From contig JAFWZW010000019.1 of the NCBI GenBank assembly GCA_017517325.1, forward strand, positions 1 through 36,972: a DNA stretch of 36,972 nt. The letters run 5' to 3'. A program made the translations under genes and the position numbers. Positions 1 to 36,972 of the stretch are shown here, in pieces (position 1 is the first letter of the stretch; each line of letters begins with the position of its first letter). The notes beneath the pieces are model-generated. The model was not told the DNA's origin. It ran no database searches and saw only the letters and a list, made by a program, of their open reading frames with translations. Source of the stretch: Clostridia bacterium (GTDB lineage: Bacteria > Bacillota > Clostridia > Oscillospirales > SIG627).

Positions 1-23
1 CCGAAAGTTACTTCTTTTTTTAT

Positions 24-214
24 CCAAGCCGCAGCCTTGGCATATTATCACGCAGTATGCGTGTATATCATCGCCGCAAGCGCATATCATCAGCCAAAGG
101 CTGTATTTCTGCGGCCTAATGAAATACAACACTTCGTGTTGATAATATGCAATTCCTTCAGAATTGATGATATACAAAGCTTCGCCTTGGTTTTATTTCA
201 CATTGCGCAGCAAT
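24..214. repeat. Hairpin array A with orientation-switching linkers
   Basis: A run of short inverted repeats fills the first 214 bases. Hairpins read from the sequence are 24-40, 50-62 (ACGCA/TGCGT), 72-82 (weak, 3 bp), 91-103 (CAGCC/GGCTG), 128-140 (AACAC/GTGTT), 151-165 (AATTC/GAATT), 175-189 (one mismatch) and 202-214 (ATTGC/GCAAT). They are joined by linkers GCATATTATC (40-49), GTATATCATC (63-72), GCATATCATC (82-91) and GTATTTC (103-109). After the centre the linkers appear as reverse complements: GAAATAC (121-127), GATAATATGC (141-150) and GATGATATAC (166-175). The halves can pair in nested order around 110-120. Read on the minus strand the array ends in a CCAA..TTGG hairpin followed by ATAAAAA, the same ending as the array at 36609-36777. 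The function is unknown. The structure is seen directly; homology to the other arrays is inferred. Confidence 0.8.
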
Positions 215-230
215 ATTTTTCCCAATATGC

Positions 231-236
231 TATAAT
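231..236 (+). promoter_or_regulatory. Probable extended -10 promoter of azlCD
   Basis: TATAAT at 231-236 is preceded by TGC, giving an extended -10 element. No good -35 hexamer is found 16-18 bp upstream, where the last hairpin of array A (202-214) lies. It is placed correctly for azlC at 283, whose AAGGAG ribosome binding site lies at 265-270. Confidence 0.5.
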
Positions 237-282
237 CAATCAAACCGATCTATATTCACCTCTTTAAGGAGAACGATACAAA

Positions 283-999
283 ATGAAAAAGAAGCTCTCA
301 CCCTTTACGGAAGGCCTGCGGGACGGGATCCCCATTGGGCTTGGTTACTTTGCCGTTGCCTTCTCATTGGGCATTGCGGCCAAAAACGCCGGGCTCAACG
401 TTCTTCAAGGGTTTCTGGCAAGTCTGTTAAACAACGCCTCTGCGGGAGAATACGCAGGTTTTTTGGTTATTGCCGCCGATTCACCCTATTGGGAAATAGC
501 GCTGGTTACCCTTGTGACCAATGCCCGCTATCTTTTGATGAGTTGTGCCCTCAGCCAGCGAATGGCACCCGGAACGGGACTTCTTCACCGTTTGGCGGTA
601 GGCTTCGGGGTGACCGATGAGATCTTCGGTATTTCCATTGCAAGGCCCGGGGCGCTGGAGCCCCGCTATCACTACGGCGCGATGGCCGTGGCGATTCCCT
701 GCTGGGCGGGCGGTACGGTAATGGGAATCTTAGCGGGAAGCATTTTGCCGGTAAACGTTGTTTCCGCTCTTTCCGTCGCCCTTTACGGTATGTTTATTGC
801 CATTATCATTCCTCCTGCAAAGAAAAACCGCGTGGTGCTGGGGCTTGTTTTGGCAAGCTTTCTTTTCAGCTTTCTTTTTGCGGTGATCCCCTTTCTCTCT
901 TCCCTTTCTCAAGGAAGCCGCACCCTGATCCTGACCGTTGGGATCTCTGCCATTGGTGCCTTTTTCTTTCCCGTTGAATACGAGGAGGTAGCAGAATGA
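283..999 (+). CDS. azlC: AzlC family branched-chain amino acid export permease, large subunit
   Basis: A 238-residue membrane protein of the AzlC family, the large subunit of the two-component AzlCD system known to export branched-chain amino acids and their analogues. The N-terminus has the family's typical start, with FTEGLRDGIPIGLGYFAVAF near residues 8-27 followed by an NNASAGEYAG stretch. About six to seven hydrophobic segments run to the C-terminus, with no extra domain. The length is normal for the family. The ATG follows AAGGAG at a slightly long spacing of 11. The stop overlaps the start of azlD by four bases, so the two are translationally coupled. Upstream lies hairpin array A and a likely extended -10 promoter at 231-236. 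No Lrp-type or other regulator is adjacent. The exact substrate cannot be read from sequence. Confidence 0.92.
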   Translation: MKKKLSPFTEGLRDGIPIGLGYFAVAFSLGIAAKNAGLNVLQGFLASLLNNASAGEYAGFLVIAADSPYWEIALVTLVTNARYLLMSCALSQRMAPGTGLLHRLAVGFGVTDEIFGISIARPGALEPRYHYGAMAVAIPCWAGGTVMGILAGSILPVNVVSALSVALYGMFIAIIIPPAKKNRVVLGLVLASFLFSFLFAVIPFLSSLSQGSRTLILTVGISAIGAFFFPVEYEEVAE

Positions 1000-1304
1000 A
1001 CCACAGCATTTACGTTTATCTCTTTATTATGGCTGCGGTGACCTATCTCATCCGTACCCTGCCCCTGACCCTGATCCGCGGGCAGATAAAAAGTCGCTTT
1101 ATTTGCTCTTTCCTTTACTACGTACCTTACGTGACCTTATCAGTGATGACCTTTCCCGCCATTCTCTCGGCAACCCAAGCACCCTTGGCGGGGCTTGCCG
1201 CCCTTGTTGTGGGAATCGTTTTTGCCTGGCGGGGGCTGGGGCTATTTCAAGTTGCCTGCCTTTCCTGCGCCACGGTATTTCTTTTGGAATGCTTTTTGGT
1301 GTGA
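996..1304 (+). CDS. azlD: AzlD family branched-chain amino acid export permease, small subunit
   Basis: A 102-residue, strongly hydrophobic protein and the small partner of AzlC. It begins inside a hydrophobic segment with the family-like TYLIRTLPLTLIRG stretch near residues 16-29, followed by about three further membrane spans. The start ATG overlaps the azlC stop (ATGA), and a strong GAGGAGG lies just upstream within the azlC 3' end, which supports this start. AzlC and AzlD together form the exporter in the cytoplasmic membrane. A weak AT-rich hairpin follows at 1308-1323, but it overlaps the next promoter and is not a convincing terminator. Confidence 0.9.
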   Translation: MNHSIYVYLFIMAAVTYLIRTLPLTLIRGQIKSRFICSFLYYVPYVTLSVMTFPAILSATQAPLAGLAALVVGIVFAWRGLGLFQVACLSCATVFLLECFLV

Positions 1305-1315
1305 GTCAAAAGCGC

Positions 1316-1344
1316 TTGCTTTTCACCCGGGCTTATGCTATACT
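1316..1344 (+). promoter_or_regulatory. Sigma-A-type promoter of the parvulin gene
   Basis: TTGCTT (1316-1321), a 17-bp spacer, then TATACT (1339-1344) preceded by TGC. It lies immediately after azlD and 32 bases before the parvulin start. Confidence 0.65.
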
Positions 1345-1375
1345 TTAAAAAGCAAATTAGAAAAGGAGATCTCCT

Positions 1376-2134
1376 ATGAACAATCAAAGCAAGGTTCTTG
1401 CCGTAGTCGGCGGAAAGGCCATTACGGAAGAGGACGTACAGAGAACACTGATGAATTTAGGCAGCCGTGCCGCCCAGTACAACACCCCTCAGGGCAAACA
1501 GATCATTTTGGATCAGATCATCAACAAAGAGCTTGTAGTGTTGGATGCCAAAAAGAATCTGATGGAGCACGACGCGGAATTTAAAGCTGAGCTTGAAAAG
1601 CTGAAAAAAGAATTGCTTGCCAATTTCTACGTAGACAAATTTCTCCGTGACGTAAAGGTTTCCGATGAGGAAATGAAGAAGTATTTTGACGAGCATCGAG
1701 AAGAGTTTCAGGGTGAAGAAACCGTTTCCGCCCGCCACATTCTGGTGGAGGAGAAAGCCCGCGCCACCGACCTTCTGGAGAAGATCCAAAAGGGCGAGAT
1801 GACCTTTGAGGATGCCGCAAAAGGCTTTTCCACCTGTCCTTCCTCCCAGCGCGGCGGCGATCTGGGCGAATTTGGAAAAGGCCAGATGGTGAAGGAATTT
1901 GACGAGGCTGTATTTTCTATGGAGGTGGGCGAGGTTCGCGGCCCTGTGCAGACCCAGTTCGGCTATCACCTGATCAAGCTGGAAAAGAAGAACGCGGCAA
2001 AACCCGTATCCTTTGAAGAGGCAAAGGCTGAGTTGCACCAGCGTCTTTTGGCAGAAGCTCAACAGAAGGCTTACCAGAGCAAGATGAATCAACTCCGTAT
2101 TCTCTACCCCGTGGATCACTCCGGTATTCTGTAA
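1376..2134 (+). CDS. Parvulin-type peptidyl-prolyl cis-trans isomerase, cytoplasmic
   Basis: A 252-residue protein with a SurA-N-like helical chaperone region (about 1-110) and one parvulin (PpiC/Rotamase) domain at about 117-203. Family landmarks are SARHILV near 118, the CPSSQRGGDLGEFGKGQM stretch at about 154-171, FDEAVF and FGYHLIKLE. Parvulins catalyse cis-trans isomerisation of prolyl bonds. Unlike PrsA there is no signal peptide or lipobox: the N-terminus is charged and polar, so it should act in the cytoplasm, much like trigger-factor-like chaperones. The ATG follows AAAAGGAG. The ribosome binding site sits in a 12-base palindrome (AGGAGATCTCCT), which could weakly occlude it; that point is inference. 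It has its own promoter at 1316-1344 and is closed by a terminator shared with the convergent ABC gene. Confidence 0.9.
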   Translation: MNNQSKVLAVVGGKAITEEDVQRTLMNLGSRAAQYNTPQGKQIILDQIINKELVVLDAKKNLMEHDAEFKAELEKLKKELLANFYVDKFLRDVKVSDEEMKKYFDEHREEFQGEETVSARHILVEEKARATDLLEKIQKGEMTFEDAAKGFSTCPSSQRGGDLGEFGKGQMVKEFDEAVFSMEVGEVRGPVQTQFGYHLIKLEKKNAAKPVSFEEAKAELHQRLLAEAQQKAYQSKMNQLRILYPVDHSGIL

Positions 2135-2151
2135 AATATTTTTGCGATACA

Positions 2152-2193
2152 AAAAAGACTACGAACTCCTAAAAGAGAGAACGTAGTCTTTTT
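2152..2193. terminator. Bidirectional intrinsic terminator
   Basis: AAAAAGACTACG (2152-2163) pairs with CGTAGTCTTTTT (2182-2193). The A and T tracts on both sides allow it to serve the parvulin gene (+) and the convergent ABC transporter gene (-). Confidence 0.88.
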
Positions 2194-2197
2194 CTTT

Positions 2198-4096
2198 TTA
2201 TTCAGCTTCAGCTATATAGCGGCTTGCCTGAGTGGAGAAAAGCTGATAATACTTTCCTTTTTTCTCCATCAGGTCGCGGTGGGAGCCTGATTCCACGATC
2301 CTACCGTTTTCCAGTACCAAGATCTGATCGGCCACGGTAGCGCTGGAAAGACGGTGGGAAACGAAGATGGAGGTCTTCTGATCCCGAAGCTCGTCGAACT
2401 GACGGAAGATCTCCTGCTCTGCAAGGGGATCCAAGGAGGCGGTGGGTTCATCCAGGATCAAAACCTCTGAATCGGCAAAGAAGGCTCTTGCCACTGCAAG
2501 CTTTTGCCATTGACCGATGGAAAGCTCGATGCCGTTTTCCTCAAAGATGCGCATCAAGGGGGTATCAAAGCCCGCGGGCAAGGCGCGGATAAATTCTTCT
2601 GCAGCACTCTGTCTTGCAGCGGATTCCACAAGATCCCGATCCCAAGCCTTGTGAATATCTCCAAAGCGGATGTTTTCTTCTACGGAGACGGCGTATTTCC
2701 CGAAATCCTGAAATATGATGCCAAACATAGCGTAAAGGCTTTTTTCGTCGTATTCACGCACGTCCTTTCCGTCCAGCAAGATGACCCCTTCCGTTGGATC
2801 GTAAAGGCGGGTAAGGAGCTTGAGAAGGGTGGTTTTGCCCGCACCGTTAAGGCCGACCAGCACCACCGTTTCCCCGGGTTTGATGGTAAAACTTACGTCC
2901 TGCAGAACGTTGCGGCGGGTACCGGGATAACGAAAGCTGACGCCGCGAAACTCAATGGTGTGACCCACGTTTCGGTTGACGGGAATGCCGCTTCCCACCA
3001 AGGGCTTCACGGTCTTCTTTTCTTTCATAAACGCAATGAGGTTATCAATGAAGAGGGTGCCCTCGTAAATGGTGGCGGAGGTGGTGATCAGGGTGCTGAC
3101 ACAATTGGAGACCGATAGAATGGCACCGGTATAAAGGGAGTAATCACCGATCATACACGTGCCCTCGAATACCTTTTGGGCAATGATCAGGTAAAAGAAC
3201 AGATTCAGAATGCCTGAAACCACACCGATACCCACGTGCCACAGACGCTCGCTGATAATGAGATTCCGCAGCCCCTTATAATAGCGCTCAAAAACGGAAA
3301 GATAACGGGTGATGAAGGTATCGGCCAGATCGAACATACGGACTTCCTTGATCATATCCTTATTCACAAGAATATCGGAATAGTAATGCATCTGGCGGCG
3401 ATCCTTGGAGCGATGGCGCATATACTGAAAGTTTTTCTTTCGGTAGATAAAATTGATCACAGCAGAGGGAATGGAGACCAAAAGGATCAGAAGGGTCATC
3501 CAGGAAAGGCCGGGGGCCGCAAGGAGAATGACCAGATAGCTTACCAGCTCAATGGCGGTGCTGACGATGCCGAAGGTTTCGGAAAGAATGGTGAGGGGGC
3601 GGTTGCCCGCTTCCCGATTGGCATTTTCCATTTTTTCATAGAACTTAGGGTCGTCAAAGGAGGCAAGGTCGATCTCCTTGGCTTTTTCCATCATCTGCAA
3701 TTTGACCTGACGCACCACCTTTTCTCCGGCAATGCGGTTCAGGGCGGTATTGACGTTGTTGACCACCTGCACCAGAATGCGGTATACGAAAAGATAAATG
3801 AGAAGACGGAAGGTAGCAGAGGCAAAGAAGGCACCGCCGCCACCGCGGATCACCCCTTGAAGCTCGTTGAGGATCCGCTGGGAGATGAGGCTCCCCACCA
3901 CGGGAGAAACGCCGCGGAACAGAGCCACGAAAAACAGAAGAAAGAGGATCCATTTTCCCGTTTTCCAGACCAGATTCACAATGTAGGCGAAGCGGTGGAA
4001 AAAGCCGCCCAGCACCTCCTTCAGATAACGGGGCAGATCGCGGAGATTCTTTGGTTTCGGTACTTTGGCGTATTGATAAGGCATTCTGGGTGGCAT
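2198..4096 (-). CDS. ABC exporter, fused membrane and ATP-binding domains
   Basis: A 632-residue half-transporter of the ABC exporter type. Residues about 45-330 form the six-helix transmembrane domain. The nucleotide-binding domain occupies the rest: Walker A GLNGAGKTT near 418, signature LSIGQWQK near 523, Walker B VLILDEPTASLD near 547 and the H-loop FVSHRLSSA. All catalytic motifs look intact. Two copies would assemble in the cytoplasmic membrane to export a drug, peptide or lipid; the substrate is unknown. Its start shares one base with the stop of the upstream MarR gene (TAATG), so the pair is one translationally coupled operon. MarR repressors commonly control exporters of the compounds they sense, which suggests a detoxification role. 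Confidence 0.9.
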   Translation of the reverse strand: MPPRMPYQYAKVPKPKNLRDLPRYLKEVLGGFFHRFAYIVNLVWKTGKWILFLLFFVALFRGVSPVVGSLISQRILNELQGVIRGGGGAFFASATFRLLIYLFVYRILVQVVNNVNTALNRIAGEKVVRQVKLQMMEKAKEIDLASFDDPKFYEKMENANREAGNRPLTILSETFGIVSTAIELVSYLVILLAAPGLSWMTLLILLVSIPSAVINFIYRKKNFQYMRHRSKDRRQMHYYSDILVNKDMIKEVRMFDLADTFITRYLSVFERYYKGLRNLIISERLWHVGIGVVSGILNLFFYLIIAQKVFEGTCMIGDYSLYTGAILSVSNCVSTLITTSATIYEGTLFIDNLIAFMKEKKTVKPLVGSGIPVNRNVGHTIEFRGVSFRYPGTRRNVLQDVSFTIKPGETVVLVGLNGAGKTTLLKLLTRLYDPTEGVILLDGKDVREYDEKSLYAMFGIIFQDFGKYAVSVEENIRFGDIHKAWDRDLVESAARQSAAEEFIRALPAGFDTPLMRIFEENGIELSIGQWQKLAVARAFFADSEVLILDEPTASLDPLAEQEIFRQFDELRDQKTSIFVSHRLSSATVADQILVLENGRIVESGSHRDLMEKKGKYYQLFSTQASRYIAEAE

Positions 4097-4545
4097 TAAA
4101 CCTCCTCCTTTCCGTTTTCTTCATCACAAAGCTTTGTAAGCAGCTGCATTAATACTTCTTTCTCATCCCTTGTAAGAGGCTGAAAATAGCGGTGGGCGTG
4201 GGCGGTGCGAAGCACCCTTCTCTGTTCCCTTTTTTCTGCGCCCCGCTCCGTCAGATATACCAAGGTAACGCGGCGGTCAAGGGGGGATACCTCGCGGCGG
4301 ATCTCACCGCGCTCCTCCAAAAGGATAAGAGCTTCCGAAATGCTTTGAGGACGTACCCCCACCGATTCGGCAAGGGCTTTTTGGCTGACCCCTTCCTTTT
4401 GATCCAGCGCTTCCAATATGTGCCCCATCCCGCGGACGTGCCGCCCATCTGGGTGGGCTTGATCTTTTGAGGTTTCCCGATGCATTCGGCGGCTTTGGGC
4501 TGAAGCTCGGCGAAATTGAGTCATCAATCTTTCATCCAGATCCAT
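4096..4545 (-). CDS. MarR family transcriptional regulator
   Basis: A 149-residue winged-helix regulator. The MarR core is visible: QKALAESVGVRPQSISEAL is the recognition region (about 54-73), followed by the wing LLEERGEIRREVSPLDRRV and the LTERGAE turn. Two ATGs lie in tandem at 4548 and 4545. The GGAGG at 4553-4557 stands four bases from the first and seven from the second, so 4545 is preferred. It is the first gene of the operon with the ABC exporter. A near-perfect 20-base inverted repeat just downstream of its -10 box is a likely operator for autorepression, relieved by a ligand that the exporter may remove. Family assignment is secure; operator and ligand logic are inferred. Confidence 0.9.
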   Translation of the reverse strand: MDLDERLMTQFRRASAQSRRMHRETSKDQAHPDGRHVRGMGHILEALDQKEGVSQKALAESVGVRPQSISEALILLEERGEIRREVSPLDRRVTLVYLTERGAEKREQRRVLRTAHAHRYFQPLTRDEKEVLMQLLTKLCDEENGKEEV

Positions 4546-4565
4546 CATTGATCCTCCTTTTGCAA

Positions 4566-4585
4566 TTGATAAGGTACCTTACTAA
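4566..4585. promoter_or_regulatory. Candidate MarR operator (inverted repeat)
   Basis: TTGATAAGGTACCTTACTAA is an inverted repeat with a perfect 12-base core (TAAGGTACCTTA). It lies between the -10 box and the ribosome binding site of the MarR gene, an ideal place for a roadblock by the encoded repressor. Confidence 0.72.
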
Positions 4586-4589
4586 TTTT

Positions 4590-4618
4590 ATTGTATCAGC
4601 CCCTTCCCTTTTTGTCAA
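4590..4618 (-). promoter_or_regulatory. Sigma-A promoter of the marR-ABC operon
   Basis: On the minus strand TTGACA (4613-4618), a 17-bp spacer and TACAAT (4590-4595). The -35 box abuts the U-tract of the terminator of the upstream ABC operon, so the two units are packed head to tail. Confidence 0.85.
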
Positions 4619-4651
4619 GAAAAAAGGCTCCCCTGTTTTACCAAGGGAGCC
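4617..4651 (-). terminator. Intrinsic terminator of the two-component/ABC operon
   Basis: On the minus strand GGCTCCC (4645-4651) pairs with GGGAGCC (4626-4632) and is followed by a T-run at 4617-4625. It lies 17 bases after the stop of the MacB-like transporter gene. Confidence 0.88.
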
Positions 4652-4667
4652 GAAGTTTATTGACTTT

Positions 4668-7472
4668 TTACCTGCCGCGGATGGCATCAATGGGCCTTTT
4701 GGAAGCGATCTTCTTTACCGGCAGGAAGCAGGAAACGGCCGCTACCGCAAGGGATATTAAAAAGAGCAGGGCCACCTGACGGAAGGAGAAGGTCAGCATC
4801 GTAATAAGAATGCCCGTTTCGGAACGGAGAAAATAGTTGATAAGGGAAACGGCGGCAAAGGTACCGATGGCGGAAAGGGCGAAGTTGATCATCGCAATCA
4901 CAAAGCCCTCGGAGAAAAAGATGCGGAAAACGTCACCCGAGCGGGCACCGATGGCACGGAGAATGCCGATCTCCTGCTTTTTATAGGCAATGCTGGTTCC
5001 GATGAAGTTAGCAAGCATCAAAGAGGCGAAGACCGCCATGGCAATGCCGATATAGAGGAACACGTCAGCCAGCACCACAAGGACCTCGTGGATCCCTTCC
5101 AATTCAAAGGTAACGGGGTTTTGAAGCTCATAGCGCACCTCTTCTTCCCGGTTAGAGAAGCGAACCAGATTTTCCACCTCGGATCTCTCTTCCGGCATAG
5201 GCCCTACGGCGTATTCGTAAACACCGTCATCAACGCGCACGACGCGGTTTACCAATTCTTCGTTGGCAAGCAAAACGGAGCCTACGGGAGGAAGCGCGCT
5301 TTCTTCCCCTTGTAAAAGGATGCCCACGATACGGGTATCCTCGATCTCACGGGACTTATAATCCCCCGTTGCCCAGTTATGGGTATTGATCATAAAGGGA
5401 CCAAGCTCGCCTACGGACTGAAGGAACGACTGCTTTTCGGAATCGGTAAGCCGATCATAGGAAAAGCCGCGCTCTCCGAAGGCATCGGGATACATCCCCG
5501 TCAATTCCGAAAAGGCCTGCTCGATGAGAGGGAGAGAAAGAACGACTTCATTTTCCTCAAGCTGTTCTCTTTCTTTTCCGTCTACCCAGACGATGGGGTA
5601 TTTACCGTGGTTTTCTACGGTTCCCAAAACGTTACCGCCGTAGCCGTAATAACACTCTTCCCCATTTTCCTTTTTCACTTGCATCAGATCCAAATAGCCG
5701 TCCTCCGGGGTGCGGAAGGGGGGATCGTTTTCAATAAGGGTATCAAGATGCCCTTTCCCTACAAACGCTAACTGACAGAGTGAGTAATTACGGATGCCCG
5801 AAAGCTCCTGAAAGAGGGCGTAGGAGACCAGCATATTCGCGGTGGATTCATCCTTCACCTCTTCCGTCAGGACACGGTAGCGCTCCAGATCAAAGCCTGA
5901 AGAAACGATGCCCACCACCGTATAATCACATCCGTTCAGGGGGAATACCTTCCCCAAGAGATCTTCGGGCTTTTTGATGGGATCGTACACGATCTTTCCG
6001 TTTTCTTCCTCGCGGGCAAAGCCGCCGATATAGAAGGTCTCACAAATATAAGAGGAAACGGCGATCTCCTTTTGATCACCTTTGGGAAGCCTGCCTGCAA
6101 GAAGCTCCATATTCTGGTCCAGAAGCGCCTTTTCATCCAGCTCTGCAAAGCCGTTAAAGGCATAGGGGTAAATATGAAAATTGGATTTTGTAAATTCAGC
6201 GTCTACGTTATAAAGAGAGTCAAAGGATAGGCTTTCGCCGTAGGGAATGAAAACCCCTTCCATGGTGATGCCCGTTTGCTCACAGATCTCTTCCAGATCC
6301 TCGGGGGTCATTTTACTGCCCTGACGGTAATAGTACTCTTCTTTATCATCCCCGTGGTAATATTTTTCCGCACGGACCACGGAGGCATATTCGATGGCGG
6401 AATCTATAATGGAATTGGTGCAGGTGGTAACGTGATCGTAAGCGCTGAAGGTATCCGCAAGGCCAAAAAGGCCGAAGGCGATGCAGGATAAAAAGATCGT
6501 GAAAAACAAGCGGATCTTTTTATACTTCAGGGCACCGCAGCCGATGCGGAACGCCGCCTTCAAGGGCAGGCGGGATTTGATAAATTGTACGGGTGAGAGA
6601 TGGGAATGATCGGGCTTTACCGTATCTCTTGAGACCCGCGCCGTTATTTTTTGAGGACGGATCACGGCGCCCTGATCCAGAGCGGCAAGATACTCGTTGA
6701 TGGCGGTGCGATCCTCCTCCGTCAGGCGATAGCCTTGGGAGACCAGGATCTCCCCTTCACCATAGGTCAAGCCCTTGGCTTCGAAGGCCGCCTCGCCACG
6801 GGTGAACTCACGGTCGGAGATCACGGTACCGTCGGAAAGCTCAATGATGCGATCGGCATACTGCTCGGCAAATTCACGGTCGTGAGAAACCACGATCACA
6901 AGCTTTTCACGGGAGAGCTTCTTTAAGGTCTCAAGCACCTGCCTGCCCGTTGCAGAATCCAAAGCACCGGTGGGCTCGTCTGCCATAATGATCTTGGGAT
7001 TCTTAACCAGTGCACGGGCAATGGCAACTCTTTGCTTCTGACCGCCTGAAAGCTCATTGGGGCGGCGGGCACCGTACCCCGCAAGATCAACCTGCTCAAG
7101 GATCCTGCCCACCTCTTCATCGGTGGCTCTTTTTCCCTGCAGCTCCAGCGCAAGGGCAATATTGGCACCAACGGTAAATTCTTCCAGTACGTTGTACTCC
7201 TGAAAAATAAAGCCTACCAAGGTGTTGCGGTAGGAATCAAAATCTCCCTGACGAAAGGTGCGGGAGGACTGACCTGAAATGATGATCTCACCTGAATCGT
7301 ATGAATCAAGACCACCAAGGAGATTTAAAAGGGTGCTTTTGCCGCACCCGCTTTTTCCTAAAAGGAACACCATTCCCTTTTCCGGAAAAGCAAGAGAGAC
7401 GGAATTTAAAGCCCTAACGGGCACGCCCTTTTTTGGCTTATAGGTTTTAGAAAGATTTTTAATTTCCAGCAT
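4668..7472 (-). CDS. MacB-like ABC transporter: ATPase fused to FtsX-type permease
   Basis: A 934-residue protein with an N-terminal LolD/MacB-type ATPase (Walker A GKSGCGKST at about 39-47, signature LSGGQ at 142-146, Walker B IIMADEPTGALD near 162-173, H-loop VVSHD). An FtsX-like permease follows, with a first membrane helix near 324-346, a very large extracytoplasmic region of roughly 450 residues, and three C-terminal helices after about 800. The family uses ATP to move or shear substrates at the outer face of the membrane; related Bacillota systems defend against cell-wall-active peptides. GTG at 7475 and ATG at 7472 are both possible; GGAG spacing of seven favours the ATG, which shares one base with the TVP38 stop. 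It is the last gene of the five-gene operon. The substrate is not known. Confidence 0.88.
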   Translation of the reverse strand: MLEIKNLSKTYKPKKGVPVRALNSVSLAFPEKGMVFLLGKSGCGKSTLLNLLGGLDSYDSGEIIISGQSSRTFRQGDFDSYRNTLVGFIFQEYNVLEEFTVGANIALALELQGKRATDEEVGRILEQVDLAGYGARRPNELSGGQKQRVAIARALVKNPKIIMADEPTGALDSATGRQVLETLKKLSREKLVIVVSHDREFAEQYADRIIELSDGTVISDREFTRGEAAFEAKGLTYGEGEILVSQGYRLTEEDRTAINEYLAALDQGAVIRPQKITARVSRDTVKPDHSHLSPVQFIKSRLPLKAAFRIGCGALKYKKIRLFFTIFLSCIAFGLFGLADTFSAYDHVTTCTNSIIDSAIEYASVVRAEKYYHGDDKEEYYYRQGSKMTPEDLEEICEQTGITMEGVFIPYGESLSFDSLYNVDAEFTKSNFHIYPYAFNGFAELDEKALLDQNMELLAGRLPKGDQKEIAVSSYICETFYIGGFAREEENGKIVYDPIKKPEDLLGKVFPLNGCDYTVVGIVSSGFDLERYRVLTEEVKDESTANMLVSYALFQELSGIRNYSLCQLAFVGKGHLDTLIENDPPFRTPEDGYLDLMQVKKENGEECYYGYGGNVLGTVENHGKYPIVWVDGKEREQLEENEVVLSLPLIEQAFSELTGMYPDAFGERGFSYDRLTDSEKQSFLQSVGELGPFMINTHNWATGDYKSREIEDTRIVGILLQGEESALPPVGSVLLANEELVNRVVRVDDGVYEYAVGPMPEERSEVENLVRFSNREEEVRYELQNPVTFELEGIHEVLVVLADVFLYIGIAMAVFASLMLANFIGTSIAYKKQEIGILRAIGARSGDVFRIFFSEGFVIAMINFALSAIGTFAAVSLINYFLRSETGILITMLTFSFRQVALLFLISLAVAAVSCFLPVKKIASKRPIDAIRGR

Positions 7473-8194
7473 CACGATTCTCCTTTCGGGCTATCGTTGT
7501 CGTTGATTTTCTGTTGCCGACGCTTCGTGATGCGGTTGTAGACAAAAAACCCTAAAAGGCTGACAGCAACCGTCACCGCAAAGACGAGAGCGGCAAAAAG
7601 ATACTTTTCCTCCCCCAAAGCGTTGCCGCCCACGGTGGAGGTGACCACGGAGGGGATCCGCGCAACAGAGGTCAGAAGGATCCAGTGGCCAAGCTTCATT
7701 TCCGTAAGACCCACGAAGTAACTGATCAGATCCTTGGGGGTGCCGGGAATGAACATAATAATAAAAAGTATGGTATGAAAGCGTTTTGAATTTTGAAGCA
7801 GACGGAGGGAATGGATCTTTTCCAAGGGGAAAAACACCTGCACAAGGCGTATTCCGAAAATGCGGACGAAAAGGAACACAAGGGTACTTCCGATGGCGAT
7901 GCCCGCCAAGGTAAGAACGGTTCCCTCCACGCTTCCGAAGGCGTAGCCTGCGGCAATTTCCAAAGGCTCACCGGGGATCAGCGCCACGATCACCTGCAGG
8001 ACCACCGTTCCCACAAAGATGCCGCGGGCACCCCAGCCCTTTTCTTCCACCCAGGTGCGGAATTTTTCAGGATCACCGAAGAATTGACGGAAAGGCTCCC
8101 AGAGAAGCGCCGTCAAAAGAGCAAAAAAGAGCACCACGGCAAGGAGCACCAGCGTGCCCATTCTCTTTCTTTGCTTTTCGGTCATCCGTTTCAT
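7472..8194 (-). CDS. TVP38/TMEM64 family (DedA-like) membrane protein
   Basis: A 240-residue polytopic membrane protein of the TVP38/TMEM64 (SNARE-associated) family. Landmarks are GEPLEIAAGYAFG near 75-87, the G..IGSTLVFLFVRIFG helix and the re-entrant FIPGTPKDLISYFVGLT segment (about 149-165), where the proline and charged residues of the family occur. DedA-superfamily proteins are linked to lipid (undecaprenyl-phosphate or phospholipid) translocation and envelope integrity, which fits an operon with a histidine kinase, an amidase and an ABC transporter. The start follows GGAGATATAAT and lies one base after the amidase stop, so translation is probably coupled. The actual lipid substrate is an open question. 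Confidence 0.88.
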   Translation of the reverse strand: MKRMTEKQRKRMGTLVLLAVVLFFALLTALLWEPFRQFFGDPEKFRTWVEEKGWGARGIFVGTVVLQVIVALIPGEPLEIAAGYAFGSVEGTVLTLAGIAIGSTLVFLFVRIFGIRLVQVFFPLEKIHSLRLLQNSKRFHTILFIIMFIPGTPKDLISYFVGLTEMKLGHWILLTSVARIPSVVTSTVGGNALGEEKYLFAALVFAVTVAVSLLGFFVYNRITKRRQQKINDNDSPKGES

Positions 8195-8195
8195 A

Positions 8196-8897
8196 TTATA
8201 TCTCCGTATTCAGCCGATCTTTCACGTCTTGTTTCAATTTTTCCCAAGCCTCGGGGTGCTCTACGTAATAAAGGGGACAAAGCTTTCCCGTTACGTCGTA
8301 GTGACGGATCAGGTTTTCTTCACTGAGCTCATAGGTATCGCAAAGCCAAGCCAAAAGGCGCACCAGGGATTCGTAGGTCACGGATGAAAATTCCCCCGTT
8401 TCATCCGGATGGCAGACCTCTACGGATATGGTATCGCGGTTGCGCTCGTTGGTGGCGCTGGATTTTTCATCAAGCGGAACGCACAGGATCACTTCTCCCT
8501 CAAGACCCACGATAAAATGGGAGCTGGTTTCTGAGTCCGGCGAATCAAAGTAATTGCGATTGGCTTTGGCACCGGTTCCCGGATTTGCCACGTAATGCAC
8601 GGCAATATCACGCACCGCCTCTAATTTTTCACCTCTTCTGGAATCACCGTCCACGGCGATCAGATCCACCGTAACGAAATCGGGAACGTTCAACTCCGGC
8701 GCTTCAGCGGTAGCGGAAGGCTCGGTTTCGGGTGTTTTGTTCTCCGGGGTGATCCGATCCAAATACGAAAAAACTCCCAAAAGGAGAAAGGATACCACCG
8801 TTACCGAGACCAAAAGGATATACGGCCAACGTGGCGGCTCCGGGGCTTTTACGGTGCGCGCCTTTCTCTTTACGCGCATTTTTGTCATAGTGGGCAT
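8196..8897 (-). CDS. Membrane-anchored N-acetylmuramoyl-L-alanine amidase (amidase_2 fold)
   Basis: A 233-residue protein with a basic N-terminus, one membrane helix (about 25-45), a Pro/Glu/Thr-rich linker and an amidase_2/PGRP domain from about 75. Zinc ligands expected for the T7-lysozyme fold are visible: His101 (AVHYVA), His199 (RHYDVTG) and Cys207 (GKLCP). Lys205 precedes the last ligand as in the phage enzyme. The domain should face outside and cut the amide bond between MurNAc and the stem peptide. It sits in the middle of an operon run by a two-component system, so it may remodel the wall during envelope stress. The start at 8897 has only a modest AGAG site; a later ATG at 8888 is possible. 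Confidence 0.87.
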   Translation of the reverse strand: MPTMTKMRVKRKARTVKAPEPPRWPYILLVSVTVVSFLLLGVFSYLDRITPENKTPETEPSATAEAPELNVPDFVTVDLIAVDGDSRRGEKLEAVRDIAVHYVANPGTGAKANRNYFDSPDSETSSHFIVGLEGEVILCVPLDEKSSATNERNRDTISVEVCHPDETGEFSSVTYESLVRLLAWLCDTYELSEENLIRHYDVTGKLCPLYYVEHPEAWEKLKQDVKDRLNTEI

Positions 8898-8916
8898 ATC
8901 GTTCTCTTTTCAAATT

Positions 8917-10818
8917 TTATCGGATGGAATCAAAGGAAATGGTAACGCGGAACAGATCGCCGTCCACGAAGATCTCCATGGTTCCTTTTTGCAATTCCAC
9001 AAGGCTTCTGGCGATGGCGAGGCCAAGGCCGCTTCCCTCGGTGTTGCGAGAGGCATCCCCCCGCACGAAGCGCTCCATCAATTCATCTCCCGAAATATTC
9101 AGCGCAGAATGGGAGATGTTTCTGAAAATGACCTTCACCTTTTCTTTTTCCTCTTCCAGAGTGCAGTAAACGCGGGTGCCGGAAAGAGCGTATTTGCAGA
9201 CGTTATTCATCAGATTATCCAAAACCCGCCAAAGGCGTTTTCCGTCTGCAAGGATAAAGACGGGCGTTTCGGGCCAAGCGGTGCAAAGGGTCAGGCCTTT
9301 TTCCTCAAAGCCCGCCTCATACTCCGCAAGGGCTTGCTGGAGAAGCACCCGAACGTCCATCGGTGCGAGCTCCACAGGAAGCACACCGCTTGCCGCTTTG
9401 GAGGATTCCACAAGATCCTCCGTGAGTTTTTTCAAACGGCAGGACTGCCGATCCAAAACCTCAAGATATTCACGGATCCTGGGATTCCCGGTTTCCTCCT
9501 TCTTCATCAGATCCACGTAATTTACAATGGAGGTAAGAGGGGTTTTAATATCGTGGGATACGTTGGTTATGAGTTCGGTTTTAAACCGTTCGCTCTTCAT
9601 TTTCTCTGCTACGGCACGCTCCATTCCCTCGGCGCTCCGATTCAAGGATTCACCGAAGCTTCGAAGCCCCGGAGGCAGGCGAGAGGGGTCACAGCGGTGA
9701 TCCAGATTCCCGCGGGAAAGCTCCTCTTGATCGCGGAAAAGACGCTGGATGGAGGCGGCGTACCAAACGAGAATCCCCATCAACACGAGCCCTTCCACCA
9801 ATACGGCGGCAAGAAACTCCGTAAATTCCAAAAGAGTGGCCAAAAACAGATCGAATACGGCAACGCCCGAAAGGATCAGTACCACCTTGGGCACCAGTCT
9901 GATCTGCTCCATCAGAACACGAAGAAGCGAAAACAAGCGATAGGTGGCAGTGTGGCGGAAAAAGCTTCCCCCTTTGATACGGGTAGCAAGGGTCAAAGTC
10001 AAAAGCACCAAAAGCAGAGAATCTGCCACCAACGAGAGCATTACCACCAGCAGAACGAGCCACAGAGGCCCCACGCATTGGATCAGCCAAAACTGAAACA
10101 AAAGGAAAAAGAAGCCGGCGAATACGTAAAGCTCCAGATACAAACGGTCAAAGAAATTCTCACGGATCTCCTTATCCTCACCGCTAAGGCCTGCGGCACA
10201 GCAGAGAAACACCATCAAAATCGCAAAGGCGGCAAGACTAAGGCAAAGAGCGGCAATGGCAATGAAGCGGAAACGGAAGGCTACGTTCAAAAGCCACAGG
10301 CTCAATTCCGTATTACCGGAAAGATTCGGTTCCTTGGCGTGAACGGAAACCAGATAGTTGATCTGGGTATAATACTGATAGTCCAGATCAAGATCCGAAA
10401 AATCAGGCTTTTCGACTGTTTCCGACCAATAGCCCCCAACGTTTACACACTCTTCCAAGGTAAAGACGTAATCCGATTCCGAGCCGGTAGCATAGGTGTA
10501 AAGAAGGGCTCCGTTTTCATCGTATATAGAGCAGTCAAACCCATATTCCTTGGAGGCAGAGCGGAGCCAATCCTGAAAACGCTGCATTTCCCCCTTGGTA
10601 TAAAGATCGTAATTGGAGGCGATCTCGTAAGGAAGCCAGGAATAATAATGCTCCAGCTGTTCTTTATAAAGATCCTCATAGGTGGTGCCTTCCTCGTAGG
10701 CGCCCTTTTCCACCATTACGGCGATGGCCGTACCTGATACCACCGCTATCACAAGGCACAGGGCGGCAAGGAGGATGCAAAGAGTCTTAAACGCGATGTT
10801 ATAGGTCCACTTTTTCAC
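8917..10818 (-). CDS. Sensor histidine kinase with multi-helix membrane sensor
   Basis: A 633-residue HisKA-type sensor kinase. The N-terminal helix (about 9-34) is followed by an extracytoplasmic domain of about 140 residues rich in Tyr and acidic residues. A block of several further membrane helices runs between about 175 and 355, then a short HAMP-like linker. The phosphoacceptor motif NVSHDIKTPLTSI is centred on His near 422. The HATPase_c domain shows the N-box NLMNNVCKYA and the G-box GSGLGLAIARSL near the end. Both the outer domain and the helix bundle are larger than in BceS- or VanS-type kinases. The start is GTG with GGGAGG nine bases upstream, overlapping the response-regulator stop (GTGA). 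The kinase should phosphorylate the regulator encoded just before it. Confidence 0.9.
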   Translation of the reverse strand: MKKWTYNIAFKTLCILLAALCLVIAVVSGTAIAVMVEKGAYEEGTTYEDLYKEQLEHYYSWLPYEIASNYDLYTKGEMQRFQDWLRSASKEYGFDCSIYDENGALLYTYATGSESDYVFTLEECVNVGGYWSETVEKPDFSDLDLDYQYYTQINYLVSVHAKEPNLSGNTELSLWLLNVAFRFRFIAIAALCLSLAAFAILMVFLCCAAGLSGEDKEIRENFFDRLYLELYVFAGFFFLLFQFWLIQCVGPLWLVLLVVMLSLVADSLLLVLLTLTLATRIKGGSFFRHTATYRLFSLLRVLMEQIRLVPKVVLILSGVAVFDLFLATLLEFTEFLAAVLVEGLVLMGILVWYAASIQRLFRDQEELSRGNLDHRCDPSRLPPGLRSFGESLNRSAEGMERAVAEKMKSERFKTELITNVSHDIKTPLTSIVNYVDLMKKEETGNPRIREYLEVLDRQSCRLKKLTEDLVESSKAASGVLPVELAPMDVRVLLQQALAEYEAGFEEKGLTLCTAWPETPVFILADGKRLWRVLDNLMNNVCKYALSGTRVYCTLEEEKEKVKVIFRNISHSALNISGDELMERFVRGDASRNTEGSGLGLAIARSLVELQKGTMEIFVDGDLFRVTISFDSIR

Positions 10819-11528
10819 GGCTTTGTGCCTCCCTCAAGGCGATACCCCTGCCCCCAAACCACCTTCAGATAACGAGGGTCGGCAGGATCGATCTCGATTT
10901 TCTCCCGAAGATGGCGAATGTGCACCGCAACGGTGTTTTCCGCACCGAAGGGCGCTTCCTTCCAGACGGTTTCGTAGATCTTTTTGGGAGAGAGCACCTT
11001 TCCCGGATTTTTCATAAAAAACTTTAGGATCTCAAATTCCGTTGGGGTCAGGGAGACGGGCTCACCAAGAAGGAAAACCGCCTTAGTCGTATCGGAAAGG
11101 GTAAGATCCCCCACGGTTATTTCTTCTGCTTCCGGCTCCTGGGCAGGAGGTGAATAGGAGCCAAGCTTGGTATAGCGGCGAAGCTGGGAACGTATCCGTG
11201 CCAAAAGCTCCACGGGATTAAAGGGCTTTGTGATGTAATCATCCGCACCCACGGAAAGCCCCAGGATCTTATCGGTATCCTCGCTTTTAGCGCTCAGCAG
11301 GATCACGGGGAGATTGTAGGTCTCCCGAAGAAGGGAGAGGGCGCGGATGCCATCCATTTCGGGCATCATAATATCAAGAAGCACCAGGTGGATCTCTTGG
11401 GTGCTCAGGATTGCAAGGGCTTCCTTTCCCGTATAGGCCTCGTGAGTCTCGTATCCTTCGGAGGAAAGATAGATCTTTAAAGCGGAAACGATGTCTTTTT
11501 CATCGTCACAAATCAAAATGTGATACAT
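10815..11528 (-). CDS. OmpR/PhoB-family response regulator
   Basis: A 237-residue regulator. The receiver domain (1-120) has the acidic pair in ICDDE (Asp8, Asp9), the phosphoacceptor Asp52 in LLDIMMPEMDG and Lys101 in TKPF. The C-terminal winged-helix domain (about 140-233) ends in VWGQGYRLEGG, typical of the PhoB/VanR class. The ATG is preceded by GGAGGTGA. It is the first gene of the operon that continues with the kinase, amidase, TVP38 protein and ABC transporter. Two perfect tandem 11-base direct repeats upstream of its weak -35 region have the spacing used by PhoB-class dimers, so positive autoregulation is likely. Confidence 0.93.
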   Translation of the reverse strand: MYHILICDDEKDIVSALKIYLSSEGYETHEAYTGKEALAILSTQEIHLVLLDIMMPEMDGIRALSLLRETYNLPVILLSAKSEDTDKILGLSVGADDYITKPFNPVELLARIRSQLRRYTKLGSYSPPAQEPEAEEITVGDLTLSDTTKAVFLLGEPVSLTPTEFEILKFFMKNPGKVLSPKKIYETVWKEAPFGAENTVAVHIRHLREKIEIDPADPRYLKVVWGQGYRLEGGTKP

Positions 11529-11548
11529 TTATATCACCTCCGACCAAG

Positions 11549-11607
11549 ATCATATCAAAAAAAGTATTAAGAAAAAATCGTTTAAATTCTTAAGATATTC
11601 TTAAGAT
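11549..11607 (-). promoter_or_regulatory. Activator-dependent promoter with 11-bp tandem direct repeat
   Basis: ATTCTTAAGAT occurs twice without a gap at 11586-11596 and 11597-11607. A minus-strand TATGAT (11549-11554) serves as -10, but the -35 position (11572-11577) is only TTTTTT. Direct repeats of 11-bp period just upstream of a poor -35 are the usual layout for OmpR/PhoB-class activators. The most likely ligand is the regulator encoded directly downstream. Confidence 0.75.
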
Positions 11608-11611
11608 GGGA

Positions 11612-12301
11612 TCAAAAGAAAAAGCGGCGTTCAAAATAGCGGCGGAACGGGGGCACGATGGCAATCACGATGAGCCCCATTCCCAAGGTGCAAAAGAGGA
11701 TCAGCGGCAAAATGGAATAGGTCAGACAGATGGGCATGGAAAAGGTAGCCCGATAAAGCAATTCCGAAACGAAGAACAAAACGCCGATGGCAAGAAAGAA
11801 GCCGCCGAAAATATAGAGCCTGCCACCGCGCACGTATTCAAGAAGAGTCACCGCCGCTTCCAAAAAGAGAAAGAAGCCGCCCAAAACCGGAAGGGCAAAG
11901 GAAAGAAACCAGCCACCGCCCGTGCGCAGATCTTGGTATAGGAGCGCGCCCATCAGGCAACAGAACACCACGGGCAAAAAGATCACCGGGTTGGGGCGGC
12001 GCCACCAGCGGGGCAGACAAAAGGCGGCGTAGAATAATAAAAGAATGGTGAGAACGGTAACGGAATAGGTCACCGTTCGGTGCTGGATCAGATCCAGCGC
12101 CAGTACGCACCCGCCCGCGATCAAAAAGAAAAGGGTGATAAGAAATAACAGCCCTCTGAAATCTTCTTTTTGTCTGGGGCGCGGAAGATCGGGATAAAAG
12201 CTCCTCCCTTTACCTTTTTCGGAAGGCGGGAGCTCTGCCAGACAAAGGGGGCATTTTTTGCCCCCCTCCTCCAGCTTCACACCACAGTTAGGACAATACA
12301 T
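11612..12301 (-). CDS. DUF6320-like zinc-ribbon membrane protein
   Basis: A 229-residue protein. The first 20 residues form a zinc ribbon with two CPxC-type knuckles (CPNCG and CPLCLAE), followed by a charged linker and six or so membrane helices from about residue 50 to 220, ending in a basic tail. It resembles the DUF6320 proteins that Clostridia encode next to alcohol-acetyltransferase-like enzymes, and here it lies two bases after exactly such a gene. The start ATG has GAGAGGTAATT in front. The partner arrangement suggests the membrane protein anchors, supplies or exports substrate or product for the acyltransferase, but no biochemical role is known to me. No terminator is evident before the next operon. 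Confidence 0.75.
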   Translation of the reverse strand: MYCPNCGVKLEEGGKKCPLCLAELPPSEKGKGRSFYPDLPRPRQKEDFRGLLFLITLFFLIAGGCVLALDLIQHRTVTYSVTVLTILLLFYAAFCLPRWWRRPNPVIFLPVVFCCLMGALLYQDLRTGGGWFLSFALPVLGGFFLFLEAAVTLLEYVRGGRLYIFGGFFLAIGVLFFVSELLYRATFSMPICLTYSILPLILFCTLGMGLIVIAIVPPFRRYFERRFFF

Positions 12302-12303
12302 AA

Positions 12304-13584
12304 TTACCTCTCGTTGCTTTCCAAAGTCAGATCAAGCCCAAGGGAGGAAAGGAAGGGGAACAGCACTCTTTCCAGTTCAGGCTCGCGGGTGTTTCTCACC
12401 ACACTGATGCGTATTTCTCCTCCGTAGGATACCACGCCGCAGTTATAGGGTGCCATCGCCTGAGGGCCGATGATAAAATCGAAACGGGTCACCTGCTCCG
12501 CCATATCTTCGGGCAAAACCACCTGCCCCAAATTGGATAGGCACAGGCAAGCGGAGGATTCCCCTACCCGATCAAAAACGGCGCGCATTACGATATTTTT
12601 AAGAAAAAGAGGCACAAGACGGATCACCACGCCCTTTTCGCTTTTTACGTTGGCAGTAAAGGTTGCCTTCAAATTCCGCGGGGTGATAAGAAGTGCCATT
12701 TGATGATGAACCAGTGAGAGGATCTCATCAAAATCCGCATCCGTCTCCCCTTTTTCAAGCCCTACGTTGACCACGGCGACAAAATTGCGCACGGTAGAGG
12801 ATGGGAAGAAACGGCGGAGATTCACGGGGATCTGCACCCGAACGGCCTTCTCCCGTTCGGGGGAAACCTTTTCCCGCTGAAGCTTTGCAATGCAATATGC
12901 GAAGGAAGCGGAAAGAAGGGCGGTAAGGCTTACACCTTTATTACGGGCAAGTGCCAGTATTTCCTTAACGGGAACGGTGGCGCAGGTCACGTGAAGAAAG
13001 CCATCGGACTCGGGCTTTCCTTGAAGGCGAAAGGCGGGGGATGGATCACGGGGGACAGCATTCTTACCTGCGTAGCGCAAGAAGGCATCCTCCAATTCCT
13101 CGGGGGTAGCGGCACCGTCGGGATCGGGAATTGCCTCCCCGCGGGGGAACGCTTTACCGTAGCGGACTTCCAGATAGCACAAAACCAGCGTTTTTAAAAA
13201 GGTCATGCCGCCCGTTCCGTCGGTCAGGGCGTGGAAGAACTCAACGGCAATACGGTTTTCGTAATAAAGAATACGAAGGGCGCACTTCCCCATTTCCGCA
13301 CGAGTCATGGGGTAGAGAGGCTGACAGCCCTCCTCTTTGGGCAAAGGGGCACCCGTCTCCTCCAGATAATACCAAAAAAGCCCTCTTTTCAAGCGAACGC
13401 AGACGGAGGGATACCGCTTGCAGGCGCGCCGTGCGGCTTCAGCCAAGAAGGTGGGCTTCACCGGCTCACGCAGAGTGGCGCTGAGGCGGAACACGTTGCT
13501 CCAGCCGCGGCGCATGGATGCGGGAAAAATCTTGGCGGCATTGTCAAGCCTGAGCCACATTTTTTCTCTTTGATTCCGTGCCAT
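12304..13584 (-). CDS. Condensation-domain-like acyltransferase (alcohol acetyltransferase/WES/PapA type)
   Basis: A 426-residue enzyme of the chloramphenicol-acetyltransferase-like superfamily. The catalytic motif is present as FFHALTDGTGG (HxxxDG, about residue 125), and the second half has a VQIPVNLRRFFPSSTVRNF stretch like the core of condensation/AATase domains. Such enzymes join an acyl-CoA or carrier-bound acyl group to an alcohol or amine. The reading frame stays open upstream to 13710, but the ATG at 13584 has a clear GGAGG five bases upstream and the upstream codons give no family-like sequence, so 13584 is chosen. It is followed two bases later by the DUF6320 gene and is divergent from an acyl-CoA ligase that could supply acyl-CoA. 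The substrates are unknown. Confidence 0.78.
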   Translation of the reverse strand: MARNQREKMWLRLDNAAKIFPASMRRGWSNVFRLSATLREPVKPTFLAEAARRACKRYPSVCVRLKRGLFWYYLEETGAPLPKEEGCQPLYPMTRAEMGKCALRILYYENRIAVEFFHALTDGTGGMTFLKTLVLCYLEVRYGKAFPRGEAIPDPDGAATPEELEDAFLRYAGKNAVPRDPSPAFRLQGKPESDGFLHVTCATVPVKEILALARNKGVSLTALLSASFAYCIAKLQREKVSPEREKAVRVQIPVNLRRFFPSSTVRNFVAVVNVGLEKGETDADFDEILSLVHHQMALLITPRNLKATFTANVKSEKGVVIRLVPLFLKNIVMRAVFDRVGESSACLCLSNLGQVVLPEDMAEQVTRFDFIIGPQAMAPYNCGVVSYGGEIRISVVRNTREPELERVLFPFLSSLGLDLTLESNER

Positions 13585-13606
13585 ACCATCCTCCGTTTTT
13601 TCTTTC

Positions 13607-13635
13607 ATTGTAGCAAACAGGGAGAAAAAAAGCAA
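13607..13635 (-). promoter_or_regulatory. Promoter of the acyltransferase-DUF6320 operon
   Basis: On the minus strand TTGCTT (13630-13635), 17-bp spacer, TACAAT (13607-13612). It starts transcription about 20 bases upstream of the ATG at 13584, which also argues against the longer reading frame. Confidence 0.65.
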
Positions 13636-13694
13636 TAAAAAATCCCTTCTTTCCTCGGTTTTTCGAAAAAAACACCTTTTGAAGCAAAAATCCA

Positions 13695-13723
13695 TTGACA
13701 AAGTTTGCAAAATCTGATAACAT
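13695..13723 (+). promoter_or_regulatory. Sigma-A promoter of the acyl-CoA ligase gene
   Basis: TTGACA (13695-13700), a 17-bp spacer and TAACAT (13718-13723). It is divergent from the promoter at 13607-13635, about 60 bp away. Confidence 0.78.
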
Positions 13724-13753
13724 AGTTTCAGAAACCAGATGAGGTGAATGTAT

Positions 13754-15466
13754 ATGAATCATTTAACTGTTTTAAAGGAAGTCCCCTCTCACCCCCTTGT
13801 AAAGGATTACGTTTTAGACGCCATCTCCCTTTACGGTGAGAGTGACGCCTTCGTATTAAAGACGGAAAAAGGCGGCAAGGCCTATTACCGCCACGTTACC
13901 TACCACGCATTTTGGGAAGAGCTTCGCGCTTTCGGCGCAGGGCTTTGCTCCATGGGCCTTCAGGGGAAGAGAATTGCCGTTATCGGCTTTAACTCCTACG
14001 AATGGATCCTCACCTACCTTGCGGTAATTTGCGGGGTGGGCGTGATCGTTCCCCTTGACAAGGAGCTGACGGAGCCTGAAGTGCTCCTTTCTTTGGAGCG
14101 CGCAAAATGCGATGCCGTAGTGTTTGACGCCAAGCACGAGAATCTCTTTTTGCGCCTGAAGGAAGGAAACGATTTAGGGATCACGCATTTTATCTCCACC
14201 AAAAAGCTTGCCGAGGGCGTTCAAAGCATCGGCGAGGTAAAGGAGCTGGGCGCACTGGCTTTAAAAAAAGGATCCGAATTTGATTCCTACGATCCCGACC
14301 CCGATGCCCTGGCAAGTATTATTTTCACCTCCGGCACCACTTCCCTTTCCAAGGCAGTCATGCTTTCCAACCGCAACATCGCCACCAACCTTTTTGACCT
14401 TTTATCCGTAGAACAGCTCTACCCCACCGATCGCAACCTTGTTTTCCTTCCGTTGCACCACACCTTCGGCTCCGTGGGACTGACCTATTTTCTCTGCAGC
14501 GGTACCACCAATATGTTCTGCGACGGACTTCGCCACGTGCAGAAGAACCTGAAGGAATACAAGATCACCACCTTCGTATGCGTTCCCCTTCTTCTGGAGG
14601 TAATGTACCGCAATATCTGGCGCGGCATTGAAAAGAAGAAGCTTACTTCCACGGTAAAGAATCTCCTGAAGGTCAGTGAGGGTCTGAAGAAGACCGGTAT
14701 CGACCTTCGCAGAAAGCTTTTCAAATCCATTCTGGCAGAGCTTGGAGGCGAGCTTCGCTTTATTATCAGCGGTGCTTCTGCCATTGACCGCGAGGTTGCC
14801 AAGGGCTTTAACGATTTCGGTATTCTCACCGTGCAGGGCTACGGACTTACGGAAACCAGCCCCGTTCTCACCGCAGAAAACCCAAAGGATATGCGCTACG
14901 GCTCCGTGGGCAAGGTATTCCCTTCCGTAGAGATCGTCATTGATAACCCCAACGAGGACGGCATCGGTGAGATCTGCGCCAAAGGCGGCAACGTGATGAT
15001 GGGCTATTACGAAATGCCCGAGGAGACCGCCGCCGTATTGAAGGACGGCTGGTTCTACACGGGTGACTTAGGTTATCTGGATGAAGACGGCTTTCTTTAT
15101 ATCACGGGCAGAAAGAAGAACGTGCTGGTGCTCAAGAGCGGCAAAAACGTTTATCCCGAAGAGCTGGAGAGCATCGTAGGAAAGCTGCCTTACGTTTCCG
15201 AAGTTATGGTTTACGGCAAGAAAAAGGAAGACGACCTTTTGGTCTCCGCAAAGATCGTATACAGCAAAGAATACTTTGATGATAAAGAGCCTGGAAAGAA
15301 CGAGCAGGAGCTGGCAACGCTGATGAAAGAGGACATCGTGAAGATCAACGAGAATCTCCCCGGCTACAAACACATCAAGCACCTGACCTTCCAGACCACT
15401 CCGCTGATCAAAACCAGCACCGCCAAGGTCAAACGCCACGAAGAAATGGCAAAGGAAGAAGAATAA
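13754..15466 (+). CDS. AMP-forming acyl-CoA ligase (long-chain fatty acid type)
   Basis: A 570-residue member of the ANL superfamily. The phosphate-binding motif IFTSGTTSLSKAVMLSNRN (about 193-211), the GYGLTETSP motif and the hinge/C-terminal motif YTGDLGYLDEDGFLYITGRK with its Lys-rich tail are all present, so both half-reactions (acyl-adenylate, then thioester) should be possible. Length and motif order match long-chain fatty acid ligases. ATG codons exist at 13748 and 13754; GAGGTGA ends directly before the first, so the second has the workable spacing. The gene is transcribed alone, divergent from a CAT-fold acyltransferase. The pair suggests activation of a fatty acid followed by transfer to an alcohol or amine. 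Chain-length preference cannot be read. Confidence 0.88.
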   Translation: MNHLTVLKEVPSHPLVKDYVLDAISLYGESDAFVLKTEKGGKAYYRHVTYHAFWEELRAFGAGLCSMGLQGKRIAVIGFNSYEWILTYLAVICGVGVIVPLDKELTEPEVLLSLERAKCDAVVFDAKHENLFLRLKEGNDLGITHFISTKKLAEGVQSIGEVKELGALALKKGSEFDSYDPDPDALASIIFTSGTTSLSKAVMLSNRNIATNLFDLLSVEQLYPTDRNLVFLPLHHTFGSVGLTYFLCSGTTNMFCDGLRHVQKNLKEYKITTFVCVPLLLEVMYRNIWRGIEKKKLTSTVKNLLKVSEGLKKTGIDLRRKLFKSILAELGGELRFIISGASAIDREVAKGFNDFGILTVQGYGLTETSPVLTAENPKDMRYGSVGKVFPSVEIVIDNPNEDGIGEICAKGGNVMMGYYEMPEETAAVLKDGWFYTGDLGYLDEDGFLYITGRKKNVLVLKSGKNVYPEELESIVGKLPYVSEVMVYGKKKEDDLLVSAKIVYSKEYFDDKEPGKNEQELATLMKEDIVKINENLPGYKHIKHLTFQTTPLIKTSTAKVKRHEEMAKEEE

Positions 15467-15473
15467 ATCATAA

Positions 15474-15501
15474 GCCACGGAAGGCAATTCCGTGGCTTTT
15501 T
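15474..15501 (+). terminator. Intrinsic terminator of the acyl-CoA ligase gene
   Basis: GCCACGGAA (15474-15482) pairs with TTCCGTGGC (15488-15496), followed by TTTTTC. Confidence 0.9.
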
Positions 15502-15502
15502 C

Positions 15503-15531
15503 TTGTCAAAGAGGCGCAAACGTGCTACAAT
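15503..15531 (+). promoter_or_regulatory. Promoter of the HAD-M81 operon
   Basis: TTGTCA (15503-15508), 17-bp spacer, TACAAT (15526-15531), directly after the preceding terminator. Confidence 0.82.
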
Positions 15532-15559
15532 AAGAAAAAATCGGAAAGGAATAACCGCT

Positions 15560-16357
15560 ATGGCTTTTGATCCCAACGAAAAGAAGGGCTTTATTTGTGA
15601 TATGGACGGTGTGATCTACCACGGTAACAAGATTCTCCCCGGAGTGGTAGAATTTATTGACTGGCTGCACCGCGAGAAAAAAGAGTATTTGTTCCTCACC
15701 AACAACAGCGGCTACACACCCAGAGAATTGCGACAGAAGCTTTTTCGTATGGGGCTGGACGTATCCGAGGAGCATTTTTATACCAGTGCGCTGGCAACCG
15801 CCTCGTTCTTAAAGGAGCAGGCGCCCGGCTGCAGTGTTTACGCCATTGGTGAGGCAGGGCTTTTTAATGCTCTGTACGATGCGGGGATCACCATGAACGA
15901 CGTGAACCCCGATTACGTTGTGGTGGGAGAGGGCAAGGCGTATTCTCTGGATACCCTGACGAAAGCCACCAATCTGGTGCTTCGGGGCGCAAAGCTCATC
16001 GGCGCCAACTCCGACGTTTCCGGCCCCATTGAAAACGGTATTGCACCCGCTTGCGGTGCTTTGGTCTCCCCCATTGAAATGGCAACGGGGAAAAAGGCGT
16101 ATTTCTGCGGAAAGCCCAACCCCTTGATGATGAGAACCGGCCTGAAGCTTTTGGGCTGTCACTCTGCGGAGGCGGTAATGGTGGGTGACCGTATGGATAC
16201 GGATATCATCTCGGGTCTGGAATGCGGTATGTCCACCGTTTTAGTGCTTTCGGGCGTTTCCACCGCTGAAACGCTGGAGACCTTCAGCTACCGCCCCTCC
16301 GCGGTTTTAGCGGGAGTGGGGGAAATTGTAAAAATGGCTGAAGGAAAAGAACTATGA
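15560..16357 (+). CDS. HAD-IIA family phosphatase (NagD/p-nitrophenylphosphatase-like)
   Basis: A 265-residue haloacid-dehalogenase hydrolase of subclass IIA. Motif I is ICDMDGVIYHG (nucleophile Asp, about residue 11), motif II TNNSGYTPRE (about 43-52), the substrate/motif III region is GKPNPLMM, and motif IV VGDRMDTDI. The large cap lies between motifs II and III, as in NagD. These enzymes remove phosphate from small phosphometabolites; the substrate here is not known. The open frame extends upstream into the promoter, but the ATG at 15560 follows AAGGA and begins the family-typical N-terminus, so it is chosen. The stop overlaps the next ATG by four bases, coupling it to the M81 peptidase. 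Confidence 0.88.
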   Translation: MAFDPNEKKGFICDMDGVIYHGNKILPGVVEFIDWLHREKKEYLFLTNNSGYTPRELRQKLFRMGLDVSEEHFYTSALATASFLKEQAPGCSVYAIGEAGLFNALYDAGITMNDVNPDYVVVGEGKAYSLDTLTKATNLVLRGAKLIGANSDVSGPIENGIAPACGALVSPIEMATGKKAYFCGKPNPLMMRTGLKLLGCHSAEAVMVGDRMDTDIISGLECGMSTVLVLSGVSTAETLETFSYRPSAVLAGVGEIVKMAEGKEL

Positions 16358-17835
16358 AGGTACTGATCGGCCATTGGGGGCACGAGGCCAACACCTATGC
16401 GGAAGAACACGCCACCTTTGATGTTTATACGGGCAGAGGTCTTTTTCTTGGGGAGGAATCCATCCGTGCCAACGAAGGTACTCCTTCCTATCTCGGTGGC
16501 ATCATCCGTGCCTGTTGCGAAGAAGGGATCGAAATGATCCCAACCTGTGCTTATACGGCGGCGGCACCCGTTTTGACCCACGATTGCACCCAAAGGATGC
16601 TGGATTCCATTCTTTCCGTTTGCAAAGAGCACCGTGATGAGATCGACGGGATCTGCCTTGCCCTCCACGGCGCGGGCGTTTCGGAGGATCACGACGATCT
16701 GGAATACTACGTTTTGAAAAAAATACGCGAGATCGTAGGGGAAAACGTTCCCATTACGGTTCCAATGGATCTTCACGGCAATATTTCAACGGAATTTGCA
16801 AGTATCGCAAACGGACTTTTCGGAATTCGGAAATATCCGCACACCGATAAAGCAGACGCCTCTTATCTTGCAATGAAAACTCTGGCTCGTATCCTTCGGA
16901 AGGAATTGGAAACGGAAACGGCCGTGGTGCATCTCCCCCTTCAAATTCCCATTTCGGCAGGACTTACGAAAAAAGCCCCCTTCCCGGAGTTGGAAGAGAT
17001 CTTTGCTTCCGTCATCGAAAAGGAAGGGCTGGTTGATGCAAGTCTCTTTCACGGCTTCCCTTACGCAGACGTTGCTTCAGGCGGCGCAAGCGTAGTAGTG
17101 GTAGCAGAAAAAGGAAAGGGAGCGGAGGTCATTGCCCGCCGCCTTGCAAAAGAGGTATGGGAGAAGCGGCATTATTTTAAAATTCAATCCCTCTCCGCCG
17201 CAGAAGCCATGGATCTTGCGGAGCAGGAAACCCGGGAAGGCTACCTTGTGATCAACGAAATGAGCGATAACCCCGGTGGCGGCTGCCCCGGTGACGGTAC
17301 TCATCTGCTTCGGGAGATGCTGAAGCGAAATCTCCCCGGGACCATTTTCGGTTACGTAGTTGATCCAACGGCCGCCGAATTTCTTTTCGAGCATCGCCCC
17401 GGAGATTCGGTATCCTTTTCCTTGGGCGGCAAACACGAAGCCATCTTCGGTGCGCCCCTGAAACTGGAAAACGCCAAGCTCCTCAACCTCTCCGACGGTG
17501 TGATCCGTCACACCTCACCAAGTCTTTTGGGGGTCCGTTCTACCATGGGGAAAACCGCAAGGGTGCGCGTGGGGAACGTTGATATCATCATAGGATCCGC
17601 AAGAAACCAAACCTTTGACGATCGCCCCTTCGTTACCACCGGTGCGGATTTGAAGGATTACCGCTACGTAGGTCTGAAATCCACCCAGCATTTCCGCTCT
17701 TTTTTTGAGGGAAAAGCGGCAAGGATCATTTCCTGTGATCCACCCGGGTTCAATTCAGGGGATCTCTCGGTATTTACTTATAAAAAAACGCCCCGCCCCT
17801 TTTATCCTTTGGATCCGGAAACGGAGTTTGAATAA
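16354..17835 (+). CDS. M81 family metallopeptidase (MlrC-like)
   Basis: A 493-residue protein with the MlrC layout: N-terminal DUF1485 domain (about 1-290) and MlrC C-terminal domain. Landmarks are GHEANTYA near 8, LALHGAGVSEDHDDLE near 108, PMDLHGNIS, KYPHTDKAD and the glycine-rich DNPGGGCPGDG. The His and Asp residues in LHGN, PHTD and SDNPGGG are the likely metal ligands. MlrC was described from microcystin-degrading bacteria, but most family members, including this one, sit in ordinary bacteria and probably cleave small cyclic or modified peptides or amides; calling it a microcystinase would be over-annotation. It is coupled to the HAD-IIA phosphatase and closed by a terminator at 17842-17867. 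Confidence 0.88.
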   Translation: MKVLIGHWGHEANTYAEEHATFDVYTGRGLFLGEESIRANEGTPSYLGGIIRACCEEGIEMIPTCAYTAAAPVLTHDCTQRMLDSILSVCKEHRDEIDGICLALHGAGVSEDHDDLEYYVLKKIREIVGENVPITVPMDLHGNISTEFASIANGLFGIRKYPHTDKADASYLAMKTLARILRKELETETAVVHLPLQIPISAGLTKKAPFPELEEIFASVIEKEGLVDASLFHGFPYADVASGGASVVVVAEKGKGAEVIARRLAKEVWEKRHYFKIQSLSAAEAMDLAEQETREGYLVINEMSDNPGGGCPGDGTHLLREMLKRNLPGTIFGYVVDPTAAEFLFEHRPGDSVSFSLGGKHEAIFGAPLKLENAKLLNLSDGVIRHTSPSLLGVRSTMGKTARVRVGNVDIIIGSARNQTFDDRPFVTTGADLKDYRYVGLKSTQHFRSFFEGKAARIISCDPPGFNSGDLSVFTYKKTPRPFYPLDPETEFE

Positions 17836-17841
17836 GCGTAA

Positions 17842-17867
17842 AAAAAACGGCCGTTGGCCGTTTTTTT
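17842..17867. terminator. Bidirectional intrinsic terminator
   Basis: AAAAAACGGCC pairs with GGCCGTTTTTT around a three-base loop at 17853-17855. The T-run is followed immediately by the stop codon of the convergent HAD gene (17866-17868), so both genes share it. Confidence 0.88.
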
Positions 17868-18519
17868 ATTTGCAAAGCTCTAAAATATCAAGGGGAGAGG
17901 CGATGAGATGATCGGGCTTTTCCGCCTCTAAAACATTGCGGGGCCGATACCCCCAAAGAGCGGCGGCAGTTTCGATTCCCGCGGCTTTGCCCGTTTGAAT
18001 ATCCACCTGAGTATCGCCTACGTAAAGGGCCTCTTCCTTTTTCATACCGCAACGGGAAAGAACGTCAAAAACCCCGGCAGGGTGGGGCTTGACGGGAAGA
18101 TCTCCCCTATCACCGCGGATCACGGAGAAGGTGTTTTCCCCAAAGGTATCCTTTACGATCTGCTGGCAAGAGGCCTGATCCTTATTGGAAAGCACCGAAA
18201 GGCAAACACCCCGCTCTTTTAATGCGGCAAGAACCTCGGGGATATGAGGGTAAGGCACGTTGGCCTCTTTCCCGAGGGTGGCGTTTTTTTCAAGATACGT
18301 GCGCCAAAAGGCATCGAAATGACGGTGTTCTTTATCCCCCGCCGCTTCCAGAATAGCATTAACGTAGCCCTCGATCCCGCCGCCGGAAAACAAGGCGTAA
18401 TCCCCCGGGGTAAAGGTGGGAAGCCCCAAAAGAGATAAGGCGTGATTTCCACAGGCGGCCATAGCACCCGTGGTATCAAAGAGGGTGCCATCCAGATCAA
18501 AAATGACGATTTTTTTCAT
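17866..18519 (-). CDS. HAD family phosphatase, phosphoglycolate-phosphatase-like
   Basis: A 217-residue HAD hydrolase of subclass IA. Motif I is VIFDLDGTLFDTTG (about 5-18), motif II VLSNKDQ (about 111-117), the motif III Lys lies in PVKPHP and motif IV is YVGDTQVDIQTGKAAG. The small helical cap sits between motifs I and II. The family includes Gph (phosphoglycolate phosphatase) and other small-molecule phosphatases; specificity cannot be read. The ATG follows AAGGAAACAGT. The gene lies directly after the terminator of tRNA-Glu on the same strand and has only a poor promoter of its own (minus-strand TATAAA near 18534-18539), so some read-through from the tRNA promoter is possible. Confidence 0.85.
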   Translation of the reverse strand: MKKIVIFDLDGTLFDTTGAMAACGNHALSLLGLPTFTPGDYALFSGGGIEGYVNAILEAAGDKEHRHFDAFWRTYLEKNATLGKEANVPYPHIPEVLAALKERGVCLSVLSNKDQASCQQIVKDTFGENTFSVIRGDRGDLPVKPHPAGVFDVLSRCGMKKEEALYVGDTQVDIQTGKAAGIETAAALWGYRPRNVLEAEKPDHLIASPLDILELCK

Positions 18520-18541
18520 ACTGTTTCCTTCGGTTTATAAT

Positions 18542-18572
18542 GAAAAATCGACAAGCTCGATTGAGCTTGCCG
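18542..18572 (-). terminator. Intrinsic terminator after tRNA-Glu
   Basis: On the minus strand CGGCAAGCTC (18563-18572) pairs with GAGCTTGTCG (18549-18558), followed by ATTTTTC. It begins five bases after the CCA end of the tRNA. Confidence 0.9.
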
Positions 18573-18576
18573 ACTT

Positions 18577-18651
18577 TGGTGACCCGTACGGGAATCGAAC
18601 CCATGTTACCGCCGTGAAAGGGCGGTGTCTTAACCGCTTGACCAACGGGCC
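18577..18651 (-). tRNA. tRNA-Glu (anticodon UUC), CCA encoded
   Basis: The minus strand folds as a complete tRNA: acceptor GGCCCGT with ACGGGTC, anticodon stem CCGCC/GGCGG with loop CTTTCAC (anticodon TTC, reading GAA/GAG), T-loop GGTTCGAATCC, and encoded CCA at 18577-18579. Its promoter is a perfect consensus. Confidence 0.97.
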
Positions 18652-18663
18652 GAAGACTTGATT

Positions 18664-18692
18664 ATTATAGCGATGATCGGGGCTTTTGTCAA
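18664..18692 (-). promoter_or_regulatory. Consensus sigma-A promoter of tRNA-Glu
   Basis: On the minus strand TTGACA (18687-18692), exactly 17 bp, TATAAT (18664-18669). Both hexamers match consensus in all positions, as expected for a stable-RNA gene. Confidence 0.93.
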
Positions 18693-18711
18693 GAGTTTTT
18701 TTTGAATTTTT

Positions 18712-19617
18712 TTAGATTTTTTCCGAAAGAGCGGATCCTTGCTCAATCCCCTCCTCCCGAATACGGCGGGTAATGGCGTTGAGAACGCCTTTTTTATCTC
18801 CGCTCCAAAGGGGGGCTACCAGCTCCCTTTTGTCCCCGTCACCGGTAAGGCGATGGATCACAACGTCTTCAGGAACGTATCGAAGCAGATCGGTGACGCG
18901 GAAAACGTATTCCTCCTTGGTAAGGGGGGTATAATTCATCTTTTCAAGATCGGTTCCACGAAGCACGTGGAGCAAATGGAATTTGACTCCGTGGACCCTT
19001 TGGGCGCAGACGTAGGAAAGGCTTTGGAGCTCATCTGTGTGATCCTCACCCGGAAGTCCTACGATCAGGTGAACGATCACATCAAGACCGTGGCGGTGCA
19101 GATCGCCCACGGCTTTTTCGAAGACAGCGTTTTCATACCCACGGCGGATCAATTTTGCCGTATCCTCCCTTGCGGTCTGGAAGCCGAGCTCCACCCACAC
19201 GGGCTTCCTTTTATTCAGCTCCGCAAGAAGCACCAGCACCTCCTCCGGGAGACAATCGGGGCGGGTGGCAACGGAAAGGGCCACCACCTCCGGATCGGAA
19301 AGGGCGGCGGTAAAGAGCCTTCTTTGGGTATCAAGATCCCCATAGGTAGAGGTAAAGGACTGGAAATATGCAATATAGCGGGGATCCGCCCCTGCTTTTT
19401 TCTTCACACGGGCTTTTGCCTCCGAAAGCTGCCTGCTGATGGGAAGGGTGCTGCCTGCGGCAAAGTTCCCCGAGCCTGCGCCGGAGCAAAAAATACAGCC
19501 ACCGAAGCCCACGGTTCCGTCACGGTTGGGACAAGTAAAGGGAGTGGAAAGAGAAATCTTATAGACCTTGGTGCCAAAGCGTTCACGCAAGTGGGTATTC
19601 AGATCACGGTAAGACAT
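18712..19617 (-). CDS. yhcC: YhcC-like radical SAM protein (TIGR01212 family)
   Basis: A 301-residue radical SAM protein. The iron-sulfur cysteines appear in the family-specific arrangement TCPNRDGTVGFGGCIFCSGAG (Cys-x9-Cys-x2-Cys, about 26-42), not the plain CxxxCxxC. The later LIVGLPGEDHTDEL region matches the SAM-binding part. The family is widespread and poorly characterised; it is related to the Elp3-like group, and no substrate is established to my knowledge. The open frame runs 22 codons further upstream, but the ATG at 19617 is preceded by a strong GGGGAGGGG and starts the family N-terminus. The promoter is weak (minus-strand TATACT at 19645-19650), overlapping the terminator of the upstream gene. 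Confidence 0.9.
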   Translation of the reverse strand: MSYRDLNTHLRERFGTKVYKISLSTPFTCPNRDGTVGFGGCIFCSGAGSGNFAAGSTLPISRQLSEAKARVKKKAGADPRYIAYFQSFTSTYGDLDTQRRLFTAALSDPEVVALSVATRPDCLPEEVLVLLAELNKRKPVWVELGFQTAREDTAKLIRRGYENAVFEKAVGDLHRHGLDVIVHLIVGLPGEDHTDELQSLSYVCAQRVHGVKFHLLHVLRGTDLEKMNYTPLTKEEYVFRVTDLLRYVPEDVVIHRLTGDGDKRELVAPLWSGDKKGVLNAITRRIREEGIEQGSALSEKI

Positions 19618-19653
19618 AAATTCCCCTCCCCTCTTTTTTTCATAAGTATAACA

Positions 19654-19681
19654 GAAAACGCTCCCCAAGGGAAGCGTTTTC
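19654..19681 (-). terminator. Intrinsic terminator of the ceramidase-like gene
   Basis: GAAAACGCT (19654-19662) pairs with AGCGTTTTC (19673-19681), with further inner pairing CCC/GGG. It lies seven bases after the stop at 19689. Confidence 0.75.
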
Positions 19682-19688
19682 AAGGTTT

Positions 19689-20996
19689 TTATAAATTTGC
19701 CTTCAAAGCGATGATGCCTTCACAGACCCGATCACCCGTATCGGGTGCCAGGGCGCTGGTGGGACAGAGCTTCTGCTCGTACACTTTTTTCTCACCGATC
19801 ATACGGGCAATGGGAACGTAGCCGCAATAGTCGTTGGCAAAGGCGGAGACCATAGTGGGGGCACCGATACCCTCTTTGATGGCTTTGCCGAATTCCGTAA
19901 AGATCTGGGTGGGGGTACCTGCGACGTAGCAATCACCGATCTGCATCAGCTGCAATTCCAATTCTCTTTGGGTACGCTTATCTGCCATTGCACGCAGGGC
20001 GTTCATAGCAAAGAAGACCTTCTGATATCCCTTTGCCTTGGGAACCTGATTGATCAAATCGTCCCCGTAAGACTCCATCACGGCCTGCGCTTCCAGTAGC
20101 GCCTCGGCAGAAGGCTTACGGAAATGGGCGGTGGTGCTTCCCAAGGAACAGCCGAGGGCTTCCGTTTTCATGGGAGCGCCTCTGCGAAGGGCCGAAACGG
20201 CTTTTTCCGCAATGGCTTCGCCCACCACCTTTTGACGGCCGGGAAGTCTTGTTTCGGAATCAAAGAAGTTGATGTGGTTGATGTTGCCGCAGGCGCCGTT
20301 GATAAAGAGGGTGATAAAATCATCACCGAATTCTTTTTTCAAAGCCTGAGAAAGGTGATAAATATAGTCACTGCTGGTAACACTGATTGAAACGATGGCA
20401 GGGTGGTTGGCAAAGTTTACGATGGCGCCTACGGGCGCACCGTTCTGCCAAACGCCCAGAACCAACACCTCGGGATCGATGGTGGTATAAGGCTCTACGG
20501 GCTCATCCCCCACCGCTGCAGAGGGGTTAGTCTTGAAGGACCCGTCCTTCATCCGATAGATGCGGATGAAGGAAACACCGAACAGCTCTTCTTTTCCAAA
20601 GGTAAGCCGGGATTCCGCTGCATTCTCATAAGCGATTGCGATGGAATCCGCCGCAGATTTTTCCAAAAAATCAAGGTAAGCGGGATCGGTCACGACCTCT
20701 TCACCCCAGTTCAGGGTGGGGCCGCCGCCGTGGCAATGGGTAGCCATTACCATTACGTTTTCGGGAAGAATGGGGGTAAGAGTTGCCACACGCTGACGGA
20801 TGGCATCGGTAATATCCTTCGTGATACCGCAGGCATCCACAACGGCAATGGCAAGGGTGGTTTCATCATTTTCCGCCACAAAGGCTCGAACGAAGAGCGG
20901 CTCCTGCACTTTTTCGTTATAGCGTGCGGCAAAGCCGCCGGGGATGATGCTCCCCAAGGGAGGGGTAATATTCTTTTCAAAAAAACCGCATTTCAT
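19689..20996 (-). CDS. Neutral/alkaline ceramidase N-terminal-domain-like hydrolase
   Basis: A 435-residue protein matching the N-terminal catalytic domain of neutral/alkaline non-lysosomal ceramidases. The start KNITPPLGSIIPGGFAAR, the metal-binding ATHCHGGGPT (about 86-95; ATHTHSGP in true ceramidases), FANHPAIVS and the GACGNINHINF loop are recognisable. The C-terminal immunoglobulin-like domain of full ceramidases is absent and there is no signal peptide, so it is likely a cytoplasmic amidohydrolase of unknown substrate rather than a secreted ceramidase. It has its own promoter at 21035-21063 and is divergent from a LysR regulator, the usual arrangement for a regulator and its target. Confidence 0.82.
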   Translation of the reverse strand: MKCGFFEKNITPPLGSIIPGGFAARYNEKVQEPLFVRAFVAENDETTLAIAVVDACGITKDITDAIRQRVATLTPILPENVMVMATHCHGGGPTLNWGEEVVTDPAYLDFLEKSAADSIAIAYENAAESRLTFGKEELFGVSFIRIYRMKDGSFKTNPSAAVGDEPVEPYTTIDPEVLVLGVWQNGAPVGAIVNFANHPAIVSISVTSSDYIYHLSQALKKEFGDDFITLFINGACGNINHINFFDSETRLPGRQKVVGEAIAEKAVSALRRGAPMKTEALGCSLGSTTAHFRKPSAEALLEAQAVMESYGDDLINQVPKAKGYQKVFFAMNALRAMADKRTQRELELQLMQIGDCYVAGTPTQIFTEFGKAIKEGIGAPTMVSAFANDYCGYVPIARMIGEKKVYEQKLCPTSALAPDTGDRVCEGIIALKANL

Positions 20997-21034
20997 AAGT
21001 CTTTTTTCCTCTCTAATTGCTTTTTGACATTTTC

Positions 21035-21063
21035 ATTATAAAAAAACAATGCCGAACTGTAAA
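21035..21063 (-). promoter_or_regulatory. Promoter of the ceramidase-like gene
   Basis: On the minus strand TTTACA (21058-21063), 17-bp spacer, TATAAT (21035-21040). The -35 lies only 20 bp from the inverted repeat at 21084-21103. Confidence 0.78.
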
Positions 21064-21083
21064 GAATGAAACTTCTTTTCCCA

Positions 21084-21103
21084 CCATCACTTGAAAGTGA
21101 TGG
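21084..21103. promoter_or_regulatory. Inverted repeat, candidate LysR-type operator
   Basis: CCATCACTTGAAAGTGATGG has two perfect 9-base arms around a 2-base centre. It overlaps the -35 of the lysR promoter and stands just upstream of the divergent promoter, the position expected for a LysR-type site that represses its own gene and activates the neighbour. Confidence 0.72.
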
Positions 21104-21119
21104 TAATTTGTGCTACAAT
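21091..21119 (+). promoter_or_regulatory. Promoter of the lysR-type gene
   Basis: TTGAAA (21091-21096), 17-bp spacer, TACAAT (21114-21119). The -35 lies inside the inverted repeat 21084-21103, so bound protein would block it. Confidence 0.82.
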
Positions 21120-21146
21120 GAAAAAAAAGCAATAGCAGGTGAAGCT

Positions 21147-22004
21147 ATGGAATTATTACAGCTACGATATTTTTGCGATGCCGCACGCTCTGAAAACTTT
21201 TCCAAAACGGCAAAGCGCTTTTCCGTCCCTCCCTCGGATATATCCCAGAGCATACGGCGCCTGGAAGATGAATTGGGAGTCTCTCTCTTTAACCGAAGCG
21301 CCAACCGCGTATCGATCAACGAAAAGGGACTTTTCTTTTTAGAAAAAGCCTCCCTTGCTTTGCGTCTTTTGGACGAGGGCGCCACTTCCCTTTCCGACGA
21401 CGGAAAAAGCGGGGAGATCCTTCTTTGTGTGGAGACCAACCGAAGGATCGTGATGGAGGCGGTGGAAAAATTCAGCAAGGAATTCCCCGAGGTAAAATTC
21501 AAGACCCATTTCTTTTTCGAGCCCACCAAGGAGGATTTTGACCTGATCATTGCCGCCGATTCCGCCCTTCTCCCCCACTATGAAGAAAACCATCTCATCA
21601 CGGAGCCCGTAGCGCTGGCCATATCGGCAGAGCACCCTATGGCAGAAAAATTTCATTCCTTGAGCGATTTTTCCTCCGAGCCCTTTATTACCGCCAACGA
21701 GCAGAGCAATCTTTACCGTATGACCTTTGACATTTGCCGCGATGCAGGCTTTACCCCCAGAATCGCCGTACAGAGCGACGACCCCTTTTACATCCGAAAA
21801 TGCGTGGAATTGGGGCTTGGGGTAGCGCTGGTACCCGCCATTTCCTGGAGGGGGCAATTCTCCTCACGGATCCGCCTAAAAACTTTGCCCGGCTACACCC
21901 GCACCACCTGCCTTTACCTGAATAAAAAACGGCACCTGCCCTTATGCGTCAAAGAGTTTGCCAAGCTTTTGACCCAAATATGCAGCAAAGAGGAAGAGCT
22001 TTGA
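21147..22004 (+). CDS. LysR family transcriptional regulator
   Basis: A 285-residue LysR-type regulator. The N-terminal winged HTH has the classic LLQLRYFCDAARSENFSKTA start, the recognition part VPPSDISQSIRRLEDELGVS (about 29-48) and LFNRSANRVSINEKG. A periplasmic-binding-protein-like effector domain follows to the C-terminus. The frame is open upstream, but the ATG at 21147 has AGGTGA six bases before it and begins the family-typical N-terminus. It is divergent from the ceramidase-like hydrolase and likely controls it through the inverted repeat 21084-21103. The gene's stop codon lies in the loop of the shared terminator. The effector is unknown. Confidence 0.92.
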   Translation: MELLQLRYFCDAARSENFSKTAKRFSVPPSDISQSIRRLEDELGVSLFNRSANRVSINEKGLFFLEKASLALRLLDEGATSLSDDGKSGEILLCVETNRRIVMEAVEKFSKEFPEVKFKTHFFFEPTKEDFDLIIAADSALLPHYEENHLITEPVALAISAEHPMAEKFHSLSDFSSEPFITANEQSNLYRMTFDICRDAGFTPRIAVQSDDPFYIRKCVELGLGVALVPAISWRGQFSSRIRLKTLPGYTRTTCLYLNKKRHLPLCVKEFAKLLTQICSKEEEL

Positions 22005-22018
22005 TCTCTTCCTCTTTT
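21987..22018. terminator. Bidirectional terminator overlapping the lysR-type 3' end
   Basis: AAAGAGGAAGAG (21987-21998) pairs with CTCTTCCTCTTT (22006-22017). The lysR stop codon (22002-22004) is in the loop, and the convergent gene ends at 22019. Confidence 0.8.
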
Positions 22019-23089
22019 CTATTCTTCTGCCGATGAAAACCAGCCCGGATTCTTGGGATCGAAGCCATGGAGGATCAGGTTTGAAAAGCGTACCCTTCCT
22101 TCCTCAAGCTTTCCGCTTTTGGAAATGTAAAAGGTGCCGTCCCCCACAGAGGCAAGACCCGTGGAGCCCCAGCGAAAATGGGAGCCGCAGGGAGCGTATT
22201 TTTCAGGTGCTTTGCCGATGGAAGCGGAGGAAAGAAGGGCGCCTTCTTCCCCGCCCCGCCCTTTGAGAGGAGCCATCCGCGGTGGGATTTTTCCATCAAT
22301 GGCAAAAAGGCGGAAATTTTCATACTGCGGCTTTTCACCGGGGTAAACGGCCAGGAACCAATAGCCCGTGGCAGGATCGTATTCCAAATTCTGAATGCCA
22401 TAGCGGGTATTGCCCGTAAAAAAGAAGTAACGGGCTTCCGCTTTTTCGGGGCCTGAATGATGAAGGCTTTTCTGATTCAAGGGCATGGCGTATGCATCCA
22501 CCACCGAGGGATCCAACTGCAGGAGCACCTGATGGTCGTTATCCTCGCGCTCCACGTCACTGAAAATGCCGTAGGCAATCATAATCTTTTGAATGGAAGG
22601 ATCGAAAGAACCGAAAACGGGCCCCAAGGAAATGCCATCGATCCCCGAACATCCGTAGCGATGAAGGGCTCCGTCCTTCTCTCTGCCATTGTAATCCTCC
22701 ACCACGTCACGTAGATAAACCGCGCGCATTACACCGTCTTGTTCCCCATCCATTCCCACGCGGCAAATGGCGGCCGCATCAAAGGAGACAAGGTAGAAAG
22801 CATCTTCCTCGGAGATTGTCTTCCCCGTGCGTTTCATAATTTCCGCGCCGATCCCATCGTGCTTTAATTCAAAGGAACCGTAAATGCGGTTGCGCTTCGG
22901 ATCATAGGCAATGCAGCCCAAATGCCCCAAAAGGTTTTCTACGCTGCCTAAAAGATTGCCCTCAAAATCCAGCTTTAAAAGAACCGTAGTAAAAGAGCAA
23001 TAAACGAAACGGCGCTGAAAATCAAAAGCGATGCCCTGAATATGCCCTTCTCTGAAATAGCCCGTAAAAATATTCTTCGGCAGAGCCAT
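22019..23089 (-). CDS. Unrecognised beta-propeller-like protein linked to araM
   Basis: A 356-residue soluble protein that I cannot assign to a named family. The sequence looks like a beta-propeller: repeated short blocks such as IQGIAFDFQRRFVYCSFTT, LGCIAYDPKRNRIYGSFEL and IQNLEYDPATGYWFLAVYP place hydrophobic-Asp-Pro turns before aromatic strands, as in NHL- or SMP-30-like repeats. No signal peptide or membrane helix is seen, so it should be cytoplasmic. The start at 23089 follows GGAAGGGGCG, one base after the araM stop, making translational coupling likely; the upstream in-frame codons overlap araM and were rejected. Its place behind glycerol-1-phosphate dehydrogenase suggests a lactonase-, sensor- or hydrolase-like role in the same pathway, but this is inference. 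Confidence 0.7.
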   Translation of the reverse strand: MALPKNIFTGYFREGHIQGIAFDFQRRFVYCSFTTVLLKLDFEGNLLGSVENLLGHLGCIAYDPKRNRIYGSFELKHDGIGAEIMKRTGKTISEEDAFYLVSFDAAAICRVGMDGEQDGVMRAVYLRDVVEDYNGREKDGALHRYGCSGIDGISLGPVFGSFDPSIQKIMIAYGIFSDVEREDNDHQVLLQLDPSVVDAYAMPLNQKSLHHSGPEKAEARYFFFTGNTRYGIQNLEYDPATGYWFLAVYPGEKPQYENFRLFAIDGKIPPRMAPLKGRGGEEGALLSSASIGKAPEKYAPCGSHFRWGSTGLASVGDGTFYISKSGKLEEGRVRFSNLILHGFDPKNPGWFSSAEE

Positions 23090-23090
23090 C

Positions 23091-24368
23091 TTATTTCGCC
23101 CCTTCCAATTGAAATTCCAAAATACTTTCATTCATTCTCAAAAGGGTCAGGCGCTTTCTCATAAAGGGCGAATAGCGAACATAGCCGTTGAAGCGGTCAC
23201 GCTGTTTGCCAATGTCCTCCACCGTAAGCTTACACCCCGCCTTTTCCATTGCGGCGCGGCAGGTTTCATAATCGGGAACGCTTTGGATGATACGGCGGAT
23301 CTCACCCCAGTTTTCTTCCAGTGCGCGGGGGTCCACTGCATCCATAATATTTTCGGGCTCATTGACCTTGACCACGTCCTCCCGCATAGGACCGTAGTAA
23401 GAATAAATCGCTTCCCAATCGATTTCTTCTTTTTTTGCGTGAATGAAGGCTTTTTCGGCCAATTGACCGTAATAGCGGAGCATTTCAAGAGTGCAAACAC
23501 CAATATCATCCCCGTGGAGATTGGGAATGATGCCCTCCTGCAATTCCTTGCACTCCATCAGGTGCGAGATCACGTGCTCGGAGCCGCTGGCGGGGCGTGA
23601 ATTTTTCATAAAACTCATGCCCACGCCGGTTTTCAACAAGGCCTCGAAGATCTTGCCTGCGGTATACTCATCCCGCACGGTGACCCGATCGGCCATTCCC
23701 ATCAATTCATCCACCGCTTCACGGGTAAGCTTTGCCACTTTAGGGCAAAAACATTCTCCCGTAAGAAGATGGGAAATCTCCCAATCCACAAGACCTACGT
23801 ATTTTGCGATCATATCCCCAAAGCCTGCGGCTTTCAGGTTCACGGGTGCTTCCGCCAAAATCTTGGTATCCCCAATGATCACCTCGGGGCTTTTGGCATC
23901 GTAGCTGAATTTGAAGCCGTTGGCCACGATGGGTGCGCCGTAGGAAGCAAAGCCGTCCATAGAGGGGGCGGTGCCGAAGATGCAAAGAAGTTTATTTTGC
24001 CGTGCGGCGGCAAGGCGGCAGGGATCGTTCACAGAGCCCGTGCCCACGGAGAGGATGGCGATCTCACGCCCTTTCACCTTTTCCTCCAGTTCTTCCACGT
24101 GGTGCATTTCTGCCACTCGAATGAAATCGTACACGTGGCATTCCACCTCGAAATCGGAAAGACTTTCCAGAATTCCTTCGGCGGCGCGGAGGGTATTGCG
24201 GTCTGCTACTAAAAGAAGCTTCTTCGGAAATGCATTTTCCTTCAGAATCTGTCCCACCTGATGCACAAGGCCCGAGCCGATGCGAATATCACGGATGGCG
24301 CTTTCGTGCACCATACCACAGGAGCAAGCCCCTTTCAAGGCAAAAATCTCTTTAAGAATCTCAGACAT
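23091..24368 (-). CDS. araM: sn-Glycerol-1-phosphate dehydrogenase (AraM/EgsA)
   Basis: A 425-residue metal-dependent dehydrogenase of the iron-ADH/DHQ-synthase-like fold. It interconverts sn-glycerol-1-phosphate and dihydroxyacetone phosphate with NAD(P)H. The nucleotide site GTGSVNDPCRLAA (109-121), the substrate loop GTAPSMDGFAS (132-142) and likely metal ligands Asp185 (GFGDMIAKY), His265 (SEHVISH) and His285 (NLHGDD) are present with spacing close to archaeal G1P dehydrogenases. The ATG at 24368 has GAGG at a spacing of eight; the frame is open further upstream across the promoter. It has its own promoter with two operator-like sites and is followed by the beta-propeller-like gene. In bacteria AraM makes G1P for ether lipids. 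Next to a G3P-oxidising operon it could instead work catabolically, which is inference. Confidence 0.9.
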   Translation of the reverse strand: MSEILKEIFALKGACSCGMVHESAIRDIRIGSGLVHQVGQILKENAFPKKLLLVADRNTLRAAEGILESLSDFEVECHVYDFIRVAEMHHVEELEEKVKGREIAILSVGTGSVNDPCRLAAARQNKLLCIFGTAPSMDGFASYGAPIVANGFKFSYDAKSPEVIIGDTKILAEAPVNLKAAGFGDMIAKYVGLVDWEISHLLTGECFCPKVAKLTREAVDELMGMADRVTVRDEYTAGKIFEALLKTGVGMSFMKNSRPASGSEHVISHLMECKELQEGIIPNLHGDDIGVCTLEMLRYYGQLAEKAFIHAKKEEIDWEAIYSYYGPMREDVVKVNEPENIMDAVDPRALEENWGEIRRIIQSVPDYETCRAAMEKAGCKLTVEDIGKQRDRFNGYVRYSPFMRKRLTLLRMNESILEFQLEGAK

Positions 24369-24382
24369 TTTGATTACCTCAC

Positions 24383-24425
24383 TGTATGATACATTCATTG
24401 TATCATACGCCCGCGCTCTTGACAA
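24383..24425 (-). promoter_or_regulatory. araM promoter overlapped by two TGTATNATACA operators
   Basis: On the minus strand TTGTCA (24420-24425), 17-bp spacer, TACAAT (24397-24402). The sites TGTATGATACA (24383-24393) and TGTATCATACG (24399-24409) are each near-perfect short palindromes and together form a 25-base inverted repeat with 10-base arms. The distance between centres is 16 bp. The shape is like operators of GntR-family repressors. No GntR gene is in the window, so the regulator must lie elsewhere. Confidence 0.82.
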
Positions 24426-24432
24426 CTCATTT

Positions 24433-24780
24433 TTACAGAACGCGGCAGGTGGTTATGACGCGCGTACCAAAAGCATCCTCCAGAACGCACTGACCCGGTT
24501 CCAGCGGTGCTATGAGACTTTCCTTTTGAAGCAGCTGCATCAATTCCATTACCTTTTCCTTGGGAACGGGCTTTTCGGTCTTCACGGAAACAGCCGTATC
24601 GGGACGATTGGAAACGGGAAGAACTGCCGTTACCGTACGCTTGGGGGCAAGAAGTTCTTCTTTCCCATACCGTTCGCCGCGGAGACAAGCGTTCCCCGTA
24701 ACGGAAACTTCCGTTTCAAGGATCTCTGCCTGAAGGGTACACCCTTTGGGGCATAAAATACAGATCAATTCTCGTTTCAT
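24433..24780 (-). CDS. DUF1667 protein with four conserved cysteines
   Basis: A 115-residue protein of the DUF1667 family, regularly found with anaerobic glycerol-3-phosphate dehydrogenase-like flavoproteins in Clostridia. The N-terminus carries Cys7, Cys10 and Cys14 (CILCPKGC) and Cys32 (NACLRGERYG), a pattern fit for an iron-sulfur cluster or a zinc site. The rest is a small beta-rich domain with a KRTVTAVLPV strand. The start ATG overlaps the preceding flavoprotein stop (ATGA), so it is co-translated as a third subunit. It might take the electron-transfer place of GlpC. Family assignment is fairly secure; the cluster is inferred from the cysteines. Confidence 0.87.
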   Translation of the reverse strand: MKRELICILCPKGCTLQAEILETEVSVTGNACLRGERYGKEELLAPKRTVTAVLPVSNRPDTAVSVKTEKPVPKEKVMELMQLLQKESLIAPLEPGQCVLEDAFGTRVITTCRVL

Positions 24781-26018
24781 ACTTCTACCTCTACTTTAAT
24801 TTCGCCCTTTCCCTTACGAAGACAACCTGCGGGAAGTACCACCTTCTCCATTTCACCGGGGCTGACCTTGATGCGTTTGACTTTCTTCAGCACCGAATCC
24901 CCTTGCTTTATAATAAGATTCACATTTCTTCTTGGCTGTGAAACACGGAAATAAAGGGGAATCTCCCGCTCCTGATCGCAGATCCTTTGGGGCAGCACGT
25001 AGCGCACTCCGTTGCCTGAAACGGTAGGAACCGCCACTTTCGACTGCGCCTCTCCCAATACGTATTCCGCGGCGGCAAGACCTGCTACCTCCCCTTCATC
25101 GGACACAAAATCCACCAGATCGTGAACGTGAAGCACGTTGCCGCAAGCGAAGATCCCTTCTGCATCGGTTTGACGCATTTCATCTACAAGAGCTCCCCCC
25201 GTTACAGGATCCAGTGTAATATTTGCCATGCGCGCCAATTCATTTTCAGGGATCAACCCGCAGGAGATTAGCAGCGTATCGCAGGAAATGCTCCGTTCCG
25301 TTCCGGAAATGGGGCGGCGGTTTTCATCCACCTCTGCCAAAACGACCCCTTCCAGCCTTTCTCTTCCTTCAATCTTGACTACCGTTGTGCTCAAATACAG
25401 CGGAATATCAAAATCCTCCAGACATTGCACCAAATTGCGTTGAAGCCCTCCCGAATACGGCATTACCTCACAAACGGCTTCCACCTTTGCGCCTTGCAGG
25501 GTCATACGCCTTGCCATGATCAGACCGATATCACCCGAGCCTAATATGACCACCCGTTTTCCAACCAAAAGACCGTGGCAATTCAAAAGCTTTTGCGCCG
25601 TTCCTGCCGTATAGATCCCCGCGGGTCTGGTACCACACAGACCCAAGGCACCGCGGCTTCGCTCACGGCACCCCATTGCAAGGATCACAGCCCCTGCACG
25701 GATCTGAAGGATCCCTTTTTCATTGGATGCGGTAATCACCCGATCTTCCGTAAGAGAAGTTACCATCGTACCGGTATAAACCTTGATATCGGTTTTGCGA
25801 ATCTTTTCGGCGTAGTACTCCGCATATTCAGGGCCCGTCAATTCCTGCCCCAATTTATGAAGCCCAAAGCCGTTATGAATGCATTGGGGCAATATTCCTC
25901 CCAAACGCTCCTCACGGTCCAGGATCACTACGTCCTTCACCCCTGCCTCATAGGCGGCCAGTGCCGCCGCCATCCCGGCAGGACCGCCGCCGATCACAAC
26001 AATTTTATGTTCCTTCAT
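24777..26018 (-). CDS. FAD/NAD(P)-dependent oxidoreductase subunit (HcnB/GlpB-like)
   Basis: A 413-residue pyridine-nucleotide-disulfide-type flavoprotein. The first dinucleotide motif is VVIGGGPAGMAAALAAYEAG (7-26), the second VVILGSGDIGLIMARRM in the middle, and the FAD-closing motif GIFACGNVLHVHDLVD near 310. It resembles the second flavoprotein subunit of dye-linked and anaerobic dehydrogenases (HcnB, OoxA, the partner of GlpA). The long open frame begins at 26141, but the ATG at 26018 has GGGAGG eight bases upstream and starts the Rossmann motif; it shares one base with the glpA stop. Together with the GlpA-like and DUF1667 proteins it should form a complex passing electrons from glycerol 3-phosphate to NAD or a membrane acceptor. 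Which acceptor is used is unknown. Confidence 0.85.
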   Translation of the reverse strand: MKEHKIVVIGGGPAGMAAALAAYEAGVKDVVILDREERLGGILPQCIHNGFGLHKLGQELTGPEYAEYYAEKIRKTDIKVYTGTMVTSLTEDRVITASNEKGILQIRAGAVILAMGCRERSRGALGLCGTRPAGIYTAGTAQKLLNCHGLLVGKRVVILGSGDIGLIMARRMTLQGAKVEAVCEVMPYSGGLQRNLVQCLEDFDIPLYLSTTVVKIEGRERLEGVVLAEVDENRRPISGTERSISCDTLLISCGLIPENELARMANITLDPVTGGALVDEMRQTDAEGIFACGNVLHVHDLVDFVSDEGEVAGLAAAEYVLGEAQSKVAVPTVSGNGVRYVLPQRICDQEREIPLYFRVSQPRRNVNLIIKQGDSVLKKVKRIKVSPGEMEKVVLPAGCLRKGKGEIKVEVEV

Positions 26019-27454
26019 TATCCGATCCTCCCTTTGATCATAACGGAGCCGCCTCCGCTTTTCGTCACCTCTTCCTGCGGGATTTCCAACTCCGCACCCA
26101 GAAGGCGCATCACGTGGGGGGCGCAAAAACCGCCCTGACAACGCCCCATACCCGAACGGGTACGACGCTTGACACCGTCAAGATCACGTGCAGGAGGATT
26201 TTGACGGATCGCATTCAAGATCTCACCTTCGCTGATCTTTTCACAACGGCAAACGATTCTTCCATACGACGGATCCCGCTGTATCCACGCATTCTTCTCC
26301 TGAATGGAAAGATCTTGAAAGGCGCGTGGATCTTCGCGGGTGGCAATCCATTTCTCCTTTTTGTCAAGGCAAAGCCCCATCTGCTCCAGTTCCCGAACTG
26401 CCCGACGGGCAATGCTTACGCAGCAAGTAAGCCCCGGGGAATCAATGGCAGCAAGATGAAGAAGCCCTTCAACGCGGGCAGATGATTGAATGATAAAATC
26501 TCCGCTACTTGTAGAAGCGCGTACCCCCGTAAAGGAAGTGATCACCTTGGACAGAGGGATACTCGGCACCATAGACAAGGCTTCTTTCTTTACCTTTTCA
26601 AGACCTTGTGCCGTGGTTTGGGTATCAAAAGGGCTTTTCACCTGATCGGCGGTAGGTCCTAAGAGCAAATTGCCGTCCGCCGTGGGGGTGACCAGAATTC
26701 CTTTTCCCGCCTTGGTGGGAACGCGAAAAATGGTGTGCGAGACCATCGCACCTACCTCTTGATCCAGAAGGAGGTACTCCCCTGCCCTGGGGCAAATGCG
26801 GAAGAAATCGTCCCCCGCAAGAGAGGCAATCTCATCGCTGAATGCGCCTGCGCAATTCACAAGAAAGCGCCCCTGCACCGTTTCTCCGTCGGCGGAGGTT
26901 ACCAAAAAGCCTTCTTTGTTCGGCTCAATTTTGCTTACGCGGAAATTGCATTTCAGATGGGCGCCGTTATCCATTGCATTACCCACCGCCGCAAGATTCA
27001 ATTCATAGGGAGAAATAATACCTGCGGTCGGCACCCAAAGCGCCAGCGTTACGTTTTCCGACAAAGAGGGTTCCATCGCCCTTACTTCTGCCCCTGTTAA
27101 AATACGAAGTCCCCAGATTCCGTTTTCCACGCCCCGATCGTAAAGGATTCGAATCTGTTCTTCCTCCTCGGCTCCAAAAGCGCAGACCATAGACCCGTTG
27201 TTCCGATGCGGCACCTTCAGTTCCTTTGCCGCGCGGTACAGAAGAGAAACCCCGCAAGTATTGAGCTGTGCCTTCAAGGTACCCGATTCGGGATCATACC
27301 CTCCGTGAATGATACCGCTGTTGGCCGCCGATGCCCCGCGGGCAACGTCGTTTTCCTTTTCCAGAAGGCAAAGGGAAAGCTGATAGCGGGAAAGCTCTCT
27401 TGCAAGCATTCCGCCTATTACCCCTGCTCCCACCACAATCACGTCGTAATTCAT
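26018..27454 (-). CDS. glpA: GlpA-like glycerol-3-phosphate dehydrogenase with BFD [2Fe-2S] domain
   Basis: A 478-residue FAD-dependent oxidoreductase of the DAO family. The N-terminal dinucleotide fold is VIVVGAGVIGGMLARELSRY (5-24), followed by the substrate-side ASAANSGIIHGGYDP (about 40-54) that is typical of G3P dehydrogenases. The C-terminal part carries a BFD-like [2Fe-2S] site with Cys pairs VCRCEK and GRCQGGFCAP. It should oxidise glycerol 3-phosphate to dihydroxyacetone phosphate as the catalytic subunit of the three-protein set encoded here. The ATG has AAAAGGAGG in front. The gene follows a strong terminator that separates it from glpP, so expression should depend on GlpP antitermination. 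L-2-hydroxyglutarate oxidase-like activity is the main alternative by family, made less likely by the glpP context. Confidence 0.87.
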   Translation of the reverse strand: MNYDVIVVGAGVIGGMLARELSRYQLSLCLLEKENDVARGASAANSGIIHGGYDPESGTLKAQLNTCGVSLLYRAAKELKVPHRNNGSMVCAFGAEEEEQIRILYDRGVENGIWGLRILTGAEVRAMEPSLSENVTLALWVPTAGIISPYELNLAAVGNAMDNGAHLKCNFRVSKIEPNKEGFLVTSADGETVQGRFLVNCAGAFSDEIASLAGDDFFRICPRAGEYLLLDQEVGAMVSHTIFRVPTKAGKGILVTPTADGNLLLGPTADQVKSPFDTQTTAQGLEKVKKEALSMVPSIPLSKVITSFTGVRASTSSGDFIIQSSARVEGLLHLAAIDSPGLTCCVSIARRAVRELEQMGLCLDKKEKWIATREDPRAFQDLSIQEKNAWIQRDPSYGRIVCRCEKISEGEILNAIRQNPPARDLDGVKRRTRSGMGRCQGGFCAPHVMRLLGAELEIPQEEVTKSGGGSVMIKGRIG

Positions 27455-27474
27455 ATTAACCTCCTTTTTTACAA

Positions 27475-27532
27475 CAAAAAAAGAGAACCGGAAAATAAGG
27501 GGGCAATGCCCTCTTATTGATTCCGTTTCTCT
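27475..27532 (-). terminator. Leader terminator of the glpA operon, probable GlpP target
   Basis: A long minus-strand hairpin: outer stem AGAGAA/TTCTCT (27527-27532 with 27482-27487), middle CGGAA/TTCCG, inner ATAAGAGGG/CCCCCTTAT, and a T-run at 27475-27481. It lies between the glpP stop (27557) and the glpA ribosome binding site. No convincing promoter is found between glpP and the hairpin, so the transcript from the glpP promoter must pass it. In Bacillus subtilis GlpP, with G3P bound, overcomes just such a leader terminator in front of glpD. Confidence 0.88.
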
Positions 27533-27556
27533 TATACTCTTCGGATTATTCAGTTT

Positions 27557-28117
27557 TTAAATGGACCAAAGCGCCGCTTTTCCCGTGGAAACTGCAAGGG
27601 CGCCGTTTGCCAATGCCGCCGTAACCTCCCCTTTGGTTTCCAGAAGGCCGCTGGCGATCACCGGCGTTTTTTCATCGGCAAATCTGCAGATGACTTTTTC
27701 AATGATGCCGGGCATGATCTCCACAAAATCAGGCTTGGCGGATGCGATCATTTCCCGAATACTTTCAAGGCCGTGAGAATCCACCGCAAAATACCGCTGA
27801 ATGGCGACAAGGCCGATTTCTTTTGCACATTTGATCAGTGGAGCGCGGGTACTGATGATCCCATCTGCCCCCAACTCCGCAAGATAGCGGATCCCTTGGC
27901 GGTCTTTTCCGATGCCGTTCATCAGATCCACGTGGATGAAAATGCTTTTTTCATTTTCGTGGGCCAAGGCGATTTTTTCACCCACGGTCATTACGTCGGC
28001 ATCCAGAAGAAAAATCACCTCTGCCTCTGAATGGAGCGCAGAAAGCAGTTCCTCGCCACGCACGGCGGGAATTACAGGAAAAATCTCTAACTTCTCTTGA
28101 AACTCTGCTACTTTCAT
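27557..28117 (-). CDS. glpP: GlpP: glycerol-3-phosphate-responsive antiterminator
   Basis: A 186-residue protein with the hallmarks of Bacillus GlpP: IFPVIPAVR at the start, FIHVDLMNGIGKD, DGIISTR, VAIQRYF, PDFVEIMPGI and PVIASGLL. The protein is a small TIM-barrel-like RNA-binding antiterminator that binds glycerol 3-phosphate and lets RNA polymerase pass the leader terminator of glp genes. Here the obvious target is the hairpin 27475-27532 before glpA. The start has only a weak GAAGAA site, which may keep its level low. It has its own promoter at 28139-28167, overlapping the end of the glycerophosphodiesterase gene. No glpF or glpK is in the window. Confidence 0.93.
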   Translation of the reverse strand: MKVAEFQEKLEIFPVIPAVRGEELLSALHSEAEVIFLLDADVMTVGEKIALAHENEKSIFIHVDLMNGIGKDRQGIRYLAELGADGIISTRAPLIKCAKEIGLVAIQRYFAVDSHGLESIREMIASAKPDFVEIMPGIIEKVICRFADEKTPVIASGLLETKGEVTAALANGALAVSTGKAALWSI

Positions 28118-28138
28118 ACCGATTCTTCTTTTTTCAGA

Positions 28139-28167
28139 AGTATAGCACGGATTTTTGCTTCCGTCAA
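28139..28167 (-). promoter_or_regulatory. Promoter of the glpP-glpA operon
   Basis: On the minus strand TTGACG (28162-28167), 17-bp spacer, TATACT (28139-28144). The -35 overlaps the last codons of the glycerophosphodiesterase gene. Confidence 0.82.
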
Positions 28168-28886
28168 GACTTGTGTGCGGTTAAATAGTTATAGAGACGG
28201 TCGGGGAAATTCACCGTCATACCATCTACCCCAAGGGCGCAAAGCCGCTTCATGGTGGCAACGTCCTTAACACCCCACGCTCTTACGCCGAGTCCGCGGG
28301 CTCGCCAGGCGGCAACGCTTTCTTCCGTCGTCAGATTCTCAATGGGGCAGATCTCTTCCCCACCGATGGAAAGAAGCATTTCCACTTCTTCATCGGAAAT
28401 ATTCTCGGCTTTCCATCCCAAAAGCCAACCGATGCGGGCAGTGGGCTCCAGTTCCTTGAGGTTTTTCAGATATTCCAAATTATTGGAGGTAAAGGTGGTT
28501 TTTTCCATCAAACCAAATTCCTTGGAAAGGCACAACACGTCTTCCTCGATCCCTTCGGCCTTCAGTTCAATGGCGAAGCGGATATCGTAGCGGGCAAAAT
28601 GCTCTAAAAATTCACGGTAAGTAGGAATGCGGTCATAGAAGGAATTGGTGCTGTTGCCGAAAACCCGAAGCTCCTTCAGTTCCGCCAGAGTATGCTCAGC
28701 AAGAATGCCGCTACCGTCGGTAACGCGCTCCAGCTTCTTATCGTGAAAAAGCACCAAGTGCCCATCAAGGGTGCGGCGCACGTCGGTCTCAATGTCGTTG
28801 GCTCCTTGGAGCAGCCCTAAATAAAAGGATGAAAGGGTATTTTCCGGGGCGTATTCGCTGGCGCCTCTGTGTGCGTAGTTGATCAT
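28164..28886 (-). CDS. Glycerophosphodiester phosphodiesterase (GDPD), cytoplasmic
   Basis: A 240-residue GDPD with the catalytic signature intact: His6-Arg7 (AHRGAS), Glu15-Asn16, Glu33 and Asp35 (DIETDV), and His48-Asp49 (LFHDKKLERVTDGSG). GDPDs hydrolyse glycerophosphodiesters such as glycerophosphocholine to an alcohol and glycerol phosphate. No signal peptide is seen, so it acts on imported or internally released diesters. The ATG follows GGAG at a spacing of eight. It lies 13 bases behind yitT and directly before the glpP promoter, feeding glycerol phosphate into the GlpA and AraM reactions encoded downstream. Confidence 0.93.
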   Translation of the reverse strand: MINYAHRGASEYAPENTLSSFYLGLLQGANDIETDVRRTLDGHLVLFHDKKLERVTDGSGILAEHTLAELKELRVFGNSTNSFYDRIPTYREFLEHFARYDIRFAIELKAEGIEEDVLCLSKEFGLMEKTTFTSNNLEYLKNLKELEPTARIGWLLGWKAENISDEEVEMLLSIGGEEICPIENLTTEESVAAWRARGLGVRAWGVKDVATMKRLCALGVDGMTVNFPDRLYNYLTAHKS

Positions 28887-28899
28887 AGAAGACTCTCCT

Positions 28900-29805
28900 T
28901 TATTTTACAAATTTAAAATTGCCAAAGGTCTGACTGACGCTTTCGCAAAAGGAAAAGGTGCGGTCGTAACAACTCAGGATCTTTTGAAGATCCATCAACT
29001 GATGGCGGTTGACCACACTGATCAGAAGCGTTTTTTCCCGGGATGAAAAGGAGCCGCGGGCGGGAACGTAGGTGGAGCTGTGCTTCAACTCCCCTGCAAT
29101 GCGCTTCATAATTTCATTCGGATGCTCCGTGATGATCGTGACCTTGACGGCGCTTTTGGTGCCGCTGATCATAAAGGAGCCCACGAAGCTTGAAATGAAG
29201 CAATACAGAATACAAAGGCAAACGGGCTTATAATCGTATTGTAGCTGTCCTGTGGTATCGGGGGTGGCATAGACGAAAAAGGATGCTACCGCCACCACCA
29301 CGTTCAGGGCGAAGGTGACCCAAAAGAAATTGAGATTGGGCTTTTTGAAGCTTATATATTTGGAGAGAATATCCGTGCCGCCGGTTGAAGCCTGAAAGAG
29401 GAAGCAGACCCCGTAGACGAAGCCGCTGATGGCACCCGAAAGCAAAACGGGATAGATGGTATCGTGCCCGCCTGCGTTATACTGAAACTGAGAAAAGCCC
29501 ACCTTTTGCAAAAACAGATAGAAAAAGGAATAAGAAACGCTGAAAACAAGGCTCCTCAGAGCAAAGGTCTTATCAATAAGAAAAAACGCCGCCACGCAAA
29601 GGGGCACGTTAATAAGAAGTGACATATAGCCGATGCTGAAGCCCGTTTTATACTGTACCATCGTAGCGATGCCGTTGAGCCCCGCAGGTGCAAAGCCGTT
29701 GGTAACGATAAAAAGCTGATAATTAAAGGCAAGCAGGATTGCCACCAGAATCACAAAAACGTAAGAGGCGGCGATCCTGCCTTTGCTTTGTCCATAATCC
29801 TTCAC
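28900..29805 (-). CDS. YitT family membrane protein (DUF161 and DUF2179 domains)
   Basis: A 301-residue YitT-family protein. Five to six membrane helices with the family motif GFAPAGLNGIATMVQYKTGFSIG (about 37-59) and a second internal-repeat motif QASTGGTDILSKY near 140 make up the N-terminal DUF161 part. A soluble DUF2179 domain of about 80 residues follows from about 215 (VKVTIITEHPNEIMKRI). The function of the family is not established; it is sometimes linked to ligand-gated transport. The start codon is GTG with GGGAGGG seven bases upstream. It is the first gene of a short unit with GDPD, so uptake of a glycerophosphodiester is one possibility, but this is inference. Confidence 0.87.
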   Translation of the reverse strand: MKDYGQSKGRIAASYVFVILVAILLAFNYQLFIVTNGFAPAGLNGIATMVQYKTGFSIGYMSLLINVPLCVAAFFLIDKTFALRSLVFSVSYSFFYLFLQKVGFSQFQYNAGGHDTIYPVLLSGAISGFVYGVCFLFQASTGGTDILSKYISFKKPNLNFFWVTFALNVVVAVASFFVYATPDTTGQLQYDYKPVCLCILYCFISSFVGSFMISGTKSAVKVTIITEHPNEIMKRIAGELKHSSTYVPARGSFSSREKTLLISVVNRHQLMDLQKILSCYDRTFSFCESVSQTFGNFKFVK

Positions 29806-29841
29806 GACCGTACCCTCCCAAAACAGGTGATCTACGAAAAA

Positions 29842-29870
29842 AGCTTATCACATCTATTTTGGGAATACAA
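29842..29870 (-). promoter_or_regulatory. Possible promoter of the yitT-GDPD unit
   Basis: On the minus strand TTGTAT (29865-29870), 17-bp spacer, TAAGCT (29842-29847) preceded by TGA (extended -10). The -10 hexamer is poor, so this is tentative. Confidence 0.42.
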
Positions 29871-29907
29871 GCCAAAAGGTATACCAAAATGCGATAGCAG
29901 GTATGGG

Positions 29908-30957
29908 TCAGAAAATGGTTTCCAGAACGTCACCGATGGCCTTTGCCATAGAATAAAAGCCCAGATCGGTAGGGTGAGCGCCGTCAACGGTACCCTCGTT
30001 TCCTGCCAGCTCCATCAGCTTGCGGTTTTCGATAAAGTAGACGTTTTCATCTCCCCGTGCGCGTGCGTTACGGTAGGTATTCAAAATGACCTCGCGCCGC
30101 TTTTCATCGGTGGCGCTTAAATAATACTTGGGGCTCGGCAGGATAATAATGGGTAGCTCCTTGTGCTTTTCACGGATCTGCAGAAACATTCTTTCGTGAG
30201 TGTTTTGCAAATGCTCCACCGAAGGGGCGTTGTAATCGTAATCGTACACGAAAACGGACATATCCAGATTGCTGATATATTCCCCCATTGCCTCTTCCCC
30301 TTTGGCGTTCCCGGAGAAGCCCAAGTTGATATAATCGCAATCAAAGCGGCGGGAGAGAATGCTCTGGTACGAAGTACCGGGGCGGGAGGCACAGCCCCCT
30401 TGAGTAATAGAGGAGCCGTAATACACGACAGGCTTTTCAATTTTATAGGGCGTGGGCGGAAGAATGGAAGAACCCTCCTGCAGGCCGATATACAAATCCT
30501 CTACGATGCTGTAAAGGGGAAAATTCACGGTGATCTCGCGCATACCTTCAGTAGAAAAACGGAAAATGCTCTCGTACCCATCCTCCATACCGTAGGGAGG
30601 AACGAAGGTCTTCAGGTATTTTTCTTCCTCTTCCCGAACGTAAAGGTCAAAGCCCGCAGAGCCCGTGAGGGCAAAATGCGACATACGGTAAATACGGGGA
30701 AGCTTTGCGTGAATGGCAACGTAGGGGCTATCGGTACGAAAGCGCACTCTTCCCCCTGAGCTCTTGGCATGGAGGGCTTTCACCCCTCGGCTGACGTTTG
30801 CGGCAACCGCTTCCGGAAGCCTTCTGAAGCAACCGTTTTCATAAAAGACGCCGTAGACACGAAAGGGTGCTTCCTTTGCGTCAAAAAAGCGAAGATCGCT
30901 CTCTTCCAGCTTGGTTTCCACCGCAAAATTCGAATCAATCAAGGAAATGTCATTCAT
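29908..30957 (-). CDS. SGNH/GDSL-family esterase with N-terminal beta domain
   Basis: A 349-residue protein with an N-terminal beta-rich domain (about 1-165) and a C-terminal SGNH hydrolase domain. Block I is YYGSSITQGGC with the nucleophile Ser, block II has Gly in NLGFSGNAKGEE, block III YDYDYNAP occupies the Asn position, and block V DGAHPTDLGF supplies the Asp and His of the triad. The family covers carbohydrate esterases and acyl hydrolases. No signal peptide is present. The frame opens with GTG at 30966, but the ATG at 30957 has GAGG at a spacing of eight and is preferred. It follows the TauE-type gene by 33 bases on the same strand, so both likely share the promoter at 31769-31797. Confidence 0.85.
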   Translation of the reverse strand: MNDISLIDSNFAVETKLEESDLRFFDAKEAPFRVYGVFYENGCFRRLPEAVAANVSRGVKALHAKSSGGRVRFRTDSPYVAIHAKLPRIYRMSHFALTGSAGFDLYVREEEEKYLKTFVPPYGMEDGYESIFRFSTEGMREITVNFPLYSIVEDLYIGLQEGSSILPPTPYKIEKPVVYYGSSITQGGCASRPGTSYQSILSRRFDCDYINLGFSGNAKGEEAMGEYISNLDMSVFVYDYDYNAPSVEHLQNTHERMFLQIREKHKELPIIILPSPKYYLSATDEKRREVILNTYRNARARGDENVYFIENRKLMELAGNEGTVDGAHPTDLGFYSMAKAIGDVLETIF

Positions 30958-30990
30958 TTTCAACACCTCGTTGATAAAGCTTTTATCGTT

Positions 30991-31716
30991 TTAAAAAAAC
31001 ATTACGATGCCGCTGATGAGCATGCCCGCGTATATGATCTGCTTTAATTTTTTAGAATCCAATTTGTCAAAGACCTTTTTGCCGATGAGATCCCCCGTCA
31101 TACAGCCAATCATACCGACTGCCGCCAGGATCAGGATCTCAAGATCCATAATACCGCTTGCGACGCGCATAGCGGTGGCATATAAATTGGTAAAGCAGAA
31201 GTAGAACTGAATGGTGGCAAAATACGTTATATTTTGGTCGATGGCACTGCTCAGGTACAGCACCGCAGGGGGACCGCCCGTGGAAAAAAGCCCTCCCAAT
31301 ACTCCCCCCAGTGCACCGGAGAGAACGCCGTTTGCCGCCGTTGGCTTCAGCCTGATATTTTGATTGAAAAACATAAAATAAAGGCTTAACAGGATCAGTA
31401 CCACACCCAGAAGGATCTGAAAAAGATCTCCCGATACAGCCTTTGAAAACCCTACTGCAATGGGAATGGAGATCAGCGAGGCGCAGATCATAGGGAACGC
31501 GATTTTATAGGAAATATTCTTTCTGTAGCGAAAGGCGTTGAAGGTGGAGGTGGCAGCAGAAAAGAGGGCCGCAATAGCGGCAGCCGCCGTATGGGTCGGC
31601 ATAAGATGGGGCAAAAAGAGCATTACGAAGATACCGAGGCCAAAGCCGCTGACCCTTTGAATAAATCCACCGCCGACGCCGATCAAAACAAGGAGCATTG
31701 AAGTCCAAAAATTCAT
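30991..31716 (-). CDS. TauE/SafE family sulfite/anion transporter-like membrane protein
   Basis: A 241-residue integral membrane protein of the TauE/SafE (TSUP) family. The N-terminal GVGGGFIQRVSGFGLGIFVM (about 13-32) and the repeat-related LSGALGGVLGGLFSTGGPPAVLYL (about 129-152) are the two signature glycine- and proline-rich motifs of the inverted repeat. About seven to eight hydrophobic segments are visible. Members move sulfite, sulfoacetate, taurine-derived or other small organic anions; the substrate here is unknown. The promoter at 31769-31797 drives it, and the SGNH esterase follows, so the pair may handle an ester-linked anion, though this is only inference. Confidence 0.87.
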   Translation of the reverse strand: MNFWTSMLLVLIGVGGGFIQRVSGFGLGIFVMLFLPHLMPTHTAAAAIAALFSAATSTFNAFRYRKNISYKIAFPMICASLISIPIAVGFSKAVSGDLFQILLGVVLILLSLYFMFFNQNIRLKPTAANGVLSGALGGVLGGLFSTGGPPAVLYLSSAIDQNITYFATIQFYFCFTNLYATAMRVASGIMDLEILILAAVGMIGCMTGDLIGKKVFDKLDSKKLKQIIYAGMLISGIVMFF

Positions 31717-31768
31717 AGGAAAGCCACCCGAGACTGATGTTTTTCTTATGGCAAGAAATCACTTTTTC

Positions 31769-31797
31769 ATCATAACACAACCAATGGAAAAAAACAA
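31769..31797 (-). promoter_or_regulatory. Promoter of the tauE-SGNH unit
   Basis: On the minus strand TTGTTT (31792-31797), 17-bp spacer, TATGAT (31769-31774). Confidence 0.6.
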
Positions 31798-31822
31798 TTG
31801 TTTTTGATCACATCAATAATCC

Positions 31823-31857
31823 AAAAAAAGAACGACTCGGTTGACTCGTTCTTTTTT
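31823..31857. terminator. Bidirectional intrinsic terminator after the SDR gene
   Basis: AAAAAAGAACGA pairs with TCGTTCTTTTTT (ending at 31857) around a ten-base loop. It lies downstream of the SDR gene and upstream of the tauE promoter on the minus strand. Confidence 0.83.
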
Positions 31858-31911
31858 GAACCGTGCAAAAACAGAATGGGTATGAAAGCCGTCAATTCGC
31901 CTTCTGAAAAA

Positions 31912-32712
31912 TCAAGGGCGCAGACCCATACCACCCTCAAGGGTAAGGGTTTCACCGTTCATATACTTGAAATCGGGAGAAGCCAACTGAACGCAAACAC
32001 GACCGATTTCAGTTTCAGGGTCACCGAAATGCCCTGCAGGCGGCATCTTTACGTTTGCTTTGAAGGCGTCAGGATAAGCCTTTTCAAAGTTTTCAAGCTG
32101 AGCAGTCCAGGCAAGAGGACATACCACATTGGTATTGATACCGTCTTTAGCCCACTCGGTAGCGGCAACTCTGGAAAGGCCGCGAATGCCTTCCTTTGCG
32201 GCGGCGTATGCGCACTGGCCGTAATTTCCAAACAGACCTGCGCCTGATGCAAAATTAATAATGCTTCCCTGAGTCTCTTTCAGGTAAGGATAGCAAGCCT
32301 TCATATAGTAAAAGCTTGCATAAAGACCTGAATAAAGAGCCAGATCAAACTGTTCGGTGGTGTGATCCTGAATGGTAACACCGGAAGCAGAGGCCTGGGC
32401 GTTGTTGATCAAAACGTCGATTCTTCCAAACTCAGAAACAGCCGCTTCCACAACGGATTTTGCAGTAGCTTCATTGTCGGAGCCTGCAGAAATATCGGCA
32501 GAAAAAATCAAAACTTTGATTCCATACAGCTTTTCAAGTTCCTCTTTTGCCTTTTCAAGCTTTGAAACATTTCTTCCCGTAATAACAAGATTTGCGCCTT
32601 CCTTTGCATAGGCAGTTGCGATTCCGTAACCGATCGAGCCGCATCTTCCATCAGACAAAGTAGCAAATCCCGCGCCGGTAATAATAGCTGTTTTACCTGC
32701 TAAAAACCCCAT
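31912..32712 (-). CDS. SDR family NAD(P)-dependent oxidoreductase
   Basis: A 266-residue classical short-chain dehydrogenase. The cofactor motif begins as KTAIITGAG and continues after an insertion of about ten residues with GSIGYGIA, so the usual TGxxxGxG is stretched. The NNAQASASG motif, catalytic Ser in INFASGAG and Tyr-x3-Lys in CAYAAAKEG are present, followed by VVCPLAW. The C-terminus ends in NGETLTLEGGMGLRP as in many SDRs. Two ATGs exist; the one at 32718 is only one base from GGAGA, whereas 32712 has a spacing of seven and is preferred. It is a single-gene unit with its own promoter and terminator. The substrate is unknown. Confidence 0.88.
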   Translation of the reverse strand: MGFLAGKTAIITGAGFATLSDGRCGSIGYGIATAYAKEGANLVITGRNVSKLEKAKEELEKLYGIKVLIFSADISAGSDNEATAKSVVEAAVSEFGRIDVLINNAQASASGVTIQDHTTEQFDLALYSGLYASFYYMKACYPYLKETQGSIINFASGAGLFGNYGQCAYAAAKEGIRGLSRVAATEWAKDGINTNVVCPLAWTAQLENFEKAYPDAFKANVKMPPAGHFGDPETEIGRVCVQLASPDFKYMNGETLTLEGGMGLRP

Positions 32713-32752
32713 TTTCATTCTCCTTTTTTATTATAAAAAAATTAATGAGCAT

Positions 32753-32781
32753 ATTATAACATAGCGAGGAAAAAAAATCAA
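32753..32781 (-). promoter_or_regulatory. Promoter of the SDR gene
   Basis: On the minus strand TTGATT (32776-32781), 17-bp spacer, TATAAT (32753-32758). It begins only ten bases after the stop of the preceding small membrane protein gene. Confidence 0.78.
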
Positions 32782-32790
32782 GGCAAAGCA

Positions 32791-33297
32791 TTATTTACTT
32801 GACTCTCGCGCACAAAAAAGAAGCGGGTGAAAGGTGGGATTTTTTGAATTGTTTTTTTGCTTAACAAATACAATCATTGCGAAAGTTAATAAACTTACGT
32901 ATAAAGAAACTTTCACCAAATCCACAACGAAATCTTCGCTATCAAAATATAAAACATTTCCATTACATTTGATATATTCAATCAAAGCGTTTTCATAACG
33001 ATTCGTTATATAAAAAACATAATCTTCTTCATCATCATAATTTACAACAATTCGTTCTTTGTGCATTAGAGATTGCCACACAACGTTGGTTGCATTATCC
33101 ACATCAGGCAAAAGGCTATCTTCTGCTATATTTTGAGAAATCAACTGCTCGATTTTTTGTCTGTTATGATCATTAATAGCTACGGAACGACTTGGATTGG
33201 AAATGACAAGCAGAAAACAAAATACTTGCCACAATATCAATAAAACACTTATAACAGCAACCAAAAGGCTGCCGATCATCAAAAAGCGTTTTTTCAT
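32791..33297 (-). CDS. Small two-helix membrane protein, unrecognised
   Basis: A 168-residue protein I do not recognise. It starts with a basic MKKR and a long hydrophobic helix (about 6-32). A polar extracytoplasmic domain of about 90 residues follows, with acidic NYDDEEDYVFYITNRYE near 88-104. A second helix lies at about 125-145 and a polar tail completes it. The ATG at 33297 is preceded by AGGTGA at a spacing of four to five and fits the promoter at 33317-33345; the open frame further upstream crosses that promoter and is rejected. Base composition is clearly more AT-rich than in genes to the left. No terminator is seen before the SDR promoter. Confidence 0.7.
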   Translation of the reverse strand: MKKRFLMIGSLLVAVISVLLILWQVFCFLLVISNPSRSVAINDHNRQKIEQLISQNIAEDSLLPDVDNATNVVWQSLMHKERIVVNYDDEEDYVFYITNRYENALIEYIKCNGNVLYFDSEDFVVDLVKVSLYVSLLTFAMIVFVKQKNNSKNPTFHPLLFCARESSK

Positions 33298-33316
33298 TGT
33301 ATCACCTCTGCCTTGC

Positions 33317-33345
33317 ATTATAGCATAAAAGCGGCGAAGCCGCAA
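33317..33345 (-). promoter_or_regulatory. Promoter of the small membrane protein gene
   Basis: On the minus strand TTGCGG (33340-33345), 17-bp spacer, TATAAT (33317-33322) preceded by TGC. The spacer and -35 overlap a small hairpin GCGGCGAAGCCGC (33331-33343). Confidence 0.68.
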
Positions 33346-33350
33346 TACTT

Positions 33351-33431
33351 CTTCACTATTCACTATTACCTATTCCTTTCCAAAAATCCCGTTCACAATT
33401 TTTTAGTGAAAAGTGAAAAGTGAAGAGTGAA
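33351..33431. repeat. Inverted pair of heptamer arrays
   Basis: Four units of 7 bp on the left (CTTCACT, ATTCACT, ATTACCT, ATTCCTT; 33351-33378) face four units of 7 bp on the right (AGTGAAA, AGTGAAA, AGTGAAG, AGTGAAA; 33405-33432). The right units are the reverse complement of the left consensus, so both arms can form an imperfect stem of about 28 bp with a 26-base loop. It lies between a small hairpin (33331-33343) and a terminator (33437-33468). No coding function is seen. Confidence 0.75.
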
Positions 33432-33436
33432 AAAGT

Positions 33437-33468
33437 AAAATCCCGAACGCTTTCGCATTCGGGATTTT
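33437..33468. terminator. Bidirectional terminator of the isomerase unit
   Basis: AAAATCCCGAA (33437-33447) pairs with TTCGGGATTTT (33458-33468), followed by further T residues. On the minus strand it ends the HAD-isomerase transcript. The stretch 33469-33566 shows no clear feature. Confidence 0.82.
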
Positions 33469-33566
33469 TGTCATTCGTGTCCGAAAAAGAACTGGTCGAA
33501 AACCGAGGATTTCTAAAAAACTTCAACTAACAACATTCGATGTAGGATGTAAGGCTTTGATGAAAA

Positions 33567-34421
33567 CTATTTATTATAAAGCGAAACAAGATGTTTTCCG
33601 ACAGAGACTGCAAATCGCATTACTTCCGGGAACAGCTCGTCAGGAAACTTATCAAGGAACTTAATAATTTCGAAAGTCAAGTCACCGGTATATCCCGCCT
33701 TTTTCAACGAATGCATAATTGCTTCCCAGTTCAGCTCGCCTGTATAAGGCAAAATATGCTTGTCACCAAGATAGTCATTATCCTGTACATGCAATGATTT
33801 TAAAATCCCCGGATTAACAGCTTCAATAAATTTTTCTGGTTCATATCCGGTCAGTGCTGCATGCCCAATATCCACGCATGCTACAATCCATGGCGAATTG
33901 ATTTTTTCAACAATACTGTTTAATTCTGCAGGACTCCCCAGTTTGCCTATTAACCTTTTTCTTTTTTTATCCCTGCTGAACAGATTTTCCACTGCAACAT
34001 GTATACCAAATTGTTCACAGTACGGGATAAAGCTTTTATAATATTCAATATTATATTTCTCAAAATCAACACCATCGGGAACCGTTATGGAATGAACAAC
34101 TATATTTTCTGCGCCAAGAATTGATGCTGATTCCAAAGCATGTATCATCCACAGATACTTTTCTTCAAAAATATTACGCTCTAAACCATATTTGAGTGAA
34201 AAAGGCGCATGTGCCTGATTACAAGCTATTCCAACTTTATCAAGGTGAACTCTTAACTTTTCTGCATATTCTTTATAACCATCACCTAAAACTTCTTCAC
34301 ATTCTTTGTCATAATAATATGAATAATCTATCGCATCAAAGCCTGCAGCCTTTGATATTTCTATAGCCCTAAAATCCCCAAACCTTTGTGCAAGTGTGTA
34401 TAATTCCACAGATAATTTCAT
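33567..34421 (-). CDS. Sugar phosphate isomerase/epimerase family TIM-barrel protein
   Basis: A 284-residue protein of the xylose-isomerase-like TIM-barrel/AP-endonuclease-2 superfamily. Probable metal ligands are the Glu in HVAVENLFS (about 150), Asp and His in CVDIGHAAL (about 190), His in SLHVQDND (about 217) and Glu in LTFEIIKF (about 257), the normal set for this family. It starts MKLSVELYTLAQ with a strand typical of sugar isomerases; GGGAG stands nine bases before the ATG. It follows a HAD hydrolase by 37 bases, suggesting a small operon that dephosphorylates and epimerises a sugar or polyol. The coding sequence is AT-rich compared with the left part of the window. The substrate is unknown. 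Confidence 0.88.
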   Translation of the reverse strand: MKLSVELYTLAQRFGDFRAIEISKAAGFDAIDYSYYYDKECEEVLGDGYKEYAEKLRVHLDKVGIACNQAHAPFSLKYGLERNIFEEKYLWMIHALESASILGAENIVVHSITVPDGVDFEKYNIEYYKSFIPYCEQFGIHVAVENLFSRDKKRKRLIGKLGSPAELNSIVEKINSPWIVACVDIGHAALTGYEPEKFIEAVNPGILKSLHVQDNDYLGDKHILPYTGELNWEAIMHSLKKAGYTGDLTFEIIKFLDKFPDELFPEVMRFAVSVGKHLVSLYNK

Positions 34422-34458
34422 TTTTAAACACTCCCTTTTTTAATAATAACTATACCGT

Positions 34459-35190
34459 TTAATATGTAATACTTCTTTCTCTTACATCACATTTTAATTC
34501 GAGTAACTCTGAAAAATCATAAATATAATAGTCCGAAACACTTTTTATATCTTTTATATAATCTTTGGAGGATGAATCGTATATACCACATACCTTCATT
34601 CCTGATGATTTTGCCGTTTTATCAGCATTGCAGTTATCATCAAGAAATAATATTTCGTTGATAGGTTTCGCTATTTTCAGGGCTGCCATTTTATAAATTT
34701 CCACATCTGATTTTGTTGTTCCAAAATCATCACAAGACCATATATTTGTAAAAATATCAAATATTCCTAATCTCTTCAAACATACATCAAGCACCGAATG
34801 AGGACTTGCAGTTAAAATATGAAGATTCGCACCCTCTTGTTTTAACTTTTTGAGTGTTGCAACAACATTTGCTTTTGCCGGAATATTATGTGCATACTCA
34901 TCATAGGCATATTTTTTCATCATTGCAACCATTTCTTCTTCGGATAACGGAACCCCCAACTTCCTAAAATATCCGGCAGTTCCGGCATAACCTAAAGGTG
35001 TAATGATTTTTACAATATCATCTTCATATTTTATATTGTTTTCATCAAGAATTCTCAACATAACATTAATGAATGTTGGCATAGAATCCACTAACGTGCC
35101 ATCAAAATCAAACAAATAGTCATTATACATGTGAATTTCTTTTGCTAACTCTTTATTTCTAACATAACTATCTTCAAATAATACTTCCAT
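34459..35190 (-). CDS. HAD family hydrolase (phosphatase/beta-phosphoglucomutase-like)
   Basis: A 243-residue HAD subclass IA protein. Motif I is YLFDFDGTLVDSMPT (about 25-39), motif II LHILTASPHS, the motif III Lys lies in TTKSDVEIY and motif IV is ILFLDDNCNADKTAKSSG. The cap lies between motifs I and II. The first 20 residues precede the usual start, but the ATG at 35190 has AAGGTGG at a spacing of seven, whereas the internal ATG at 35130 has none, so the long form is chosen. The promoter is unusual: its -35 TTGACT is part of the first hairpin of array B. It is followed by the isomerase gene on the same transcript. Confidence 0.87.
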   Translation of the reverse strand: MEVLFEDSYVRNKELAKEIHMYNDYLFDFDGTLVDSMPTFINVMLRILDENNIKYEDDIVKIITPLGYAGTAGYFRKLGVPLSEEEMVAMMKKYAYDEYAHNIPAKANVVATLKKLKQEGANLHILTASPHSVLDVCLKRLGIFDIFTNIWSCDDFGTTKSDVEIYKMAALKIAKPINEILFLDDNCNADKTAKSSGMKVCGIYDSSSKDYIKDIKSVSDYYIYDFSELLELKCDVRERSITY

Positions 35191-35210
35191 AAAATTGCCA
35201 CCTTAGGTAT

Positions 35211-35238
35211 ATTATAGCATACAGTTGCACGAAGTCAA
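35211..35238 (-). promoter_or_regulatory. HAD operon promoter with -35 inside hairpin array B
   Basis: On the minus strand TTGACT (35233-35238), 16-bp spacer, TATAAT (35211-35216) preceded by TGC. The -35 hexamer is one arm of the hairpin 35224-35239. Confidence 0.72.
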
Positions 35239-35373
35239 CATCGTTGGGCGTCAGTCCACACCGTTTGTGCGAAGCACAACACTGTTTGCCGAAGGCAACC
35301 TCGTTTTGTGTCCGCTAAAGCGGAATGATGTTGACCTAAAGGTCAAATGATGTTGTATCCTTACGGACACAAA
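35224..35373. repeat. Hairpin array B with orientation-switching linkers
   Basis: Seven small hairpins: 35224-35239 (GTTG/CAAC), 35246-35257 (GGGC/GTCC), 35265-35279 (TTGTGC/GCACAA), 35286-35298 (TTGCC/GGCAA), 35311-35324 (TCCGC/GCGGA), 35331-35346 (TTGACC/GGTCAA) and 35353-35372 (TTGT..CC/GG..ACAA). Left-half linkers read CAACATCGTT, CACACCGTTT, CAACACTGTTT and CAACCTCGTTT; right-half linkers read AATGATGTTG and AAATGATGTTG, the reverse complement of the left consensus. The organisation equals that of 24-214 and 36609-36777 with different linker sequence. The right end runs into an A-rich stretch and a terminator. Confidence 0.8.
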
Positions 35374-35376
35374 CAC

Positions 35377-35414
35377 AAAAAATAAAGCACTTCTTGCGAA
35401 GTGCTTTATTTTTT
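35377..35414. terminator. Bidirectional terminator beside array B
   Basis: AAAAAATAAAGCACTTC (35377-35393) pairs perfectly with GAAGTGCTTTATTTTTT (35398-35414) around a four-base loop. On the minus strand it serves the HTH regulator gene ending at 35476; on the plus strand it would end a transcript of array B. Confidence 0.9.
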
Positions 35415-35475
35415 GGGACCGACACTCAAAATGGAACCGGTATAATAACTTGATTTTCTATCAAATTGTAGTTTT

Positions 35476-36114
35476 TTAATTAATTCTTTGCAAGGAAACA
35501 CATTCCTTTGGCTCAAAAACCTTAAAAGCTGCTTCAGTCATCACAAAAATTTGATGTTTGTCCCGCAATTTTCCGTTTTTAGCAGATCCCCAAATTCCTT
35601 CGTCAAGTCCTGTAATGGTACCGGGCTTGCCTTTGATAATAACAATGGTAATGGTATCCGCCACTAAAAGCGGTTTCACAAGAGGCGCTTTTACAACACT
35701 TGGACGGCTATGCCCTCCGGCTATGTAAAATTGGGTCCAATAGACAGTGTTATCCTCGCCGCAATCAATTCTCGTAGACTTAGTGGCTTTTTTCTTTGTT
35801 ACATACAAAACGAATTTCTGCCCGTTCCACACAAAACTACTTTTTTGCACACTATCCGTTTCCTCAACAGTTTTCCCAAAAGCACGACTGTAATGATAGA
35901 GAGACAGTTCACTCTCCAAAGAGCACTCCATCATATCCCCTACATCACATCTCAGGGAAGTACAAATTTTGGCAATAGTATCTGTTGTTACGGTTTCATT
36001 CTTTGCAAGTTTTGCAATAACACGAGAACTGAGACCTGTCAAATCAATCAAATCCGATTTTGAAAGCCCCTTTTCGGCTAATAATTTCCAGAGCTTAGAA
36101 TAGTTGATATACAC
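35476..36114 (-). CDS. HTH (Cro/CI-type) regulator with unrecognised C-terminal domain
   Basis: A 212-residue protein. Residues about 6-62 are a Cro/CI-like helix-turn-helix: LWKLLAEKGLSKSDLIDLTG, LSSRVIAKLAKNETVTTDTI and ICTSLRCDVGDMME follow the usual helix order. The remaining 145 residues are a beta-rich domain I do not recognise, with WTQFYIAGGHSRPS near 125, VADTITIVIIKGKPGTITG and GIWGSAKNGKLRDKHQIFVM. It has no obvious catalytic signature and could be a ligand sensor or nuclease-like partner domain. The start is GTG with GGAGG seven bases upstream, behind a consensus -35 promoter. A perfect inverted repeat with 10-base arms at 36168-36191, just upstream of the promoter, is a natural autoregulatory site. 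AT-rich like its neighbours. Confidence 0.78.
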   Translation of the reverse strand: MYINYSKLWKLLAEKGLSKSDLIDLTGLSSRVIAKLAKNETVTTDTIAKICTSLRCDVGDMMECSLESELSLYHYSRAFGKTVEETDSVQKSSFVWNGQKFVLYVTKKKATKSTRIDCGEDNTVYWTQFYIAGGHSRPSVVKAPLVKPLLVADTITIVIIKGKPGTITGLDEGIWGSAKNGKLRDKHQIFVMTEAAFKVFEPKECVSLQRIN

Positions 36115-36137
36115 GAAAACACCTCCTCGCTATTATT

Positions 36138-36166
36138 ATTTTATCCGAAATCGCACTAAATGTCAA
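36138..36166 (-). promoter_or_regulatory. Promoter of the HTH regulator gene
   Basis: On the minus strand TTGACA (36161-36166), 17-bp spacer, TAAAAT (36138-36143). Confidence 0.85.
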
Positions 36167-36167
36167 G

Positions 36168-36191
36168 AATTATTTACTTTGGTAAATAATT
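36168..36191. promoter_or_regulatory. Perfect inverted repeat upstream of the HTH promoter
   Basis: AATTATTTAC (36168-36177) and GTAAATAATT (36182-36191) are perfect reverse complements separated by four bases. The repeat ends one base upstream of the -35 box and is a likely binding site, most simply for the HTH protein itself. Confidence 0.75.
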
Positions 36192-36197
36192 AGTTTC

Positions 36198-36231
36198 AAA
36201 AATAAGCCGTGAAAATTCACGGCTTATTTTT
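36198..36231. terminator. Terminator overlapping the four-helix-bundle gene end
   Basis: AAAAATAAGCCGTGAA (36198-36213) pairs perfectly with TTCACGGCTTATTTTT (36216-36231). The gene's stop codon at 36217-36219 lies in the right arm, so termination starts within the coding end. Confidence 0.9.
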
Positions 36232-36585
36232 ATTGATCTTGTTTTCGATTGTTATGCAAGAGGACGTGAGCATTCTGCGGATTCTACCGCAGAGGTTGCG
36301 GTATTTCTTGAATACTATATCATCAATATCAGAAGAGGAAAGAAGGAGTTTTAACCAAGATTCCGTTTCCATGCATTCCTTACGTGCAATCTCAAATTTT
36401 GACAGCATATCCGGAAGGCTTTGAGGGTATTGTGCTTCGGAAATGTTTGCAAAAACACTGGAAGAAGATTTCTTCAACTGAAAAAGCGTATTGGAATTCC
36501 CTCTTCTACCATTGAGGGACTTACACAATTCCTCAATGCCCGTTGCAAGTTCTTCTGAATACTTCAAAAGATAATTTGTACTCAT
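36217..36585 (-). CDS. Four-helix-bundle protein (23S rRNA intervening-sequence protein/bAvd-like)
   Basis: A 122-residue, almost all-helical protein matching the four-helix-bundle family first found in 23S rRNA intervening sequences and related to bAvd of diversity-generating retroelements. Landmarks are the LKKSSSSVFANISEAQ stretch (about 38-53; in the family usually Q.R.AA.SI..NI.EG), the FEIARKECMETESWLKLL helix and a final helix with basic residues. Family members form pentamers that bind nucleic acid in bAvd. The ATG at 36585 has AGGA at a spacing of seven; the preceding GTG is less likely. No 23S rRNA or reverse transcriptase is nearby. Instead the gene directly follows hairpin array C, and no standard promoter is seen between the tRNA terminator and its start. 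An RNA- or DNA-hairpin-related role is inference. Confidence 0.85.
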   Translation of the reverse strand: MSTNYLLKYSEELATGIEELCKSLNGRRGNSNTLFQLKKSSSSVFANISEAQYPQSLPDMLSKFEIARKECMETESWLKLLLSSSDIDDIVFKKYRNLCGRIRRMLTSSCITIENKINKNKP

Positions 36586-36608
36586 CACTCGATCCTTTCG
36601 TTCCTAAT

Positions 36609-36777
36609 CACGGCAAAGCCGTGCATGGAATCAACACGAAGTGTTGGATGGAATCCGCTGTAGGCGGCATGGAATCAATCCGAAGGAAATACACGCTAAC
36701 GCGTGATACCATACAGTCGCAAAGCGACTGATTCCATACACCCTTGCGGGTGATGCCATGCCAATCCTTCGGATTGG
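36609..36777. repeat. Hairpin array C with orientation-switching linkers
   Basis: Hairpins: 36609-36623 (CACGGC/GCCGTG), 36632-36646 (CAACAC/GTGTTG), 36655-36667 (CCGC/GCGG), 36679-36687 (weak central, TCC/GGA), 36692-36705 (CACGC/GCGTG), 36714-36730 (CAGTCGC/GCGACTG), 36739-36752 (CACCC/GGGTG) and 36761-36777 (CCAATCC/GGATTGG). Linkers before the centre are CATGGAATC, GATGGAATC and CATGGAATC; after it they are GATACCAT, GATTCCAT and GATGCCATG, which are reverse complements with at most one change, in nested order. The array is the 5' neighbour of the four-helix-bundle gene and ends with ATAAAAA next to the tRNA terminator. Confidence 0.85.
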
Positions 36778-36780
36778 ATA

Positions 36781-36813
36781 AAAATAAGACAGTCGATTGA
36801 CTGTCTTATTTTT

Positions 36814-36814
<1 letters not shown>
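36781..36814. terminator. Terminator of the tRNA-Asp/tRNA-Thr transcript
   Basis: AAAATAAGACAGTC (36781-36794) pairs with GACTGTCTTATTTT around GATT. It starts right at the CCA end of tRNA-Thr on the minus strand. On the plus strand it would also end a transcript of array C. Confidence 0.9.
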
Positions 36815-36889
<75 letters not shown>

Positions 36890-36895
36890 ATATTG

Positions 36896-36972
36896 TGGCG
36901 ACCTGAAGGGGGCTCGAACCCCTGACCTCTAGCGTGACAGGCTAGCGTTCTAACCAACTGAACTACCAGGCC
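36896..36972 (-). tRNA. tRNA-Asp (anticodon GUC), CCA encoded
   Basis: The minus strand gives acceptor GGCCTGG with TCAGGTC (G-U pairs included), anticodon stem CTAGC/GCTAG with loop CTGTCAC (anticodon GTC), T-arm GGGGTTCGAGCCCC and encoded CCA at 36896-36898. The 5' end is the last base of the window, so its promoter and any further upstream tRNAs are outside. Confidence 0.96.

Follow-up and report, generated by a model that had tools for sequence, protein, structure and literature searches.

Arrays of mini-hairpins preceding genes for four-helix-bundle IVP proteins: a seemingly undescribed family of small, probably mobile elements, mostly behind tRNA genes in gut bacteria

Introduction

The closest described relatives of the locus reported here are the intervening sequences (IVS) of 23S rRNA. 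In the portions of PMC4990558 on which we draw, these are sporadically distributed, have complementary ends and have long been suspected of mobility, and both this mobility and the function of the IVP/S23 protein are called unclear; the same portions describe Xcc0516, a four-helix bundle, as a pentamer. IVP is mentioned in CPR rRNA insertions in an excerpt of PMC11270868, and Avd of the DGR systems is given as a homologue of IVP in an excerpt of PMC10053308.

Several other systems have features in common with the locus. REPIN/RAYT are short, palindromic, non-autonomous elements dispersed between genes, group IIC introns insert beside intrinsic terminators, and the tandem heptamers of cyanobacterial STRR are reportedly present in RNase P RNA genes (Vioque 1997).

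Here we analyse the window, i.e. the whole 36,972-nucleotide stretch of DNA from a Clostridia bacterium, in which a first-pass annotation had proposed a two-part element made up of a hairpin array (array C) and the four-helix-bundle protein encoded next to it. Like the 23S rRNA IVS, as far as the portions cited describe them, it is small and sporadic, has complementary ends and belongs with the same protein family. Unlike them, arrays are found outside rRNA, behind tRNA or protein genes, with many gene-less copies, and both inverted halves lie upstream of the gene, with hairpins interleaved with linkers. Because Rfam finds no rRNA match in the window, where the unit instead adjoins tRNA-Thr, array C and its IVP gene are not classed as an IVS, a class that requires location in an rRNA gene and excision by RNase III without ligation, the protein being optional. 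As in cyanobacterial STRR, tandem heptamer-like repeats lie beside an IVP gene, there on plasmids; however, STRR have no hairpins between the repeats and their link to IVP consists of a few plasmid loci. Arrays resemble REPIN/RAYT in being short, palindromic, non-autonomous and dispersed between genes, but the partner here is a four-helix-bundle protein, PF01797 was not found in several IVP-rich genomes, and the pairing order is that of a pseudoknot. Insertion beside intrinsic terminators recalls group IIC introns, yet there is neither an RT at the array C locus nor an Rfam intron match, and although Avd is homologous to IVP according to the excerpt mentioned above, there is no RT nearby, the sole RT match in the window's genome (G000) being on another contig, C8. 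For the array itself, Rfam gave no believable RNA at gathering or permissive thresholds (best match 19 bits, gathering 142). No description of IVP with hairpin arrays, or of a link between STRR and IVP, was recognised in literature searches of open-access PMC papers. Hairpin arrays with IVP at the side of tRNA genes therefore look like an undescribed family of small mobile elements; the protein family and the rRNA IVS are already known, and the hairpin-array form is best read as a variation on IVS-type mobile elements.

Results

Layout of array C and its IVP gene

On the gene strand, the order is tRNA-Asp, tRNA-Thr (ending in CCA), a terminator palindrome (hp0), array C, the IVP gene and another such palindrome, and the left edge of the unit lies immediately after the CCA of tRNA-Thr (Table 1). 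Array C (36609-36777) consists of hp1 (CCAATCC-GAA-GGATTGG), three linker-plus-hairpin units, a centre, and three inverted linkers each with a hairpin after it. It has seven mini-hairpins; the eight originally counted are reached only when the hp0 palindrome is included. The reversal of linker type at the centre was described correctly, from YATGGMAT-type before it to ATTCCATR after it. Also in agreement with the first reading, no sigma-70-like promoter was found in 36150-36972 and PF00078 (RT) has no match on the window's contig, C19. A TATAAT-like box is seen by eye between array and IVP gene in many relatives.

The window contains two further arrays, A and B, neither of which is followed by an IVP gene. 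Array B is preceded by CCGGTTCCATTTTGAGTGTCGGTCC (window 35414-35440), which by eye also precedes an array+IVP element (L103) in G004:C15, and an HTH_26 gene at 35476-36114 has a homologue, again by eye, adjoining that same G004:C15 element.

Table 1. Positions of the features of the array C unit and of the other arrays in the window
Feature	Position	Strand	Remark
Complete putative mobile unit, with hairpin array and IVP gene between two terminator palindromes	36197..36813	-	558/618 identity to G000:C12, homology stops at both palindromes; equal limits in four G004 copies
Host gene tRNA-Thr (GGT), directly upstream of unit	36814..36889	-	ARAGORN, Rfam
hp0, terminator palindrome with 15 perfectly matched bp, bounding unit on left	36780..36813	-	
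hp1 CCAATCCGAAGGATTGG	36761..36777	-	5' arm and loop additionally match centre
Left linker 1 CATGGCAT	36753..36760	-	
Hairpin B	36739..36752	-	
Left linker 2 TATGGAAT	36731..36738	-	
Hairpin C	36714..36730	-	
Left linker 3 TATGGTAT	36706..36713	-	
Hairpin D	36692..36705	-	
Centre TCCTTCGGATTG	36676..36687	-	12-nt complement to 5' arm and loop of hp1
Right linker 1 ATTCCATG	36668..36675	-	
Hairpin E	36655..36667	-	one non-pairing position in window copy
Right linker 2 ATTCCATC	36647..36654	-	
Hairpin F	36632..36646	-	
Right linker 3 ATTCCATG	36624..36631	-	
Hairpin G	36609..36623	-	
IVP gene (23S_rRNA_IVP / four helix bundle protein)	36217..36588	-	123 aa from GTG or 122 from ATG
Right terminator palindrome, right edge of unit	36198..36231	-	overlaps end of IVP gene
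Array A, solo, linker YATATCAT, without IVP gene	24..189	+	126.5 bits with model R1
Array B, solo, other linker type (AACATCAT / ACGATG), own terminator palindrome	35225..35415 (approximate limits)	-	

The IVP protein and candidate partner enzymes

The minus-strand gene encodes a member of the four-helix-bundle IVP family, as had been recognised from its translation, scoring 59.9 bits with PF05635 and 64.9 bits with TIGR02436, for which the cut-offs are 33.8 and 24, respectively. The protein has a computed pI of 9.1, and its relatives of solved structure are 2rld (E 1.2e-38) and 2gsc (E 4e-4), with five chains each; by sequence relationship, it is expected to form a pentameric ring. Pfam and NCBIfam give only the IVP family for this protein, with no ToxN-like nuclease, and the unit encodes no transposase, recombinase or RT. 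The only RT match in G000 (assembly 81% complete) is at G000:C8:19939-20394, within a 571-aa frame, and the Y1 transposase (PF01797) was not found in this assembly. Across the 39 genomes, PF00078 RT is present in seven and Y1 transposase in 16, and neither was found in IVP-rich G013, G025 and G037, a distribution that weighs against a retro or HUH route. RT was not found in G013, G018, G037 and G025 (8, 6, 7 and 4 IVP matches, respectively), which are 90-98% complete, so that an RT could have been overlooked. As partners acting in trans, RT and Y1 transposase were rejected as agreeing poorly with the genomes in which they were found.

Array and IVP gene recur as one unit

Array C and the IVP gene form one recurring unit. 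G000 has two IVP genes, the second of which, on C12, is likewise preceded by this array at an equivalent position, and the two units are alike only as far as the two palindromes (Table 1). Two related copies are found in the congener G006, where they lie behind tRNA-Cys and tRNA-Thr; one of them has another hp0 and a disrupted IVP gene, and the right ends of both are unlike those in G000. In another congener, G004, four copies of linker type ATGAAGC are present at four sites, with homology extending from palindrome to palindrome. Their IVP gene is intact only in the tRNA-Thr copy; one copy has an internal stop and two have a common loss of the N-terminal part. hp0 moves along with some copies and not with others, and no target-site duplication was seen by eye at the element ends. 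Three loci (L023, L025 and L011) have, as seen by eye, a further copy of the left array half downstream of the IVP gene, and half-arrays without the rest of the element are found in L264 and L268.

Arrays accompany IVP genes in related genomes

Searching 39 relatives with PF05635 gave 85 matches in 26 of them, of which 84 were placed, one at a contig edge being left out; the genomes examined are largely MAGs. Among the 77 IVP genes with at least 400 bp of upstream sequence, 43 have at least five perfect mini-hairpins in the 230 bp upstream, compared with 10 of 305 control windows, and inverted exact linkers are present in 51/77 vs 22/305. The association that the first-pass annotation proposed to test is also apparent in a second set, the best 80 of at least 551 relatives, mostly rumen and hindgut Clostridia MAGs, where 59 of 71 IVP genes, vs 10 of 196 controls, have at least five mini-hairpins upstream. 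Two loci that duplicate first-set loci (L160 and L195) are excluded from the second-set, tRNA-neighbour and linker counts. Elements usually start with a special hairpin, which is followed by about three units of linker plus hairpin and by a centre that can pair with the arm of this first hairpin; about three inverted units then lead to the gene. Linkers (GTGAAG, GTGATAT, GTGATG, TGAAAT, AGCTAAA, GCGATAT, ATATCAT, ATGGAAT, TGTAATC and others) are uniform inside one array and different between elements.

Most listed arrays stand alone

The covariance model R1 has matches in 20 of the 39 genomes. Counted at 72 bits or more and on one strand per array, the matches listed comprise at least 86 arrays in at least 17 genomes. 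Within 500 bp, the distance named in the first-pass annotation, an IVP gene is present for 13 of these 86 listed arrays, 12 of them in the standard geometry, and for none of the other 73. Arrays are present in all nine genomes with the window's IVP type, as assigned by eye, vs 11 of 30 without it (p = 0.001). Two solo arrays at different sites in G004 are identical at 180/180 positions, their homology running from the terminator T-run to 26 bp beyond the array, and three other solo arrays have hp0 and hp1 in common behind three different tRNA-3'-end-like sequences, with the left edge, by eye, directly after CCA. We take array-only copies to be non-autonomous relatives of the complete element. 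Six solo arrays in G004 and G005 (L308, L311, L312, L316, L317 and L319) have a similar tail after the array, about GTAAGAGTTCGAATTCATACGC, which in several copies continues to AAATATCTTTTTTGTAGCCCATAGAC, sometimes with another array next.

Most elements lie at the 3' ends of tRNA and other genes

Insertion sites were counted in 117 non-duplicate loci with a strong linker pattern, 109 of which have 430 bp upstream. A tRNA ends within 400 bp upstream in 60 of these 109 array+IVP loci, representing 13 isotypes, and all 60 elements are co-directional with the tRNA; no tRNA lies within 400 bp downstream in any of the 109. In a count made before duplicate removal, the 43 other loci with enough sequence comprise 29 behind a co-directional ORF, five divergent and nine neither.

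Occupancy of a given site varies between relatives. The tRNA-Asp/Thr site was surveyed in 13 of 14 full-length loci including the window (L121 and shorter matches were left out, and about 125 nt of L110 were used); it is filled in three (G000, G004 and G021, with three linker types) and without array in ten. At a tRNA-Gln site, G022 and G008 are identical at 430/464 positions of the upstream and 137/140 of the downstream flank, and the interior of about 600 bases, which comprises hp0, the array and the greater part of the IVP gene, matches at 386 of 531 aligned positions. A 461-bp difference next to this site was considered as an empty site and rejected, as the change lies in the flank and not in the element. 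Twelve genomes were compared at the 3' end of one protein gene: G020 and G013 have the full element there, G021 and G016 have a left half-array, and nothing array-like is present in G018, G012, G017, G010, G011, G009, G019 and G007. The view that hp0 is built on the host stop codon is only moderately supported (6/27 vs 11/250 control ORF ends). L014 also includes, outside the element and at about 100-176, a ~77-bp repeat for which genome G008 has some 25-30 matches.

The structure of the array is under selection

Stable folding of 36600-36780, for which comparison with shuffled sequence had been suggested, is found on both strands as RNA (z = -6.2 for the plus and -4.8 for the minus strand) and for the gene-sense strand as ssDNA (z = -7.2), with 0/200 shuffles as stable in each case. 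The left and right linkers are inverted relative to each other, but the lowest-energy RNA folds do not pair all of them in the nested order envisaged in the first-pass annotation. The arm of hp1 additionally matches the centre, which gives the array the order a-L-a'-L', as in an H-type pseudoknot. When the array is folded as ssDNA, this arm is paired with the centre and the hairpins each form singly.

In 17 arrays of the window's subfamily, the hairpins covary across homologues. Two-sided change affects 22 of 41 hairpin pairs (slid controls, 7-12 pairs), with 87 two-sided cells vs a shuffled mean of 30.9 (0/500); hairpin E aligns poorly, with 56.7% paired. For the helix between hp1 and the centre, there are 15 two-sided cells vs 5.7 in shuffles (0/500) and the covariation score is 0.251 vs 0.116 (0/500), one column in the hp1 loop included, whereas two of the five measures are weak, namely pairs with two-sided change (4/12, 25/500) and pair types (207/500). 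Complementarity between arm and centre has a mean of 10.3 nt vs 4.9 when permuted (maximum 7.1 of 1000) among 29 distinct arrays, 28 of which were scored; one, L173, has no arm-centre match. The orthologous elements of G020 and G013 have equal linkers, and their hairpin arms are changed on both sides. The array structure is therefore under selection. In one-mismatch stems on the gene-sense strand with tRNAs masked, G.U outnumbers A.C (57 vs 31, p = 0.007), as it does in longer stems (40 vs 20 and 24 vs 11); in an unmasked, array-only count the excess falls to 24 vs 14. The bias hints at an RNA form without proving it.

Linker type and IVP type vary together

Among 103 IVPs, the proportion of pairs with near-identical linkers rises from 2% where identity of the IVP N-half is below 0.3 to 61% where it is at least 0.8, and from 5% to 55% at C-half identity of at least 0.8, the C-half being nearly as good a predictor. 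The rank correlation with linkers is 0.33 for the N-half, compared with 0.27 for the C-half. Of 300 permutations, none reached the observed value for the N-half, either alone or given the C-half, and two reached it for the C-half given the N-half. One chimeric IVP (L090, G008:C100), with an N-half of NYLL type and a C-half of GTGAAG type, has NYLL-type linkers. Because the N-half adjoins the array, this coupling is compatible with recognition without proving it, physical linkage predicting the same. The recurring unit and the covarying structure largely bear out the two-part element first suggested, and structure beyond that of shuffled sequence, covariation and association with IVP genes, the lack of any of which would have spoken against it, are all observed. 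We think it somewhat probable that IVP recognises the array.

Discussion

A probable mobile element and rival readings

Our preferred reading is that array C and its IVP gene are probably one copy of a mobile element of ~0.6 kb, with a cis-acting folded nucleic acid and one IVP protein, that settles at the 3' ends of transcription units. The family is very probably mobile. Such an element, in which hairpins spaced by one repeated linker are combined with a second half of inverted linkers and with the pseudoknot order a-L-a'-L', would settle chiefly directly behind tRNA genes, and there always in tRNA direction; since it has an intrinsic terminator at its left edge, the upstream gene should remain terminated. 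The strand that folds may be RNA, from read-through or as a trailer, or else the same strand as single-stranded DNA; the IVP ring may recognise the linker type, and the complex of folded strand and IVP may be copied into new 3' ends by host enzymes. Because its ends after the tRNA CCA and at the terminator T-run resemble transcript ends, an RNA form is suggested, and passage through an RNA or single-strand intermediate is a tentative proposal. The complete element could be autonomous. Against the mobile reading as a whole count the 73 of 86 listed arrays with no IVP nearby, the arrays in 11 of the 30 genomes that do not have the window's IVP type, the lack of an encoded transposase, recombinase or RT, the target-site duplications looked for by eye and not seen, the irregular presence of hp0 and the single intact IVP gene among the four G004 copies.

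The uniform orientation behind tRNAs, the terminator palindrome at the left edge and the conserved architecture would also suit a host module, in which a domesticated 3' structure protects or terminates tRNA transcripts, IVP is a regulator, and movement is homologous conversion between tRNA terminators. We consider this unlikely, given that occupancy is sporadic between relatives, different elements are found at one site, identical arrays lie at different sites, some sites are not tRNAs and IVP copies in G004 are decayed. The positions of the two edges, directly after CCA and at the T-run, could equally be those of a retroelement satellite, made when tRNA-trailer RNA is copied by an RT in trans with IVP as an Avd-like partner, an idea to which the kinship of IVP and Avd (in the excerpt of PMC10053308) and the G.U bias on the sense strand lend weight; it has a low probability in our estimation, with RT in so few genomes and none found in the four IVP-rich ones, 90-98% complete, listed above. 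Finally, repeat RNA directly upstream of a single small protein gene, with linker and IVP types that vary together, is what an RNA-protein self-recognition module would look like, for example a defence pair or one akin to type III toxin-antitoxin systems, with selection driving its spread. This is very improbable, as domain searches give the IVP family only, most listed arrays have no IVP nearby, and the presence of IVP genes within 23S rRNA and RNase P RNA is more in keeping with a mobile element. For the mobile element that we prefer, the scarcity of RT (7/39) and the lack of both RT and Y1 matches in G013, G025 and G037 favour, as the proposed route, IVP acting on a folded strand together with host copying enzymes.

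The arrays are multi-copy examples of IVP outside rRNA, with defined ends, preferred sites, defective and gene-less derivatives, and matched linker and IVP types, so that laboratory strains could be used to test both mobility and recognition. The arrays may also connect structured RNA, the 3' ends of tRNAs and heptamer repeats with a single protein family, and they bear on an old puzzle, the role of the IVP family inside ribosomal RNA genes.

IVP genes beyond the hairpin arrays

PF05635 is present in 35 of 199 Bacillota genomes. The 28 Bacillota IVP loci examined have 0-3 hairpins each and no hairpin arrays, but inverted tandem 7-mers on both sides score at least 7 in 19 of 28 vs 6 of 111 controls; at a threshold of 5, the contrast is weak (27/28 vs 38/111). 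Of five loci compared with Rfam, four lie inside 23S rRNA and one inside RNase P RNA. Given these insertions, the heptamer flanks and the hairpin arrays, we infer an apparent continuum that takes in IVS, IVP genes with heptamer flanks, and hairpin arrays. The IVP-bearing elements might even all belong to one mobile superfamily, made up of the IVS of 23S rRNA, the insertions in RNase P RNA, the heptamer-flanked genes of cyanobacteria and Bacillota, and the tRNA-side arrays; we give this conjecture slightly less than an even chance. Having no transposase or RT of its own, it would move by an undescribed copying route, via the IVP ring and self-complementary repeats that are regenerated as a set (linkers changing together, arms rewritten on both sides).

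The RNase P case is L253 (1229-2003), in which the IVP gene lies within the RNase P RNA gene and is flanked by inverted 7-mers. A tblastn search of plasmids with another IVP gave 25 records, mostly cyanobacterial, and in six cyanobacterial plasmid loci inspected by eye, inverted tandem heptamer-like repeats are clear in four, direct in L327 and weak in L331. Four of the six (L326, L328, L330 and L331) are simply IVP genes by heptamer-like repeats, weak in the last, and a possible source of STRR. In the other two, L327 (Pseudanabaena galeata) and L329 (Anabaena sp. 90), the IVP gene lies between cas6 and cas4 of CRISPR loci, of type I-D at least for L329, and the tandem heptamers of L329 are inverted.
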